Positions 1 to 55,456 of a stretch of 55,456 bases of DNA are shown here, one piece after another; positions within the stretch are counted from its first letter, which is position 1; the number at the start of each line of letters is the position of its first letter. Source of the stretch: a candidate division Zixibacteria bacterium HGW-Zixibacteria-1 (GTDB lineage Bacteria > Zixibacteria > MSB-5A5 > GN15 > PGXB01); assembly GCA_002838945.1 (NCBI GenBank), contig PGXB01000022.1, positions 1 through 55,456 on the forward strand, given 5' to 3'. The notes under the pieces are model-generated. The model searched no databases. It was not told the DNA's origin and was given only the letters and a program-made list of their open reading frames with translations. Made by a program: the position numbers and the translations under genes.

Positions 1-69
1 ACATCTGAACACCTCCTGTCCTTCGGGACTCAGGATGAGAAAGAATCATAATAATAGTATCCTTTCTCC

Positions 70-639
70 GTGTCCACTAAATCGGGGGAACTTCACAGTA
101 TCTGCATTACCAGAGATAATTACGGAATGTTAGCGACAGATTTATCACTCCTATTAGAAAAAGAATCTAAAGCCCCATATCCTCTATGTGTTAATATTCT
201 AGATTTAGATTCATTGCTTGATGCATTTTCCTATTTTGGTTGGAATCCAATAAGGCTTTGCGAATATCTTGATGGCCGAGAGAAGATGCACGGTCGGGTG
301 ACTGCTGAAGATGAGTTAGAATATGCTGGTTATCTGATTTCTCATGGAACATTCGATTATATGTTTGAGTTAAAATACGATCGCTTGACATTAAATCATA
401 GTTATTCAGAAGTGTTCGATCAGATTTTCCATGCCAAACATGGTGGTGAGCCAGTAAAATACGACCCTAAGCCACCAGTCACTATAGACTATACTGAGGA
501 AATGAAAAAGTGGATGTCACAGGATAATCCTGATGCCATGATCGATAAAAAGCAAAAGAAAGCAGTTCGACAGCAAGGTAGGAATGAGCCATGTGCATGT
601 GGTTCTGGTAAAAAATTCAAAAAATGTTGCGGACGCTGA
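70..639 (+). CDS. SEC-C motif protein of unknown function
   Basis: A 189-residue protein with no recognisable domain in its first 165 residues. It ends in a typical SEC-C zinc-binding tail (C175-x-C177-x8-C186-C187, followed by GR), the module found at the C terminus of SecA and of many stand-alone bacterial proteins. The only possible starts are GTG at 70 and ATG at 127, because an in-frame TAG lies at 55-57. Neither has a convincing ribosome site, so the start is uncertain. The coding sequence is clearly more AT-rich than the genes downstream, which suggests an accessory gene. A terminator-like hairpin belonging to the following repeat lies about 55 bases after the stop. The zinc-tail call is firm and the function is unknown. 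Confidence 0.75.
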   Translation: MSTKSGELHSICITRDNYGMLATDLSLLLEKESKAPYPLCVNILDLDSLLDAFSYFGWNPIRLCEYLDGREKMHGRVTAEDELEYAGYLISHGTFDYMFELKYDRLTLNHSYSEVFDQIFHAKHGGEPVKYDPKPPVTIDYTEEMKKWMSQDNPDAMIDKKQKKAVRQQGRNEPCACGSGKKFKKCCGR

Positions 640-690
640 CAATCCACCAATCATCCAACCATCTATTTGGTTAACAAATTATTGGGCCGC

Positions 691-717
691 CGTGCCCCGG
701 AGTTCCGCTCCGGGTTT
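691..717 (+). terminator. Terminator-like hairpin at the head of the repeat
   Basis: CCCGGAG (696-702) pairs with CTCCGGG (708-714) across a five-base loop and is followed by TTTCTT. It lies after the SEC-C gene but is also the first part of the dispersed repeat. The inverted copy near 54221-54237 has the same palindrome without a loop. It could terminate the SEC-C transcript. Confidence 0.45.
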
Positions 718-1147
718 CTTAAACCATATTTCGTGAACATTTAGCCCATCCCTGTTTCCAAATTATCTGCAATTTTACCACCACTTTGATGGTAAATCGG
801 TCATGAGGGGGTCTTATAGAGGAGTGTCTATTGAAAAATTTGTTCTTACACGTCGTTGCGAGCGGAGAGATGCGCCAAACGCGCATATCGAAGCGTGGCA
901 ATCACGCCGCTTCTGACATGAAGACAACAATTACGCCAAAATGTGATGAGATTGCCACTTCGCTCATCCTCGCCCGGCGGCTCGGCTTCGCTCCTCGCAA
1001 CGACGATCAGGAAATAGGCAGGATCACTCATTCCGCCAATGGTGGAATATCGGACCCTGCCCTATTTATGCCTATTCATCCATTGCCGGGGAATGGACAC
1101 TCAATTTTTTTAAAAAAGCAAAAACAAAGCCAATTTCGTGTAAACTC
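692..1147 (+). repeat. Dispersed intergenic repeat, copy A (composite)
   Basis: This gene-free stretch matches, in opposite orientation, the region 53911-54240. Shared blocks in the same order are: the CCCGGAG/CTCCGGG hairpin with its TTTCTTAAA tail; a block around TTTGATGGTAAA with the later TTATAGAGG; the block AAATAGGCAG followed by a CACT; and the end block TTAAAAAAGCAAAAACAAA with a following TTCGTGTAAA. In this copy the middle is interrupted by a separate palindromic element at 852-1004. Possible reading frames across it run through the hairpins and do not look coding. The match was made by eye, so the exact ends are approximate. Confidence 0.7.
852..1004. repeat. Palindromic GTCGTTGCGAG element nested in copy A
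   Basis: The left arm (852-903) begins GTCGTTGCGAG and ends GTGGCAATC. The right arm (950-1004) begins GATTGCCAC and ends CTCGCAACGAC, so the ends are inverted complements around a short AT-richer centre. Elements with GTCRTTGCGAG termini and internal GCAATC are widespread dispersed palindromes in unrelated bacteria. The inverted copy of the surrounding repeat lacks this insert, which suggests it was inserted here. Confidence 0.65.
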
Positions 1148-1220
1148 CAGCCACGGTAGGGCACGGAGTCTCCGGACTCCTGCCTGCTAAAAATTAACGA
1201 TCATTCGTTCACGGTGCTTT

Positions 1221-1571
1221 TTACCCCTTCTTCCTCTTCAGCCAGAAATCGAAGGAGCGGCCGGGGACAAAGATATCAAGACCGATCGAAATCTCATCGA
1301 GCGGATTCTTGACCACATGCATCTCATCACCGGGGATATAAATCGTGTCGCCCTCGCCAAGTTCATACTCTTCGGATGGCCCGGTAACTACAATCTTCCC
1401 CTTCAGGACAACCAGCACCTGCGCATTGGGATGATTGTGCTCGGGCGATTGATGTTTGGGCGGTTTGATAAAATGCTCTATCGATATATCGGCCTGACTG
1501 CAGAGACTGATTCGTTTCCAGTCCTTTTCCGGCTCATAACGTTCGCCATCTTTGATTCGAATAACCTGCAT
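1221..1571 (-). CDS. Single-domain cupin protein
   Basis: A 116-residue small beta-barrel (Cupin_2) protein. The first cupin motif is seen as PEHNHPNAQVLVVLKG, with two of the usual metal-ligand histidines and Gln where Glu is common. The second is GDTIYIPGDEMHVVKN with the third histidine. The ATG is preceded by a GAGGGAG ribosome site. It lies 33 bases downstream of the phospholipase gene on the same strand, so the two may be co-transcribed. Cupins of this size include isomerases, dioxygenases and ligand sensors. Nothing here picks one, so the substrate is unknown. Confidence 0.8.
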   Translation of the reverse strand: MQVIRIKDGERYEPEKDWKRISLCSQADISIEHFIKPPKHQSPEHNHPNAQVLVVLKGKIVVTGPSEEYELGEGDTIYIPGDEMHVVKNPLDEISIGLDIFVPGRSFDFWLKRKKG

Positions 1572-1604
1572 AATTCTGCTCCCTCTTTTATTTCATCTCG
1601 ATCA

Positions 1605-2423
1605 TCAGCGGCTGAACATGATACCGAACCCGACTCGGGTCAGCTCTTTTTTGTAATCGACCAGGCTCTCACCGTAGCCGTGCGAGACTCGTACGCACAT
1701 GAAACTTGTTTTACTCTTCGGCACCGGGAGACTGTACATCAGGCTGATGTACCCTTTGCCGGTACTGATGCTCCCCCGAAGCGTAATATGGATGGATTGA
1801 TAATTGAGAAACTTATAAAACAGGTGCAAGTCGGTGTATCCGAGATAATCGGTGATATCGGGGTTGTCATCACCCACTGCCGCGTCAGGGTATTCTTTTT
1901 CATCTTCGGGAATCCGGTATCGCAGTTTGAGGTACAAAAGCACATTGGAATCGAAATAATACGGCGAAATGTATATCAGGTTCCAGCTTCGCGATATCGG
2001 CGGTTTCTGGCCGTTCGATTCATGCTCGAAACCCACATCGGCGCCGACTTCACCGGAAGAAAAAGCGAAACGCTGTGTCCGGTAAAACAATTCCGGGTTG
2101 TAATTCGTCTCCCGAAACGGGGCCGAATTATTGTGGTCATAAGCCTGCCAGAATGATATCTGCGTATAACCGAAATATATTCGGGAATTAAAAAGGCGGT
2201 GTTTGGCGCTAACCTGAAAGACCGCCTCGGTCCGGGCCTTGTTGTACTCGTCGGAATAAGTGAACGGCAGCATGAACAGTTCCTTGTGCAAAGTGAGTCC
2301 GGGACCGGTGCGTATCATCTGGAAACTCTCGGAAAGTTCTTCGGCACCGACGTGAATTCGCAGGAGCAAAATCAGAAATAGAAACACCATAAGAAACGAC
2401 TTGTAGTTGAATTTGCCCTTCAT
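1605..2423 (-). CDS. pldA: Outer-membrane phospholipase A (OMPLA)
   Basis: A 272-residue outer-membrane beta-barrel hydrolase that would cleave acyl chains from phospholipids reaching the outer leaflet. The catalytic signature is clear: H134-E-S136-N-G, then SRSWN148. The His, Ser+2 and Asn+12 spacing is exactly that of the His-Ser-Asn triad of OMPLA. An N-terminal hydrophobic signal is followed by alternating aromatic strands and a C-terminal GFGIMFSR. I chose the ATG at 2423 because a GGGGAGGAG ribosome site lies just upstream; an earlier in-frame start at 2462 would place that site inside the gene. Length fits the family. It is probably transcribed with the cupin downstream. OMPLA is best known from Proteobacteria, so its presence here may reflect transfer or wider distribution. 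Confidence 0.88.
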   Translation of the reverse strand: MKGKFNYKSFLMVFLFLILLLRIHVGAEELSESFQMIRTGPGLTLHKELFMLPFTYSDEYNKARTEAVFQVSAKHRLFNSRIYFGYTQISFWQAYDHNNSAPFRETNYNPELFYRTQRFAFSSGEVGADVGFEHESNGQKPPISRSWNLIYISPYYFDSNVLLYLKLRYRIPEDEKEYPDAAVGDDNPDITDYLGYTDLHLFYKFLNYQSIHITLRGSISTGKGYISLMYSLPVPKSKTSFMCVRVSHGYGESLVDYKKELTRVGFGIMFSR

Positions 2424-2776
2424 AGTAAGCTCCTCCCCTGCCATCTTTCCCGACGCAGACATATCGAAAAATGGCCGACAAAATATAATTTAGTGAACTT
2501 TTTAATAATAATGATCGGCTGGCTGCATTGTCAAGCTTGAAGGTTTGTTCCGGGACGAGGCTTAATCAGTGCAATCTTAATTTGCTGTAAGACAGCCGTT
2601 TGCAATCACCGGGGCAAATCCCCGGCCGCCTTCACTTCTCACTCCTGAGTCTGCAAAAGAGCAATTTTGGTGCAATAAAAGCAGTCGCAACTCCATCCGG
2701 TTTATGTGCTTTTGGGAAAAAGTGACGATAATTGTATTACTAACAAACCACATAGAGAGACCAAAGGGGATTACAT
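2424..2776. other. Divergent intergenic region before the TonB receptor operon
   Basis: A 353-base gap between divergent genes. It holds a compact hairpin, CCGGGG (2609-2614) with CCCCGG (2620-2625). A possible promoter for the plus-strand operon is TTGGGA (2712-2717), 17 bases, then TATTAC (2735-2740). I looked for a cobalamin-type riboswitch because a TonB receptor follows, and did not find its conserved boxes. Confidence 0.4.
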
Positions 2777-4936
2777 ATGCGAGACTTCTTGCCCTTGCAA
2801 CTATCCAAAAATATTACCGTTACGATAATCATTCTGCTGCTGGCCTTGCCGCTCGCAGGTTTGGCCGGTGATGGCATAGATATAGCCGACATGGATCTCG
2901 ACCGGCTGCTTGATGACATTGTCGTCTCCGCTTCGAAGAAGGCCGAAAGACTGGAAGAGACGCCAGCCAATGTTTTCGTCATTACACGAGATATGATCGA
3001 AAATTTTGGGTGCCAGAATATCGGTGAAGCGCTTTCTTTGGCGCCCGGTTTATACATCACCAACGACTATTCATTATCTCAGATAGGCATCAGGGGTGTT
3101 TCCGAGTACGGTGACTGGAACAGTCACGTGCTCGTTTTAATCGATGGCCGACCGACATGCGAACAATACGGCGGGACCAGCTCAATAGACAATATCGGGC
3201 TGGACATCGATAATATTGATCGGATAGAAGTGGTCAAGGGTCCCTCATCATCTCTTTACGGAAGCAATGCCTTCTACGGCCTGATCAATCTTATATCAAA
3301 AAATCCCGATGAAGAAAATTTGACGGTGGCTACGAAGTACTCATCGGAACTTGATATAAGAACAATCAGCCTGAGTCTGTCACAGAAGGTCAACCCCGAT
3401 CTTTCTTTCCTTGTCACCGGATCACTGTCCGACCAGGAAGGGAATAAACTGTATTTTCCGGAATTCAGCGACTTTGCCGATTCCAGTATGTTTGCCCTGG
3501 ATGCCGACGGGTATAATCAGTATTATCTTGATTCCGGTTCCTTTACCGAGGGGTGGGCGGACAAAAAGAATACTCTCGATAAATACTCTCTTTATAGTAC
3601 ACTTAATTATCACGGATTGTATGCCATGGTTCACGTGGCGAAAATGAATACCGGAATTGCCCATTCAATGTGGGGTTCGGTGTTCAACCGGAGTGAAAAT
3701 AAATTCAAGGAACAGAAGATCAATATCGACCTGGGATTTAAACACCAGTTTTCTTCGACTATCGACTGGAAGGCCAGCCTCGGATACGATCACTACACTT
3801 GGGTCGATTATATTCTTTACAATTACGGCGTCGCCGACCCCGATGGATATTACTCACCGGGGCCTATCTGGCAGGACTGGGAACATGACCGGGCGATGAC
3901 AGCATCATCTCAGGTCCATATCTCGGTCACACCGTCATATGACATAATTGCCGGGGCCGAAGTTCAGTTCCATACCATCCGACATGAATCCGGCGAGACC
4001 GACCGGAGCGGTGAAATAATAAGTGAAAATGTCATTCCGAAGGAATCCGTCGAAAACAAAGGTCGGATTTATAATTTGTACATCCAGAATGATTATTCTT
4101 TCGGGAATCATCTCAAGATAGTGGGCGGTCTTCATCTCAACCACTACACCTATACCACTGGCAAAGCCATGCCAAAGGCAGCCCTGGTTTATACGCCGTA
4201 CTCCGCGGGCACTTACAAATTGATTGTGGGTCGTGGATTCAAGTCGCCGAGTTTTTATGAATTAACCTTTACCGACGGGACATTCTATGCGGCAAACCCC
4301 GATCTCAAACCGGAATTAATCACAAATTATGAAGTTGTCGCTTCGCACTCGCTGCCTCATGGGCTGTATCTGGACATTGCGGCCAATTACAGCCGCGTCA
4401 CAAATCAGATTGTCCAGACAATTGTGGATAGTTCTGATCCGGACCACCCCGGCGGCGATTTTCTGGATGAAATATCGCAGTTCCATAATATAGGTCGGAG
4501 ACAAATCCGGTCGGCCGAACTAACAATCAGGCGAAAAAGTGTTTACAGGCTCAGCGGATTGGCCGGCATAACCTACCAGGAAGTCTCTTCCACCGAAGAA
4601 TCGGCCATATCCAGACAGTTTAATTCCCCGCGGTGGCTTGGAAATGCCGGATTGAATTATCAACTCGTTCCGGAGCGACTCAATGCCTCGGTACGCGTCT
4701 CTTATATCGCTCACCGCTATACGTGGGACGGCAGTCAAATACCGGAAATGTTGACGATTGACATGTCCCTCTGCGGCACAAACATTATCCGGGGTACCGC
4801 CATGACTGTCGGTATAAAAAACCTTCTTAATCGAGACAACCCTATTCCTTTCAGTTACGACTACGCTCCCTCGAGAAGCATTCAGGGTACCGGTCGATCT
4901 CTTTATATCAGACTGGAATCCAGCATAGGAATATAG
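2777..4936 (+). CDS. TonB-dependent outer-membrane receptor
   Basis: A 719-residue receptor. An N-terminal signal segment (about residues 12-31) is followed by a TonB-box-like DDIVVSASKK near residue 50. The plug domain runs to about residue 175, with typical blocks such as ETPANVFVITRDMI, NIGEALSLAPGL, IRGVSEYGD and DRIEVVKGPSSSLYG. A long 22-strand-type barrel follows. The last residues are ESSIGI rather than the usual terminal Phe. The ligand cannot be read from sequence; the plug resembles the colicin/siderophore/cobalamin receptor type. The ATG follows an AAAGGGGA site. It is the first gene of an apparent operon with a YfiR-like protein (25-base gap) and a hybrid sensor kinase, so it may act in sensing rather than only in uptake. 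Confidence 0.9.
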   Translation: MRDFLPLQLSKNITVTIIILLLALPLAGLAGDGIDIADMDLDRLLDDIVVSASKKAERLEETPANVFVITRDMIENFGCQNIGEALSLAPGLYITNDYSLSQIGIRGVSEYGDWNSHVLVLIDGRPTCEQYGGTSSIDNIGLDIDNIDRIEVVKGPSSSLYGSNAFYGLINLISKNPDEENLTVATKYSSELDIRTISLSLSQKVNPDLSFLVTGSLSDQEGNKLYFPEFSDFADSSMFALDADGYNQYYLDSGSFTEGWADKKNTLDKYSLYSTLNYHGLYAMVHVAKMNTGIAHSMWGSVFNRSENKFKEQKINIDLGFKHQFSSTIDWKASLGYDHYTWVDYILYNYGVADPDGYYSPGPIWQDWEHDRAMTASSQVHISVTPSYDIIAGAEVQFHTIRHESGETDRSGEIISENVIPKESVENKGRIYNLYIQNDYSFGNHLKIVGGLHLNHYTYTTGKAMPKAALVYTPYSAGTYKLIVGRGFKSPSFYELTFTDGTFYAANPDLKPELITNYEVVASHSLPHGLYLDIAANYSRVTNQIVQTIVDSSDPDHPGGDFLDEISQFHNIGRRQIRSAELTIRRKSVYRLSGLAGITYQEVSSTEESAISRQFNSPRWLGNAGLNYQLVPERLNASVRVSYIAHRYTWDGSQIPEMLTIDMSLCGTNIIRGTAMTVGIKNLLNRDNPIPFSYDYAPSRSIQGTGRSLYIRLESSIGI

Positions 4937-4961
4937 CCCCGCCGTCCGGATAAAAAAGAAA

Positions 4962-5579
4962 ATGACAACTTTTAAGTCGCTCATATTGATATTTTTAATA
5001 ATCGCGGTTGCGTATCCGGCATTATTTTCTGACTGTGCCGCGGCCGTCAGTAAGGATGCGGTACCGCCAAAGCTGGCTCTGCCGCTGTTTCTGAAGATTA
5101 TTACGTACGACCAGTGTTTCAATCGGGATAGTATTTCAAAGATTGTTGTTTATATAGTCAGTGATAAATCCGTTTCCGAATCTTTCGAGCAGGCGGCCGA
5201 ACTGCAGGATTTTATTCACTCGACCGGGCCGTTGAAGGTCCATGATATTCCGGTAAGACCGGTATTCGTCTCCATTCCGGAGCTGAAGGACTCCCTCAAG
5301 AATGATTCGAAAGATCAGTATCGCATCACCGTTCTCACTAATCTCAAGCGGCAGGAAACGCGCGAAGTCGTGGAGGCCTGCCGGTCGAATCATGTATCGA
5401 CATTTGCACTTGACCCCGCATTGCTTGTTGACGGCGTGTCGGTCAGTGTAATTTCGGATAGAGACGGGGCGCATATACTCATCGATATTTCCTCCTCACG
5501 AATGGAACAGACGCAATACAGCGCCCACCTTCTGAAAATATGTAAGGTATACAAAAATGGTGACTTACATAGTGAATAA
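4962..5579 (+). CDS. YfiR-like periplasmic protein (DUF4154)
   Basis: A 205-residue exported protein with a signal peptide ending near CAAA (residues 25-28). The body fits the YfiR/DUF4154 pattern: a start such as PPKLALPLFLKIITYD, a middle IVVYIVSDKSVSESF, and a late ISDRDGAHILIDISSSR. In Pseudomonas, YfiR is the periplasmic repressor that binds the periplasmic domain of the diguanylate cyclase YfiN. Here the gene sits between a TonB receptor and a kinase with a YfiN-like periplasmic region. Its last 23 bases overlap the start of the kinase gene, which argues for coupled translation. I infer that it controls the kinase. The family call rests on pattern memory, not a search. Confidence 0.75.
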   Translation: MTTFKSLILIFLIIAVAYPALFSDCAAAVSKDAVPPKLALPLFLKIITYDQCFNRDSISKIVVYIVSDKSVSESFEQAAELQDFIHSTGPLKVHDIPVRPVFVSIPELKDSLKNDSKDQYRITVLTNLKRQETREVVEACRSNHVSTFALDPALLVDGVSVSVISDRDGAHILIDISSSRMEQTQYSAHLLKICKVYKNGDLHSE

Positions 5580-8124
5580 ATGGTCGCTTCAGATCCAGAT
5601 AACTATTCTTGTGACGGTAGCGGTAATCTCCGTGTCCGCAACCCTGGGATTATCTTCCTATTTTGCCCTCAAGAGGCAGATGCATGATAATCTGGACGAC
5701 AAAGCGCAGAGCGTGGCCACCATTACAGCCGCCAATCTTGTCCCCGGACTGGAGTTTGATGATCGTGATTATATCGCAGACGTGGTCGGTTCCCTGTTCC
5801 GCGACGGTGATATCCGTGCCGTGATCGTATATGATAGCACCGCCTCGCTGATCCATTCGATTATCGTTGACAGCACTCTTGAGAGGCAACTTGATACCGA
5901 ATTTTTGAAAGATAATGAATCTTGTGAATTACGAGATCAATTTCACCTGGCCCTCAGGCCGATTGTACATATGGATACGTACCTCGGCAAAGTATATATT
6001 GTTGTCCGTCAGGACGAAGAAAAATCATCAGCCGCCGACACCTTCATATTTGTCATAATTCTGGCAATCGCGCTTCTGATCGCATCCATAACAGTCGCCA
6101 GGATTGCCGCCAGAAGGATACTGCGTCCGATAAGGACATTCGAGACCGCGGCGGTTCGCGTCAAAAGCAGCGACACCCTCCATCCCATCGATATCGCTGA
6201 TCTCCATCCTGATTTTTTGACGCTTGGTCAGTCTTTTAATGCCATGCAAAGCAGATTGCGGGCGGTCTTCACCGAACTGGCCGATTCCCGCGACCAGCTC
6301 GAATTCAGAGTGCGTGAACGAACCAAACAGCTGGAAAAGGAAATTGAAGATCGCAAAAAGAACGAATTTGAACGCACCCAGCGTTTGATCAGGGTTCAAT
6401 TGCAGCGAACGGCAATTGCCGAAATGACTACGGATGATCGTATCACGAAACAGCCTTTTGAACTTGCCGCAAGGGCGATAACGGAAATCTGCTCGCACTC
6501 CCTCAATGTGGAAAGAGTCGGCATCTGGCTGTTCGAAAACAATCAGGAGCAGATTAAATGCATCGATCTCTACGATCGAGCGGCCGATGGCCATTCCAAT
6601 AGCATGGTAATTCCAAGGGCATCTGCGCCGCGATATTTTTCACACCTTTCGCACGACCGTGTCCTGGCCTGTGATGATGCCAGGACTGCTGTTTCGACCA
6701 ATGAATTTGCGGACGCCTACCTCATTCCCTTCGGAATTACTTCAATGATGGACGCTTCAATCAGAATATCAGGCGAATTTATCGGAATTGTCTGCTGTGA
6801 ACATATCGGCCCGATACGCCACTGGCATTCGGATGAAATCAAATTCGCGGATGAAATATCGGCTCAGATTGCCCAGGTATTCGCTGAATCGCAGCGGCGC
6901 GAAATGGAAAAGGAGCAGCGGATATTGAACGAGCGCCTGGAGAAGGCCGAGCGGATGGAATCGCTGGCGGTTCTTGCCGGGGGAGTGGCCCATGATCTTA
7001 ATAATATGCTCGGACCGGTCGTTGGATATGCGGAGTTACTGCTGAAAAGCGATCTTACTGATGATAAGGTCCGCAAAAAGATTGAACGCATCGCAGCGTC
7101 AGCGGGAAGTGCCGCCGATGTTATTCAAGATTTGCTGGCCCTTGCAAGAAGAGGCCGTTATGAAATGACACATATCAAGCTAAATGATGTTTTAAAAAGC
7201 TATTTTGATTCTCTTTCTTTTATGCAACTGGCGAAGAAAAAGCCCGAGATCGATGTCTTGGTCTCATTAACCGCCGATGATTCATCAATATTCGGTTCAA
7301 AACTTCATCTGGAAAAAGTCCTCATGAACCTGGTGCACAATGCATTTGAAGCTATTACAAATGATGGAACAATAACGGTCTCGACGGAAAAAATACGCAT
7401 CAACAGACTGGAATACACCGGGATGGAGATTGAACTGCGTGATTATATGGCGCTTCGAGTCAAGGACAGCGGGGCTGGAATTGCCCCTGAGGATATGCAT
7501 AAAATCTTTGAGCCATACTTTTCGAAAAAAGTCATGGGCCACAGTGGCAGCGGCCTCGGACTGAGTGTGGTTTACGGAATTGTGAAGGATCACAAGGGTT
7601 ATTATGATATCAGCTCGGAATATACTAAGGGTACCGAATTTGTTCTGTATTTCCCATTTTCAACTGAAGAAAAAATATCCGATTCCAAAACACCCGCAGA
7701 TGATGGTGCCGTCGGTGTAGCCGGGAACGAGACAATTCTTGTTGTCGATGATTCGGCGGAACAGCGCGATATATCCAGGGAAATGCTGGAAAACATGGGT
7801 TATACTGTCTTCACCGCCCAAAATGGTCATGCCGGCGTGGATTTCTTGAAAACCCACGAGGTCGATCTGGTAGCCCTTGATATGATAATGGAAGACGGGT
7901 TTGACGGCCTTGATACATTTCAGGAAATTCTGAAATTCAAACCTAATCAGCCTACCATCGTGGTGAGTGGATATTCAGCCACCGACCGGGTCCAGACAAT
8001 GCTTAATCTGGGGGCAAGCACCTATGTCAGGAAACCTTTTGGCTTCGAATCGCTGGGTAAGGCTGTCAGAACGACATTGGAGGCGGATCGACAAAGAATG
8101 GCCAGGTCTCAGGCCGACGCATAG
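5557..8124 (+). CDS. Membrane hybrid histidine kinase (CHASE8-like, HAMP, GAF, HK, REC)
   Basis: An 855-residue sensor kinase. The order is: transmembrane segment about 13-33; periplasmic region about 35-160 with an LEFDDRDYIADVVGSLF stretch like the CHASE8 domain of YfiN; a second membrane segment about 161-182; HAMP about 185-240; coiled coil; GAF about 290-450; histidine phosphoacceptor H479 in GGVAHDLNNMLG; and an ATPase domain with N box (NLVHNAFEAI), G1 (DSGAGIAPEDMHKIFEPYFS) and G2 (GSGLGLSVVYG). A C-terminal receiver starts near residue 725, with acidic DD and the likely phosphoacceptor D775. No output domain or separate response regulator is encoded nearby, so a downstream partner must lie elsewhere. 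It overlaps the YfiR-like gene by 23 bases and ends the operon. Confidence 0.9.
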   Translation: MVTYIVNKWSLQIQITILVTVAVISVSATLGLSSYFALKRQMHDNLDDKAQSVATITAANLVPGLEFDDRDYIADVVGSLFRDGDIRAVIVYDSTASLIHSIIVDSTLERQLDTEFLKDNESCELRDQFHLALRPIVHMDTYLGKVYIVVRQDEEKSSAADTFIFVIILAIALLIASITVARIAARRILRPIRTFETAAVRVKSSDTLHPIDIADLHPDFLTLGQSFNAMQSRLRAVFTELADSRDQLEFRVRERTKQLEKEIEDRKKNEFERTQRLIRVQLQRTAIAEMTTDDRITKQPFELAARAITEICSHSLNVERVGIWLFENNQEQIKCIDLYDRAADGHSNSMVIPRASAPRYFSHLSHDRVLACDDARTAVSTNEFADAYLIPFGITSMMDASIRISGEFIGIVCCEHIGPIRHWHSDEIKFADEISAQIAQVFAESQRREMEKEQRILNERLEKAERMESLAVLAGGVAHDLNNMLGPVVGYAELLLKSDLTDDKVRKKIERIAASAGSAADVIQDLLALARRGRYEMTHIKLNDVLKSYFDSLSFMQLAKKKPEIDVLVSLTADDSSIFGSKLHLEKVLMNLVHNAFEAITNDGTITVSTEKIRINRLEYTGMEIELRDYMALRVKDSGAGIAPEDMHKIFEPYFSKKVMGHSGSGLGLSVVYGIVKDHKGYYDISSEYTKGTEFVLYFPFSTEEKISDSKTPADDGAVGVAGNETILVVDDSAEQRDISREMLENMGYTVFTAQNGHAGVDFLKTHEVDLVALDMIMEDGFDGLDTFQEILKFKPNQPTIVVSGYSATDRVQTMLNLGASTYVRKPFGFESLGKAVRTTLEADRQRMARSQADA

Positions 8125-8267
8125 CGGAATTCAATGCCATCCGCGCCGCTCCTCTCCGAAATCGCCTGCTCACCATAATTTCTTGCCCCCTAATGACAAA
8201 GATGAATCCTCGACCCTACCTTTTCTCACAAATATTGTTCGAACGACAGATACATAAAAAGATGAGG

Positions 8268-8297
8268 TTGACAATCAGGAGTTTTTTGGTATATTAT
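8268..8297 (+). promoter_or_regulatory. Sigma70-type promoter for the metal efflux operon
   Basis: A perfect TTGACA at 8268-8273 is followed by TATATT at 8290-8295 (16-base spacer) or TATTAT at 8292-8297 (18 bases). It lies about 30 bases before the small Cys-rich gene and heads the plus-strand cluster up to 13401. Confidence 0.6.
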
Positions 8298-8325
8298 TCG
8301 AAATTCATTTTGTCCGGAACGTCTG

Positions 8326-8664
8326 ATGGTTTTGATGGTATATAAGATAATGAAAGCAGCCATAAGTCAATTAGCAGGCATCAGTCCCGTTAAAGCGGCG
8401 GCAATACTGGGACTGGTATTTCTTGTCATTTTCGCGGCCTCGTGCGATTTTTTATCGGGGCATTATGACCGGGCCTGCGAAAATATCTGCGAGGACTGCA
8501 GCGACTGCGTCACCTGCTCGCCGACTCTTCACATGCTGTCGGACAGCGGCCCTGATTTCCGTCATATAGATCATGTATATGGATGGCACATCCCTTTACC
8601 GTCACCACAGCGCCTTAATATTCTCTCCACCGGCATAGATCATCCTCCCCGAAATATCTCGTAA
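8326..8664 (+). CDS. Small Cys-rich predicted lipoprotein
   Basis: A 112-residue protein I do not recognise. A hydrophobic segment ends in a possible lipobox, VIFAASC (residues 36-41 before the Cys). A dense cysteine run follows, CENICEDCSDCVTC, which looks suited to binding metal. The C-terminal half has several His residues and no clear domain. Possible starts are ATG at 8326, 8335 and 8350, none with a strong ribosome site. It lies directly downstream of a good promoter and 131 bases before the metal-efflux adaptor. A role in metal binding or sensing for the RND pump is plausible inference only. Confidence 0.55.
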   Translation: MVLMVYKIMKAAISQLAGISPVKAAAILGLVFLVIFAASCDFLSGHYDRACENICEDCSDCVTCSPTLHMLSDSGPDFRHIDHVYGWHIPLPSPQRLNILSTGIDHPPRNIS

Positions 8665-8794
8665 TATCCATTACGCCGGCATCAGCCGGCCCCTAAATTC
8701 CAGAAACAAAACTGGAACCGAACTGGCGGCCATGTTCAGGCTGTTATTCGGAAGATTAATTTTTGTAAATGCGATTAATTCTGGAGGTTTGGTA

Positions 8795-10324
8795 ATGAGA
8801 TCCTGTTTGAGATACATTTTTATTAGTTTAATGGTAACCGGGGCATTTTTGATAACCGGCTGCAATTCCGGCCAGTCGGATATCCACGCCGATGCAGCCG
8901 GAGCCGAAACGGGCCATGAAGGGCATAGCCATGCCCCCGGCGAACACGGGCAGGCTGTTTCTGCAGGAGCCGGCGAAACTGAGATTTCGAACTGGTGCAC
9001 CGAACATTCCGTACCGGAATCGGAATGCACCAAGTGCAACCCCGCCCTTGAGGCAAAATTCAGGGCATCCGGCAATTGGTGCGAGGGCCACGGCGTCCCC
9101 GAATCGCATTGCAGGCTATGCAACCCCGGAATCAAATTTCCGCAGGAGGAAATATTAATAACGCAGGAGCCTGAATTTTCGGGTAACGGTATTGAAATAT
9201 CGCTGAATTTTCGACCCAATGCAGCGGTATGTGCCACCAACGACGCCCTTATTCAATTTGCCTCGGCTGTCACTGCCGAACGGGCCGGAATCAAGGTGCA
9301 GGCGGTACAATCGGCACATTATGAATCGGCAATAAATGCTCCGGCGGAAATAGTCTTTGATGAAACCGGAGTGACCGTTATTGCTTCCACCGTTCAGGCT
9401 CTGGTTTCCCGCTGGTTGATTTCGGCCGGTGATGTCGTATATAAAGGTGATAAACTCGCCATTCTTAATTCACCCGAAATAGCTCAGTTGAAATCATCGC
9501 TGGTTGCAATGCACGCCCGTTACGAGGTGGAGCGGAAAGAACTCGAGCGCCATCAGTATATGAATGAAAGGGATTTAATAAGCAGGGCCGAACTGGACCG
9601 TCAGGAGTCCGCGGCGGAACAGGCGCGGGCCGAATATATCGGCACCAGGGGAATGCTGCTATCGGCGGGATTATCGGAGAGCGATATCGATGAGGTGATA
9701 AAATTCGGCGGCTTATCCAATCAATTTATCATGCGCTCTCCCTCAGACGGCCTGGTGGTCGAACGCATCGCCCGGCTCGGCGAATTGATCGACGCCGGAA
9801 AGGTATTTGCTATTGTCGCCGATCCGAGATCGATGTGGATCGAGGCCCGGTTGACCGAGGAGCAGATCAAGGATGTCAGAATCGGCGACCAGCTTACATT
9901 CAGTTCCGACGGCAATGGTATTGATCGGATCGGCGGTGAGATTATCTGGGTCTCGCGCTTTTTGGATACTCACACCAGAATGGGGACGGTCCGTGCCAAA
10001 GTCATTGATCCCGATCACGCGCTGCATGCCGGTGAATTCGGCCGGGCGAAAATATTGCACGCAACCGATCGTGTCGTCTCCCTCGTTCCGAAGGATGCCG
10101 TGCAGTGGGAAGGTTGCTGCAATGTGGTTTTTATAAAGGAAACTCAGGATCGGTACCGCCCCCGCAAGGTGCAGCTGCTCGATGGCGATGGTCCTTACTA
10201 TCAGGTAACCGACGGCTTGCGGCCGGGTGAGGAAGTTGTGGTTGACGGAGCCTTTCTTTTGAAAACCGAATTGAAAAAATCAAGCATCGGCGCCGGCTGC
10301 TGCGGTCTTGATCCGGTCGGCTGA
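8795..10324 (+). CDS. Heavy-metal RND efflux adaptor lipoprotein (CusB-like)
   Basis: A 509-residue membrane-fusion protein that would join the inner-membrane pump to an outer-membrane channel. The lipobox ends at C23 (LITGC). A His-rich stretch (H31, H41, H44, H46, H51) follows. Then come two copies of W-C-x2-H-x-V-P-E-S-x-C-x2-C-N-P (C68/H71/C78/C81 and C96/H99/C106/C109), spaced 28 residues apart. The rest is the usual lipoyl/hairpin/beta-barrel adaptor body, including ALVSRWLISAGDVVYKGDKL and FIMRSPSDGLVVERIARLG. The C terminus has Cys pairs (EGCCN, GAGCCG). I chose ATG 8795 because CTGGAGG lies seven bases upstream. It is five bases from the pump gene. The Cys/His modules suggest soft metals such as Cu, Ag or Zn. 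Confidence 0.88.
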   Translation: MRSCLRYIFISLMVTGAFLITGCNSGQSDIHADAAGAETGHEGHSHAPGEHGQAVSAGAGETEISNWCTEHSVPESECTKCNPALEAKFRASGNWCEGHGVPESHCRLCNPGIKFPQEEILITQEPEFSGNGIEISLNFRPNAAVCATNDALIQFASAVTAERAGIKVQAVQSAHYESAINAPAEIVFDETGVTVIASTVQALVSRWLISAGDVVYKGDKLAILNSPEIAQLKSSLVAMHARYEVERKELERHQYMNERDLISRAELDRQESAAEQARAEYIGTRGMLLSAGLSESDIDEVIKFGGLSNQFIMRSPSDGLVVERIARLGELIDAGKVFAIVADPRSMWIEARLTEEQIKDVRIGDQLTFSSDGNGIDRIGGEIIWVSRFLDTHTRMGTVRAKVIDPDHALHAGEFGRAKILHATDRVVSLVPKDAVQWEGCCNVVFIKETQDRYRPRKVQLLDGDGPYYQVTDGLRPGEEVVVDGAFLLKTELKKSSIGAGCCGLDPVG

Positions 10325-10329
10325 GGTGC

Positions 10330-13300
10330 ATGATGATTAGACATCTTGTTGAATTCACGCTGCGGTACAGGTATGTCACCCTGGCGCTGGCCGGTTTGCT
10401 ATGCCTTGTCGGCCTCCTGGCACTCTGGCATCTCCCCTTCGATGCCTTTCCGGATACAACACCGGTCCTTGTCCAGGTAAACGTCGCCGCCCCGGGCTGG
10501 GCGCCCGAGGACCTTGAACGCCTGGTCTCATATCCACTGGAGCAGGTCCTCACCGGCCTTTCCGGTTTGACGGAGGTCCGATCCGTCACCAAGTACGGGC
10601 TGTGTCAGGTCACGACGATTTTCGATGATGGGATCGATTTGTATCTGGCCCGTCAGCAGGTGAGCGAGCGCCTTCTGGCCGTCGATCTCCCCGAAGGTAT
10701 CGGCGCCCCGCAGCTCGGACCGGTCTCCACCGGTTTGGGAGAAGTTTTCCATTATATAGTCATTGCGCAATCCGCCGATGAAACCACCGCCCGCACCGCC
10801 CAGGACTGGATCGTCAAACCGCAGCTTCAGGCCGTGCCGGGAGTTGCCGAGGTGAACAGCTGGGGCGGATTCGTAAGACAGTACATGATTCTTTTCGATC
10901 CGGATCGAATAGCCGGATACGGTTTATCAATCAATGAGGTCGTCGAGACCATCCGCCGCGATCTTGGTAACGTCCCCGGCGGGCAGGTTGTCCGGGGTGG
11001 AGAAATGACCATCATCCGAGGCGTGGGAACGGTAGAATCGATAGAACAGATAAAAAATATTGTCCTTGTTAGTCCCGAAGGCGTCCCTGTTACGGTCAGC
11101 AACATTGCGGAAGTGGTCATCAGTCATGAAATCCGGCGCGGTGCCGCAACGTACAATGGACAGGGTGAAGCCGTTCTGGGCCTCGGATTCCTGATCACCG
11201 GTGAAAACCCCGCGGAAATTACCGAAAGACTCTCCACCCGTCTCGCCGAAGTGCAGCAAAACTTGCCGGACAATATCAAGGCCGTCCCCGTTTATGAACG
11301 AACCACTCTGGTCAGCAAGGTGCTGAGAACCGTCGAGCATAATCTGTTGTACGGTGCTTTGCTTGTTATTGCCGTCTTATTCGTCTTCCTGGGAAATCTC
11401 CGCGCCGGACTGATCGTGACATCGGCAATTCCATTGTCAATGATGTTTGCTTTCGACATGATGTCCCGCGTGGGTATTGCAGGAAGCCTCATGAGCCTCG
11501 GCGCCATCGACTTCGGGCTGGCGGTGGATAACGCCGTCATACAGGTCGAGAATGCCGTCCGCCGGCTTTCGCATGATACATCCGGGCGCGACCGCCTTCA
11601 GGTTATTCGGGATGCCATTCTCGAAGTACGCAAACCGACCCTGTTCGGCGAATTGATCATCATCATTGTTTACCTGCCGATTTTGACACTGCAGGGCGTC
11701 GAAGGAAAACTTTTCCGTCCGATGGCCCTGACGGTTGTGTTTGTACTCACCGGGTCATTGATTCTGTCATTTACCGTCCTCCCCGCCCTCATCGGCACTT
11801 TTCTTACCAAACGAATCCGCGAACGCGAGCCGATATTTGTGGGATGGCTGAGAACAGCTTATCAACCCGTGCTCAATGCGGCGATTAAACACAGCAAAGC
11901 CGTTCTTGCAACCACTTTAGCACTCGTGGCCGGGGGTATCCTGCTCTTTACTCAACTGGGATCCGAGTTCGTACCACGGTTGAGTGAAGGAACGGTCGTG
12001 ATCAATTTTGTCCGCCTCGCCGGTATATCAATCGATGAATCCGTGAAATACAATACCATCATCGAGAAAAACCTGCTGGAAAAATTTCCCGATGAAATTT
12101 CGCATGTATGGACCCGGACCGGCACCGCCGAACTGTCAACCGATCCCATGGGTCTTGAGCTTTCCGATATGTTCATCTCACTCAAACCTCGGTCGCAATG
12201 GACAAAAGCATCGAACCAGCAAGAGCTGGTCGCCGCCATTGACGGCGAACTGGCCGATCTCCCGGGCCAGAATCGGATTTTTACCCAGCCGATCGAAATG
12301 CGCGTGAATGAAATGATTGCCGGAATACGCTCCGATATCGGTATCAAGCTGTTCGGCGATGATCTGAAGATCCTCGAGGAGAAAGCGGAAGAGATCGCCG
12401 CCCTCGTCGAAAGGATACCGGGAAGTTCCGATGTATCGGTGGAACAACTGACAGGGCAGCCACAGGCGCAAATATCGGTCGACCGACAGCGCCTGGCCCG
12501 GTTCGGGCTCACGGCACGTGATGTCCTTACGGCCGTGGAAAGTATCGGCGGGATTATTGTGGGCGATGTGTTCGAGGGCCAGAAGAGAATCGACCTGGTG
12601 GTACGAATCGATACGACTCTTCTTGCCGGTCCGGAAGATATCGACCGGATACTCCTTCGATCACCCACCGGAAGCCTGGTCGGACTTGATCGGGTTACGT
12701 CGAGTACTCTCGATGAGGGACCGGCGACAATCACTCGGGAATGGAGCAAGCGGCGCATCGTGATTCAGTGCAATGTTCGTGATCGGGATATGGGATCATT
12801 CGTCAATGAACTGCGGGACCGAATCGAAACCGATATCGAACTGCCTTCGGAGTATTTCATCCGCCTCGGCGGAGAATTCGAAAATCTCGAAAGAGCGCGC
12901 GTCCGGCTTGCCATCGTCGTTCCTATCGCTCTGCTGCTGATCTTCGGATTGCTCTACTGGACGTACAAGTCCGTGCGGGATGCCTTGCTTATATTTTCGG
13001 GAATTCCGCTCGCCGCTCTTGGTGGTGTTGTCATCCTCGCGTTTCGAGGAATGCCTTTTTCGATTTCCGCCGGTGTCGGCTTCATAGCCCTTTTCGGTAT
13101 TGCCGTCCTGAACGGCCTGGTGCTTGTTTCCTCCATCAAACGCATGCGATCCGACGGCATGGATATTACCACGGCCGTAAAAGAAAGCGCCCTTGTCAGA
13201 CTCAGGCCGGTGTTCATGACCGCTTTGGTGGCGGCGCTTGGATTTGTCCCGATGGCGATATCGACCGGTGTCGGCGCCGAGGTTCAGCGACCTCTTGCCA

Positions 13301-13401
13301 CCGTTGTTGTCGGCGGAATTCTGACCTCCACGGCACTTACACTGATAGTCCTGCCGGCTTTGTATGTAACATTTGGCCGCCGCACGGAGGCGGAACTATA
13401 A
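10330..13401 (+). CDS. Heavy-metal RND efflux pump (CusA/CzcA family)
   Basis: A 1023-residue proton-driven inner-membrane exporter of normal family length with the expected 12 membrane segments and two large periplasmic loops. HME-RND hallmarks include AFPDTTPVLVQVNV near the start. The fourth membrane helix carries D394-x5-D400-x6-E407 (DFGLAVDNAVIQVE), the acidic set needed for metal-proton exchange in CzcA. The second half ends with the usual FGIAVLNGLVLVSS and LRPVFMTALVAALGF blocks. The start (ATG 10330, or 10333) is preceded by a TGAGG site overlapping the adaptor stop codon, so translation is coupled. No CusC/TolC-type gene follows. An unlinked outer-membrane channel must complete the pump. 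Metal specificity is not determined. Confidence 0.93.
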   Translation: MMIRHLVEFTLRYRYVTLALAGLLCLVGLLALWHLPFDAFPDTTPVLVQVNVAAPGWAPEDLERLVSYPLEQVLTGLSGLTEVRSVTKYGLCQVTTIFDDGIDLYLARQQVSERLLAVDLPEGIGAPQLGPVSTGLGEVFHYIVIAQSADETTARTAQDWIVKPQLQAVPGVAEVNSWGGFVRQYMILFDPDRIAGYGLSINEVVETIRRDLGNVPGGQVVRGGEMTIIRGVGTVESIEQIKNIVLVSPEGVPVTVSNIAEVVISHEIRRGAATYNGQGEAVLGLGFLITGENPAEITERLSTRLAEVQQNLPDNIKAVPVYERTTLVSKVLRTVEHNLLYGALLVIAVLFVFLGNLRAGLIVTSAIPLSMMFAFDMMSRVGIAGSLMSLGAIDFGLAVDNAVIQVENAVRRLSHDTSGRDRLQVIRDAILEVRKPTLFGELIIIIVYLPILTLQGVEGKLFRPMALTVVFVLTGSLILSFTVLPALIGTFLTKRIREREPIFVGWLRTAYQPVLNAAIKHSKAVLATTLALVAGGILLFTQLGSEFVPRLSEGTVVINFVRLAGISIDESVKYNTIIEKNLLEKFPDEISHVWTRTGTAELSTDPMGLELSDMFISLKPRSQWTKASNQQELVAAIDGELADLPGQNRIFTQPIEMRVNEMIAGIRSDIGIKLFGDDLKILEEKAEEIAALVERIPGSSDVSVEQLTGQPQAQISVDRQRLARFGLTARDVLTAVESIGGIIVGDVFEGQKRIDLVVRIDTTLLAGPEDIDRILLRSPTGSLVGLDRVTSSTLDEGPATITREWSKRRIVIQCNVRDRDMGSFVNELRDRIETDIELPSEYFIRLGGEFENLERARVRLAIVVPIALLLIFGLLYWTYKSVRDALLIFSGIPLAALGGVVILAFRGMPFSISAGVGFIALFGIAVLNGLVLVSSIKRMRSDGMDITTAVKESALVRLRPVFMTALVAALGFVPMAISTGVGAEVQRPLATVVVGGILTSTALTLIVLPALYVTFGRRTEAEL

Positions 13402-13766
13402 TTTCGGTTTAGGTCGAACAGGCTGATTTCGGTAGAGAAAAATATTCCCGGCTTTGTGAAATTGCCGTGCAAGTTCTTGCACGGCAATTGTATTTTGCCG
13501 CCTCACTGCAATAAAGAAATGGAATAAAAAAATATTCGACTGCTGATATTTCAAATTTGCCCTTTGCTATTTTTTTATATCTCGTTATATTTAAGAGTTA
13601 TTAATTAGTCACTTATTCATCGACACCTTAGTTATCGATGAATAATGCGGTGTGCGAATATCTGGTGTGAGGCGGTCTCCGGCAATCTGATAATGGGTCG
13701 ATGCAATGAAACATTCACCGCGCCGGAGTGATTATGCACAAATAATATAATCTGGAGAGGTCTCAA
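13402..13766. other. Intergenic leader before the propeller lipoprotein cluster
   Basis: A 365-base gap with no coding signal. It contains the hairpin at 13460-13489, listed separately. A second perfect inverted repeat is TTATTCATCGA (13613-13623) with TCGATGAATAA (13635-13645), separated by 11 bases. A TATAAT at 13746-13751 lies too close to the first start codon to be its only promoter. Confidence 0.4.
13460..13489 (+). terminator. Hairpin after the RND operon
   Basis: AATTGCCGTGCAAG (13460-13473) is perfectly complementary to CTTGCACGGCAATT (13476-13489) with a two-base centre. It lies 58 bases after the pump stop codon. The following GTATTTTG is only weakly T-rich, so termination is likely but not certain. 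Confidence 0.5.
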
Positions 13767-14846
13767 ATGAAAAAATCATGGTTCTTTCCGGCCGGAGTGC
13801 TTGGTATCATGTTGATTCTCGGCCTGATCTTCTCGGCTTGCTCGGATGATCCGACCGGCCCTTCCGGCAAATGGGCCTGGCGCCCGCTCGGGTCGGGGAC
13901 AAATGGCTCGGTCGCGGCACTTACAGAGTACAACAACAAATTAATCGTGGGCGGATGGTTCTCCGCTGCCGGTGACTCCACGGCACATAACATGGCCGCC
14001 TGGGACGGTTTCAAATGGTCAACTCTCGGTTCCGGGTGTGACAACGTGGTCAACGTAGTTGAAGTCTATAATGGCAAGCTGTATGCCGGGGGTGGATTCA
14101 CCGTAGCCGGCGGTGTAGCCGCCAATAGAATTGCGTCCTGGGATGGCTCTGCCTGGGCTTCTTTGGGAACCGGCATGACCGGCCCTGATGTCTATGCCAT
14201 GGCCATATATGATGACAAGCTGATTGTGGGCGGAAATTTTAGATTCGCCGGCGGACTCGCCGCCGACTACATCGCCGCCTGGGATGGGACAAACTGGTCA
14301 ACTGTCGGATCAGGCGTGAACGGGGTTGTCTGGGGACTGGAAGTGTACGACGGCAAGTTGATTGCCAGCGGATATTTTACTTCGGCCGGCGGTACCGCGG
14401 CTGATGGAATCGCTTCATGGGATGGAACCAACTGGGCGCCTCTGGGTTCGGGCGTGGACAATGACCCTTGGGCAACGATTGTATATAACGACAAGCTGGT
14501 TGTCGGCGGCTCTTTCATACATGCCGGAGGAGTCAGTACCGACTACATTGCGGCCTGGGATGGTTCCTCCTGGTCGCCGCTGGGAGCCGGAATGGATCAA
14601 TCCGTATATGCGCTGAGCGTTTTTAACGGCAAACTGATTGCCGCCGGATTGTTTTCGGAGGCCGGCGGTGTCGCTGCCAATAAAGTCGCGTCCTGGAACG
14701 GCTCCTCCTGGTCTGAGGTCGGTGGCGGAACAAATAATAGAATCCTCGAATTCGAAGTCTGGAACGGTAAGCTCTACGGCGGTGGCGAATTCAATGTCGC
14801 GGGCGGCGACAGCATCAATTACATCGCCGAGTGGAGCTATAAATAA
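13767..14846 (+). CDS. WDG-repeat lipoprotein, predicted seven-bladed propeller (copy 1)
   Basis: A 359-residue lipoprotein with a lipobox at C25 (IFSAC) followed by SDDPTGPS. The mature part is about six full units of 46 residues plus a closing partial unit. Each unit follows the scheme Y-[ND]-x-K-L-[IV]-x-G-G-x-F-x-x-A-G-G, then I-A-x-W-D-G-x-x-W, then L-G-S-G. The last unit ends IAEWSYK and would complete a velcro-closed ring of seven blades. Such repeats are common in secreted proteins of unknown function. The ATG follows GGAGAGG. It is the first of three tandem paralogues that share the signal segment, blade number and C terminus. The propeller fold is inferred from the repeat length; ligand and role are unknown. 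Confidence 0.8.
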   Translation: MKKSWFFPAGVLGIMLILGLIFSACSDDPTGPSGKWAWRPLGSGTNGSVAALTEYNNKLIVGGWFSAAGDSTAHNMAAWDGFKWSTLGSGCDNVVNVVEVYNGKLYAGGGFTVAGGVAANRIASWDGSAWASLGTGMTGPDVYAMAIYDDKLIVGGNFRFAGGLAADYIAAWDGTNWSTVGSGVNGVVWGLEVYDGKLIASGYFTSAGGTAADGIASWDGTNWAPLGSGVDNDPWATIVYNDKLVVGGSFIHAGGVSTDYIAAWDGSSWSPLGAGMDQSVYALSVFNGKLIAAGLFSEAGGVAANKVASWNGSSWSEVGGGTNNRILEFEVWNGKLYGGGEFNVAGGDSINYIAEWSYK

Positions 14847-14883
14847 TCAATTATTTGCATCAATCCTGTAATTGGTGAGACAA
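14847..14883 (+). repeat. Duplicated intergenic spacer, first copy
   Basis: The spacer between copies 1 and 2 ends with ATTTGCATCAATCCTGTAAT, then TGGTGAGACAA before the ATG. The spacer between copies 2 and 3 (15976-16012) is nearly identical in sequence and position. This shows that gene and spacer were duplicated together as one unit. Confidence 0.8.
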
Positions 14884-15975
14884 ATGAAAAAAGTCGCATT
14901 AATAATTGCCCTGATAATCGGTCTTCTCCTGATTATCTGCGCATTTTTATCTGGCTGCTCTGATGATCCGACGAGCCCGACTGGACCAAAGGGCAATTGG
15001 GCGTGGCGCCCTCTTGGATCGGGGACAAATGGCCCTGTCGCCGCGTTTACAGTGTACAATAACCAATTAATCGCAGGCGGATTATTTACGTCTGCCGGGG
15101 ATTCAACCGTCAGCAATATTGCGTCGTGGGATGGCTCCAATTGGTCAACCCTCGGTTCCGGGATGAGCGCTTGGAGATGGGTTAATGCCGTCGAAGTATA
15201 TGGCGGTTCGTTATATGCCGGGGGGGGATTCATCGTAGCCGGCGGCGTCGATGTCAATCATATTGCGGCCTGGGATGGTTCTGCCTGGGCGCCCGTGGGA
15301 GCCGGAGTGAACGATATGATTTTTTCCATGACCGTTTACGACAATAAATTGATTGTGGGCGGACAATTTACTACCGCTGGCGGGAGCGGCGCCAATTTCA
15401 TTGCGGCCTGGGATGGGGCCGTCTGGACGGCGCTTGGATCAGGAGTAAATTCAAGTGTCTTTGCTTTGTCGGTGTACGACGGTAAATTGATTGCCAGCGG
15501 ATATTTCTCAGCTGCGGGGGGGAACCCTGCCAATGGGATCGCCTCCTGGGATGGGGCCGCCTGGGCACCCCTTGGTTCTGGTGTGGACAATGAACCCTGG
15601 GCAACGACAGTTTACGATAACAAACTGATCGTCTGCGGCAAATTCACTCAGGCCGGAGGGGTGGATGCAAACAATATTGCGGCCTGGAACGGATCCTACT
15701 GGTCACCGCTGGGTACCGGGATGGATTCTTCCGTAATTTCGCTGGAAGTATTCAACGGCCAGTTGATTGCCGGCGGCTATTTCAACACGGCCGGCGGCGT
15801 CAGCGTAGGTAAAGTGGCTTCATGGAACGGTTCATCCTGGTCATCGTTCGGCGGCGGAACAGACCAGGAAATCCTGGAATTCGAAGTGTGGGGCGATAAA
15901 ATGATCGCCGGTGGTCAGTTTCTGGTTGCAGGCGCCGACAGCATTAATCACATCGCCGAATGGAGCTATAAATAG
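14884..15975 (+). CDS. WDG-repeat lipoprotein, predicted seven-bladed propeller (copy 2)
   Basis: A 363-residue paralogue of the preceding gene. The lipobox ends at C25 (FLSGC) and is followed by SDDPTSPT. Units of about 46 residues repeat with the same GG-x-F-x-x-AGG and WDG-x-x-W cores, again closing with HIAEWSYK. I prefer ATG 14884 over an upstream TTG at 14872 because it aligns with the MKK start of copy 1 and has GGTGAGA in ribosome-site position. It ends with TAG, which therefore acts as a normal stop in this genome. Copies 1 and 2 differ throughout, so the duplication is not very recent or has diversified. Function unknown; likely anchored in the outer membrane. Confidence 0.8.
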   Translation: MKKVALIIALIIGLLLIICAFLSGCSDDPTSPTGPKGNWAWRPLGSGTNGPVAAFTVYNNQLIAGGLFTSAGDSTVSNIASWDGSNWSTLGSGMSAWRWVNAVEVYGGSLYAGGGFIVAGGVDVNHIAAWDGSAWAPVGAGVNDMIFSMTVYDNKLIVGGQFTTAGGSGANFIAAWDGAVWTALGSGVNSSVFALSVYDGKLIASGYFSAAGGNPANGIASWDGAAWAPLGSGVDNEPWATTVYDNKLIVCGKFTQAGGVDANNIAAWNGSYWSPLGTGMDSSVISLEVFNGQLIAGGYFNTAGGVSVGKVASWNGSSWSSFGGGTDQEILEFEVWGDKMIAGGQFLVAGADSINHIAEWSYK

Positions 15976-16012
15976 ACAACCATTTGCATCAATCCTGTAA
16001 TTGGTGGGACAA
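15976..16012 (+). repeat. Duplicated intergenic spacer, second copy
   Basis: Nearly identical to 14847-14883, differing at only a few positions (for example GGTGGGAC in place of GGTGAGAC). It marks the second junction of the tandem gene array. Confidence 0.8.
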
Positions 16013-17098
16013 ATGAAAAAACTTCGGTTAATGCTTACATTGATAATCGGAAGCATCCTGATTATCGGCGCTTTGTTTTCCGGTTGTTCGGATGATCCGA
16101 CAGGACCAACGGCCAAGTGGGCCTGGCGTCCACTTGGTTCGGGGTCAGCCTACGCTCTCGGGGCGCTGACAGTATACGATAATAAAGTATTTGCTGCCGG
16201 AAATTTCTTGGATGACGTCGATTTTATGGCCAACGATATCGTGATATGGGACGGTTCTGACTGGTCGATCCACGGATCAGGGACGGATAGCATGGTTCTT
16301 GCCATGACCGTTTATGACAACAAGTTGATTGTCGCTGGTCAATTTTCATCCGTCAACGGGGTCAGCGCGAGCAAAATTGCGGCCTGGGATGGTTCTGCCT
16401 GGACCCCGCTGGGATCAGGAGTGGATCATCGGGTTTATGCCATGGTCGTTTATGACAACAAGCTGATTGTCGGCGGCGAAATTACTTCCGCCGGCGGAGT
16501 AAATGTAAATCGTATTGCGGCCTGGGATGGATCTTCCTAGACTCAACTCGGATCCGGTATTACCGGATATGTCTATTCGCTCTGTGTGTACGACAACAAG
16601 CTTATCGCCGGAGGGTGGTTCACCTCGGCCGGCGGCGTTGGCGCCAGAGGAATCGCGGTCTGGGATGGCTCTTCCTGGAGCCCGCTTGGGTCAGGCTTTA
16701 CGGGTGATAATGACGAGGTCTTTTGTCTTTCCCCTTACGGCGACAAATTGATTGCCAGCGGATATCTTGATCAGGCGGGATCGGTCAATGTCAATAATAT
16801 CGCGGCTTGGGATGGTTCTGCCTGGACAGATCTGGCACCAGAGATGAATAATGGGATTAGTCCACTTATCATATTTAACAATAAATTGATTGCCGTGGAA
16901 AATTTGACATCACCCTTCGATCCAAGCGCCTATAGAATCTTTTCCTGGAACGGATCTTCCTGGTCCCCGCTGGGGTCAGGCATGAATGGAAGGATCCTTG
17001 ACTTTGCGGTTTTCGGCAACAAATTGATCGCATGTGGAGAATTTGACATGGCCGGCGGCGACAGCGTCAACTACATCGCCGAATGGAGCTATAAATAG
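16013..17098 (+). pseudogene. WDG-repeat lipoprotein copy 3, interrupted by an amber codon
   Basis: The third tandem copy, about 361 codons. It has the same lipobox C25 (LFSGC, then SDDPTGPT), the same 46-residue units and the same C-terminal YIAEWSYK. It is interrupted by an in-frame TAG at 16538-16540. The codon occupies the second Trp of a WDG-x-x-W core: DGSS-stop-TQLGSG here against DGSSWSPLGAG in copy 1. One TGG-to-TAG change explains it, and the frame stays open on both sides. Copy 2 terminates normally at a TAG, so general amber readthrough is unlikely. Options are a recent pseudogene, a truncated four-blade product, or a sequence error. The downstream half looks intact. Confidence 0.75.
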
Positions 17099-17135
17099 CC
17101 CGACTTTACTACAAAAGTATTAATCGTAATATGTT

Positions 17136-17169
17136 CGCCGTGTGGGGCAGGCATTTGCACCGCACGGCG
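17136..17169 (+). terminator. Hairpin after the propeller cluster
   Basis: CGCCGTGTGG (17136-17145) pairs with CCGCACGGCG (17160-17169) with one mismatch across a 14-base loop, 38 bases after the last propeller stop. No T-run follows, so it is only a possible terminator. Confidence 0.3.
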
Positions 17170-17268
17170 ATCTGTTATGACTCGCCATATTTGACGGAAC
17201 CACTCGACAGAAACATAACCCCGCAAAACCGGGAATAATTTAATATTGTCACTATAACAAATAATGCA

Positions 17269-17297
17269 TTGCACGATTTCCCGAAAATAGGTAATAT
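17269..17297 (+). promoter_or_regulatory. Weak promoter candidate for the methyltransferase gene
   Basis: TTGCAC (17269-17274) and TAATAT (17292-17297) are separated by 17 bases. The first base of the start codon lies 30 bases after the -10. The boxes match the consensus only in part. Confidence 0.3.
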
Positions 17298-17326
17298 ATC
17301 TTCTGTTACAATCCACAGGGGATGGT

Positions 17327-18049
17327 ATGAATTTCGATAATGTCTATGAAGATGCCCGGCGGGCCGAGGCCTATGCCAAGCTCGAGTTTCCCGGAACGTA
17401 CTATCTGGCCTATCGGGACCTCCCCGAAATAATAGCGCAGCATGTCACGGGAAAAAGGGCGTTGGATTTCGGCTGCGGCACCGGCCGCTCTTCAAGATAT
17501 CTCAGGAAACTCGGGTTCGAGGTGGTCGGCGTGGATATCTCGGAAGCGATGCTCACAAAAGCCCGGGCAGGCGATCCGAACGGGGATTATCAGCTCGTCA
17601 GCGATGGTGATTTGAGCCGATTCACGGCCAGCAACTACGATCTGGCTCTATCGGCATTTACCTTTGACAATATTCCGACGGTCGAAAAGAAGATGAATAA
17701 CTTCAGAGAGATCAGGCGCCTGCTAAAACCGGGCGGCATCATGATCAATCTGGTGTCCTCGCCGGAAATTTATACCCATGAATGGGCCTCATTTACGACC
17801 TCCGATTTCCCGGAAAACCGATACGCCAAAAGCGGCGACAAGGTTAAAATTATCATGAAGGACGTGGATGATCAACGGCCGGTTGAAGATATTATTTATA
17901 TGGATGATGCCTATCGGGCGCTTTACAAACTGTCAGGGTTGGAACTGGCGCTGACTCATAAGCCGCTGGCCCGGGAGAGCGAACCGTATGAATGGATCAA
18001 TGAACTGCACATCGCCCCCTGGACAATTTACATCTTAAAGAAATCATAA
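17327..18049 (+). CDS. Class I SAM-dependent methyltransferase
   Basis: A 240-residue cytosolic protein with the Rossmann-type SAM site: motif I ALDFGCGTGRSSRYL (about residues 46-60), an acidic strand end GVDISEAML, and a post-II block DLALSAFTFDNIP followed by LLKPGGIMINLVSS. The substrate cannot be told; the layout resembles small-molecule or ubiquinone-type Methyltransf_11 enzymes. The ATG follows AGGGGAT. It stands alone, convergent with the FAD oxidase gene. Confidence is high for the fold and low for the substrate. Confidence 0.85.
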   Translation: MNFDNVYEDARRAEAYAKLEFPGTYYLAYRDLPEIIAQHVTGKRALDFGCGTGRSSRYLRKLGFEVVGVDISEAMLTKARAGDPNGDYQLVSDGDLSRFTASNYDLALSAFTFDNIPTVEKKMNNFREIRRLLKPGGIMINLVSSPEIYTHEWASFTTSDFPENRYAKSGDKVKIIMKDVDDQRPVEDIIYMDDAYRALYKLSGLELALTHKPLARESEPYEWINELHIAPWTIYILKKS

Positions 18050-18051
18050 AA

Positions 18052-18083
18052 TACCGGATAACCCCGTCTGGAGTTACCCGGTA
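18052..18083. terminator. Possible bidirectional terminator between convergent genes
   Basis: TACCGGATAAC (18052-18062) and GTTACCCGGTA (18073-18083) pair with one mismatch over a 10-base loop. On the minus strand the stem is followed by a T-rich TATTTTATGATTT, which favours ending the FAD oxidase transcript. Confidence 0.45.
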
Positions 18084-18116
18084 CTGGACTAATCTAAAAC
18101 GCGAACTGCAAAAAAT

Positions 18117-19568
18117 TTATACGACGCGTTTGATTTTTGCCGCTTCTTTGCCGGTAGCGATATTCTGATTTAGACAAAACAGATTTTCCGGATCATATTT
18201 CAGCTTGATCTTCAGCAATCGCTCATAGTTCCCGCCATAGGCTGCATTTATGCGATCGGTTTCTTCCGCTGTCAGGAAATTCACATAAACGCCGCCCGAG
18301 GCGTGGGGCGTTAATTCTTTGAAGAAATCCCTGGACCACCCGATACAGCGGTTGTCATCGGAAGGTTCCTCCCAGCGTCCGTGCATGTTCAGGACATAAT
18401 TGATATCACGATGAGAATAGGCTGTGGCATCCTTGGAAACACGATTTACCTGGCCCGCCAGCAGACCGAGGAAAACTTCGCATTGTGGTGACGGAAGCTT
18501 CGAAGTGTACTCAACCGCAATATCAATGACCTCATCGCTGAGCTCGACAAAATTGTGGGATTTCCAATAATTGCGCGCCCCGGGCGTCAGCAGCGGATCA
18601 AAGGCCGCCTGCCAGGCGGTAAAGGGCTGCACTCCGACATGCTCGCCGATGACTTTCCCGAATCCGCGCAGCGGCTCGATCGCTTTCAACCCCTCCTCCG
18701 GGTCACCCACATGGCAAAGAGCAAAGGCCATGATATTTTTACCGTGATACTTCTCCGGTAGAAATGGAAGCGGCGGCGCCTGTCGCAACACTACCCACAC
18801 GCTGGTTTCATCTTTCAGACCTTTAACATATTCGCGGTACAACTTCAGCGCCGGTACGGCATCGGACAACGGCAGGAATATCAGTCCGCTGAGAACTTCC
18901 GGTCCCACCGGATGGAGTCTGAACTCAAACCTGGTTACGACCCCGAAATTTCCTCCCCCGCCTCGGACCGCCCAGAACAGATCCGGGTTTTCTTTTTCAT
19001 TCGCGCGCAAAAGCTCGCCATCGGCAGTCACGATATCGACCGCCAGAAGGTTATCGACGGTCATGCCGTATTTCCGCGAAAGCCAGCCGAAGCCGCCCCC
19101 AAGCGTCAAACCGGCCACACCCGTGGTGGGATTGATACCGACCGGTGTCGCCAGCCCGAAAGACTGCGCCTCGCGATCGAAATCACCAAGCGTTGCACCC
19201 GGCTCGACATGGGCCACACGGGCGCCGGGGTCGATTCTGACCGAACGCATCTGCGATAAATCGATCATAAAACCGCCCTCACAAACGGCGTTTCCGGCAA
19301 TATTATGCCCGCCGCCGCGAACGGCCGTCAAAAGCCCATACCGGGCGGCAAAACTGACCGCCAATCTGACATCCGATGCCCCGGCGCATCGCGCAATCAG
19401 CGCCGGACGTTTATCAACCATTGCGTTCCAGATGGTGCGCGCCTCATCATAGCCTTCGGATCCCGACCGAAGAAGTTCCCCCCGCATTGCCGTCTCAAGT
19501 CCCTCGACCGCCGCCTCGTTAACAGAAGCGGTGGCCCCATTTCCCAGGACAAATTGTATTTTGCTCAT
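18117..19568 (-). CDS. FAD-linked oxidase, berberine-bridge-enzyme type
   Basis: A 483-residue flavoprotein with an N-terminal FAD_binding_4 domain and C-terminal BBE segment (YGGNYERLLKIKLKYDPENL). H88 in VRGGGHNIAG is the expected site of the 8-alpha-histidyl FAD bond. The second cysteinyl bond of bicovalent members is probably absent, because the matching loop reads TTGVAGLTLGGG with Val151 in place of Cys. These enzymes oxidise sugars, alkaloids or other alcohols/amines with O2. The substrate is not evident. There is no signal peptide, so it is probably cytosolic. The ATG at 19568 has a GGAGGT site. It is a single-gene unit. Confidence 0.85.
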   Translation of the reverse strand: MSKIQFVLGNGATASVNEAAVEGLETAMRGELLRSGSEGYDEARTIWNAMVDKRPALIARCAGASDVRLAVSFAARYGLLTAVRGGGHNIAGNAVCEGGFMIDLSQMRSVRIDPGARVAHVEPGATLGDFDREAQSFGLATPVGINPTTGVAGLTLGGGFGWLSRKYGMTVDNLLAVDIVTADGELLRANEKENPDLFWAVRGGGGNFGVVTRFEFRLHPVGPEVLSGLIFLPLSDAVPALKLYREYVKGLKDETSVWVVLRQAPPLPFLPEKYHGKNIMAFALCHVGDPEEGLKAIEPLRGFGKVIGEHVGVQPFTAWQAAFDPLLTPGARNYWKSHNFVELSDEVIDIAVEYTSKLPSPQCEVFLGLLAGQVNRVSKDATAYSHRDINYVLNMHGRWEEPSDDNRCIGWSRDFFKELTPHASGGVYVNFLTAEETDRINAAYGGNYERLLKIKLKYDPENLFCLNQNIATGKEAAKIKRVV

Positions 19569-19997
19569 AAGATACCTCCAAATTATCCAGTCAGCCTGTG
19601 CAGTTGCAGGTTATAGAAAGTCAGTAGCTGACAAAATTAATTTTATGAATATTACTTACTTGATACGATGCCAAATGCATATTGGAGTGATTTAATCCAT
19701 TATAATAGAATAAAAAAATGAGCCCTTAATAGCAACTCCGATTAAGTTATTGTGGTTTGAGATGATACCTGATTGAATCCAATCATTGAAGCTGTCGTGA
19801 TCGCTTTTTTGTAATTAGTTGTCCCGCAATTACTACGGTAATTTATTTTATTTTCGGGTGGTTCTTTTGCGATAATATCATATCAGCTGCCGATAACTTG
19901 ATATTTTCTTCGCTTTAGACTATATTGGCACCTTAAAAAAACCCCGGAAGGAAGAGCAATTAGACCCACCAATTATTTTTATTTTAAGGAGCTGCTC
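19569..19997. other. AT-rich divergent intergenic region
   Basis: A 429-base gap between the FAD oxidase (minus) and the M16 peptidase operon (plus). The right part holds the promoter listed at 19898-19926. A near-palindrome CCAAATGCATATTGG lies near 19672-19686. No coding signal was seen. Confidence 0.5.
19898..19926 (+). promoter_or_regulatory. Sigma70-type promoter for the M16 peptidase operon
   Basis: TTGATA (19898-19903) and TATATT (19921-19926) are separated by 17 bases. Both are five-of-six matches or close. Transcription would start near 19933, giving a leader of about 65 bases to the ATG at 19998. Confidence 0.6.
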
Positions 19998-21785
19998 ATG
20001 AATAGACGAATTTGGCAGGCAATTCTTGTCTGCGCCCTGTTGTTGTTCGCCGCCGCGGTTCCGGCGGTCGCACAAAATATTGACGCCAAAGAATACTGGC
20101 TCGATAACGGCATGCAGGTATTGATGGTCGAGCGGCATGAATCCCCGACCATCATGGCCTCAATTGCGGCCCGGGTCGGTTCGGCCAACGAAATCACCGG
20201 CATCACCGGAATTTCACATCTTTTCGAGCACATGATGTTTAAAGGGACCGAAACGATCGGTACCAAGGATATCAAGCGTGATCGGGAAATTATGGCCCGG
20301 CTCGACTCATTACGGGAATTAATGCAGGCCGAGGAACGGATTATGCGCGAGCAGCTTCGCCGCGGCGAAATCAAGGATATGCTTGACCCCGAGGCCAAGA
20401 CACCGCGCTATCGCGAAATTGACGCCGTCTTCGACAGTCTGATTCTCGAGCAGCGCCAGTTGATCATTAAAGATCAGCTTGATGAACTTTACAGCAAGAA
20501 CGGCGGTTATTTCCTGAACGCTTTCACCTCGGAAGATATGACCGGTTATCTGGTCCGCCTGCCCAAGAACAAAATTGAGTTGTACATGTGGCTGGAATCC
20601 GACCGCTTCCAAAATGCGGTCTTCAGGGAATTTTATTCCGAGCGCGATGTGGTCCGAGAGGAGCGCCGTCTCGGTGTCGAATCAACCCCGACCGGATTGA
20701 TCGAAGAAGATTTCAAGGCGATGTTCTGGAAGTCATCCTCATACCATTGGGATGTTATCGGGTGGGCCTCCGATCTCGGCAGTATCACACGTGACCAGGC
20801 CAACGCTTACTTCGATACTTATTATGCACCGAATAACCTGACCATGATTCTTGTCGGTGATCTGAACCCGGACGAGATGATTAAACTGGTCAGGAAATAC
20901 TTCGAGCGTATTCCCCGCGGCACCACGGAACCGCCGGATGTGACGACTCTCGAGGAAAAGCAGTACGGCGAAAAGCGCCTGATTGCCCGGGCGGAAACCA
21001 GCCCCAAAACCGAAATCTGGTACCATACCGTAGCCTGGAAACACCCCGACAGTTATCCGCTGGAAATCCTGGCCGGAGTTATGGGCGGCAAGACCGGCCG
21101 GCTCTATAAGAAGCTGGTCGAGGAAAAGGGTTTGGCCAAAAGTTCGGGAGGCGGCGGCCCGCGCATGATGCCCGGCAGCGATCTGGCTGTCGATGCCATC
21201 CAGGACTCCAAGAAATATGCCGGCTCCTTTCAGATCAGAGCCGAAGGAATCTCGGGAGTTCAAGCCGAACAACTGGAAGGGGCCATGTCTGAAGTGATTG
21301 AAGATCTGAAGCAGAACCCGGTTTCCGAGGAAGAACTGCAGAAGGTAAAAAATCAGCTGCGCGTGCAGAAAATCAGGTTTATGGATATCATGTCCGGAAT
21401 CGGCATCCTGTTTTATCTGGGCCAGAATGCCGCCATGGGCGACTGGACCGAAGCCAACAACAGTTCAGCAAAACTGGATATGGTCACGGCGGCGGATGTG
21501 CAGCGCGTGGCCAACGAGTATTTTGCGGATGACCAGCGAAACGTCATGATTATTAACAGCAAGGCCGGACAGGAATCGGGCGGGGACGAGGAAGATCCCC
21601 AGTTTACTCAAATGGTGCAAATGATCAAGTCGATTAATGATCCCGCCCGGCTGGAACAGATGATCGGTATGGTTTCGATGCGGCTGGATCAGATTGATGA
21701 CCCCGAAGAGAAAGCCAGTGCCGAAAAACTCCTGAAAATCGCCAATGACCATCTCAACCAACTCAAAGCGGCCGAGAAAGAATAA
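19998..21785 (+). CDS. M16 zinc peptidase, catalytic subunit
   Basis: A 595-residue exported peptidase. Signal peptide residues 1-26 end AVPAVAQ. The inverted zinc motif H74-L-F-E77-H78 (GISHLFEHMMFKGT) is intact. The third zinc ligand probably lies in the VVREERRLGVES block. An insertion of roughly 60 charged residues follows the zinc helix, before NGGYFLNAFTSEDMTGY. The second M16 domain includes the GGKTGRLYKKLVEEKGLAKSS block that forms the substrate-binding Arg/Tyr region in this fold. The ATG has AAGGAGCTGCTC upstream. The next gene encodes a second M16 protein lacking the zinc motif, 25 bases downstream. The two probably form an active/inactive heterodimer in the periplasm, as known for other bacterial M16 pairs. 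Confidence 0.9.
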   Translation: MNRRIWQAILVCALLLFAAAVPAVAQNIDAKEYWLDNGMQVLMVERHESPTIMASIAARVGSANEITGITGISHLFEHMMFKGTETIGTKDIKRDREIMARLDSLRELMQAEERIMREQLRRGEIKDMLDPEAKTPRYREIDAVFDSLILEQRQLIIKDQLDELYSKNGGYFLNAFTSEDMTGYLVRLPKNKIELYMWLESDRFQNAVFREFYSERDVVREERRLGVESTPTGLIEEDFKAMFWKSSSYHWDVIGWASDLGSITRDQANAYFDTYYAPNNLTMILVGDLNPDEMIKLVRKYFERIPRGTTEPPDVTTLEEKQYGEKRLIARAETSPKTEIWYHTVAWKHPDSYPLEILAGVMGGKTGRLYKKLVEEKGLAKSSGGGGPRMMPGSDLAVDAIQDSKKYAGSFQIRAEGISGVQAEQLEGAMSEVIEDLKQNPVSEEELQKVKNQLRVQKIRFMDIMSGIGILFYLGQNAAMGDWTEANNSSAKLDMVTAADVQRVANEYFADDQRNVMIINSKAGQESGGDEEDPQFTQMVQMIKSINDPARLEQMIGMVSMRLDQIDDPEEKASAEKLLKIANDHLNQLKAAEKE

Positions 21786-21810
21786 GGCCTGCGCCATAGG
21801 AGAAATGAAT

Positions 21811-23319
21811 ATGAAAAGATTATGCATTCTTCCGTTCAGCCGGCTGATGGCGCTTGTGATGATCCCGGCGCTGGCCGTCATGCTGTTTTTTGCTTCCGCC
21901 GCCACGGCGGATGATATCGTCAATCATCCCGATAAGTTGAAATTCAAAGAGCTGAATTACCAGCCGCCCAAACCGGGAGATTACCGCCATCAATTGAAAT
22001 GCGGCGCCGCCGCTTATGTGGTGGAAAATCCTGAGATGCCCACCTTTGACCTGACCATCCTGGTCCGCACCGGATCGATTTATGACCCGATCGAAAAAGC
22101 CGGGCTGGCCGACATGACCGGGTATCTGATGCGAAACGGCGGCGTCCAGGGTATGACCGTCAAAGAAATCGACGAACGTCTGGCTTACCTGGCCGGGGAT
22201 ATTTCGATCAATATCGACGAGACCCAGGGCGCGGTCACTTTGTTCTGCCTTGCGAAAGATATGGATGAGGGTTTGATGCTGCTGAAGAAAATCCTGTACA
22301 CTCCCGTTTTCTCACAGGAGGCCCTCGACCGTTACCGCGCGGATATTCTTTCGGATCTGGAACAGCGCAATGCATCCACCGCCGGAATCGAATCGCGCGA
22401 ATGGAATTTCCTGATGTACGGCGATCACCCGTCCACTATTCCCTTTCGCCGCACCGAACAATCGATCAATTCCATCACCCGCGAAGACTTGATCGCCTTC
22501 CATAAAAAATACTTCTTCCCCAAAAATTTTACATTCGCAATCTCCGGTGATTTCAAAACCAAAGATATCCTGGCCAAGCTGAATGATCTTCTCGGCGGAT
22601 GGCCCGATCAGAAACTGGAGTTGCCGGTCATATCGGATCAAATACCCGATCCGAAACCGGGGGTATATATGATCAGGAAAGAGGATGTCAACCAGTCGCG
22701 CATCCGCGTGGGGCATCTCGGCGTCAAACGCGATATCCCCGATGAGTATGCCTTGCTGGTAATGAATGATATTCTCGGCGGCGGCGGCTTCACCTCGCGC
22801 ATCATGAGCCGGGTTCGCTCGGATGAGGGTCTGGCCTATAATACCGGCAGTGCTTTCAACCGCCCGGTTTTGTATCCGGGAACATTTCGGGCCTGGTTCC
22901 AGACCAAGCACGAAACCGCAGCATTCGGCACCAGGTTGATTGTCGATGAAATCAAGCGTATCCGCACCGAAAAATGCGAGGCGGAAATTGTGGAGAACGC
23001 CAAAGCTTCGTTTATCGGCAACCTGGTCAACCCCTTCAGCAGCAAAAAGGATATTGTCAACACTTTCGCGGATGATGATTACACCGGCCGGCCCGATGAT
23101 TACTGGCAAAACTATACCAAAAACATGGAAGCGGTGACGCCCGACAATGTTCTGGCCGTTGCCCAGAAATACCTGCATCCGGATAAACTTGTCTTTCTGA
23201 TCATCGGCGATCCCGATGCGGTGGAAAAAGGCTCGGATAAACATCCTGAGCATTTTTCGGATTTTGGCGAAGTTACCATTTTGCCGTTGCGCGATCCGAT
23301 GACATTGGAAACGAAATAG
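21811..23319 (+). CDS. M16-family protein without zinc motif, partner subunit
   Basis: A 502-residue exported protein with a hydrophobic signal ending near SAATADD. Both M16 domains can be followed. The position of the zinc motif reads GLADMTGYLMRNGG, so no H-x2-E-H remains and the subunit cannot bind zinc there. The C-terminal half keeps GGGGFTSRIMSRVRSDEGLAY, the Arg/Tyr element that inactive partners contribute to the shared active site. I chose ATG 21811 because AGGAGA lies eight bases upstream; ATG 21805 would be too close. It shares a transcript with the catalytic subunit and ends at a strong terminator. Confidence 0.88.
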   Translation: MKRLCILPFSRLMALVMIPALAVMLFFASAATADDIVNHPDKLKFKELNYQPPKPGDYRHQLKCGAAAYVVENPEMPTFDLTILVRTGSIYDPIEKAGLADMTGYLMRNGGVQGMTVKEIDERLAYLAGDISINIDETQGAVTLFCLAKDMDEGLMLLKKILYTPVFSQEALDRYRADILSDLEQRNASTAGIESREWNFLMYGDHPSTIPFRRTEQSINSITREDLIAFHKKYFFPKNFTFAISGDFKTKDILAKLNDLLGGWPDQKLELPVISDQIPDPKPGVYMIRKEDVNQSRIRVGHLGVKRDIPDEYALLVMNDILGGGGFTSRIMSRVRSDEGLAYNTGSAFNRPVLYPGTFRAWFQTKHETAAFGTRLIVDEIKRIRTEKCEAEIVENAKASFIGNLVNPFSSKKDIVNTFADDDYTGRPDDYWQNYTKNMEAVTPDNVLAVAQKYLHPDKLVFLIIGDPDAVEKGSDKHPEHFSDFGEVTILPLRDPMTLETK

Positions 23320-23347
23320 ATTTTAATTAATATTATTCATAATATGT

Positions 23348-23384
23348 AAAGGCCTCCGCTCCGACGGAGGCCTTTCTTTTTTTT
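23348..23384 (+). terminator. Strong intrinsic terminator of the M16 operon
   Basis: AAAGGCCTCCG (23348-23358) pairs perfectly with CGGAGGCCTTT (23365-23375) across a six-base loop and is followed by CTTTTTTTTTT. Confidence 0.92.
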
Positions 23385-23503
23385 CAGCAAGATGTCGGCA
23401 TAATAAATTTGTGACATGAGGAACATTTGACTCCGGCTGGGCACCGGCGATTATTGTTGCTATTTTGACTTATATATTATTTTATTCCAATGGAGTAGCA
23501 GCT

Positions 23504-23995
23504 ATGCCCTACAAATTGAAGAAAATGACCAATGCCGACCGCATGGCGGTGATGAAAATCTTCAACCATTTTGTCGAAAACAGTTTTGCCGCCTATAATG
23601 ATACCAGGGTTTCGGACGGGATCTTCGATCATTTTTTAAACATCTCCAAAGGCTATCTGGCGCTGACCGTCAGAACCGAAACGGATCAAGTGGTCGGGTT
23701 CGCGATGATGCGTCCTTTTCACCCGGCCAATTCCTTCCGAAAAACGCTCGAGGTCGGCTATTTTATTATGCCGGAACATACCGGACAGGGATTGGGATCG
23801 CAAATACTAGAACGATTCATAAAGAAAGCCAAAGCGCTTGGTGTTGAGATCTTGCTTGCTTCGATATCATCATTGAATGAAAAGAGCATACGGTTTCACT
23901 TAAAGCATGGTTTTGTCGAGTGCGGCCGCTTCAAAGGAATCGGCATCAAAAAGGGTCAAAAGTTTGACATGGTGTGGATGCAAAAAAATCTGTAG
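23504..23995 (+). CDS. GNAT N-acetyltransferase (phosphinothricin-type)
   Basis: A 163-residue acetyl-CoA-dependent acetyltransferase. The opening, MTNADRMAVMKIFNHFVENS, resembles the Pat/YncA branch. The acetyl-CoA loop is seen in MPEHTGQGLGSQILERFIKK, and the later SSLNEKSIRFHLKHGFVECG is the conserved C-terminal block. ATG 23504 is chosen because TGGAG lies upstream and family members start here; an earlier in-frame ATG at 23465 has no ribosome site. It is 29 bases before a methyltransferase gene and probably co-transcribed with it. The acyl acceptor is unknown. Confidence 0.85.
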   Translation: MPYKLKKMTNADRMAVMKIFNHFVENSFAAYNDTRVSDGIFDHFLNISKGYLALTVRTETDQVVGFAMMRPFHPANSFRKTLEVGYFIMPEHTGQGLGSQILERFIKKAKALGVEILLASISSLNEKSIRFHLKHGFVECGRFKGIGIKKGQKFDMVWMQKNL

Positions 23996-24024
23996 GATTG
24001 CCGCTTTTTGATCGGGAGTGCATC

Positions 24025-24660
24025 ATGGATATGAATGAACAAATGGAGCATATATACCGTAACATCCCGCTCGAGAATATTCCCTGGAATATGCCGGAGC
24101 CGCCGGCTCTTTTGGTCGAGGCGGTCGCGAGCGGTAGGATCAAACCCTGCCGGGTGGTCGATTTGGGATGCGGCGCCGGGAACTATTCGGTCTGGCTTGC
24201 GCAACATGGTTTCGATGTGACCGGTATCGAGATCAGCCAAAGCGCCATTGCGCTTGCCGGTAAGCTGGCCGCCTCGAAAGGTGTCTCATGCCGTTTTGTG
24301 GCCGCCGACTTGCTTGGCGACCTGCGAGAATTTCATTCAAGCTTTGATCTGGCTTTTGACTGGGAAGTGCTGCACCATATACAACCGGAGGATCGCCCGG
24401 GATATCTGCAAAATGTCCGCAATCTCCTGCGCCCGGATGGCATGTACATCTCTCTCTGTTTCAGCGATAAAGATATCGAATTCAGCGGCGGACAGAAAAT
24501 TTTCAAAACACCGCTTGGTACAATTCTTTATTTCTCGACGGAAGAAGAACTGGAAGAGCTGTATAAGCCGCTCTTTCATATAATCGAATTGAAAACAGTG
24601 TCGGTTCCCGGCAAACAGAAACCTCATCGGACCAATGTTGCCTGGTTGCGGCGTAAGTAA
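24025..24660 (+). CDS. SAM-dependent methyltransferase
   Basis: A 211-residue class I methyltransferase with motif I VVDLGCGAGNYSVWLA, acidic strand GIEISQSAIALA and a motif IV/post region DLAFDWEVLHHIQPEDRPGYL. The arrangement resembles thiopurine/tellurite-type or generic Methyltransf_25 enzymes. ATG 24025 is preceded by GGGAG at a spacing of six; upstream in-frame codons overlap the acetyltransferase. The pairing with a GNAT enzyme hints at modification or detoxification of a small molecule, but no substrate can be named. Confidence 0.82.
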   Translation: MDMNEQMEHIYRNIPLENIPWNMPEPPALLVEAVASGRIKPCRVVDLGCGAGNYSVWLAQHGFDVTGIEISQSAIALAGKLAASKGVSCRFVAADLLGDLREFHSSFDLAFDWEVLHHIQPEDRPGYLQNVRNLLRPDGMYISLCFSDKDIEFSGGQKIFKTPLGTILYFSTEEELEELYKPLFHIIELKTVSVPGKQKPHRTNVAWLRRK

Positions 24661-24696
24661 TCGCCGATTAAAATATCAATTCAAGGTGCAAAATAA

Positions 24697-24724
24697 ATGG
24701 CGGAAGAGTATACTCTTCCGCCAT
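24697..24724. terminator. 28-base perfect palindrome between convergent genes
   Basis: ATGGCGGAAGAGTA followed at once by its exact complement TACTCTTCCGCCAT. On the minus strand it is followed by TTATTTTG, so it may end the transcript of the membrane-protein gene. On the plus strand it lies 37 bases after the methyltransferase stop. A bidirectional terminator is the simplest reading. Confidence 0.55.
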
Positions 24725-24753
24725 GAATGGTTTAGGTCCGAATATATGTTCTC

Positions 24754-25836
24754 TCAGTTTTTATCCGGCTTGTCCTTATCATTTTTTTTGACTTCCGGTT
24801 TCAAGGCATCTTTAAGCTTGATAAGCTCGCGCAGTCGTTCGAACCAGAACGGGGCGCCGAAAGTCAGGAAGATTGCCGTTATCAACACTCCCAGAATATG
24901 GCTTAAATTTTTATAATAATCCCAGCCTTTCGCGAAAAGCTGAATATTGAAGAGGGCCAAATCGCCGCTATATCTCTCGAATCGCTCCATCCCCTCGGCA
25001 ATCTGGGCCCGGTGCAACATGTCAAGAAGACTCTCATACTTTTCCACAACTTCGGCACGTTTCTCCGGCTTCTCATCCGACATTATTTCATCAAGTTCGT
25101 TAATAATATCCTGCTTGTCGGCTCCGATACCGGATGCCTGCTCCAATTGCCCGGCCAAATCACCATACTCTGCCTGCAAAAGCACCAGCGCTGAATCGGA
25201 AACATCTTCATATGACAAAACCTTCAAAGCATCCTGCCCGTTTTCACTGACCAGCTTTCTGGCGCTTTCTTCAAGGCGCGCCTGTAATGCGGGATCATTG
25301 GAAAGGCGTTTAAGCAAATCAAGTGAATCGACCTGAAAGAAAAAAGCAACCAGTAACGCCAATACAAAACCCCAGTATCTCAGCATTGTTTGAAAACGTT
25401 TACTGAGATAATCATAAGTTTCCAGAAATTTCTTTTTTATTTTATCACTTTCGCCTTTGCTCAGAATGATATTCTTTACTTCCGAGATCCTTTCGATAAG
25501 TTCGTCCGGTTCAATCCAGGTTTTTCTGGGTTGAACTCTTACTTTTTTGGATTCTTCTTTTGAAAATAGGGTCGCTCTTTTGACATCGCCAAGAGGCGAC
25601 TTCAGGATTTTCTCCTTTATTTCAGCAAGACTAAAAGTGATACCTTTTTCTTTTTCTTTAAATGCCAGATCCAAAAGAGCCTTTAATCCATAGGCAAGAT
25701 TATTATAACGCAACCTCAGGACATTCTGAAGAACCTGCAATAGCGCTGTCACAATCAAACTCAAAATGAGTATGATGGTTGTAAAACCGATGGCCACCCC
25801 AAGAACATCATCCAACGAACCAAGATTTTCCAGCAT
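24754..25836 (-). CDS. Hypothetical three-span membrane protein
   Basis: A 360-residue protein I do not recognise. Hydrophobic spans lie at about residues 11-38, 152-169 and 311-330. A basic region of about 110 residues lies between spans 1 and 2, and an acidic, helical region of about 140 residues (probably coiled coil) between spans 2 and 3. The tail is highly charged and lysine-rich. The ATG has GGAGGT five bases upstream. It starts 11 bases after the stop of the metallohydrolase gene, so the two are almost certainly one operon. A structural or anchoring role for the exported hydrolase is possible but unsupported. Confidence 0.7.
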   Translation of the reverse strand: MLENLGSLDDVLGVAIGFTTIILILSLIVTALLQVLQNVLRLRYNNLAYGLKALLDLAFKEKEKGITFSLAEIKEKILKSPLGDVKRATLFSKEESKKVRVQPRKTWIEPDELIERISEVKNIILSKGESDKIKKKFLETYDYLSKRFQTMLRYWGFVLALLVAFFFQVDSLDLLKRLSNDPALQARLEESARKLVSENGQDALKVLSYEDVSDSALVLLQAEYGDLAGQLEQASGIGADKQDIINELDEIMSDEKPEKRAEVVEKYESLLDMLHRAQIAEGMERFERYSGDLALFNIQLFAKGWDYYKNLSHILGVLITAIFLTFGAPFWFERLRELIKLKDALKPEVKKNDKDKPDKN

Positions 25837-25847
25837 CTCATACCTCC

Positions 25848-27269
25848 TTAATCAGCGCGTATCCACCGGGTTCCATGCCCGCGGCGGACCTCATCGACCG
25901 GTGGCGGCATGTTGGGATCACCGGTCAGCGTGATTTCCACCACGCGGAACCATTTCCCATCCGTCTCCACCAGAATATCCTTGCGCCTTTTCTCGATCAT
26001 TTTTTGTCTTTTCTTTTCGGTCATATTTTCCCATTTGAATTTCTTCTCATGGATGTAAGTACTGTAGAATCGATGCGCCCCTCCCAGCCGGTCGATCACT
26101 TTCGGACGCGGGTGTTTGTGGCCGGTCATTTTGAAACCGCTCTCTCCCATCGATGCCGCCGATACGACCGGATTAAAAATGCTGTCGGTAAATAATTTCT
26201 CAAAAACATCCTCGCTGCCGTGATGAGGCACTTTCAGCACATCACATTTAAGTTTATCCAGTTGACCGAGGCCGTTAAGATGATTGTAAAGTTCTGTTTC
26301 GGAGGCTTTGTTTAAATCACCTGTAAACAGCATCTCAAACTGGCCGTATTTTAACCTGAAGGTTACGCTGTTGCCGTTGATGGTTTTGGCCCAGTTCCTG
26401 CTTTCATAGGCCTGAAGAGTGCTTAACGGCCAGAGAACCTCCATTTCAATTCCCGATATGGCATTGTGGCTCTGCGCATAATTTTCGATGATGAAGGGAG
26501 CGCCGGCATAGGCTCGATCGAATGCCATCACTGACATGTCGCGGGACCGGCCGATAATTTCTTTCGCCAGATCTTCGTACTCACCAGTGAAATAGCCGTT
26601 GTTGAAGCTGCTCTTGAGCTGTCCGAGGTCCTTTACCAGGTAATCTCCTTTTATTCGATCCTGCGAGTCCAGGAAAGCCATGCCGCGCGTTACCGTTCCT
26701 CCGCTTTTGCTGTACACTGCATTATTGTCGGTTATTGCGTTTAACGGAAATTTAGCGGTACCCGGTTCGTACGTAGCCAGTCCGTTGTGATAAATAGTGC
26801 CAAAAACCAGATTTGTATCCTGTAACAGCCCGGTCAGGCCCAGGATATGATCTTTGTCATGGTGCGTAATTACCGTATATTCGATAATGGGATAATGGTC
26901 GGGATACAACCGATCGATAAATTGCCCGATCAACTCGCTTTCATCCTTCGTCCATGAGCCGCCGTCGATCAGAATATCGGTTCGCTCGGGAACAGGGTCA
27001 TCATAACCATCGACCGAATAGTTATAATTAGCGGGCAATTGAATAATCAGGCCGTCACCCTGGCCGACATTAACGATCCAGATGCGAAGCAGACTGTCTT
27101 TATCCGGCACATAATCGACTTTCTGCACTCTGCCGAAAGTGCTGTAATCGGGCGGAGGTTGGGCAAATACCGTGGCCGATAATGATATTGCTATAATCAG
27201 CAATAGCTGAATTATCCCGCCTGCCAGCGCCCTCCCGCCTCCTTTCTTCAATAAATGTAACATGTCCAT
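25848..27269 (-). CDS. Exported metallo-beta-lactamase-fold hydrolase, ComEC-C-terminal type
   Basis: A 473-residue protein with an N-terminal hydrophobic signal (about residues 18-36). It then has the hydrolase domain typical of the ComEC C terminus: WIVNVGQGDGLIIQLP (65-79), ILIDGGS, the metal motif H136-x-D-x-D140-H141 (THHDKDH), LFTGDLN, and KVPHHGSEDVF. There is no ComEC channel region, so this is a stand-alone exported enzyme, plausibly a nuclease or phosphodiesterase. The family length is usually shorter; an inserted region lies between the first motif and LFTGDLN. The start ATG at 27269 has GAGG upstream. It heads a two-gene operon with the three-span membrane protein. Confidence 0.82.
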   Translation of the reverse strand: MDMLHLLKKGGGRALAGGIIQLLLIIAISLSATVFAQPPPDYSTFGRVQKVDYVPDKDSLLRIWIVNVGQGDGLIIQLPANYNYSVDGYDDPVPERTDILIDGGSWTKDESELIGQFIDRLYPDHYPIIEYTVITHHDKDHILGLTGLLQDTNLVFGTIYHNGLATYEPGTAKFPLNAITDNNAVYSKSGGTVTRGMAFLDSQDRIKGDYLVKDLGQLKSSFNNGYFTGEYEDLAKEIIGRSRDMSVMAFDRAYAGAPFIIENYAQSHNAISGIEMEVLWPLSTLQAYESRNWAKTINGNSVTFRLKYGQFEMLFTGDLNKASETELYNHLNGLGQLDKLKCDVLKVPHHGSEDVFEKLFTDSIFNPVVSAASMGESGFKMTGHKHPRPKVIDRLGGAHRFYSTYIHEKKFKWENMTEKKRQKMIEKRRKDILVETDGKWFRVVEITLTGDPNMPPPVDEVRRGHGTRWIRAD

Positions 27270-27549
27270 AGCAGAACCTCACAAGATGGTTTAGTTATTT
27301 ATGCCCGGATTGCATGGTCACGGTGTCTGTCGATTGGGCAATTTCAGTGTCGATATTCTCGATAATGGGCTTTTTTAAAGAGATACATTAATTTTGCATT
27401 AACTCAAAAAACCCGGCAATAAATTAAAGATATTTCGAAAGGACAGAAAGGCAATAAAAAATTTACTTATATAAACCGAACTTTTTTAGCGTGCGGGCGT
27501 ATCTTAAACCATAACTGCTCATTCACAAGCTTAATTGCCTGAGGTACTT

Positions 27550-28344
27550 ATGAGGAAGAAACTATCGCACAAACTCGCTCGCTGGGGATTATTGCTGGTA
27601 ACAGTAATCATTGCCGTCTTTGCTCTTCAGATAACAGTCCTGGCCTTTCCTCAGATGTTTGTCTCCAAAAATATCCAGCGCGGTTCTATCAAAATATTTT
27701 ACGACGGCGATCAGGATGCGTATGTCGCCGAAATAGCTGAAGATGTGGACAGCCGCCTGCGTGCGACCGTTTTTTACGATTCGACTCAAAACACCAATGT
27801 CTACTTTTTGCGGAATCAGGGGCTGTATAAGATGTTTGTCCGATTATCGATGCTCCCTGCCGCGCCACAGGGATTCGCACTCTCTATTTTCGATAATGCC
27901 TTTGTCGACGAAGCAAGAGTGAAAGAGCTGGCTGAGATGACCGGCGGTCTTCCGAAATACAGCATCTATGAAGGCAACCCGGCCCATACTATCGTGCATG
28001 AAGTGGGTCATCTGATCATTACCGGTCAAATCGGCCGCGGGACATGGAAACAGCTTCCTCACTGGAAACAAGAGGGATTTCCGGAATATATCGCCAATAT
28101 TTCATTGATTCGCGGCGACAGCACGGCAAGTCTGCCGGACCGGGTCGCCATTCTCAACGATGATAGTATTTGGGGATGGAAGCGCGGCTGGGATCGCATT
28201 CATTATGAAGCTGGTCTTCTGGTCGAATTTCTACTCGATGTAAAGGGGTACACGGTCGAAGATATTGTGGCTGATTCCGTCACCAGTGAAACGACTCTTA
28301 CAGAACTGCTGGAATGGTGCCGTCTGCGGGAAATTCCCCAGTAA
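27550..28344 (+). CDS. Membrane-anchored gluzincin-type metallopeptidase (peptidase MA-like)
   Basis: A 264-residue protein with one N-terminal membrane span (about residues 12-33). The zinc motif H150-E-V-G-H154 is followed by WKQE175GFPEY, which supplies the third (Glu) ligand, as in gluzincins of the MA clan. The domain before it matches the usual beta-rich start of peptidase-MA-like proteins (GSIKIFYDG). The catalytic part would face the periplasm. ATG 27550 is preceded by GAGG at five bases; an upstream TTG is less likely. It is a single gene, convergent with and only 29 bases from the SLC12-like transporter. The substrate is unknown. Confidence 0.82.
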   Translation: MRKKLSHKLARWGLLLVTVIIAVFALQITVLAFPQMFVSKNIQRGSIKIFYDGDQDAYVAEIAEDVDSRLRATVFYDSTQNTNVYFLRNQGLYKMFVRLSMLPAAPQGFALSIFDNAFVDEARVKELAEMTGGLPKYSIYEGNPAHTIVHEVGHLIITGQIGRGTWKQLPHWKQEGFPEYIANISLIRGDSTASLPDRVAILNDDSIWGWKRGWDRIHYEAGLLVEFLLDVKGYTVEDIVADSVTSETTLTELLEWCRLREIPQ

Positions 28345-28373
28345 TTTCACGGACTTTCTTTGAATTCATTGCC

Positions 28374-30578
28374 CTAAGCCGGTTCGAGTTCATCGGCTTG
28401 AAGCAGTTTGCCGACAAAGAGACAGGAATTCTTGACAAAAAAGACCACTGGCAGATCACCGACAATATTTTCAAGACGGCTGACATATTCAAGCTCCTGG
28501 CCCGGTTCGGGAATGGCCAAACCAAGAAAAACGACATCGGCTTCGGCGCTGTACTCCTGAATCAGGTGGCCGATATTTTTATCGGGCGGTTTCAGAAAAA
28601 CATTACATTCGGCTTCGATTCGAATGTCCTTGAGCATTGCTGCGAGGTACCTCGAGGTGTTCTCCCGGGCGAATTCATTGGAAGCCGCACTCAGGATGGT
28701 TAGTTCGGCGCCCCGCCATTCGGAGTTGCGAGTAAGCAGGTACGCCAGCAGCAGCATCAGGTCGCCGTTTTGTTTCAGGCCGCCCCACCAGATATGAATT
28801 TGCCGGGCCGACTTATGCACCGGAAAGATATGACGCGGATTGATCTTTCCGATCACCACCGACTTCTGAATCTTTTCGAGCCGCTGGGCCGTAACCAGAA
28901 AATCAGCCAGGAGCTTCGGGTCCTTGGGCCAGCCGAGGACAATTGTGTTGCTGGAAAACTCCGCTATCCCATTGGCCTGGGAAACATCGACAATGCCGTT
29001 AACAACATTGTCGACAATATCGACTTCGGGAAAGACCGCCAGATCTTCATTGCGCATCAACTCCGCGGTCGATTTCAACCTCGCTTCGATATCGATATTT
29101 TCCGCCAGAAGATCGCCGACAATCAACTCGCAGACCGTCACTACGCCGCGGTCCTGGCTGAACCAGGAACCGAATTTTATCAGATCGAGCTTTCTTTGAG
29201 GATCATCGACAAAAACCAGGACATGCGGGCGCCAGTTGCGGGCGCTCATTGAACGCCGGGACAGCCGAATAAGCACCCAGCGAAGTGCCGCCTCATAAAT
29301 CCCGCGCCGGGCATCACCCCAGGTGGCTCTCCTCTCCCGTCGTGCGAAAAACAGCCAGAGAAGAAATTCAATCGAAATTGCCATTATGCTGGCCAGCGGA
29401 CTGATCAAAAACATCACCCATAAACAAGCGACTCCACAGGCAATGTTGACTATCCAGGGGACGCGAAATCTCGGCCGCCATGACGGGTCGCCGCTGAGCG
29501 TCTCCAGACCGGCAACAATATTAATGGTCCCGTAAACCGTCAGAAAAAACATGGTGACGACCTGGGCGATGGAATTGAGATTGCCGAGATAAACAAAGGC
29601 CAGAGCTATGGCCACCGAAAGAACCAGGGCCGCCTTTATCCCGCCCTCGCCGGAAATAAATGACCTTATTTTACGATTGGTTATTTGATCCCGGGTGACT
29701 GCCTGAAGTGTCCGCGGCGCACCCAGAATCGAACCCACGGCGGAGGAAAGAATCGCCCCCCATAAACCGGGAAGAATCAGCAATGCCCCCAGCGGAGCAA
29801 TCTTCAGCCAGATCAACGTATCTGATTTCAACTCTTCAGCCGCAGCCGATTTATAAAGCAGCACCGGAATCGCCAGGTAAATAAGAAATCCGGTGATAGC
29901 GGCGGCGATGGCCCCGATCGGAATCGACTTTTCCGGCTTTTTGAGATCGCCCGACAAGCTCAATCCGGCCATAACCCCGGTCACCGCCGGAAAAAATACC
30001 GCAAACCCGATCCAGAAATCTATTTGGTCGGCTGATTCGAGAAAAACCAGCGGTTTGGTTCGCGTGATTAAAAGAGCACCAACAGCCAGCGCCATTATGG
30101 ATATGGCCACCAATAAAAGAAGCGGGGCCTGTGATTTCAAGGCCAGTTTGGCGCCATAAAGCGACACCCCGCCGACAACAATAATTATAACGGCGCTTAT
30201 CAATCCGAGAGGGATTCCCGGCCAGACAATACTCAGCGACTCGGCCAGACCATAAGCATATAAAGTGGCCGAAACCGCCTGTGAAAGGTATAGAGGCACC
30301 CCGATAGCCGCCCCCACGCCAAGACCGAGGGAGCGGGAAATTATAAAATAGGCTCCTCCGACCCCAACCCGCATGTTCGTGGCCATCGACGAAAACGACA
30401 GCGTGGTGACCAATGTTATGCAGTTGGCAAGGATGACGATAAGCAGTGTTTTGACAAGACCCAGATGACCGACAATCCATCCGAAACGGAGGTACATAAT
30501 CACGCCAAGGATGGTCAGGATCGTGGGCGTATACACTCCCAGAAATGTCCCCAGCGTTCCCCTGGACTGTTGATTCAC
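28374..30578 (-). CDS. Bacterial SLC12-like cation-chloride cotransporter family permease
   Basis: A 734-residue APC-superfamily transporter. The N-terminal block GTFLGVYTPTILTILGVIMY followed by LRFGWIVG is close to the signature of SLC12 cation-chloride cotransporters. Twelve membrane segments fill residues 10-440, followed by a cytosolic C-terminal domain of about 290 residues with USP-like strands (HVLVFVDDPQRKLDLI, IVLGWPKDPKLLADFL, HIWWGGLKQNGDLMLLLAYL), as in eukaryotic members. It starts with GTG at 30578, with GAGG about ten bases upstream; no ATG fits. Transported ions are not proven; amino acid or K+/Cl- transport are both possible for bacterial members. Confidence 0.85.
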   Translation of the reverse strand: MNQQSRGTLGTFLGVYTPTILTILGVIMYLRFGWIVGHLGLVKTLLIVILANCITLVTTLSFSSMATNMRVGVGGAYFIISRSLGLGVGAAIGVPLYLSQAVSATLYAYGLAESLSIVWPGIPLGLISAVIIIVVGGVSLYGAKLALKSQAPLLLLVAISIMALAVGALLITRTKPLVFLESADQIDFWIGFAVFFPAVTGVMAGLSLSGDLKKPEKSIPIGAIAAAITGFLIYLAIPVLLYKSAAAEELKSDTLIWLKIAPLGALLILPGLWGAILSSAVGSILGAPRTLQAVTRDQITNRKIRSFISGEGGIKAALVLSVAIALAFVYLGNLNSIAQVVTMFFLTVYGTINIVAGLETLSGDPSWRPRFRVPWIVNIACGVACLWVMFLISPLASIMAISIEFLLWLFFARRERRATWGDARRGIYEAALRWVLIRLSRRSMSARNWRPHVLVFVDDPQRKLDLIKFGSWFSQDRGVVTVCELIVGDLLAENIDIEARLKSTAELMRNEDLAVFPEVDIVDNVVNGIVDVSQANGIAEFSSNTIVLGWPKDPKLLADFLVTAQRLEKIQKSVVIGKINPRHIFPVHKSARQIHIWWGGLKQNGDLMLLLAYLLTRNSEWRGAELTILSAASNEFARENTSRYLAAMLKDIRIEAECNVFLKPPDKNIGHLIQEYSAEADVVFLGLAIPEPGQELEYVSRLENIVGDLPVVFFVKNSCLFVGKLLQADELEPA

Positions 30579-30662
30579 TTATAAAACCTCAATTTGGCGA
30601 AATTTCATCTCCTGATGGCGGTCAAAATAGCCAATACGAATATATTAAAGCAAGATTTAATT

Positions 30663-30697
30663 CAAATAAAAAACCGGGGGGTTCACCTCCCGGTTTT
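30663..30697 (-). terminator. Intrinsic terminator of the SnoaL-like lipoprotein gene
   Basis: On the minus strand AAAACCGGG...CCCGGTTTT forms a 12-pair stem (30670-30681 with 30686-30697, one G-U) and a four-base loop. It is followed by a T-rich tail. It lies 84 bases after the lipoprotein stop. Confidence 0.85.
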
Positions 30698-30780
30698 AAT
30701 TTCATATATGTCAATCGGTGGATGATTTTACGGGGCTTGTGTTTTCTTATTTATCGAAATCGCCGATCAAATATCAACAA

Positions 30781-31344
30781 TCAACTTTTCATGGCTTCGG
30801 TCGGATAGGAAAAATGCATCTGTACAATCACCCACTTGCCGTTTCTTTTCTCCGTTACACCGGTCCAGCGAACATCCTTCCAAGCGGTCGGACGTCCGTC
30901 CCACTCTCCGAAATCATCCAGCACACAGGCCCACCAGGCGACATCGCCCCCCTGGGAAATATTAATGCGCAAATCCTTAACCTCGTAGCTGGTGGCTTTG
31001 AAGGCGTCATTCATGAAGACATTCTCGACAAGCTGCCGGAACGCTTCAAACCCGCGAATAGTCCCGGCATTGTCGGGATTATAGAAGAATAGGCTGGAGT
31101 CCTGAAGCATCACACTGTAGAGCCGCTCTTTGTCCTTGGTCAGCGCCCAACCGATCGAATCCTCAATTACTTTTTTGATTATGGCCATCTCTTTATCATT
31201 GGCTTTGGTCGCATTCATATTGCCGCTCCCCTCGGAAGATATTGTTTTGTCTGCCAGCCGCACGGTTGAATCATCACTCTTGCCGCACCCGGCCGAAAGC
31301 CCAACTGCCGCCGCTAAAATGATATAAATAACTACTCTTACCAT
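30781..31344 (-). CDS. Lipoprotein with SnoaL/NTF2-like domain
   Basis: A 187-residue lipoprotein with the lipobox ending at C20 (LSAGC) and a short polar linker to about residue 50. The rest is a cone-shaped SnoaL/NTF2-like fold, recognisable from IIKKVIEDSIGWALTKDKER, FRGFEAF-type REGFEAFRQLVENVF spacing, and a C-terminal WTGVTEKRNGKWVIVQMHFS. Members of this family are often bound-ligand or ketosteroid-isomerase-like proteins of unknown role. The ATG is preceded by GAGG. It is a single-gene transcript with its own terminator, divergent from the XRE regulator. Confidence 0.8.
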   Translation of the reverse strand: MVRVVIYIILAAAVGLSAGCGKSDDSTVRLADKTISSEGSGNMNATKANDKEMAIIKKVIEDSIGWALTKDKERLYSVMLQDSSLFFYNPDNAGTIRGFEAFRQLVENVFMNDAFKATSYEVKDLRINISQGGDVAWWACVLDDFGEWDGRPTAWKDVRWTGVTEKRNGKWVIVQMHFSYPTEAMKS

Positions 31345-31538
31345 TTTGAAACCTCAAAAAAATGGATGTTTTAATTTCCAGGTAACTTTTGTTATGGTCG
31401 TTACATCAGAGGTACATAATCAGATACAGGCTTGCGGACAATTTCTCAAAAAAGACTCACTTATCTAAATAATGAAATAACAATATGTTAAAGGAATTTC
31501 TCATATTCTTAATAAAAGTTGAAACTTATTTTCAAAAA

Positions 31539-31556
31539 TGTTGTATATTTACAACA
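31539..31556. promoter_or_regulatory. Inverted repeat, probable operator of the XRE regulator
   Basis: TGTTGTA (31539-31545) and TACAACA (31550-31556) are exact complements separated by TATT. The repeat overlaps a possible -10 and lies 19 bases before the regulator start. Autoregulation is inferred. Confidence 0.5.
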
Positions 31557-31574
31557 GATAAATATGTTTATTAT

Positions 31575-31835
31575 ATGAAAAGTAGAAAATTATATAACAG
31601 AATCTCCGTACTTCGCGAAGAACGGGGAATTTCGAGAAAGGAACTGGCCGACCAGATCGGTGTTAATTTCCAGACGGTCGGCTACCTGGAGCGGGAAGAA
31701 TACAACCCCAGTCTCGATCTGGCCTTTCGGATCAGCGAATATTTCGCTCTGCCGATCGAGATGATTTTCTCCACCGAACCGATGAAACCGCTCTCGCAGG
31801 AAATTCTCGAGCAGAGAAAAAAGACGGGAGGATAA
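31575..31835 (+). CDS. XRE-family transcriptional regulator
   Basis: An 86-residue single-domain DNA-binding protein. The helix-turn-helix is plain: RISVLREERGISRKELADQI with GVNFQTVGYLEREEYNPSLD and AFRISEYFALPIEMIF, the compact YozG/Cro type. I start it at ATG 31575, where the conserved domain begins (MKSRKLYNR). The upstream in-frame stretch is AT-rich and contains the inverted repeat, so it is more likely promoter. There is no clear ribosome site. It is immediately followed by a small membrane protein gene with one base between stop and start, a common pairing in which the regulator controls the membrane protein. Confidence 0.85.
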   Translation: MKSRKLYNRISVLREERGISRKELADQIGVNFQTVGYLEREEYNPSLDLAFRISEYFALPIEMIFSTEPMKPLSQEILEQRKKTGG

Positions 31836-31836
31836 T

Positions 31837-32253
31837 ATGTCGGCCATGAACAGGAGAATCTGGGTATTAATCAATTATATTTGCCTGGGTTTGTTGCTCT
31901 TTGCCTTTTATTCCGGCGAGCTGGTCGAACGGACCACCATCATTTATGCCGCTCTTGCCTTTGCACTGATTGTCGGCCTGATCAGTTTCTTCTTGGTGCA
32001 TATTAATACCGGACTCTGGAAACTGGTTCACTCGAAAATTGATAAGCTTGATGAACGGCAGGTGCAGGTCACCCATGGCGCCCTCCGTCATTCTTACAGC
32101 ATTTTCACCATTCTGGCTCTGGTAATATTATTGATAATAGCCCTGTCGGGCGGCTATGATGATGCCAATATCATCATGATCTTCGCCTCACTATTGTACC
32201 TGGCCCACACTCTCCCCTCCTCGGTCCTCGCCTGGACCGAGAAGGAAGTGTAA
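31837..32253 (+). CDS. Four-span membrane protein co-encoded with the XRE regulator
   Basis: A 138-residue protein with four predicted membrane helices, at about residues 10-25, 34-55, 85-104 and 110-128. The middle loop is conserved-looking and charged (KIDKLDERQVQVTHGALRHSY). GGGAGG precedes the ATG, and the gene is tightly coupled to the XRE regulator. Similar small integral proteins often accompany compact XRE regulators, with function unknown. Confidence 0.78.
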   Translation: MSAMNRRIWVLINYICLGLLLFAFYSGELVERTTIIYAALAFALIVGLISFFLVHINTGLWKLVHSKIDKLDERQVQVTHGALRHSYSIFTILALVILLIIALSGGYDDANIIMIFASLLYLAHTLPSSVLAWTEKEV

Positions 32254-32333
32254 GGTTCTCAAGCGCTTATTAGCCTTCAGCTGTCAGAAATTGACAAAAA
32301 CTTGCTTTTCTTTCATTCTGGTTTAATTAATTA

Positions 32334-32362
32334 TGGACAATCTAAAGAATATTATATATAAT
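32334..32362 (+). promoter_or_regulatory. Sigma70-type promoter of the FRG cassette
   Basis: TGGACA (32334-32339, five of six) and a perfect TATAAT (32357-32362) are spaced by 17 bases. Transcription would start near 32370, 27 bases before the ATG. A further TTGACA at 32291-32296 has no matching -10. Confidence 0.65.
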
Positions 32363-32396
32363 TCATTAAATAGTCGGTCATAATAATAATTGAAAA

Positions 32397-33218
32397 ATGG
32401 TAACAACACTTAGAGATTTAACTATTTCTGAAATCAAGAGAATCAACTGTCCGGTAAAATGCAAAATCATAAAAAAAGAAATTAAGAATCTTGCAGATTA
32501 TTTTGCATTGACATCCTCTTTATTAGTTGATAATCAGCCTTATTGGTACCGAGGCCAGCGGAACTCCTCATGGAGCCTGGTACCCTCCGCATTAAGATAT
32601 ATTACTCTGTCAGAGAGAAGCGAGGCATTAAATCTATTGAATGATTTCAAGAGAATTGCCGAGATTAAACTTGATAGACCCCCTGGAACAGATGAAGAAT
32701 TGAGGTGGCTTCAACTTGCGCAACATTATGGCATACCAACAAGATTATTAGACTGGACAGAAAGCGCTGTGTTTGCATTGTTTTTTGCCTGCAAAGCATA
32801 TAAAGAAAAAAATGTTGAATTCGATGGTATGGTCTTCCTTTTAAATCCCAGTCATATAAGCAAGCTCCCAGGTACTACTTCGAGAACCTCACTTGATACT
32901 CATCCGGATGACGATTTAATTGGCTCATATACGATGCTTGGACCCAGGGCCAACAAAAAGGGAAAACCCAATATTGCAATTAAGCCGGTTTGGAATTCTG
33001 AAAGAATGATGTTTCAAAGAGGTGTATTTACATTACATGGCAATAAAGATTTTGCCATAGATGAGGAGCAAGCGCCTTCATTGGTAGGAATCCCAATTTT
33101 ATTTGAATTGAAGGCAAATATTCAAAAAGAGTTAGATAGAATATGTATAGATGAAATAGCAATGTTCCCGGAATTAGAGCATGCGTGCATAAATTTACGT
33201 AGAAGGGCCGGCTTATAA
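32397..33218 (+). CDS. FRG-domain protein
   Basis: A 273-residue protein with an FRG domain. The key blocks are the YWYRGQ (49-54) NSSWSLVPSALR motif and LAQHYGIPTRLLDWTESAVFALFFA (positions 107-131, quoted here as two parts: LAQHYGIPTRLLDW and TESAVFALFFA). The FRG domain is of unknown activity, widespread in phage and accessory bacterial genes. The gene is AT-rich compared with its neighbours, lacks a Shine-Dalgarno site, and has its own good promoter. It lies 12 bases upstream of the next gene, so the two form an operon. The low GC and family distribution point to horizontal acquisition; a defence or toxin role is only a hypothesis. Confidence 0.82.
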   Translation: MVTTLRDLTISEIKRINCPVKCKIIKKEIKNLADYFALTSSLLVDNQPYWYRGQRNSSWSLVPSALRYITLSERSEALNLLNDFKRIAEIKLDRPPGTDEELRWLQLAQHYGIPTRLLDWTESAVFALFFACKAYKEKNVEFDGMVFLLNPSHISKLPGTTSRTSLDTHPDDDLIGSYTMLGPRANKKGKPNIAIKPVWNSERMMFQRGVFTLHGNKDFAIDEEQAPSLVGIPILFELKANIQKELDRICIDEIAMFPELEHACINLRRRAGL

Positions 33219-33230
33219 TAGGAAGATAAT

Positions 33231-34406
33231 ATGCCAAGTAATATACCCTTTATTTATAATGAAAATGATGTAGAGATTCTAAAGACCTTTTATTCAGATA
33301 CTAAGTGTGTAAGGATTTCTCTTGAGAAGGCTAATATATTAAATTTGATCCCATCTGGGATATCGGTCTGGATAGATCCAAATGTCGATATATACCATAA
33401 TTGGCCACCAAGTGAAAATAAGCTCAAGGATCTTTATTCTAGATTTGATCCAGAAGAAAGAATATCTGATATTAATTTTCAAAAAAGGCCGAATGAGGAA
33501 TATTTATGTAAATTTATTAATTCTATCTTAGATCACTGTAATGAGTATGGACCGGGACTTTTAACAGTTCCACAACTTCCGTTAATGGAAAAGCCAAATA
33601 GAAATGCTATTAATAAAAAAATGGTTGAATTGAGCAAGGAGTGGCAGCACAAAAATCATTATTCTGGCAAGTTAATATTACCAATTATAATATGTAATCA
33701 AAGTCTGATAAATAGAAAACCTTTAAGAGATAAAATTATTGAACATGCAAGAATGTCTCTTGATATCTTTAATATGACGGCGATCTGGGTCGTCGATGTA
33801 ACCCTAAATGATAATCTACCTTTTAATACCTATGGAGATAAGAGATTTCCTAGTCTTATTGAACTTCATAAAGGACTACAAAAGGAAATCCCGCCCCATA
33901 CAAAAATAATTGCCGGACCATATTGGGGGATGAATCTATTATTGTGGGCACGCGGACTTGCAACCCATATGGCCTTTGGTCTTGGCAAAGGATATCAGTA
34001 TCTAATCCCAGGTGGAAAAAAAAGAAGAGGCCACAACCGCATAGCTTTAGGTCCCCTGCGAAGGATGTCGGTTGTAGAAAAAGAATTGGAGGCATGGCTC
34101 AAGATTGCCAAAGAACGCATATCGTATGACCAGCAAGTAGTTAAGGTCTTTGATAATTTGCTGCAAAATATGAAGAAATATTATAGTGATAATTATGCTG
34201 CTCAAAAACAGGTCGCAGAATTTTATAAAGAATGGATTGGCAGTTTTGATAGTCTCCCGCCTGAAGGAAGGGCTTTGGCACTCTATCAAGATTTTTCAAA
34301 TGCATTTGTCTTGGGCAAAAAAATAAAAAAACCTCTTCCGCGTTCGGCAAAGTCGGCCCGCGCTCCGGAAAAAGTGGTTCAACAATATATGCTCAATACT
34401 CTTTAA
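33231..34406 (+). CDS. Hypothetical protein in the AT-rich cassette
   Basis: A 391-residue protein I cannot assign. Predicted strands alternate with helices (SGISVWIDPN, GPGLLTVPQLP, KLILPIIICNQ, TAIWVVDVT, TKIIAGPYWGMN, HMAFGLGKGYQYLIPG), which could be a TIM-barrel-like layout, perhaps related to queuine/archaeosine-type transglycosylases; this is weak. A basic KKRRGHNR follows, then a helical C terminus. There is no signal or membrane span, so it is probably cytosolic. It is AT-rich and co-transcribed with the FRG gene 12 bases upstream. Its 3' end overlaps the convergent nuclease-like gene by 14 bases, a tight packing seen in mobile cassettes. Confidence 0.7.
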   Translation: MPSNIPFIYNENDVEILKTFYSDTKCVRISLEKANILNLIPSGISVWIDPNVDIYHNWPPSENKLKDLYSRFDPEERISDINFQKRPNEEYLCKFINSILDHCNEYGPGLLTVPQLPLMEKPNRNAINKKMVELSKEWQHKNHYSGKLILPIIICNQSLINRKPLRDKIIEHARMSLDIFNMTAIWVVDVTLNDNLPFNTYGDKRFPSLIELHKGLQKEIPPHTKIIAGPYWGMNLLLWARGLATHMAFGLGKGYQYLIPGGKKRRGHNRIALGPLRRMSVVEKELEAWLKIAKERISYDQQVVKVFDNLLQNMKKYYSDNYAAQKQVAEFYKEWIGSFDSLPPEGRALALYQDFSNAFVLGKKIKKPLPRSAKSARAPEKVVQQYMLNTL

Positions 34407-35076
34407 GGAATAAACGCCAGAAACTCTCCCCGGCATGGATTTGCAGTACTGAGTTGGCATCTTTATTAGAAACTCTTGGAGATATTAATTTTTCACAAAA
34501 ATTGCTTTTAACCGCTAATAAGCCAATATTGTTTTTCTCAAACTCAAATCTTCTTTTGCCTTCTGCTATTCTTACCGCAGAATCAAATGGGAGACCGACA
34601 TAAGACTCTGTAAATATTGTAGTATTGGAAATTGCTTGATATAAGGCCTCATTTACTCTGTTTAGCTTCAGTTCGACAGCAACCATTCTGTCATGTAACG
34701 GCATCCAACCATTAAGTTTTTGATAATAGTCTTTTCGCTTGGAAATAAGAAATTTCTTTCTGATTAAATAATTTATTTCGCTTTCGAGTTTATCGCTTGT
34801 TAGCCACCAATCAAATATTCGAGCAAGGTGTGCCATGCCCATGGATTTCCCGCTTTCCGCATCCGGAATCCTCTCCAACAGGGCTATGCGTGGGATTGGT
34901 CCAATAGTAGAACGCTGATTATAGTTCACTCGTAAGTCAGCTTTTTCCTTATTAATTTGCACACCGACCAAATCACAAATACCCCAGGGGGTTTTAAATT
35001 CGACCTTGGTCATTAATCCCTGGGCCAATAGCCAGTCTCTGACCGGCTTGGTCATTTCACTTTCATATTTAAACAC
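34393..35076 (-). CDS. Predicted PD-(D/E)XK-superfamily protein
   Basis: A 227-residue protein. The order of residues fits the PD-(D/E)XK nuclease fold: a helix Glu near residue 7, E26-FKTPWGIC-D35-LVG, then VAV-E135-L-K137-LNRVNEALY-Q147-A, with the Gln helix and a following strand (YVGLPFD). An inserted winged-helix-like segment (about 80-115) lies between the two halves, with a GLLAVKS strand near the end. I infer nuclease or nuclease-derived function from this motif order, not a search. It is AT-rich and convergent with the FRG-cassette pair, overlapping by 14 bases. ATG 35076 has no clear ribosome site; M8 is an alternative. Confidence 0.6.
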   Translation of the reverse strand: MFKYESEMTKPVRDWLLAQGLMTKVEFKTPWGICDLVGVQINKEKADLRVNYNQRSTIGPIPRIALLERIPDAESGKSMGMAHLARIFDWWLTSDKLESEINYLIRKKFLISKRKDYYQKLNGWMPLHDRMVAVELKLNRVNEALYQAISNTTIFTESYVGLPFDSAVRIAEGKRRFEFEKNNIGLLAVKSNFCEKLISPRVSNKDANSVLQIHAGESFWRLFLKEY

Positions 35077-35406
35077 GGATTGTCAATCACCCTTTCCGCC
35101 TAATATATATACATAATTTTCTAGCAACTTCGTCAACAAAAAAATTGGTAATCTTAAATCATTCTTGTAGTTAGATTTGTGGTTAGCTTATCATGCATCT
35201 TTCAACATGGCACTCCATTAATGGACAAGGCAAGAGCTTCCGCAGCGTCCCCAATAATGGCAATAATGAAAAAAAACTGTTTGGATCTGCTGGTCACCCA
35301 AACTCAGCCCGACTCCGCAAGATTTCGGGCCGCAACCGACCATTTATAGAAACTAATACTGATACCTGTTACGTATCTGAAAAACAAATTCTTTTGAGAG
35401 GGAATC
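35077..35406. other. Intergenic region between the cassette and the esterase gene
   Basis: On the minus strand TTGACG (35131-35136) with a TATATAT run about 17-19 bases further can serve the nuclease-like gene. The plus strand has an open frame from 35193 that overlaps the esterase start, with no coding character. No other feature was seen. Confidence 0.4.
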
Positions 35407-36576
35407 ATGTGCAGGAAAACTTATTTATCCGGCGGCATCGCCTGTCTGATGATCGCCATCCTAATCTTGCCGGCAGCCCCGGCGACGGCACAGGACAATA
35501 TCGATGAGATTATTATAGGCAAATATCATAAAATACAATCGACCATCCTCGGTGAAGAACGCACCATATCGGTCTATTTACCTGATGGTTATGAAGACTC
35601 AAAAGACATATTTCCCGTACTGTATATCCTTGATGGCGGCAGCAAGACTCGTCTGATGCTGGCGGCATCAGCCATGGAAGATATCGATTCCAAAGGGCGA
35701 ATGCCGCAGATGATCGTGATCGGCATCGACAGCCCCAACAGCCCCCGCGATTATTTCCCTCTCATATTTCAGGACCGCCCCGGCACCGGCGAAGCCGATA
35801 ATTTTATAAGATTCTTTACCGATGAGCTGATTCCCTGGGTTGATACCAGTTTTCACTCGGCCGATTATCGAATCCTGAGCGGCTGTTCCAATGCCGGGCT
35901 TTTCACGGTCTATACCTTTTTGACCCGGCCCGAAACTTTTAACGCATATATCGCGGCGAGCCCGTCAATCGGGTGGTTCAAAGAATTTATGCTGGAAAAG
36001 ACGAAAACATCACTCCCGGGCGGACAGATGGCCGGCCGCCCCATATATATGAACTATGCTACCGATGATATCGAGAGCATCGTTACCGGCGCCATGCCGG
36101 AATTTGTCGATATTTTTCGGAATCATGCTCCGGCGGATTTAAGATGGACCATGGAGGTATTTGAGGGAGCCGGGCATGTTCCGTACGCGAGTTGTCACAA
36201 TGGTTTGAGTTATATATTCGGCGACTGGCAGTATCCGGCTGAAAAGCTGAAAGCCGGAGGACTTGAATCTTTGAAGGAGCATTACAAAAAGCTCTCCGAT
36301 AAATATGGCTTCAGAGTCAGGGTCCACTCGGATCATTTGAGAGATCTGGGCATGGATTTTTACCAGGCGCAGGAATATGATAAAGCTATCGAGGTGTTTA
36401 GTTTCTATGCCGACGAATATCCCGAATCCGGCCGGGGGTACTATTTTCTCGGCGCCGCCCATGATAAAAAAGGCGACCGCGAACTGGCAATAAAATATCT
36501 TGAAAAAGCAGTCGAGCTTGACCCCGAATTCCCGCCGGCAAAGATAAAACTCGAGCAGGTCAAAGCCGGCGGCTAA
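35407..36576 (+). CDS. Exported esterase (Fes/esterase-D type) with TPR tail
   Basis: A 389-residue exported protein with a signal peptide ending PATAQD. An alpha/beta hydrolase domain of the esterase-D/enterochelin-esterase family follows: VYLPDGYEDSKDIFPVLYIL, then DGGS, IVIGIDSP, and the nucleophile elbow G-C-S161-N-A-G. Acid and His residues would be near ATDDIES and EGAGHV. The last 90 residues form about two TPR units (DFYQAQEYDKAIEVFSFYA; YYFLGAAHDKKGDRELAIKY). Esterase-D proteins with a C-terminal TPR occur in several Bacteroidota-like genomes. The ATG is preceded by GAGAGGGA. The substrate, perhaps a siderophore or sugar ester, is unknown. Confidence 0.85.
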   Translation: MCRKTYLSGGIACLMIAILILPAAPATAQDNIDEIIIGKYHKIQSTILGEERTISVYLPDGYEDSKDIFPVLYILDGGSKTRLMLAASAMEDIDSKGRMPQMIVIGIDSPNSPRDYFPLIFQDRPGTGEADNFIRFFTDELIPWVDTSFHSADYRILSGCSNAGLFTVYTFLTRPETFNAYIAASPSIGWFKEFMLEKTKTSLPGGQMAGRPIYMNYATDDIESIVTGAMPEFVDIFRNHAPADLRWTMEVFEGAGHVPYASCHNGLSYIFGDWQYPAEKLKAGGLESLKEHYKKLSDKYGFRVRVHSDHLRDLGMDFYQAQEYDKAIEVFSFYADEYPESGRGYYFLGAAHDKKGDRELAIKYLEKAVELDPEFPPAKIKLEQVKAGG

Positions 36577-36907
36577 GAACTCTTTTCTTCATGATTTAAT
36601 CCGATTAAACGCTTCTTTGCCGAATGTTCATTGAATCAATCCGCTATTAATATGAAAGATACACCCCTTTTGCGCACCGTATTAATCGCATGAATAATAT
36701 TAACGGAGCCGGAGTCTTTTTAGTAATACTATCGCTGCCGCTTTATGAAACAAGCGTTTGATTTTGGCGTATATCGACAGTGGGTACAAGCTCTCGGCAG
36801 CAATCTTCTGCAGAATTTGGCCAGGGGTAAAGCCAAAGCAGAGAAGGGGCTTAGGACCTTGCAAAGGACTGGTGGGGCTTCTGGAAGTGAAATGAAAGGA
36901 GTCCGAA
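36577..36907. other. Long leader region before the DUF5916 gene
   Basis: 331 bases without a clear gene. The second half (36760-36890) is GC-richer and contains GGGG-, GCAAAGG- and GGGGCTT-type segments that could fold, but I match no known riboswitch. A 58-codon open frame at 36745-36921 overlaps the next start and is not convincing. The ribosome site of the next gene is AAAGGAG near 36895. Confidence 0.4.
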
Positions 36908-39292
36908 ATGAAGGTCATTAATGACTACCGAGGGTTTAAATTCCTCAAGCTGTTAACTATCAGCCTGTTTATAATGGGCTTGCCGGCCGTTATGCCGGCC
37001 TCATCCGAGCCGATTTTCAATCCGCAATTAGTCATTAGCAGAACAAACGAGGCCATTGATATCGACGGCAAATTGAACGATCCGGGCTGGAAACGCGCTG
37101 CTCATCTAAGTAATTTTGTCGAACGTTATCCCGGCGATAATATCGAACCGCTGGTCGAAACCGAGGCCCTTGTTACATATGATCATGGTCGGCTGTATGT
37201 CGCCTTTATCTGCAAAGATGATCCGGCCAATATCCGTGCCACCATGTGTCAGCGGGACCAGTTCGGCGGCGATGACGCCGTGATTGTCCTGCTTGATTCA
37301 TATGGCGATGCCAACTGGGCCTATGAATTTCAGGTCAATCCATATGGTGTTCAGAAAGATTTGTTATGGACCAATATTGCCGGTGAGGATTCCGGCTATG
37401 ATTTGATCTGGGAGTCATCAGCCAAAATTACCGATTCGGGCTATCAGGTAGAAATCGCCATACCTTTTTCCAGCATTCGTTTCCCCAGCCTTGACGTTCA
37501 GAACTGGAAAATGGATTTCTGGAGAGTTCATCCCCGCGACAGTTATCATCAATATTCATGGTCGGCCAACGACCGCAATCAACAGTGCTGGCCCTGCCAG
37601 TGGGGCACCGTGACCGGTATCGGTGATGTCAAACCGGGCAAGGGTTTGGAAGTTTTGCCCTCGTTGATTTCCAATCAATCCGGAAGCATGCAGTACGGCG
37701 ACTCGTTGATTTCGCCTTATGATGACGGCAAAATCGACGGCGAAATGTCGCTGGGCGGAAAATATTCCATCAGCTCCGACATCACCCTGGAAGGAACGTA
37801 CAATCCGGATTTCAGCCAGGTCGAAACCGATGCGGCACAGATCGATGTCAATTCGACAGTAGCGCTCTTTTACCCGGAAAGACGGCCGTTCTTCCAGGAA
37901 GGAATCGACATCTTCCGGACACTCTTCAATTCCTTCTATACACGAACCATTAATGACCCGCAATTCGCCGCCAAATTGACCGGTCGCTATGACGGCTACC
38001 GTTTCGGCTTCTTATCCGCCATCGATGAAAACACTCAGTACATCATCCCCTTCGACGAATCCAGCTCAATACCGCTTAATGTCGGCAAGAGTTACGTCAA
38101 CGTCCTTCGCGGAATCAAATCGCTCGGCAATTATTCGCATGTCGGGTTTATTGTCAACGATCGCCGGTTTGAAGATGACGGCTATAACACTATCCTGGGA
38201 CTGGATGAAAATATCCGCCTGACACAGAAAATAAGTCTTGACGGACAGTACCTGGTGACCTTCAACAAAGAGCTGGATAACCCGTCCAAATCAGGCTTCT
38301 ATAATTATTACAATTTCAACTTCGACAAGAACACCGCCGCCTTCGACGGCGAAACATTCACCGGCTATGGATTGATTTCGCGCTTGCGTCATAACAGCCG
38401 CTCATTGAATTTCAATGTAACATACAGCCAGGTCGATCCGACATACAGAACCGAAATCGGTTATGATCCCTGGGTTAATTACCGCGATCTGTCATCCGGT
38501 ACCAATGTCAATTTCTATCCCAAGTCCGGTATATTCGAAAGAATTACGCCCAGAATGTATATGGATACGCGCTGGAAGTACGACGGCGAGCATCGCTGGT
38601 ATCATGTCTTTCTCGGACTTGAAGGCAATCTGCGTTACGCCCAATCATCCTTCAATGTTAACGTGGGACGATCCGACGAACGCTGGTACGGCGTTGATTT
38701 CAACAACCTCTGGTCGTTTGAAATAGACCTCAACAGCCGCCCGTCAAGTAAGATTGCCTGGTATGCCGGGTACAATCGAAGTGTCTCGCCTGCCCTTAAT
38801 CAGCTTGTAAAAGGCAACGAGCACCGCCTTGACGGATCGCTGACGCTGAAACCGATTGACCGGATGACCATTTCCCCCAGCATGAGCTATACCATCAGTC
38901 ATAATCCGGATAACTCCGAAGAACTGTATGAAAACCTTGTTTCGCGGACACGCCTTCAGTACCAATTGACCAGGGCTTTGTCTTTCCGGTTGATATTTGA
39001 ATATCGCTATCGTGAGGTCTGGTACAAGTATCTGGATGACGAAACCGAAGAAATCGTCCGCTACAACAGCGCCATGAAGAATTCGAATATCTTCCCGCTT
39101 CTGACTTACCGGATTAACCCCTTTACGATATTCTATGTCGGCATGACCGGAAGTTATAATGATTTGGGGCAGTCGGCGTTTGATGGCTATTTCTCACCGC
39201 GCTATTATGAATACAATCAGGATATCAAACGCAACTGGTCGCTGGACAACCGCCAGTTTTTCATGAAATTGCAGTATCTGTTCCAGACTTGA
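36908..39292 (+). CDS. DUF5916 outer-membrane protein with CBM9-like domain
   Basis: A 794-residue exported protein. After a signal peptide (about 12-32) comes a CBM9-like domain of about 190 residues with IDIDGKLNDPGWKRA, YDHGRLYVAFICKDDP, DDAVIVLLDSYGD and GYQVEIAIPFSSIRF. A long DUF5916 beta-barrel part follows, rich in aromatic alternate strands (LEGTYNPDFSQVE, TDAAQIDVNSTVALFYPERR, PFFQEGIDIF). Such proteins are typical of FCB-group bacteria and are thought to be outer-membrane barrels, possibly binding glycans. The ATG has AAAGGAG upstream. It is a single gene with an intrinsic terminator. Confidence 0.88.
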   Translation: MKVINDYRGFKFLKLLTISLFIMGLPAVMPASSEPIFNPQLVISRTNEAIDIDGKLNDPGWKRAAHLSNFVERYPGDNIEPLVETEALVTYDHGRLYVAFICKDDPANIRATMCQRDQFGGDDAVIVLLDSYGDANWAYEFQVNPYGVQKDLLWTNIAGEDSGYDLIWESSAKITDSGYQVEIAIPFSSIRFPSLDVQNWKMDFWRVHPRDSYHQYSWSANDRNQQCWPCQWGTVTGIGDVKPGKGLEVLPSLISNQSGSMQYGDSLISPYDDGKIDGEMSLGGKYSISSDITLEGTYNPDFSQVETDAAQIDVNSTVALFYPERRPFFQEGIDIFRTLFNSFYTRTINDPQFAAKLTGRYDGYRFGFLSAIDENTQYIIPFDESSSIPLNVGKSYVNVLRGIKSLGNYSHVGFIVNDRRFEDDGYNTILGLDENIRLTQKISLDGQYLVTFNKELDNPSKSGFYNYYNFNFDKNTAAFDGETFTGYGLISRLRHNSRSLNFNVTYSQVDPTYRTEIGYDPWVNYRDLSSGTNVNFYPKSGIFERITPRMYMDTRWKYDGEHRWYHVFLGLEGNLRYAQSSFNVNVGRSDERWYGVDFNNLWSFEIDLNSRPSSKIAWYAGYNRSVSPALNQLVKGNEHRLDGSLTLKPIDRMTISPSMSYTISHNPDNSEELYENLVSRTRLQYQLTRALSFRLIFEYRYREVWYKYLDDETEEIVRYNSAMKNSNIFPLLTYRINPFTIFYVGMTGSYNDLGQSAFDGYFSPRYYEYNQDIKRNWSLDNRQFFMKLQYLFQT

Positions 39293-39315
39293 TCTGATCA
39301 CGATATATAATGACA

Positions 39316-39343
39316 AAAGGCCTGACCAAATGGTCCGGCCTTT
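39316..39343. terminator. Bidirectional terminator between convergent genes
   Basis: AAAGGCCTGACCA and TGGTCCGGCCTTT pair with one mismatch across a short loop. It is followed by TTTAATTATT on the plus strand and by TTTTGTCATT on the minus strand. It serves the DUF5916 gene and the phosphofructokinase gene. Confidence 0.8.
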
Positions 39344-39368
39344 AATTATTCACAGCTTTCAACCGCAC

Positions 39369-40574
39369 TTATGTTTCGCTGGTCATGATGAAGAGCGGTT
39401 TCATCTCAAAACTCTGATAAATCGGGCGAAGCCGAGTGGTATTATAAAAGCGGTTGACATCGACAAGTTTCTTGGTCGAAGCCACGACTTCGATCGGAAC
39501 ATTGTCGTACCGTCCGTTCTTAAGTACAACCAATCGCCCATGAATCCCATCGAGAATCAAATCAAGCGCCAGGTTGCCATAGGCCATGGGAACAACCGAA
39601 TCGATGGCATCCGGATCGCCGCCGCGCACCAGATACCCGAGGCGCTGGTTGATGGTGTTGATTCGCTTGCCTTTGTTGAATTTGGGCGACAATTCCTTTA
39701 TTTTGGCCGAGACCAGGTCGCCGATACCGCCGAGTTTCATATGGCCATAAGCGTCTTTTTCGGTATTCTGAAAAACCATTTCGCCCTCGTCGAATACTGC
39801 TCCTTCGGAAACCAGGACGATTGAATATTTGCTTGGGTTTTTATGGCGGTCATCCACCAGAAGTCCGGTCAGGTGTTCCACACTGAACTTAAATTCGGGG
39901 ATAACGCACCGATTGGCCGCACCGGCCATGGTCGGAAGTATCGCCGTGAACCCGGCATAGCGGCCGAAAACCTCGATGACCAGAATCCGCTCATGCGAAC
40001 CGGCCGATGTCCGAAGACTGTTGCACATTTGAATCGTCCGGCTGACACAGGTGGAAAAACCGATACAATAATCGGTCCCCGGCACATCATTGTCCATGGT
40101 CTTGGGAATCGCCACGACCTTGACTCCCTCCTTGAAAAGGCGGACGCCATAGCTGAGGGTATCATCACCACCGATTGGAATCATGTATTCAATGCCGAGA
40201 AACTCGAGATTTTTCAACACCTCGGGAGTCAGATCATTAATATTATCCTGATAGGTGTTTTGCAAATGTTCGGGGACATCGTCTTTGGTGACTTTTCCCG
40301 GATGAGTTCGCGAGCTGTGTAAAAAGGTCCCGCCGGTCCGACCCATCCGGTTGACAATCTCTTCCGTAAGAACCTGATAACATTGGCTGTTGTCGGCGCC
40401 TTTATCGCGGACAATACTGAGCGGCCCGGCCCAGCCGCGCCGAAATCCGATCACCTGATACCCTTCACGAATCGCCCGGATCGTAACCGCCCGAATAGCC
40501 GGGTTCAGTCCCGGAACATCTCCGCCGCCGGTTAATATTCCTATGACACCTTTTATTTTATTGATATTTGCCAC
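39369..40574 (-). CDS. pfp: 6-phosphofructokinase, probably PPi-dependent
   Basis: A 401-residue cytosolic glycolytic enzyme. The N-terminal GGGDVPGLNPAIR binds the phosphate donor. The donor-determining residues are GGD137-D138-T and P-K158-TMDND. In E. coli ATP-PFK the same sites are Gly104 and Gly124, and Asp plus Lys is the pattern of PPi-dependent enzymes, so PPi use is likely. Substrate-binding blocks include the MAGAANRCVIPE and QRLGYLVRGGDPD stretches. It starts with GTG at 40574 after GAGGAG. It is a single gene ended by the bidirectional terminator. The enzyme would work reversibly in glycolysis and gluconeogenesis. Confidence 0.88.
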   Translation of the reverse strand: MANINKIKGVIGILTGGGDVPGLNPAIRAVTIRAIREGYQVIGFRRGWAGPLSIVRDKGADNSQCYQVLTEEIVNRMGRTGGTFLHSSRTHPGKVTKDDVPEHLQNTYQDNINDLTPEVLKNLEFLGIEYMIPIGGDDTLSYGVRLFKEGVKVVAIPKTMDNDVPGTDYCIGFSTCVSRTIQMCNSLRTSAGSHERILVIEVFGRYAGFTAILPTMAGAANRCVIPEFKFSVEHLTGLLVDDRHKNPSKYSIVLVSEGAVFDEGEMVFQNTEKDAYGHMKLGGIGDLVSAKIKELSPKFNKGKRINTINQRLGYLVRGGDPDAIDSVVPMAYGNLALDLILDGIHGRLVVLKNGRYDNVPIEVVASTKKLVDVNRFYNTTRLRPIYQSFEMKPLFIMTSET

Positions 40575-40669
40575 AGCTTTATCTCCTCAAAAAAATTACT
40601 CACACCCCTGTTTTGTCAATTTATCGGCAGAATAATATATAATTATATAACGCCGTGTCCAGCCCTTTA

Positions 40670-40686
40670 TACGGTATATGACCGTA
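40670..40686. promoter_or_regulatory. Small inverted repeat upstream of phosphofructokinase
   Basis: TACGGT (40670-40675) and ACCGTA (40681-40686) separated by five bases, in the gap between tspO and the phosphofructokinase gene. It could be an operator or a weak hairpin. Confidence 0.3.
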
Positions 40687-40725
40687 TGATTGGCTGTAAA
40701 TTCAGGACATTTTAGGGTATGTATA

Positions 40726-41199
40726 TCAGCACTGGTTCATTCGCCAGATGGCGAAGTTGAGCGCCGAGGCGAAACGGACCCAGGCCAGATAGGGCAGCAG
40801 AAGCCACCCCGCCGTCGGCTGTCTCATCCAGAATAGAATAACCGTGGCCAGAATGGCTATCCAGAGGGCTACAATATCGACAAAAGCCAGTCCCGGATTT
40901 TGCATCCCAAAGAAAAACCATGACCAGAGGCCGTTCAGCAAAAGTTGAATCAGGAATACGGCCAGCGGCAGCGCCGCCGCCGAAAATCCGGCCTGACGCC
41001 AGATAAGCCATGCCGCCACACCCATCGAGATATATAGCAGGGTCCAGACCGGGCCAAAAATCCAGCCGGGCGGGGTCCAGGTCGGCTTGGCCAACGCCTG
41101 ATACCATTCACCGGGCACGGAGCGCCCCGAGATAAAGCCAACCGCCAGACAAAGTCCGACGGCAATCACAAGGCCGACTATATTTTGATTGGAACTCAT
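40726..41199 (-). CDS. tspO: TspO/MBR family membrane protein
   Basis: A 157-residue five-helix membrane protein of usual TspO length. Family blocks are clear: PTWTPPGWIFGPVWTLLYI followed by SMGVAAWLIW, LLLNGLWSWFFFGMQNP, and the C-terminal PYLAWVRFASALNFAIW with RMN. TspO proteins bind tetrapyrroles and can affect porphyrin handling or stress signalling. The ATG at 41199 has GGAG upstream. It is a single gene of unknown regulation. Confidence 0.93.
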   Translation of the reverse strand: MSSNQNIVGLVIAVGLCLAVGFISGRSVPGEWYQALAKPTWTPPGWIFGPVWTLLYISMGVAAWLIWRQAGFSAAALPLAVFLIQLLLNGLWSWFFFGMQNPGLAFVDIVALWIAILATVILFWMRQPTAGWLLLPYLAWVRFASALNFAIWRMNQC

Positions 41200-41318
41200 A
41201 GTTTTCTCCAGCTTTTGGAATTATTTATGTCCCTGCGTCAACTTATCAAGCCGCTTTATCAGGTCCTTTCACTGTAACAGCAATTTCCAGGGTTAGTTTC
41301 AATAAGCTATAATATTAG

Positions 41319-41348
41319 AAAAAAAGGCGGCTGTTGAAAACAGCCGCC
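41319..41348 (-). terminator. Terminator of the cytochrome-barrel operon
   Basis: GGCGGCTGTT (41326-41335) pairs with AACAGCCGCC (41339-41348) over a three-base loop. Read on the minus strand the stem is followed by TTTTTTTCTAAT. It lies 17 bases after the barrel protein stop. Confidence 0.9.
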
Positions 41349-41364
41349 CTGATAATTCAATTTA

Positions 41365-42621
41365 TCAGAAATCAAAATCAACCAAAAATGCAAAGTAGTG
41401 CTGTTTATCTTTCTCATCTTTCCCGACTATTCTATATGTATATTCACTGTGGAGAGCAACATTGACTGCGGTCCAATCTCCCAGATAATATCTGACCAGA
41501 CCGGAAAAAGCATTAATGGTCTTCTCTTCATCGAATTCAGGCGGTTTGACAAAGTTATACATCGCCGAAACAACCAGCCGGTTGTTCGCCAACCCGGCCC
41601 AGTCGATCCGTCCGAAACCTCCGACATAATCATAATCCTGAGTGGTATCGATATCATTGAAAGCCTTGTCATCAAGACCATAAAGCATAAACAGTTTCAG
41701 ATTAAATGTCCGCCAATTCAGACTGGCATCACCGCCAAGGCGATAAAACGACTTATTGTCCTTACCGTCCGCCTCACCGGATTCGCCCACATAAGGTTCG
41801 GAACTGGTCGGCTGCCAGCCATAATATGCGAAGGCCCCGACCCGCTGACCGGCGCTCTGCCCGTCACCGCGGCCGATTACCTGCATCAGGTTGACATAAA
41901 GATCCTTGGCATTGTTATTATCCGGGTTGGCGCCGGTGCCGTTGACAATACCGGCTCCATACTTAAAACCGTTTTCGAAATGACCCGTTGCTTCAACACC
42001 AAATTGGTTGTCATCAAAGACGAAATTATTGTTTGGTGTCCCGAAGGCATATATTTCGTACGGCTGCTTCATGTAATAAGTACGCTTGGAACTGAATGGG
42101 TGATACGCCGGCTCGAATCTCCCGATACGGAGATTCAGCTTATCCTGAACCAGGTTGCTGAAAATAATATTAGCCGACTCCAGCGTTCCCAGCTGACTCG
42201 CGTTCGTGCCGTTGGAATTGCCGGTATAATCGGCGGCCGGTTCATCGATACGCGGTGTATAAATAAGCAGAAAAGAAATATTCTTGTGCAGAACCCCTGC
42301 CGCCAGCAAATCCAGCCCGTTGATATTGAAACCGGTCGTCGTATTTTTGCCGGAATGAGATATCACCATGCCGGTTGAAGTTCTTATAGATATCGGCGGG
42401 GCAATCTGGAAAACATTCTTCTCGAGTCCTTCCTGGCCGGGAAGCTGATAGCCGTTGTCCCTGATGCGCTGACCGAAATCATTGAGCTTGGTGAAGGCGG
42501 TATGACACATATTACAATTAAAACCATACTTCCTGGCAAAGGCCGGAATGGCATTACTGCTGTCGGGAAGAATCGATATCAGGCATACTAATGCCGCCAG
42601 AATAACGCATATTCGTTTCAT
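41365..42621 (-). CDS. Outer-membrane barrel protein with N-terminal c-type haem site
   Basis: A 418-residue exported protein. A signal peptide (about 1-24) is followed almost at once by a single haem motif, C36-N-M-C39-H40, in GFNCNMCHTAFTKLNDFG. The remainder is a beta-barrel-like pattern of amphipathic strands ending in FLVDFDF, the terminal Phe expected for outer-membrane assembly. A monohaem site fused to a porin-like barrel suggests electron transfer at or through the outer membrane; this is inference. It lies 15 bases downstream of the dihaem peroxidase gene, with GGGAGGGA as ribosome site, so both are one operon. Confidence 0.8.
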   Translation of the reverse strand: MKRICVILAALVCLISILPDSSNAIPAFARKYGFNCNMCHTAFTKLNDFGQRIRDNGYQLPGQEGLEKNVFQIAPPISIRTSTGMVISHSGKNTTTGFNINGLDLLAAGVLHKNISFLLIYTPRIDEPAADYTGNSNGTNASQLGTLESANIIFSNLVQDKLNLRIGRFEPAYHPFSSKRTYYMKQPYEIYAFGTPNNNFVFDDNQFGVEATGHFENGFKYGAGIVNGTGANPDNNNAKDLYVNLMQVIGRGDGQSAGQRVGAFAYYGWQPTSSEPYVGESGEADGKDNKSFYRLGGDASLNWRTFNLKLFMLYGLDDKAFNDIDTTQDYDYVGGFGRIDWAGLANNRLVVSAMYNFVKPPEFDEEKTINAFSGLVRYYLGDWTAVNVALHSEYTYRIVGKDEKDKQHYFAFLVDFDF

Positions 42622-42636
42622 CGTTTATCCCTCCCT

Positions 42637-43707
42637 TCACTTCGGAAATTCCGACGGTGGAATCGGTTTGACGTTGGATACTTCAGGATTAGTACTTACC
42701 ATGGCCCGTTTCATGAATGCAACCAAAGCCGCTATTTCGCTTTCGGATAATCCGAGCGGCACCATCAGCGGATCGAGATTCGATTCATCGGATCCGCCGC
42801 CAAGATCATAGAGCCGAACGACATCTTCAAGCGTTTTTTCCGACCCGTCATGCATGTAAGGCGCCCTGAGTGCGGCATCCCGAACCGTCGGGGTCTTAAA
42901 GGCGCCCATGTCGGCCGGGTTATTGGTTACTTTGTACCGGCCTTCATCCTTTTTGGATAGATCAGCAGCAGCAACACCCAAGTTGTGGAATCGACTGTCA
43001 CTGAAATTGCCGCCCCAATGGCAGGCGGTGCAATGTCCCTTGCCGTTGAAAATCTCCAGACCCTTTTTCTCGAGCGGGGTCAGAGCGGTAATATCGCCGC
43101 GGACATATCTGTCGAACGGAGAGTCGGTAGTTACCACCGTCCTCTCGAAGGCGGCAATGGCCTGCGCCACCTGATCGACCGTAATCGGCGTGGAACCAAA
43201 CACCAGCTTGAATTCCTCGACATAACCGGGAATGTCATTGACCGTCCGTATCATGGCGACATGGGTATTACCCATTTCGATCGGATTGGCAATCGGGCCT
43301 TTGGCCTGATCCTCAAGGCTGGGTGAGCGTCCATCCCAGAATTGAAGCAGGTTATAGGCGGAATTCGAAACCGGCGGCGCCCTTCGGCCGCCAAGCTGGT
43401 TATTGATACCTTTACTGGTCGGGCCGGCATCCGACCATCCCATGGCCGGGTCATGGCAGGTCGCGCAACTGACCGTATTGTCGGCCGAGAGGCGGGTATC
43501 GAAATAAAGTTTTTTACCGAGAAGGATTTTGTCGACCGTTTGCGGGTTATCCGGTGGTTCCACCACCGGCGGCAGATTACCTATCTGCTCAGGTCCCAGC
43601 GAATGAGCCCGAACCGAAGTAATTGGAACCTGCATCGGTTCATCGCCTGCCACAGTCAATGGAATCAGGAATACTGCAAAAATCAGAATTGCCTTGATCT
43701 TAAGCAC
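42637..43707 (-). CDS. Dihaem cytochrome c peroxidase / MauG-family protein
   Basis: A 356-residue periplasmic protein with a signal peptide ending LTVAGDE. It has two haem c sites (C81-A-T-C84-H85 and C226-T-A-C229-H230) and the usual conserved blocks KILLGKKLYFDTRLS, GRSPSLEDQAKGPI and FKTPTVRDAALRAPYMHDGS. It reduces H2O2 or acts as a MauG-like oxidase. I set the start at GTG 43707 because AAGGAGGT lies just upstream and the signal peptide begins there; an earlier in-frame ATG at 43788 adds 27 residues without sense. It is co-transcribed with the haem-barrel protein, which may be its electron partner. Confidence 0.88.
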   Translation of the reverse strand: MLKIKAILIFAVFLIPLTVAGDEPMQVPITSVRAHSLGPEQIGNLPPVVEPPDNPQTVDKILLGKKLYFDTRLSADNTVSCATCHDPAMGWSDAGPTSKGINNQLGGRRAPPVSNSAYNLLQFWDGRSPSLEDQAKGPIANPIEMGNTHVAMIRTVNDIPGYVEEFKLVFGSTPITVDQVAQAIAAFERTVVTTDSPFDRYVRGDITALTPLEKKGLEIFNGKGHCTACHWGGNFSDSRFHNLGVAAADLSKKDEGRYKVTNNPADMGAFKTPTVRDAALRAPYMHDGSEKTLEDVVRLYDLGGGSDESNLDPLMVPLGLSESEIAALVAFMKRAMVSTNPEVSNVKPIPPSEFPK

Positions 43708-43883
43708 AGAACCTCCTTGTCTGAAGGAATGAATTGATTTACCCCATTTGATACCGGAATATATATATTTCAATATTCGAATAAGCAACAGGATTAGATA
43801 TTTTCTACAAAAATTTTCTATTATGACAAAATTCCTGTCTTCCGTAGGCTATATTATATTATTATTTCGAAAAGGAGAAATTT

Positions 43884-44888
43884 ATGGAATATCGTCATCT
43901 TGGTTCATCGGGTTTACAGGTTTCGGCATTGTCCTTCGGTGCCTGGGTTACATTCGGCAACCAGATTCAAGTTAATGAAGCTTATGAGATTATGAAGGCT
44001 GCTTATGATTCCGGCGTCAATTTCTTCGACAACGCCGAAATATATGCCCGAGGCGAGGCCGAAACAATCATGGGCAAAGTATTCAAAAAGGCCGGATGGA
44101 AACGATCCGACCTGGTTGTCTCCACCAAAATTTTCTGGGGCGGCAATGGTGTCAATGATAAGGGCCTTTCAAGAAAACACATTATCGAGGGCACCGACGC
44201 CGCTCTGGCGAGACTGCAGATGGACTATGTCGATATGCTTTTCTGCCACCGGCCCGATATCCGCACGCCGATCGAGGAAACGGTCCGCGCCATGACGCAT
44301 ATCATCAATCAGGGCAAAGCCTTCTATTGGGGCACCTCCGAATGGAGCGCAAGGGAGATCCAACAGGCTTATGACATCGCCCGTCAGGAGCACCTGATTC
44401 CTCCCACCATGGAGCAGCCGCAGAATAATATGTTCGCCCGTGACAAAATCGAACAAGAATATGTCCTCCTCTATTCCGGGATCGGCCTCGGGACAACCAT
44501 CTGGAGCCCGCTCGCCAGCGGTATTCTGACCGGTAAATACAATAGCGGTATGCCGGACAGCACCAGGTTCTCCCTGAAGGGATACGAATGGCTCAAAAAC
44601 CGGCTCGAGAGCGATGAAGGCAAAGCCCAGATCGAAAAGGTCCGCAAAATGACAGCGATGGCCGGGGAGATCGGCTGCACCATGGCCCAGATGGCTCTCG
44701 CCTGGTGTTTGAAAAATCACAATGTCAGCACCGTCATAACCGGCGCGACCAAACCCGAGCAGGTCATCGAAAACATGAAAGCGCTTGACGCGGTCGAAAG
44801 ACTGACCCCGGACGTCATGCAGAGCATTGAGCAAATTCTTGCCAATAAACCGGCTGGGGCCATAGATTTCCGAACCGCCTTTGACTGA
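43884..44888 (+). CDS. Aldo-keto reductase, potassium-channel-beta-subunit-like
   Basis: A 334-residue NAD(P)H-dependent reductase of TIM-barrel fold. The catalytic tetrad D49, Y54, K82 and H122 is seen in [21 protein letters not shown] and LFCHRPD. The overall sequence ([48 protein letters not shown]) is closest to the Kv-beta branch of the superfamily. It is cytosolic. The ATG has AAAAGGAG upstream. It is divergent from the peroxidase operon and ended by a strong terminator. The substrate is unknown. Confidence 0.9.
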
Positions 44889-44900
44889 TTGGAAAATTAT

Positions 44901-44931
44901 AAGGGCAGAAATGTTATATTCTGCCCTTTTT
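44901..44931 (+). terminator. Terminator of the aldo-keto reductase gene
   Basis: AAGGGCAGAA (44901-44910) pairs perfectly with TTCTGCCCTT (44919-44928) across an eight-base loop, followed by a run of T. Confidence 0.9.
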
Positions 44932-45110
44932 GTCTCTCTGATATGGTTTGTGAACCAATAAAAGAACTACGAACTGTTTTCGTTATTATGGGTTTAAATT
45001 TTCCATCCTTCCATCCCCCTCCGAAAAACTCTCCCCTTTTCGGGAACAAATTTGATTGCTAACTTGTCTTATATCAACGATATTCTCGATCTGGTATAAA
45101 GTGAGTGAAG

Positions 45111-45557
45111 ATGAAAATTATAGGAAATTCGATAAAGGCTCTGACCCTGATGACCGTGGCCGCTTTGGTAATCTCTTGCGGCAATGAGAAACATACTGCT
45201 CACAACAATGATCAAATGGGCAGCTATATCACGGTCGAACAACTTCATAAAGTGGTTGAAACGGGCAGGGACATTTATCTGCTCGATGTCCGCACCGCCC
45301 GGGAATTCGAAATCAAACGGCTGCCCTTTGCCGATGAACTTATCCCATACGACAGCCTTCAGTATGTGACTGACCGGCTCCCCAAAGATAAAAACAGCGA
45401 GATCTTTCTTTTCTGCCGCACCGGCCGCCGCAGCCGGATCGCCTTTAATACTCTCAAGGAAATGGGCTACAATAATCTTCACAATGTCCGCGGCGGTATT
45501 GTCGCCTGGCAGGATGCCGGCTACGAAACCATCTCCGGCCCGGTCGAAGCAAAATAA
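45111..45557 (+). CDS. Rhodanese-domain lipoprotein
   Basis: A 148-residue exported protein with a lipobox ending at C23 (ALVISC). A single rhodanese domain has the active-site loop C102-R-T-G-R-R-S, with YLLDVRTAREFEIKRLPFA as its N-terminal part and NVRGGIVAWQDAGYE at the end. It would carry persulfide sulfur in the cell envelope. The ATG at 45111 is preferred over the GTG at 45105; a weak GAGTGAAG precedes it, and a TG-type extended -10 (TGGTATAAA, 45092-45100) lies close by. It is probably a single gene followed by a methyltransferase gene 71 bases on. Confidence 0.85.
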   Translation: MKIIGNSIKALTLMTVAALVISCGNEKHTAHNNDQMGSYITVEQLHKVVETGRDIYLLDVRTAREFEIKRLPFADELIPYDSLQYVTDRLPKDKNSEIFLFCRTGRRSRIAFNTLKEMGYNNLHNVRGGIVAWQDAGYETISGPVEAK

Positions 45558-45628
45558 ATATTTTGCCTTGCCTGTTATTGGCCCTGTCAGTATATTTTTC
45601 TGTCACAATCAATCACAGGGAATAATCT

Positions 45629-46171
45629 ATGTCTCGCAAAAAACCTGACCGAATGTCTGATATCTCTTTCACGCTAATGTCATTCGTCTTCAAGGTTATG
45701 GATCTCTTCCATTCGCCGGTCAAGAAAATCGACAGCTTCGGCATCAGCGAAGGCATGACCATTGTCGATTACGGCTGCGGCCCCGGAAGGTACATCGAGC
45801 GGGCGTCGAAACTGGTCGGCCCGAATGGTAAAGTGTATGCCGCCGATGTCCAGGAACTGGCCGCCGAAGCCATCAAAAAGAAAATGACGCAACTGGGATT
45901 GACCAATGTCGAACCGGTTGTTATCACCGGATATTCCTGCCCGATCGAGAGCCATACCGCCGACATGATTTATGCCCTCGACATGTTCCACATGGTCAAA
46001 AATCCTACTGAGCTTCTAAAAGAACTGCACCGCATTGTCAAACAGGATGGCTTCCTGATTATCGACGATGGCCATCAACCCCGCGAGACAACCAAAAGTA
46101 AGATCCTCGCCTCCGGCGTCTGGAAGATCACTGAAGAGCACAAAAAGCACCTCAAATGCCTCCCGGTTTGA
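45629..46171 (+). CDS. Small SAM-dependent methyltransferase
   Basis: A 180-residue class I methyltransferase. Motif I is IVDYGCGPGRYIERAS, the acidic strand VYAADV, and motif IV/post I SHTADMIYALDMFHMVKNP, with DGFLIIDDGHQ later. It is shorter than most Methyltransf_11 enzymes and ends early after the last core strand. The substrate is unknown. An AGGGA site precedes the ATG. It may be transcribed with the rhodanese gene upstream. Confidence 0.82.
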   Translation: MSRKKPDRMSDISFTLMSFVFKVMDLFHSPVKKIDSFGISEGMTIVDYGCGPGRYIERASKLVGPNGKVYAADVQELAAEAIKKKMTQLGLTNVEPVVITGYSCPIESHTADMIYALDMFHMVKNPTELLKELHRIVKQDGFLIIDDGHQPRETTKSKILASGVWKITEEHKKHLKCLPV

Positions 46172-46362
46172 TTTTTAGCACTCATAATTCTGCATAAATT
46201 CCGCCAACCCCGGCATTGATCGAAAAAACCATCATCTAATTATTTCTCAAATTTCTGTTGCCATATCTGCCATTGTATAATAGATTTAAGCAACTGGTTT
46301 GCGGCACCTGGAATCAAGCAACATCGTAACCAAACCATCATTGTCTTATTTATTTTGAGAAT

Positions 46363-48378
46363 ATGGAAGAAAATAATTCCCAACAGCCCCTCCGCGAAAT
46401 ATCGGATGAAGAGCTAAATCAAGTATTAGAAGCTCACAAATTATGGCTTTTACCAGGGGATAAAGAAGGTGTGCGTGCTGATCTAAGTTACGTCAATCTT
46501 GCTCAAAGAGATTTGAATGGTATAAATTTGACTGATGCTATTTTACAGGGGTGCCAATTAGAAGGGGCAAAATTAGCTGGAGCCAATCTGACCAAAGCTC
46601 TATGTGCCGGAGCCAATTTTGGTGGTGCCTTAATGCACTTGGCATTTTTGGCTAATGCAAGTTTGTTAGCTTCTGATTTAAGAGGGGCCCATTTGTTTCG
46701 TGCTGATTTGAGTAGTGCTATATTGAGTAACGCAAAGATACAGGATGCGAAATGTAATAATGCCAATTTCTCAAATGCCGACCTAAATAGCGCCGATGTT
46801 GATGGGGCAATTTTCGACAAAGCAAACCTGCAAAATGCAAATCTTGACAATATCAAAAACCTGAATAAGGCAAGCTTACACAATGTAAATATGGAAGGCG
46901 CCACCGGCCTCAAAGGCACTGAATTTGCCCGGGCCGATATTACCGGGGCGCGTCTGCCGGAAGGTATCCGCGATTTTTCGGCTCTTGAAACTGTCGAAGA
47001 GACTTCCAGGAATGCCCGGAAAATATTTTTCGCAACTTTGTTGGCCTGCGTTTATTGCTGGCTGACTATCGGAACCACCACCGATGTCAAACTAATCACC
47101 AATACCGCTTCTTCGCCGCTTCCCATTATTGGGACCGCTATTCCAATTGCATGGTTTTACAAAGTTGCGCCGGTTATGCTTGCCTGCCTTTATTTCTATT
47201 TGCACTTTTATCTTCAGCGGCTCTGGCAGTCGATGGCCGGATTGCCCGCCATTTTTGAAGATGGTCGACCTCTTGATGAACGTGCTTATCCCTGGATTCT
47301 CAACGGCCTTGTCCGCAGGCACTTTGAGATATTGCGAAAAAGGCGCTCTCTTCTTAACCAATTTGAAGAAATTGTCAGCATTGTTCTGGCATGGTGGGTG
47401 GTGCCAATTACTCTATTATGGTTCTGGCTCCGTTACATTCCCCGCCATGATTGGATCGGAACAAATTTGCAAATAGCCCTGATAACAATCTCAATTGCCG
47501 CCGGGTTATTTTTCTACAATGCTCATGCTTCAGTTCTCAGGGGCAAAAAACCACTCCCATTCACCCTAAAAAAATGCTGGCGTGATAAACGCATTTTCAA
47601 ATGCCTTGGTGTAATCATATCCCTGTCATTATTAATAATATTATCATACGGTTCGATAAATGGAACGCGGGAATTTGAGGATATTGGAGCAATTTCGAAA
47701 ATATCACTTGTGCCGCGCATATTTTCATGGATCGGATATGATGTCTTTGCTAATATTGTCGAAAAAGATGTCTCATTAAAACCGGAAAATTATTGGATGA
47801 TCGATTCATTGTCTCGCGAAAATGCTATAACTGGAGCAAGACTTGCCTATGCTGATTTGAGATATGCCAGTGCTCGTTCGGCCTTTATGGCTAACGCGGA
47901 TATGCGATATGCGGATATTAGGGGGGCTCATTTCATCAGCACTGACCTTCAGGGTGCTGATCTCACCGGGACTAACCTTAAAGACGCGAATCTCACATGG
48001 GCTAACCTTAAGGGTGCTGATCTCACCCTTGCTAGCCTTCAGGGCACCAATCTCTTCAATGCCAATCTTCAGGATGCTGATCTCACTCATGCCAACCTTC
48101 AGGGTGCTTTACTCACATCGGCCAGACTTCAGGGCGCTTTTCTCGTGAGGGCCAACCTCCAGGGCGCTGATATCACAACGGCTAACCTTCAGGGCGCTGA
48201 TTTCCAGTGGGCTCGACTTCAGGGTGCTGATCTCACTTATTCAGGCAATCTCACTCAGAAGAAACTTGATGTGGCTTGTGGAGACAGCCTGACCAAATTG
48301 CCCGATGGCCTAACAATCCCACTATGCGATACTTGCGCCTGGTATAGAGTTATATATGGATTTGAAGATACATTGTAA
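46363..48378 (+). CDS. Pentapeptide-repeat membrane protein (repeat - membrane - repeat)
   Basis: A 671-residue protein with three parts. Residues 38-200 are an A-[DN]-L-x-x pentapeptide domain. Residues about 220-430 hold roughly five membrane spans (near 220-238, 260-285, 337-358, 369-385, 413-430). Residues about 485-628 are a second, more regular pentapeptide domain. Both repeat domains would form right-handed quadrilateral helices. The DNA of the second domain is itself repetitive, with a 30-base period (about 47950-48238). I know of pentapeptide proteins with added membrane helices, but not this exact split arrangement. The start ATG at 46363 has only a weak GAG upstream. The upstream 190 bases hold no other gene. 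Function unknown. Confidence 0.8.
   Translation: MEENNSQQPLREISDEELNQVLEAHKLWLLPGDKEGVRADLSYVNLAQRDLNGINLTDAILQGCQLEGAKLAGANLTKALCAGANFGGALMHLAFLANASLLASDLRGAHLFRADLSSAILSNAKIQDAKCNNANFSNADLNSADVDGAIFDKANLQNANLDNIKNLNKASLHNVNMEGATGLKGTEFARADITGARLPEGIRDFSALETVEETSRNARKIFFATLLACVYCWLTIGTTTDVKLITNTASSPLPIIGTAIPIAWFYKVAPVMLACLYFYLHFYLQRLWQSMAGLPAIFEDGRPLDERAYPWILNGLVRRHFEILRKRRSLLNQFEEIVSIVLAWWVVPITLLWFWLRYIPRHDWIGTNLQIALITISIAAGLFFYNAHASVLRGKKPLPFTLKKCWRDKRIFKCLGVIISLSLLIILSYGSINGTREFEDIGAISKISLVPRIFSWIGYDVFANIVEKDVSLKPENYWMIDSLSRENAITGARLAYADLRYASARSAFMANADMRYADIRGAHFISTDLQGADLTGTNLKDANLTWANLKGADLTLASLQGTNLFNANLQDADLTHANLQGALLTSARLQGAFLVRANLQGADITTANLQGADFQWARLQGADLTYSGNLTQKKLDVACGDSLTKLPDGLTIPLCDTCAWYRVIYGFEDTL
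47950..48238 (+). repeat. 30-base tandem repeat array coding pentapeptides
   Basis: Nine or so units of about 30 bases resembling GCTAACCTTCAGGGTGCTGA followed by TCTCAC, each coding two pentapeptides such as ANLQG-ADLT. They are far more alike at the DNA level than the pentapeptides of the N-terminal domain, which suggests recent unit expansion by slippage or unequal exchange. Confidence 0.75.
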
Positions 48379-48711
48379 AAAATAAATGACTTTCGTCTTT
48401 TGATGTCCTGCATTTTCCCTTAACCAATCCCGCCCCTTTATCCGTCTCTTTACCGGAACCCGCCAGTCACCAATTTTTGACTTATCCCGCTTATTTAACA
48501 GGCTTGACATTTTTTTACACGAATGAAAAATAGTCGTGCAATATATCGCCGATTCATCACCCTTTAGAGTTAGTCGGGTGTGTGATTTTGTACAATCAGG
48601 GACGAAATGTTATGTTTTTCGATAAAAAGAATCAATCCGAATTGTCAATTAAGTCATTATATAATCGAAACTTATAAGATTTTCGCCGAAAATTTTTGGG
48701 GAGAAAGGCTA
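48379..48711. other. Intergenic region before the ankyrin-hydrolase gene
   Basis: 333 bases without a convincing gene. A TTGACA lies at 48504-48509 but the region 17 bases on is AAAATA, only a weak -10. An open frame from 48607 runs into the next gene; I place that gene's start at 48712, after GGGGAGAAAGG. Confidence 0.4.
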
Positions 48712-50463
48712 ATGAAACACTCAGTATCAATTATCATTATGACACTCCTTCTGACAGCCGGAGTGTCCTGTTTTGCCGCCGGTATCCATGACGCCGCCAC
48801 CGCCGGCAAGCTGGATTCGGTCATGGAAATGCTTTCCATGGATCCGGAACTGCTCAATGCCCGCGACGAGAACGGCATGACGCCGCTTCACTGCGCCGCC
48901 TATAATAACCATATCCCGCTGGCCGCGTTCCTGATTTCCAAAGGGGCCGATGTCAATGCCGCCAAAACCAATGGAAGCCGGCCGCTGCATGGCGCCGCTT
49001 TCTATGACTGCCCCGAGATCGTCAAGATGCTTATCGAACACGGCGCCGATATGGAAGCGGTCAACTCTTCCGGATATACGCCGCTGCTGTCCGCCGCCTC
49101 CGCCGGGCGGCTCGAACCGGCCCGTATCCTGATCGAAAATGGGGCCAATATTCATGCCCGCACTGCTGATGGGGCCTCTCTCTTTCTGATGGCGGGCTGG
49201 AACAATCACGTCGAATTACTGAAATACCTGATCGATAAGGGGATTGATATCAATGAGCGCGACCAGTTCGGCGGAACACCGCTGATGATGGCCGCCCGCA
49301 TGGGCCAGACCGAAATGGTAAAAATGCTTCTCGATAATAATGCCGACGTCAATGTAATTAATAACGACGGCATGAATGCGCTGCTGGTGTCGATGATCGA
49401 CGGCAACTCCGAAACCGCCGGAATGATTGCCGACAAAGGCGCCGATGTCGATATCCGCGAAAATAATCGGCAGCGGACCGCCCTGCACTTTGCCGCCATC
49501 AGAGGCAATGCCGATGCGGCAAAGATGCTTCTGGATCGCGGCGCCGATGTGAACGCCCGTGATATGCTCGACAAAACCCCGTTGCACTATACCGCTAAGC
49601 ATGGTTTCAGAAATGTCTCCGATATTCTCAAAGCGCGCGGCGCCGATATGACCGGTGTCGAGGAAAACTACGGCTTCAGCCCCTTGCTGGCCGAGTCATT
49701 GGGTAACGGCAACGCCGATATGTGGTACCTCGGTCATTGCGGCTGGGCCGTCAAAACAAATAACCGCCTGCTGGTTTTTGATTACTGGAATCCCGGGATC
49801 GATCCCGCCGAGCCGCTTCTGGCCAACGGCCATATCAATCCCGATGAAATCAAAAACCTCGACGTAACCTTTTTCGTATCCCACGACCATAGGGACCATG
49901 TCGACAGCAGCATCTTCTCCGGCAAAGATAATTTTGCCAATGCCAAATATATTTTCGGATTCGATCCGGGAGTGTCAAATCTGTTCGAAGAATCCGGATA
50001 CAACGGCCCTTCCTATGAATTTATGCCGCCTCATGAAACCAGAAATATCGACGGCATCAATGTCACCACCATTAAGGCCAATGATGCCGGGGTCGGTTTC
50101 CTGGTCGAGGTCGACGGCCTGTCTATGTACCATGCCGGCGATCATGCCGGATGGCGCGAAGGTGAAAAGGATGGTTTCACGCAGGAGATCGATTTCCTGG
50201 CCGGGAAGGTCAATCATCTTGATCTGGCCTTTCTGAATGTAACCGGCTGCCATGTCCAGGATACGGTGTCGCTCTACGAAGGCACCTGCTACACTCTGGA
50301 AAAACTGAAGCCGACTGTTCTCATCCCCACTCACGGCCTTTACCGTGAGTATGTCTATGGCCGGGTGGCCGAGCGGGAAGATATCAAAAAATACGGCCCG
50401 ATAGTCTTCTGCCCTGAATGCCGGGGTGATTGTTTCCACTATCGCGGCGGAAAAGTTATGTAG
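48712..50463 (+). CDS. Exported ankyrin-repeat / metallo-beta-lactamase-fold fusion
   Basis: A 583-residue exported protein. Signal peptide residues 1-22 (LTAGVSCFAA) are followed by about nine ankyrin repeats (residues 25-325), with the usual TPLHxAA and GADVNA cores. A metallohydrolase domain fills residues 335-583: ADMWYLGHCGWAVKT, metal motif H391-D-H393-R-D395-H396 (SHDHRDH), LSMYHAGDHAGW with the bridging Asp, and IPTHGLYREY with a late His. The tail has a Cys pair (CPECRGDC). The hydrolase part resembles the UlaG-like family. The fusion suggests that ankyrins recruit a protein or that they gate the enzyme. ATG 48712 is chosen for its GGGGAGAAAGG. A strong terminator follows 18 bases after the stop. 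Confidence 0.85.
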   Translation: MKHSVSIIIMTLLLTAGVSCFAAGIHDAATAGKLDSVMEMLSMDPELLNARDENGMTPLHCAAYNNHIPLAAFLISKGADVNAAKTNGSRPLHGAAFYDCPEIVKMLIEHGADMEAVNSSGYTPLLSAASAGRLEPARILIENGANIHARTADGASLFLMAGWNNHVELLKYLIDKGIDINERDQFGGTPLMMAARMGQTEMVKMLLDNNADVNVINNDGMNALLVSMIDGNSETAGMIADKGADVDIRENNRQRTALHFAAIRGNADAAKMLLDRGADVNARDMLDKTPLHYTAKHGFRNVSDILKARGADMTGVEENYGFSPLLAESLGNGNADMWYLGHCGWAVKTNNRLLVFDYWNPGIDPAEPLLANGHINPDEIKNLDVTFFVSHDHRDHVDSSIFSGKDNFANAKYIFGFDPGVSNLFEESGYNGPSYEFMPPHETRNIDGINVTTIKANDAGVGFLVEVDGLSMYHAGDHAGWREGEKDGFTQEIDFLAGKVNHLDLAFLNVTGCHVQDTVSLYEGTCYTLEKLKPTVLIPTHGLYREYVYGRVAEREDIKKYGPIVFCPECRGDCFHYRGGKVM

Positions 50464-50481
50464 CCTTACCTCTTTTCCCCT

Positions 50482-50515
50482 AGAAGGGGCCGCTTGGCGG
50501 CCCCTTCTTTTTTTT
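50482..50515 (+). terminator. Strong terminator after the ankyrin-hydrolase gene
   Basis: AGAAGGGGCCGC (50482-50493) pairs with GCGGCCCCTTCT (50497-50508) across three bases and is followed by TTTTTTT. Confidence 0.93.
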
Positions 50516-50612
50516 GCAGCCGGCTCAAAGCATTTCCCCGGTTGATTTCCGCACCATTCCGGTTTATTTTGCTTATTAAAATTGATATAATATATCTTTG
50601 CAAGGGAGCCTT

Positions 50613-50816
50613 ATGGATTGTAACAAAGAGCGGAACCTGGCATCATGCAACTGCAGCTATGAGCCATGCCCGCGAAAAGGCCTGTGTTGCGATTGCATTG
50701 CATACCACCTCAAAATGCGCCAGCTTCCGGCCTGCTGTTTCCCGGATGATGCCGAAAGAACTTATGACCGATCCTTCCGCCATTTCGTCCGACTGGTTAA
50801 TGAGGGTAGCGTTTGA
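50613..50816 (+). CDS. DUF6485 Cys-rich small protein
   Basis: A 67-residue protein with nine cysteines (C3, C12, C14, C19, C25, C26, C28, C41, C42) and H32, in the DUF6485 pattern: [19 protein letters not shown] with [18 protein letters not shown], then RTYDRS-x3-F. The Cys groups imply a bound metal or Fe-S centre. ATG 50613 is chosen because AAGGGAG lies upstream; an upstream in-frame ATG does not match the family start. The following P-loop gene starts 23 bases later, so both are probably one transcript. Function unknown. Confidence 0.82.
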
Positions 50817-50839
50817 TTACTGAAGGAGATAACATTCCC

Positions 50840-51361
50840 ATGCATAAAATCCTCATCATCGGCAACCCGGGAGCGGGCAAATCGACTTTCTCCATCGCCC
50901 TGGGCAAATTGCTCGACCTTCCCGTTATCCATCTCGATTATCACTTCTGGAACTCCGGCTGGATCGAAACCGACAAGGAAATATGGAAGGAAAGAGTTAA
51001 AGAGCTTATGGCCGGCGAACGATGGATAATCGACGGTTATTATCGCACTACCCTCGACCTGAGAATACCGGCCGCCGATACGATATTTGTCTTCGATTTC
51101 CCGACTTTGCTCTGCCTCTGGCGCGCCCTTAAACGAAACATGATGAATCGAAAGAAGGTGCGCCCCGATATGGCTCCCGGCTGCGCCGAGCGGATCGACT
51201 TTGAGTTTTATAAATGGATATGGAATTTCAGAAAAGACAACCGGCCGTATATTTTCAAAATGCTCGAGAAATACGCGGCCGGCAAAAAAATCACAATTTT
51301 CAAAAAATCTTCGGAAGTTGCCCGATTTCTGGAGCAGCTCTCCTACAAGAGCAACCGTTAA
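50840..51361 (+). CDS. FlaR-like P-loop kinase-fold protein
   Basis: A 173-residue nucleoside-kinase-fold protein with Walker A G8-N-P-G-A-G-K14-S15-T, a following HLDYHFW element, GERWIIDGYYRTTLDLRI, and a late lid region (RNMMNRKKVRPDMAPGC). This matches the FlaR / DNA-topology-modulation family of adenylate-kinase-like proteins. I chose ATG 50840 where the beta strand MHKILIIGNPG starts; AAGGAGAT lies about 11 bases upstream. It follows the DUF6485 gene closely. The biochemical substrate is unknown despite the family name. Confidence 0.85.
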   Translation: MHKILIIGNPGAGKSTFSIALGKLLDLPVIHLDYHFWNSGWIETDKEIWKERVKELMAGERWIIDGYYRTTLDLRIPAADTIFVFDFPTLLCLWRALKRNMMNRKKVRPDMAPGCAERIDFEFYKWIWNFRKDNRPYIFKMLEKYAAGKKITIFKKSSEVARFLEQLSYKSNR

Positions 51362-51368
51362 GTTTCCC

Positions 51369-51800
51369 TTAAAAATCCATTTGTTTCTTGAACATCAATC
51401 GATCCAGCGAGAATTTACCCGGCCCGCTGATAAGTATGGTCACATATGATATCAAAAACATAAGCGGCAGTTCTTTTCTGCCGAACGGGTCACCCGCATG
51501 AATCAGAAAAACGGCCACAAGCATGGTTATTATCAATGGAAATGTCGCCAGACGGGTCATGAAACCGAAAATAAGCGCCAGCGATGCAAACACTTCGGCA
51601 AAAACCACCAGCCCCAGACTGGCAGTAGTTCCGAAACCAAGCGGGTCCGCAAATTTTGGCGCTATTTCCGAAAAATTCATCAATTTACCCCAGCCGTGAC
51701 TGAGAAGCATCATCGATCCGACCCCGACTCTCAGAATCAACAGGCCCCAACTATTCAAAAATGTCTCTTTGGTCTGCTCAAAGTATAATAAAAACGGCAT
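51369..51800 (-). CDS. DoxX-family membrane protein
   Basis: A 143-residue four-helix inner-membrane protein with the DoxX start WGLLILRVGVGSMMLLSHGW followed by GKL, and helices near residues 20-38, 58-78, 83-101 and 108-126. DoxX proteins act in thiol or respiratory stress in some bacteria; here the function is open. It is convergent with the FlaR-like gene, with only seven bases between the stop codons. The ATG has AGGGG upstream. Confidence 0.85.
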   Translation of the reverse strand: MPFLLYFEQTKETFLNSWGLLILRVGVGSMMLLSHGWGKLMNFSEIAPKFADPLGFGTTASLGLVVFAEVFASLALIFGFMTRLATFPLIITMLVAVFLIHAGDPFGRKELPLMFLISYVTILISGPGKFSLDRLMFKKQMDF

Positions 51801-52021
51801 GGTTGGTTGTCCCCTTTTTTGGTCAATTTATCCTGAATTAATATTCCTGTAACAGTCCCGGATTGACTGTTGTTCATAATATTTTTTTGGAATCGAATAT
51901 CATATTGAACAAACTTTTAACAGCCGCGTTGATATGCTGAGGGCTGACTTCACGCTTTTATCCCCACCTTCACCGCCGCCTCTGCTCTTTATCGCATTTT
52001 TGCTGCATCAATCCGGTTGTG

Positions 52022-52051
52022 CCGGGGGGCGCCAGGCTCCCCGGTTTTTTT
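52022..52051 (+). terminator. Orphan plus-strand intrinsic terminator
   Basis: CCGGGGGG (52022-52029) pairs with CTCCCCGG (52037-52044, one G-U) over seven bases and is followed by seven T. Flanking genes on both sides are on the minus strand. Confidence 0.65.
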
Positions 52052-52066
52052 AATTAATAATAAAAT

Positions 52067-52090
52067 AAGGGCCGACATCGGCCGGCCCTT
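52067..52090 (-). terminator. Terminator of the sigma / anti-sigma operon
   Basis: AAGGGCCG (52067-52074) pairs with CGGCCCTT (52083-52090); read on the minus strand it is followed by ATTTTATTATT. It lies 33 bases after the anti-sigma stop. Confidence 0.75.
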
Positions 52091-52123
52091 CTTAACGACT
52101 ATATAAAGAATACAACGAGGATT

Positions 52124-53203
52124 TTATTCGCCTTCATCTTTGAGTTTTATCATAAGCTTTAGAACGGGCGGGGCCGCGATGGAATCGGCATTATCCTCCG
52201 TCCTGATATTGATACTTTTTTCGATAAATTCGCCCTCTTTGTCGGGGTCAGGTTTCCTTAGTGCGATCGTGCTGTCCGACAATAATACCAGAATACCGTC
52301 TTTAAGAGTCTGGATTACTTCGGTCGGGCCAAGTCGAAGTTCAATCATGCGCATATCCCCATCGGCGACCGTTTCCACTTTGACTTCGAATTCATCTTTA
52401 TTCAATCCCTTTTTCGCCAGCAAGCGCTCGATGTCGAGCTGTACCTGATAATCGGCCACAGCCCTCGACCAAGCCGAGCCCGAAAGCCCTTCATCATTAA
52501 TAACTATTTCACCCTTATCGAGTTTCAACCTGACCGGCCGGACCTCTTCGCCCTTGATTTTAGTTATAACTTGGGCATACAGCGCCCCCGACTTGATCTT
52601 GATTATCGGTTCGACATTCACGCTGACCGGTTCCTCGATCAATCCGCCGACCGCGGCCCCGATATCATCGGCCTCGCGTCTGGTCGGGATGTTGTCGATG
52701 ACATATTTGATATTTTGACCGTCGGATGAAACCGAGGCCGAGACCGCTTCGTAGCCGATGGCGGCAAAGGCGGCATTGAGAAGTTCCGGCGGGATTTCCC
52801 CGGCCGATCCGGCATAGTTCAATGTCATCCGGTAGCCGGTTGTTTCGGTGTATGAAAACGGCACCAGGGTGATGAACAGAAAAACGGCGACAGCCACAGA
52901 CAACCCGGTCATCAGCCGCGGACGTTCGGTGATATTGTATTTTATATGTGACATGATTTTCTCCATAACGGTTTGTTTTGCCGTCGCTTCTTCGGTCCTG
53001 CGGCGCAGCGCGGCCAGGTCGGGACCGCCGGCGTTGTCGTCGGCTGTCGTGGCGGCAAAATCGACATCAAGCATCCGCTCCGCCCGCGCTAAAGCGGCGC
53101 ACTCGGGGCAGCCGTCAAGGTGCTCCTGCAGGGTGCGGGCGCTTGCTTCATCGAGACCGCTTTGAGCCGACTCGATCATTCTTCGGGCTTCGGAGCAATG
53201 CAT
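52124..53203 (-). CDS. Membrane anti-sigma factor with zf-HC2 domain
   Basis: A 359-residue single-span protein. The N-terminal zinc-finger domain has C3, H28-x3-C32-x2-C35 (QEHLDGCPECAALA), the usual anti-sigma (zf-HC2) core that binds the sigma factor. A membrane span follows at about 97-116 (LMTGLSVAVAVFLFITLV). The last 240 residues would lie in the periplasm and have no match I know. The start at 53203 overlaps the 3' end of the sigma gene by 28 bases, so translation is coupled and the two products are made in step. Confidence 0.9.
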   Translation of the reverse strand: MHCSEARRMIESAQSGLDEASARTLQEHLDGCPECAALARAERMLDVDFAATTADDNAGGPDLAALRRRTEEATAKQTVMEKIMSHIKYNITERPRLMTGLSVAVAVFLFITLVPFSYTETTGYRMTLNYAGSAGEIPPELLNAAFAAIGYEAVSASVSSDGQNIKYVIDNIPTRREADDIGAAVGGLIEEPVSVNVEPIIKIKSGALYAQVITKIKGEEVRPVRLKLDKGEIVINDEGLSGSAWSRAVADYQVQLDIERLLAKKGLNKDEFEVKVETVADGDMRMIELRLGPTEVIQTLKDGILVLLSDSTIALRKPDPDKEGEFIEKSINIRTEDNADSIAAPPVLKLMIKLKDEGE

Positions 53204-53751
53204 ATCTCTACCTCGCTTAGCAGTATATTCTCGATTTCTTCGGAGCCGGACCCTTTGAAAAAGCGGATCAGGGCCTCCCGCATCTTCCGCCGCGCCCGGG
53301 TCAATCGAACCCGGACATTGCCTTCCGACTTGCCGGTCATCCCGGCCAGCTCGGCAATGGTCCAGCCGTTCATTTCGTGAAGCATTATCAGGGCCTGCTC
53401 ATCGGGCGAAAGCGCCTTGAAGCCTATTTCCAGCCGCCGCCGGGCCGCGATTGCAGGGTATGGATTTACCCCGACCGGGCTGTCGGCTGTCTCATCGGTC
53501 AGAGGGAGAAAGCGCTTCCACCACGACCGCCGCCGATGGTTCTTGAATCGGTTGATCATGATCCGGTACAGCCAGGGACGAAAAGCTTCGATCTTTCGCA
53601 GACTGTTGAACCTGGCCAGCGCGCAGACCAGGCTGTCCTGATACAGATCGTCGCCGTCGTCACGGCTTCCCATCAGCTTGCGGCAGAAAGCGCGTGCCCT
53701 GAGATGTTCGCTTTCCACCAGATTCCAGAACAGGTCCCTATTTTGCTTCAT
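53176..53751 (-). CDS. ECF-family RNA polymerase sigma factor
   Basis: A 191-residue sigma factor with region 2 at about residues 10-75 (ARAFCRKLMGSRDDGDDLYQ, and FRPWLYRIMINRFKNHRR) and region 4 at about 110-165 (ALSPDEQALIMLHEMNGWTI, with AELAGMTGKSEGNVRVRLTR). It lacks region 3, as all ECF factors do. Target promoters are not evident. The ATG has AAGGTG upstream. The gene overlaps the anti-sigma gene by 28 bases and is transcribed first. Confidence 0.93.
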   Translation of the reverse strand: MKQNRDLFWNLVESEHLRARAFCRKLMGSRDDGDDLYQDSLVCALARFNSLRKIEAFRPWLYRIMINRFKNHRRRSWWKRFLPLTDETADSPVGVNPYPAIAARRRLEIGFKALSPDEQALIMLHEMNGWTIAELAGMTGKSEGNVRVRLTRARRKMREALIRFFKGSGSEEIENILLSEVEICIAPKPEE

Positions 53752-54269
53752 CTACACCTTAGACACCCTCAAACGAGGTTTGTTACAGAAAAAGTTTGTG
53801 CCGGAATATTGAATGTCACGGCTGCATTTATCGACAAAAAACTGCCGGATTACCACCAGATTCGGGGCTGACTTTCGGAGTAATTTCTTCTTACTATAAT
53901 TTGGGTCATAGATTTACACGGAATTGGGTTTGTTTTTGCTTTTTTAAAAAATTTCTCATCCCATACCTCCGCAAAAAATTATAAAGGCGCGGGTGCCCCA
54001 TCCGCCTTGGCGGACTGTGGGTTTGTTTCTTCCGTGGATGGCCCGTCTCGGCGGGTCTGCAGTGGTTCTGCCTATTTGTTGAAAATGACATGACCTTTAC
54101 AATCTCCCAATTTGACGCACTAATAGCCATAATTTTATTCACACCCCTCTATAATACCCCCCGATGACCATTTTACCATCAAATTGATGGCAATTTTGTA
54201 CGGGAATATATTTTAAGAAACCCGGAGCTCCGGGGCACGACGGATTGGGATGCCTCAGAATGGCTTGAG
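53752..54269. other. Gene-free stretch between the sigma gene and the AT-rich unknown gene
   Basis: 518 bases filled mainly by copy B of the dispersed repeat. The part next to the sigma gene (53752-53910) should hold the sigma promoter on the minus strand, but I see no clear boxes. Confidence 0.5.
53911..54240 (-). repeat. Dispersed intergenic repeat, copy B (inverted)
   Basis: Read on the minus strand this starts with CCCGGAGCTCCGGG and TTTCTTAAAA, then the TTTGATGGTAAAA block with TTATAGAGG, AAATAGGCAG with CCACT, and ends with TTTTTTAAAAAAGCAAAAAC and a TTCCGTGTAAA. All blocks occur in the same order in copy A at 692-1147. It lacks the palindromic insert of copy A and instead has a GC-rich inner segment with paired CCGCC and GGCGG elements (about 53990-54080). 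It is about 330 bases long. Confidence 0.7.
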
Positions 54270-55307
54270 CTATATTGACTTGATGTAGATATCTGTAAAT
54301 TTATTTGATTTTTGATTATATATAAGAGTCAGTCTGAATTTATTCATTTTATCGACAACAGTTACATTGTCGTCTGCCAATGTCAACATTTCCAATCTTA
54401 TAGGATAAGTCCAAGACATTTGCTTGAATAAAATCGCACTATTCTGCTCCATTTGATTTTTTATGAGATCTTCTGCATTTTTATAAAATCTAATTATGCG
54501 GCCAAACTCTTCCACTGAACGCACACTTAATCCGCCACAAGAGACGCCGCCGCCAGGGACTGCATAATACTCACCGTTTAAATCCAAAATGACATTTATA
54601 AGACTTTTTCTGAGATTAATTGTCTCTTTTTCTGATGGTGTATAAGATAATTCAGAAAAACCATGGAATCTAGACGTGTTGATAATTTGGGGAAAGTTAT
54701 TTTTCACAATACGCATAATGTTCTTATCTGCCCATTGTTTATGTTCACCGATTATAATAAAATAAGCATATTCATTATCAAATATTGCATATAGTAACTC
54801 ACTGGTTCTCTCAATCAATTTTTTTAGTTTTTCATCTGGTTTTACCCCCAAATGCAAGTGGTGGATACCCCAATCATAAAACATCCCGTCATGTTCGGTT
54901 GCATTAAATATTCCTTTACTCATATGAGCTAGTAATGAGTCTCCATTACTTATTTTTTTCTTTAATAATTTCAATCCATTTCTAAGCGGTTCGGGACATA
55001 TAAATTCTCTGGAACATTTGATTGCTCTTCTTTTTGGTTTAACAAATCTACGGTGCAGGTTGATAAAACTGCAAACCAAGTCCATCTGATACTTTTTTCT
55101 TAATATGCTATCATCCGATTGCGTGCTTTCTGCTTGGATACTCTGTTTATTTATTAATAGACCATCTTTTTGATTATTTAAGAATTTTATCTTTTTTGCT
55201 TTCCATTCATCGTAATTTTCAAATTCAAAGCCATTTGATATTAATTGACTGATTTGTTCCAACTTCAATTCCAACCAATTAGAAACGAGGTCTATTTCGA
55301 TATACAA
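54270..55307 (-). CDS. Hypothetical protein, AT-rich, near a mobile-element remnant
   Basis: A 345-residue protein I do not recognise. It begins with a helical segment (LVSNWLELKLEQISQLISNG). Near residues 144-154 lies a His cluster, DWGIHHLHLG (H149, H150, H152), which could bind metal; a GGGVSCGGLS loop follows near 255. There is no signal peptide. It starts with TTG at 55307, since no ATG fits; an AGGGTG lies upstream. The composition is much more AT-rich than most of the window. It has its own good promoter and sits between a dispersed repeat and an apparent transposase tail, so I regard it as acquired. A defence role is possible but unproven. Confidence 0.72.
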   Translation of the reverse strand: MYIEIDLVSNWLELKLEQISQLISNGFEFENYDEWKAKKIKFLNNQKDGLLINKQSIQAESTQSDDSILRKKYQMDLVCSFINLHRRFVKPKRRAIKCSREFICPEPLRNGLKLLKKKISNGDSLLAHMSKGIFNATEHDGMFYDWGIHHLHLGVKPDEKLKKLIERTSELLYAIFDNEYAYFIIIGEHKQWADKNIMRIVKNNFPQIINTSRFHGFSELSYTPSEKETINLRKSLINVILDLNGEYYAVPGGGVSCGGLSVRSVEEFGRIIRFYKNAEDLIKNQMEQNSAILFKQMSWTYPIRLEMLTLADDNVTVVDKMNKFRLTLIYNQKSNKFTDIYIKSI

Positions 55308-55354
55308 TTTATCACACCCTTATAATGTTTATTAATAGGAGGCTCACTTATCCA

Positions 55355-55383
55355 GTATTAGTAGATACCGTCTTAACTGTCAA
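55355..55383 (-). promoter_or_regulatory. Sigma70-type promoter of the AT-rich unknown gene
   Basis: On the minus strand TTGACA (55383-55378) and TAATAC (55360-55355) are separated by exactly 17 bases. Transcription would start near 55348, about 40 bases before the TTG start. The -35 overlaps the stop region of the upstream partial gene. Confidence 0.65.
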
Positions 55384-55456
55384 GGGCATAGTTAGGATTA
55401 AAGGGTAAATTGTTTTTCAACATTGCCCGGATCATCATCAGTAGTTTTTTCATAAC
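55373..55456 (-). mobile_element. Partial gene at the window edge, transposase-like C terminus
   Basis: On the minus strand the frame is open from the window edge to TAA at 55375-55373. The last residues read KKLLMMIRAMLKNNLPFNPN and then YALDS. A basic KKLL-x-x-I-x-x-M-L-K-x-x-x-P-F-x-P tail is typical of the end of IS110/IS116-type transposases. Only 27 residues can be seen, so the family call is tentative and whether the rest is intact is unknown. Confidence 0.4.

Follow-up and report, generated by a model that had tools for sequence, protein, structure and literature searches.

Three plus-strand genes at positions 2777-8124 of the window, the 55,456-nucleotide stretch of DNA analysed here, encode a TonB-dependent receptor (TBDR), a divergent YfiR/DUF4154 protein, and a CHASE8-like hybrid histidine kinase (Table 1). 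We propose, with slightly better than even confidence, that this triplet constitutes one outer-to-inner-membrane signalling unit: as a go-between, the YfiR-like protein would dock onto a segment of the receptor and control the kinase. Such a unit is supported by the identities of the parts, their tight gene order, its wide conservation, the alternation between TBDR and OmpA-type partners, natural fusions of DUF4154 to kinases, and an N-terminal segment in the linked receptors. The original prediction of a receptor, a YfiR-like protein and a CHASE8-type kinase in tightly spaced or overlapping genes is borne out by open reading frames, Pfam matches, relatives, profile comparisons and a predicted fold: genes 1 and 2 are separated by 25 bp, and genes 2 and 3 overlap by 23 bp.

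Table 1. Features of the receptor, YfiR-like protein and kinase genes, with positions in the window.
Feature	Position	Strand	Basis
TonB-dependent receptor, 719 aa (gene 1)	2777..4936	+	ORF, Pfam
Receptor pre-plug N-terminal segment, residues 33-55, GIDIADMDLDRLLDDIVVSASKK	2873..2941	+	position and own family alignment
YfiR/DUF4154-like periplasmic protein, 205 aa, signal-like hydrophobic N-terminal helix (gene 2)	4962..5579	+	Pfam, relatives, profiles, fold
YfiR-like protein C-terminal stretch, residues 172-194, matching the YfiB-binding/proposed YfiN-binding surface of P. aeruginosa YfiR	5475..5543	+	
Membrane hybrid histidine kinase, 855 aa (gene 3)	5557..8124	+	ORF, Pfam
CHASE8-like periplasmic sensor, residues 43-148, flanked by two membrane helices	5683..6000	+	Pfam, hhalign, fold
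HAMP, residues 184-236	6106..6264	+	Pfam
GAF, residues 303-440	6463..6876	+	Pfam
HisKA (residues 473-532) and HATPase_c (residues 582-702)	6973..7662	+	Pfam
Receiver (REC), residues 727-837	7735..8067	+	Pfam

Directly 3' of the triplet, at window positions 8326-13401, lie genes for a Cys-rich protein of 112 aa, a CzcB-like adaptor with a Cys/His-rich N-terminus, and an RND pump. We considered a link between these metal RND genes and the triplet and dropped it, because a strong promoter-like site (a consensus match only) intervenes at 8268-8297, which suggests that the metal-efflux genes form a separate unit; in addition, none were seen beside other window-type triplets. Farther along, at 13767-17098, consecutive genes encode a tandem family of similar lipoprotein-like proteins (SGCSDDPTGP...WAWRPLGSG). 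A search against Rfam gave no match within the window.

The profile check attached to the original prediction had a divided outcome, in that the window proteins themselves remained below the cut-offs, while their relatives and profile-profile comparisons supported both assignments. Gene 2 matched DUF4154 (PF13689) with 14.8 bits (E 0.03; Pfam cut-off 24.9) and gene 3, besides clear matches to HAMP, GAF, HisKA, HATPase and REC, matched CHASE8 (PF17152) over residues 43-148 with 24.3 bits (E 3.9e-5; cut-off 27); because these two scores are sub-threshold, the window sequences alone only hint at a YfiR-like protein and a CHASE8-like domain. In genome G015, however, the protein that corresponds to gene 2 scored 30.6 bits against DUF4154, and five further homologues (G100, G066, G112, G106, G107) scored 39-54 bits (to 53.6), all above the cut-off. 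Likewise, the transducers from two related triplets matched CHASE8 with 48.5 and 52.1 bits. When 13 window-type proteins were aligned by hhalign with 79 DUF4154 proteins, the probability was 98.5 with an E of 3e-15. The periplasmic parts only of nine window-type kinases aligned with 61 CHASE8-type transducers at a probability of 98.3 and an E of 1.2e-14, and this 61-member comparison set itself matched E. coli DgcN with an E of 1.4e-10. Swapped cross-controls for the two comparisons remained below 1% probability.

The N-terminus of the kinase was predicted to fold as a membrane helix, a CACHE/PAS-like domain, a second membrane helix and a HAMP domain; CHASE8 is a member of a CACHE-like clan (PMC8846402). 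For gene 2, an AlphaFold2 model was obtained with a pLDDT of 81, from an input alignment that held DUF4154 rows, so that the model is not fully independent of the family assignment. It matched YfiR crystal structures with Z scores of 12.5-13.1, at about 2.8 Å over about 140 residues (142 at best); for 4zhu, Z was 13.1 and the Foldseek E was 7.6e-5. Through relatives, profile comparison and predicted fold, gene 2 is thus firmly identified as a divergent YfiR/DUF4154 protein, and the periplasmic domain of gene 3 is, by relatives and profile comparison, firmly assigned to the CHASE8 type.

One of the best-conserved stretches in the window-type YfiR-like proteins, NLxS[SA]xxEGxxFSAxLLK, maps to residues 163-184 of YfiR. 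The C-terminal surface of YfiR binds YfiB and probably YfiN too (PMC4655355, PMC4887326), and by analogy it offers a fitting target for a segment of the TBDR. The cysteines of gene 2 (Cys 25, 52, 140 and 194) provide no matching conserved pairs for the disulfides Cys145-Cys152 and Cys71-Cys110 of P. aeruginosa YfiR, pairs that are not defining for the Pfam DUF4154 family overall. As only Cys194 is widely kept in its own subfamily, we rejected redox control through cysteines, as in YfiR/HmsC, as unsupported.

The same gene order recurs in several families of the window's phylum (L009, L010, L011, L037), where it occurs with two different DUF4154 subfamilies. In this phylum, 53 of 129 genomes contain DUF4154. 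At many of the loci it lies between a TBDR and a kinase, while other copies have a chemoreceptor gene as neighbour or are solitary; the genome that supplied the window also has a second, typical DUF4154 gene (L001:1480-2022; G000:C51:23739-24170) with no adjacent TBDR or kinase. At one of the loci, genes resembling those for molybdenum cofactor synthesis, read by eye only, follow the triplet (L009:9500-15274).

A first scan of a public collection with the window subfamily gave no confirmed relative. The other DUF4154 subfamily yielded 80 loci, labelled Acidobacteria, Deltaproteobacteria, Nitrospirae, Verrucomicrobia, Planctomycetes, Gemmatimonadetes, Armatimonadetes, Ignavibacteria, Gammaproteobacteria and others. 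The full order of TBDR, DUF4154 and CHASE8-type transducer was present in 58 of the 77 informative loci, those with sufficient flanking DNA; as the loci were chosen by similarity to triplet-type DUF4154, this should not be taken as an unbiased rate. A TBDR lies directly upstream of DUF4154 in 63 of 78 loci, and a CHASE8-type transducer directly downstream in 71 of 79 (55 histidine kinases, 6 GGDEF proteins and 10 other or truncated). Nearly all DUF4154 loci found in Desulfobacterota are triplets. The triplet survey proposed with the original prediction thus found the arrangement conserved far outside close relatives, in many phyla. Because a REC-GGDEF gene adjoins the kinase or triplet in about ten loci, the output there may again be c-di-GMP. 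Across 24 loci, distances between YfiR-like proteins correlated with those between sensors (0.37) and between TBDRs (0.23), both above all 500 permutations, and the correlation between sensor and TBDR did not exceed all permutations; the YfiR-kinase core correlation was 0.37 too, so that this test, weak and limited to 24 loci, gives the sensor no preference over the core of the kinase.

To see the receptor beside its alternative, we turn to Pseudomonadota, where, from a less biased Pfam-profile search of 299 genomes, 90 DUF4154 loci were examined with flanks of 1.5-2.5 kb, in which more distant partners are missed. A TBDR was present in 48 of them and a YfiB-like OmpA protein in 13, and both occurred together in none (Fisher p 1.6e-5, ignoring relatedness), which agrees with the predicted substitution of a receptor for YfiB. 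In five proteins DUF4154 is fused to a histidine kinase, with an N-terminal DUF4154 domain followed by a coiled coil, one membrane helix and the kinase (L363:1121-3088, L373:2402-4303, L379:1085-3055, L380:2360-4159, L381:473-3067; one with a receiver). These natural fusions back the predicted link to a phosphorelay. No CHASE8 part was found in the five, one of which sits directly behind a TBDR that bears the segment motif described below. The direction of change implied by calling the operon a "rewired" YfiBNR is not supported: within the searched collections, the order TBDR, DUF4154, kinase is both more frequent and more widely distributed, and because the receptor form is the broader, the direction is best left open or turned round. 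YfiBNR may be a special case.

Gene 1 matches Plug (82 bits, residues 59-168) and the TonB barrel (120 bits, residues 277-683), and Pfam found only these two domains in it, with no STN domain. All NCBIfam matches are far under the cut-offs and give no assignable receptor type, and we therefore make no claim about the ligand of the receptor. DUF4154-linked TBDRs share a conserved pre-plug segment with the consensus DLTxLSLEDLMxIxV, followed by TSVSKK, which we read as TonB-box-like. We scored 70 of the 104 TBDRs from 11 genomes with a matrix that had been trained on other phyla. Where a TBDR was linked to a typical DUF4154 gene, the score was 25-47 bits, as compared with at most 13.8 bits, and mostly below 7, for unlinked TBDRs in the same 11 genomes; one ambiguous carrier (L210, 30 bits), encoded on another contig, corresponds to a tandem TBDR from a DUF4154 operon. 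Among Pseudomonadota TBDRs outside the training set, 18 of 25 scored above 14 bits. The segment also scored 28 bits in a TBDR that is clustered with DUF4154 and a chemoreceptor, in the order TBDR, 434 aa protein, DUF4154, chemoreceptor (L120:4448-10651).

In the window receptor, the segment GIDIADMDLDRLLDDIVVSASKK is a diverged version of DLTxLSLEDLMxIxV plus a TonB-box-like VSASK, and against the motif derived from other phyla it reached only 7.2 bits, inside the noise of unlinked TBDRs and too low for the motif by itself to pick it out. Window-type receptors generally carry a diverged segment, DIADMDLDRLLDDIVVSASKK (3.6-9 bits against the matrix), at the same position and conserved within their own family. 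A tandem pair of TBDRs adjoins DUF4154 and a kinase at L094:6045-10596; the two are 80% identical over the first 55 aa, 37% in the plug region and 27% in the rest, so that the N-terminal end looks as if it had been preserved or copied for its own sake. Barrel-like outer-membrane proteins of about 345 aa (OM343) stand beside DUF4154 and chemoreceptor genes at L012:8918-9949, L013:8003-9031 and L100:4923-6023, with a PF13557 match in one and a sub-threshold match in another. After the signal peptide they carry an LSLEELLSLNL-like segment, which at 4.5-9.6 bits against the matrix is suggestive only. We propose from these sequences that the pre-plug segment of the TBDR docks the YfiR-like protein, although it could mark a TBDR subfamily instead.

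The main rival explanation, which we consider rather unlikely, casts the YfiR-like protein as a small ligand-binding protein: the TBDR would be a transporter that brings in the ligand, not a docking partner, and the liganded protein would act on CHASE8 in the manner of LuxP and LuxQ. The model of gene 2 is about equally close to a single-domain substrate-binding protein of Rhodothermus marinus (Z 14.5), to ABC-type binding proteins (3lkv, Z 13.8) and to YfiR (Z 13.1), where differences in Z of about 1 are counted as ties. Moreover, the YfiR pocket that is used by YfiB also accommodates vitamin B6 and tryptophan (PMC4887326). This explanation does not account, however, for the segment that marks the linked TBDRs and is shared between different barrels, nor for the OmpA partner at other loci. 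Quite improbable, in our estimate, is a metabolic or historical co-occurrence, in which the TBDR would be a nutrient or metal transporter under the kinase, DUF4154 would have the kinase as its sole target, perhaps sensing envelope stress, and the TBDR would give no signal. TBDR genes often adjoin regulators, and DUF4154 genes exist without a TBDR too, but gene order and spacing hardly vary from phylum to phylum, and a TBDR and a YfiB-type partner exclude each other. Transenvelope signalling of the FecA/FecR type with another partner can barely be credited: the TBDR does adjoin a membrane signalling protein, but it has no STN domain and the cluster contains neither FecR nor a sigma factor.

In the signalling unit that we favour, the TBDR would serve as the receptor in the outer membrane, and the YfiR-like protein as a go-between in the periplasm, which would keep the kinase in one activity state by binding to its CHASE8 domain. 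The conserved N-terminal segment beside the TonB box would engage the same YfiR-like protein in a ligand- or TonB-dependent manner, and capture or release of the go-between would switch the kinase and thereby the phosphorelay. We infer physical docking, a ligand and a downstream target; by analogy with YfiR, control would probably be exerted by repression, which in YfiBNR is lifted when YfiR is sequestered at the outer membrane. More broadly, and with a little less than even confidence, we suggest a general transenvelope class, in which DUF4154 docks onto a modular N-terminal peptide of TBDRs and is coupled in turn to histidine kinases, diguanylate cyclases or chemoreceptors, and YfiBNR would be the special case that has an OmpA protein in the receptor's place.

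Our search of the open-access full-text literature (subscription papers and preprints lay outside its scope) turned up no description of this receptor-YfiR-kinase system, and "TonB-dependent receptor" and "YfiR-like" were not found together in one paper there. With this trio, bacteria may have a common means of sensing beyond the outer membrane that has been overlooked. If so, it would constitute a second route, besides FecA/FecR/sigma, from the ligand of an outer-membrane receptor to inner-membrane signalling in many phyla. It would also give a function to a common TBDR subclass and to DUF4154, bear on the origin of YfiBNR, and pose the testable question of whether a short segment by the TonB box captures a periplasmic regulator upon receptor occupancy.

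Several known systems share part of this layout. With FecA-FecR-FecI it shares a TBDR as outer-membrane signal receptor, a role that is proposed here, but it does so without STN domain, FecR or sigma factor. As in LuxP-LuxQ, a soluble periplasmic protein with a binding-protein-like fold is proposed to act on a hybrid kinase through the kinase's periplasmic domain; in contrast to that pair, the window combines a single-domain YfiR fold with an outer-membrane receptor in the gene set. HmsCDE of Yersinia pestis contains a periplasmic protein of the same YfiR/HmsC family, which represses a membrane signalling enzyme (PMC8846402), yet its output is a diguanylate cyclase, and the cysteine redox control reported for it is unsupported in the window protein. 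The layout also resembles that of YfiBNR of P. aeruginosa and YfiR-DgcN-YfiB of E. coli, in which a YfiR-family gene directly precedes a CHASE8-type membrane transducer, accompanied by a gene for an outer-membrane partner; yfiR and dgcN of E. coli overlap by 11 bp, and genes 2 and 3 of the window overlap as well. Apart from the three of four cysteines of the YfiR-like protein that its own subfamily does not conserve, the differences lie at both ends: the outer-membrane partner is a TBDR instead of the OmpA lipoprotein YfiB, and the output is a GAF-HisKA-HATPase-REC hybrid kinase instead of a GGDEF cyclase.

Follow-up and report, generated by a model that had tools for sequence, protein, structure and literature searches.

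A tandem array of seven-bladed beta-propeller lipoprotein genes with closely matching spacers and an apparently decaying last copy in a candidate division Zixibacteria bacterium

The DNA analysed here, referred to as the window, comprises the 55,456 nucleotides of contig C22 of candidate division Zixibacteria bacterium HGW-Zixibacteria-1, whose genome spans 3.83 Mb in 82 contigs. Three propeller lipoprotein frames follow one another on the forward strand, and two of the three, copies 1 and 2, are intact propeller genes (Table 1). A preliminary description of this locus had recognised the three tandem frames at 13767-17098 but overlooked the TAG that interrupts the third, which the open reading frame listing breaks into 16001-16540 and 16586-17098. 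For copy 2, the ATG at 14884 was preferred as the start to a TTG at 14872. By pattern, all three copies carry a lipobox after a hydrophobic stretch (FSAC in copy 1, LSGC in copy 2 and FSGC in copy 3), and each contains seven sequence units, mostly of 46-47 residues; the mature start CSDDP and the C terminus IAEWSYK are common to all. The signal peptide, lipobox, seven units and C terminus reported as shared features were therefore present throughout, although the signal sequence itself is alike only in copies 2 and 3.

Table 1. Features of the propeller lipoprotein array and its leader (window coordinates)
Feature	Position	Strand	Description
Terminator-like hairpin	13460..13489	+	13 pairs; between AcrB-type transporter gene and array; pattern match only
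Inverted repeat	13615..13643		Perfect 9+9 bp; copy 1 leader
Copy 1	13767..14846	+	Seven-bladed beta-propeller lipoprotein, 359 aa, intact
Spacer 1	14847..14883	+	37 nt; contains the Shine-Dalgarno-like GGUG and the greater part of a hairpin predicted to pair GGUG and the copy 2 AUG
Copy 2	14884..15975	+	363 aa, intact; start-to-blade-1 end copy 3-like, body copy 1-like
Spacer 2	15976..16012	+	33/37 identical to spacer 1; same hairpin predicted
Copy 3	16013..17098	+	Propeller lipoprotein frame with internal stop; most divergent copy
In-frame TAG	16538..16540	+	In copy 3; takes the place of the codon for the invariant Trp with which blade 4 begins in copies 1 and 2

As the terminator-like hairpin comes after the AcrB-type transporter gene, the array probably forms its own transcript; seven matches to the terminator-like pattern were found, against a shuffle mean of 4.5. 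The perfect palindrome in the copy 1 leader is a possible candidate operator, and no match to it with fewer than three mismatches was found elsewhere in the genome.

The structure predicted by AlphaFold2 (mean pLDDT 90.9, pTM 0.85, from an alignment of 7 rows) is a seven-bladed ring, so that sequence units and model agree on a seven-bladed beta-propeller. Solved propellers match residues 34-359 of this model at Z of about 26, among them the propeller sensor domain of BT4663 (PDB 4a2l; Z 26.3, rmsd 2.4 over 261 residues, 8% identity) and the WD40 ring of PLRG1 (4yvd; Z 25.9, rmsd 2.8 over 267 residues, 17% identity). Both matched chains, which we take to have seven blades, are indicative of the fold of the modelled protein and say nothing on its function. 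At the sequence level, DUF5122 (PF17164) scored 51.3 bits for copy 1 and 48.7 bits for copy 2, above the Pfam gathering cut-off of 27, and the Rax2 C-terminal model (PF12768) was also above its cut-off for both copies. Rax2 is a fungal protein. Repeated blade units are common to the DUF5122/Rax2 propellers and the window proteins, but the latter are free-standing seven-blade lipoproteins. No match was obtained in NCBIfam at its cut-offs or in a sequence search of the PDB, and a literature search found no paper on beta-propellers in Zixibacteria.

Signal peptide, lipobox and cysteine mark the copies as lipoproteins by pattern, and the residues after the cysteine bear upon their likely location. 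According to PMC5080379, surface lipoprotein export signals in Bacteroidetes include SDDDD in B. fragilis and SDDFE in F. johnsoniae. Counted from the lipid-anchor cysteine, the window copies have the Ser (+2) and the two Asp (+3 and +4) of these signals; they differ in having Pro at +5, and their export is a prediction. The sequence CSDDP nevertheless provides, in all three copies, a polar residue followed by at least two acidic residues. In the stretches scanned, 15 of 16 propeller lipoproteins had at least two acidic residues at +2 to +5, against 2 of 10 other lipobox frames (p 0.0002). Owing to the lipobox filter this count lacks both copies of genome G024 and one of the two of G027, which are present in the tree described below. 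By analogy, the proteins are probably outer-membrane lipoproteins displayed on the cell surface, where, we infer, they may act as a putative ligand-binding ring.

To trace the history of the array, 19 lipoprotein propellers of the own and related genomes were placed in a tree, which omits the large multi-propeller proteins, copies cut by contig ends and the single copy of genome G073. The three copies are monophyletic (94/96), with copies 1 and 2 as sisters (100/98). Over the 25 signal codons, however, DNA identity is 71% between copies 2 and 3, and only 53 and 57% between copy 1 and the other two. A max-chi-squared analysis identified copy 2 as a mosaic, with a breakpoint near nt 109 of 1101 (0/2000 permutations): of the sites at which copy 2 joins one of the other copies, it groups with copy 1 at 5/27 to the left of the breakpoint and at 197/298 to its right. 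The signal-peptide end of the DNA alignment is thus dominated by sites that unite copies 2 and 3, and the remainder by sites that unite copies 1 and 2. Copy 2 therefore looks chimeric, with a copy 3-like signal-peptide end and a copy 1-like body. Most simply, these sites would be read as the trace of an unequal crossover between two older copies, in which copy 2 received its spacer and signal from the copy 3 side and its body from the copy 1 side; alternatively, the excess of sites shared by copies 2 and 3 could stem from replacement of the signal peptide in copy 1 only. On the former reading, the array would have grown by unequal homologous recombination within an older pair of copies, and a crossover just past the signal peptide would have produced both the middle gene and the second spacer. 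No article relevant by title was found on unequal crossing-over of lipoprotein paralogues among the literature matches listed. The duplicated unit had been described as gene plus spacer; the single clade and the near-identical spacers agree with this, but the grouping of copy 2 with copy 3 in the signal region does not. At the level of blades, copies 1 and 2 correspond in register (mean identity 0.67, against 0.49 or less for the whole set of blades in any shifted register), and the inner blades of copy 3 correspond poorly in blade number. Re-amplification of blades in copy 3 was considered and rejected, as the higher identity to copy 2 at a two-blade shift (0.551, against 0.498 in register) rested on too few pairs (3 and 5).

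The near-identity of the spacers that the preliminary description had pointed out was borne out, with 37 nt each and 33/37 positions in agreement. In the 25 flanking codons, third positions agree at 15/25 between the ends of copies 1 and 2 and at 13/25 between the starts of copies 2 and 3, and the pooled 28/50 is significantly lower than the spacer value (Fisher p 0.0009). The spacers are also more alike than the fourfold sites of the genes (71/140 for copies 1 and 2, 42/101 for copies 2 and 3). Under the histories proposed, the spacers and their neighbouring sequence would be of similar age. Since the spacer has remained near-unchanged while nearby synonymous sites drifted, it is probably a working RNA element. 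It is somewhat unlikely that the likeness reflects recent local gene conversion, or a recombination site, without any function. Such an origin would be consistent with the mosaic of copy 2, which indicates recombination within the array, and with the confinement of near-identity to the spacers and the first three codons, windows farther out being approximately 55-75% identical. A conversion tract would, however, have to end almost exactly at the gene edges, given the divergence of the adjoining third positions. Also against it, two of the four differences between the spacers are unpaired in the predicted hairpin and one turns a U-G into a C-G pair, preserving the pairing; the last loses the outermost pair. 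Of 80 genomes of the order, the present one alone showed the spacer pattern, so that the sequence basis for this spacer type is two spacers from one genome.

Copy 3 differs from its neighbours in more than its stop codon. Of the 30 reading frames counted in the window, 6 end in TAG, those of copies 2 and 3 among them, and TAG is therefore taken to be read as stop in this genome; no tRNA, TAG suppressors included, was detected in the window by ARAGORN. At structural consensus positions copy 3 keeps 49/60 residues, against 59/60 in each of copies 1 and 2, and it forms the longest branch of the three in the lipoprotein tree. Judged from the TAG and the lost consensus residues, copy 3 appears to be decaying. 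In pairs involving copy 3, dN/dS (NG86 and YN00) was 0.19-0.29 after the TAG and 0.24-0.57 before it; as the values past the TAG lie within or under the range of those preceding it, the nonsense change is either recent or an assembly error. That the TAG is an assembly or sequencing error, and that the array holds three intact genes, would fit these similar or lower values, as well as a frame that continues intact beyond the single affected codon. This is nevertheless unlikely, given that copy 3 also lacks several structural consensus residues and has the long branch expected of a decaying copy.

A hairpin is predicted in both spacers (-8.3 and -9.3 kcal/mol), beginning a few nucleotides past the stop codon of the preceding gene and pairing both GGUG and AUG. 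Its z-scores against dinucleotide shuffles are modest (-1.95 and -1.17). The local opening energies of the copy 2 and copy 3 start regions (8.4 and 9.3 kcal/mol) were reached 23 and 12 times in 1000 shuffles of the spacer and rank 6 and 2 among the 32 gene starts of the window, ranks that drop to 14 and 8 of 32 when a wider context of 45 nt upstream and 40 nt downstream is folded. On these predictions, the spacer probably hides the start of the next gene until ribosomes completing the preceding one open it. The hairpin would cover both the downstream AUG and its Shine-Dalgarno-like site; ribosomes finishing the upstream gene would open it and so couple translation of the two, and copies 2 and 3 would be silent unless the upstream gene was translated. 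A terminating ribosome has a footprint that would disturb a hairpin a few nucleotides past the stop codon.

Translational coupling by RNA unfolding is a mechanism described in PMC12548453, and the pairs rpmI-rplT, MS2 coat-lysis and f1 VII-IX given there likewise have structure over the downstream start and near the upstream stop, an arrangement that is predicted in the present case. Those known coupled pairs are of different genes, whereas in the window a predicted element is repeated within an array of tandem paralogues. The same review reports that structure directly after a stop codon lowers coupling (PMC12548453), which would suit a plain brake instead, that is, a hairpin by which copies 2 and 3 would be translated less, with graded output and no coupling. 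With the hairpin predicted to cover GGUG and AUG, and with a decaying copy 3 whose output may matter little, such a brake is conceivable, yet its start within reach of the terminating ribosome makes this decidedly unlikely, and coupling is preferred.

Sequence divergence among the copies indicates that the duplications are old. Protein identity for the three pairs is 66, 52 and 52%, and DNA identity 70, 61 and 63%. Fourfold-site identity is 42-51% (71/140 for copies 1 and 2, 43/98 for copies 1 and 3, and 42/101 for copies 2 and 3), so low that the duplications are old and dS is near saturation; the closeness to be expected of a recent triplication was not seen. Overall pairwise dN/dS was 0.23-0.29 by NG86 and 0.38-0.40 by YN00. 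When the sequences were split into strands and loops from the secondary structure of the predicted model, strand values were 0.20, 0.29 and 0.31 and loop values 0.23, 0.23 and 0.25 (NG86), far from the dN/dS above 1 in exposed loops by which diversifying selection would be recognised. Strands and loops thus both appear to be under purifying selection, although with dS near saturation a few selected sites are possible. Within the blades, variation is lowest at the structural Trp, Gly, Tyr, Leu and Asp residues. That the surface proteins were triplicated recently and, as the preliminary description had suggested, are diversifying in their loops under selection is highly improbable: the surface location is likely and loops are somewhat less identical than strands in copies 1 and 2 (0.616 vs 0.719) and in copies 2 and 3 (0.471 vs 0.543), but they are about equally so in copies 1 and 3 (0.514 and 0.522), dN/dS is far below 1 in both, and fourfold sites are close to saturation. 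Variation at neutral sites only, an outcome which that description had set against its own reading, did not occur either, as the proteins differ at 34-48% of positions; such changes accumulate more slowly than synonymous ones.

Relatives were searched with query P0001, which had a match in 38 of 60, the own genome counted. The one genus mate among the genomes searched (G001, 86% complete, in 470 contigs) gave no P0001 match, which is weak evidence of absence. The best homologue outside the own genome, in G073, is a single gene of 54% identity, flanked by genes for a PDZ protein and a nitroreductase-like protein (names assigned by eye); a single gene with unrelated neighbours, the other outcome set against gene-plus-spacer duplication, was thus seen in this closest outside relative. 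Elsewhere the own genome holds one single lipoprotein copy (contig C28) and a long multi-repeat protein. A scan of the genome_contigs collection gave six distant loci of 35-48% identity. Pairs of adjacent, same-strand lipoprotein propeller genes occur in G027 and G024, which belong to another family of the same order (frames with fewer than two WDG-type motifs were dropped). In the tree, the first genes of these pairs and the second genes belong to different clades, pointing to an older pair with other spacers, and their junctions, compared by eye and by folding, are unlike the spacers of the window. Methyltransferase orthologues (55-67% identity) were found in 7 of 14 other genomes of the family. 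In six stretches around such orthologues (L071, L074, L075, L137, L138 and L139, some of only a few kb), a tblastn search with seven window proteins found no HlyD, AcrB, BBE-type oxidase or M16 peptidase beside the methyltransferase, and no P0001 propeller match lay on those contigs among the matches listed.

Taken as a whole, the locus is, with slightly better than even confidence, best explained as an old tandem family of surface lipoproteins that is held by purifying selection and has been reshaped by unequal recombination, in which the last copy is decaying and the spacer serves as a working RNA element. Most of this would be an ordinary, old expansion of a tandem family with one dying copy, as far as its sequences tell. 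The unexpected part is that the spacer is kept better than synonymous sites in the genes on either side: in tandem paralogues the coding regions are usually expected to be better kept than the gaps, and here the gap is the best kept. After the proposed crossover, the spacers would have stayed near-constant while nearby synonymous sites drifted far. We tentatively suggest, as a rather doubtful extension of the folding predictions, a portable role for the spacer: as a translational-coupling hairpin it would move along with each recombining copy, and selection would hold it more tightly than the protein. If the spacer does form a start-hiding hairpin, the array would offer a testable case of a duplicate kept at a fixed dose with respect to the gene beside it, and would also show how duplicates die at the tail of an array. 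If the hairpin is portable as well, each new copy of the surface lipoprotein would be born already wired to the translation of the copy preceding it.

The leader of propeller copy 1 contains a perfect inverted repeat, for which a genome-wide pattern search allowing up to two mismatches revealed no second site, with the reversed control pattern giving 0 matches. Tandem Repeats Finder returned a sole array in the window (47945-48236; period 30, 9.7 copies), which falls within reading frame 46363-48378 and could, as guessed from its period, encode pentapeptide-type repeats. A pair of adjoining M16 peptidase genes was also observed at 19998-23319.

About 12 blades of the same kind as those of the three tandem copies were found in a long frame elsewhere in the same genome, followed by what we take to be FG-GAP-like repeats and then a dockerin-like double motif at the C terminus.

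Coordinates of the features (G000, own genome; other G numbers, genomes of the same order; C, contig)
Feature	Location	Detail
Inverted repeat, leader of copy 1	window 13615-13643	9+9 bp, arms 11 nt apart
1230-residue frame	L039 (stretch of G000:C28) 3583-7275	minus strand
Propeller match with internal stop codons	G003:C10:50036-50776	
Propeller match with internal stop codons	G033:C17:53578-54447	
Propeller match with internal stop codons	G027:C23:862-1425	
Propeller match with internal stop codons	G032:C17:158-544	

As the homology search identified stop codons inside propeller matches from other genomes of the order (four named loci), the window may not be alone in showing decay of propeller copies.
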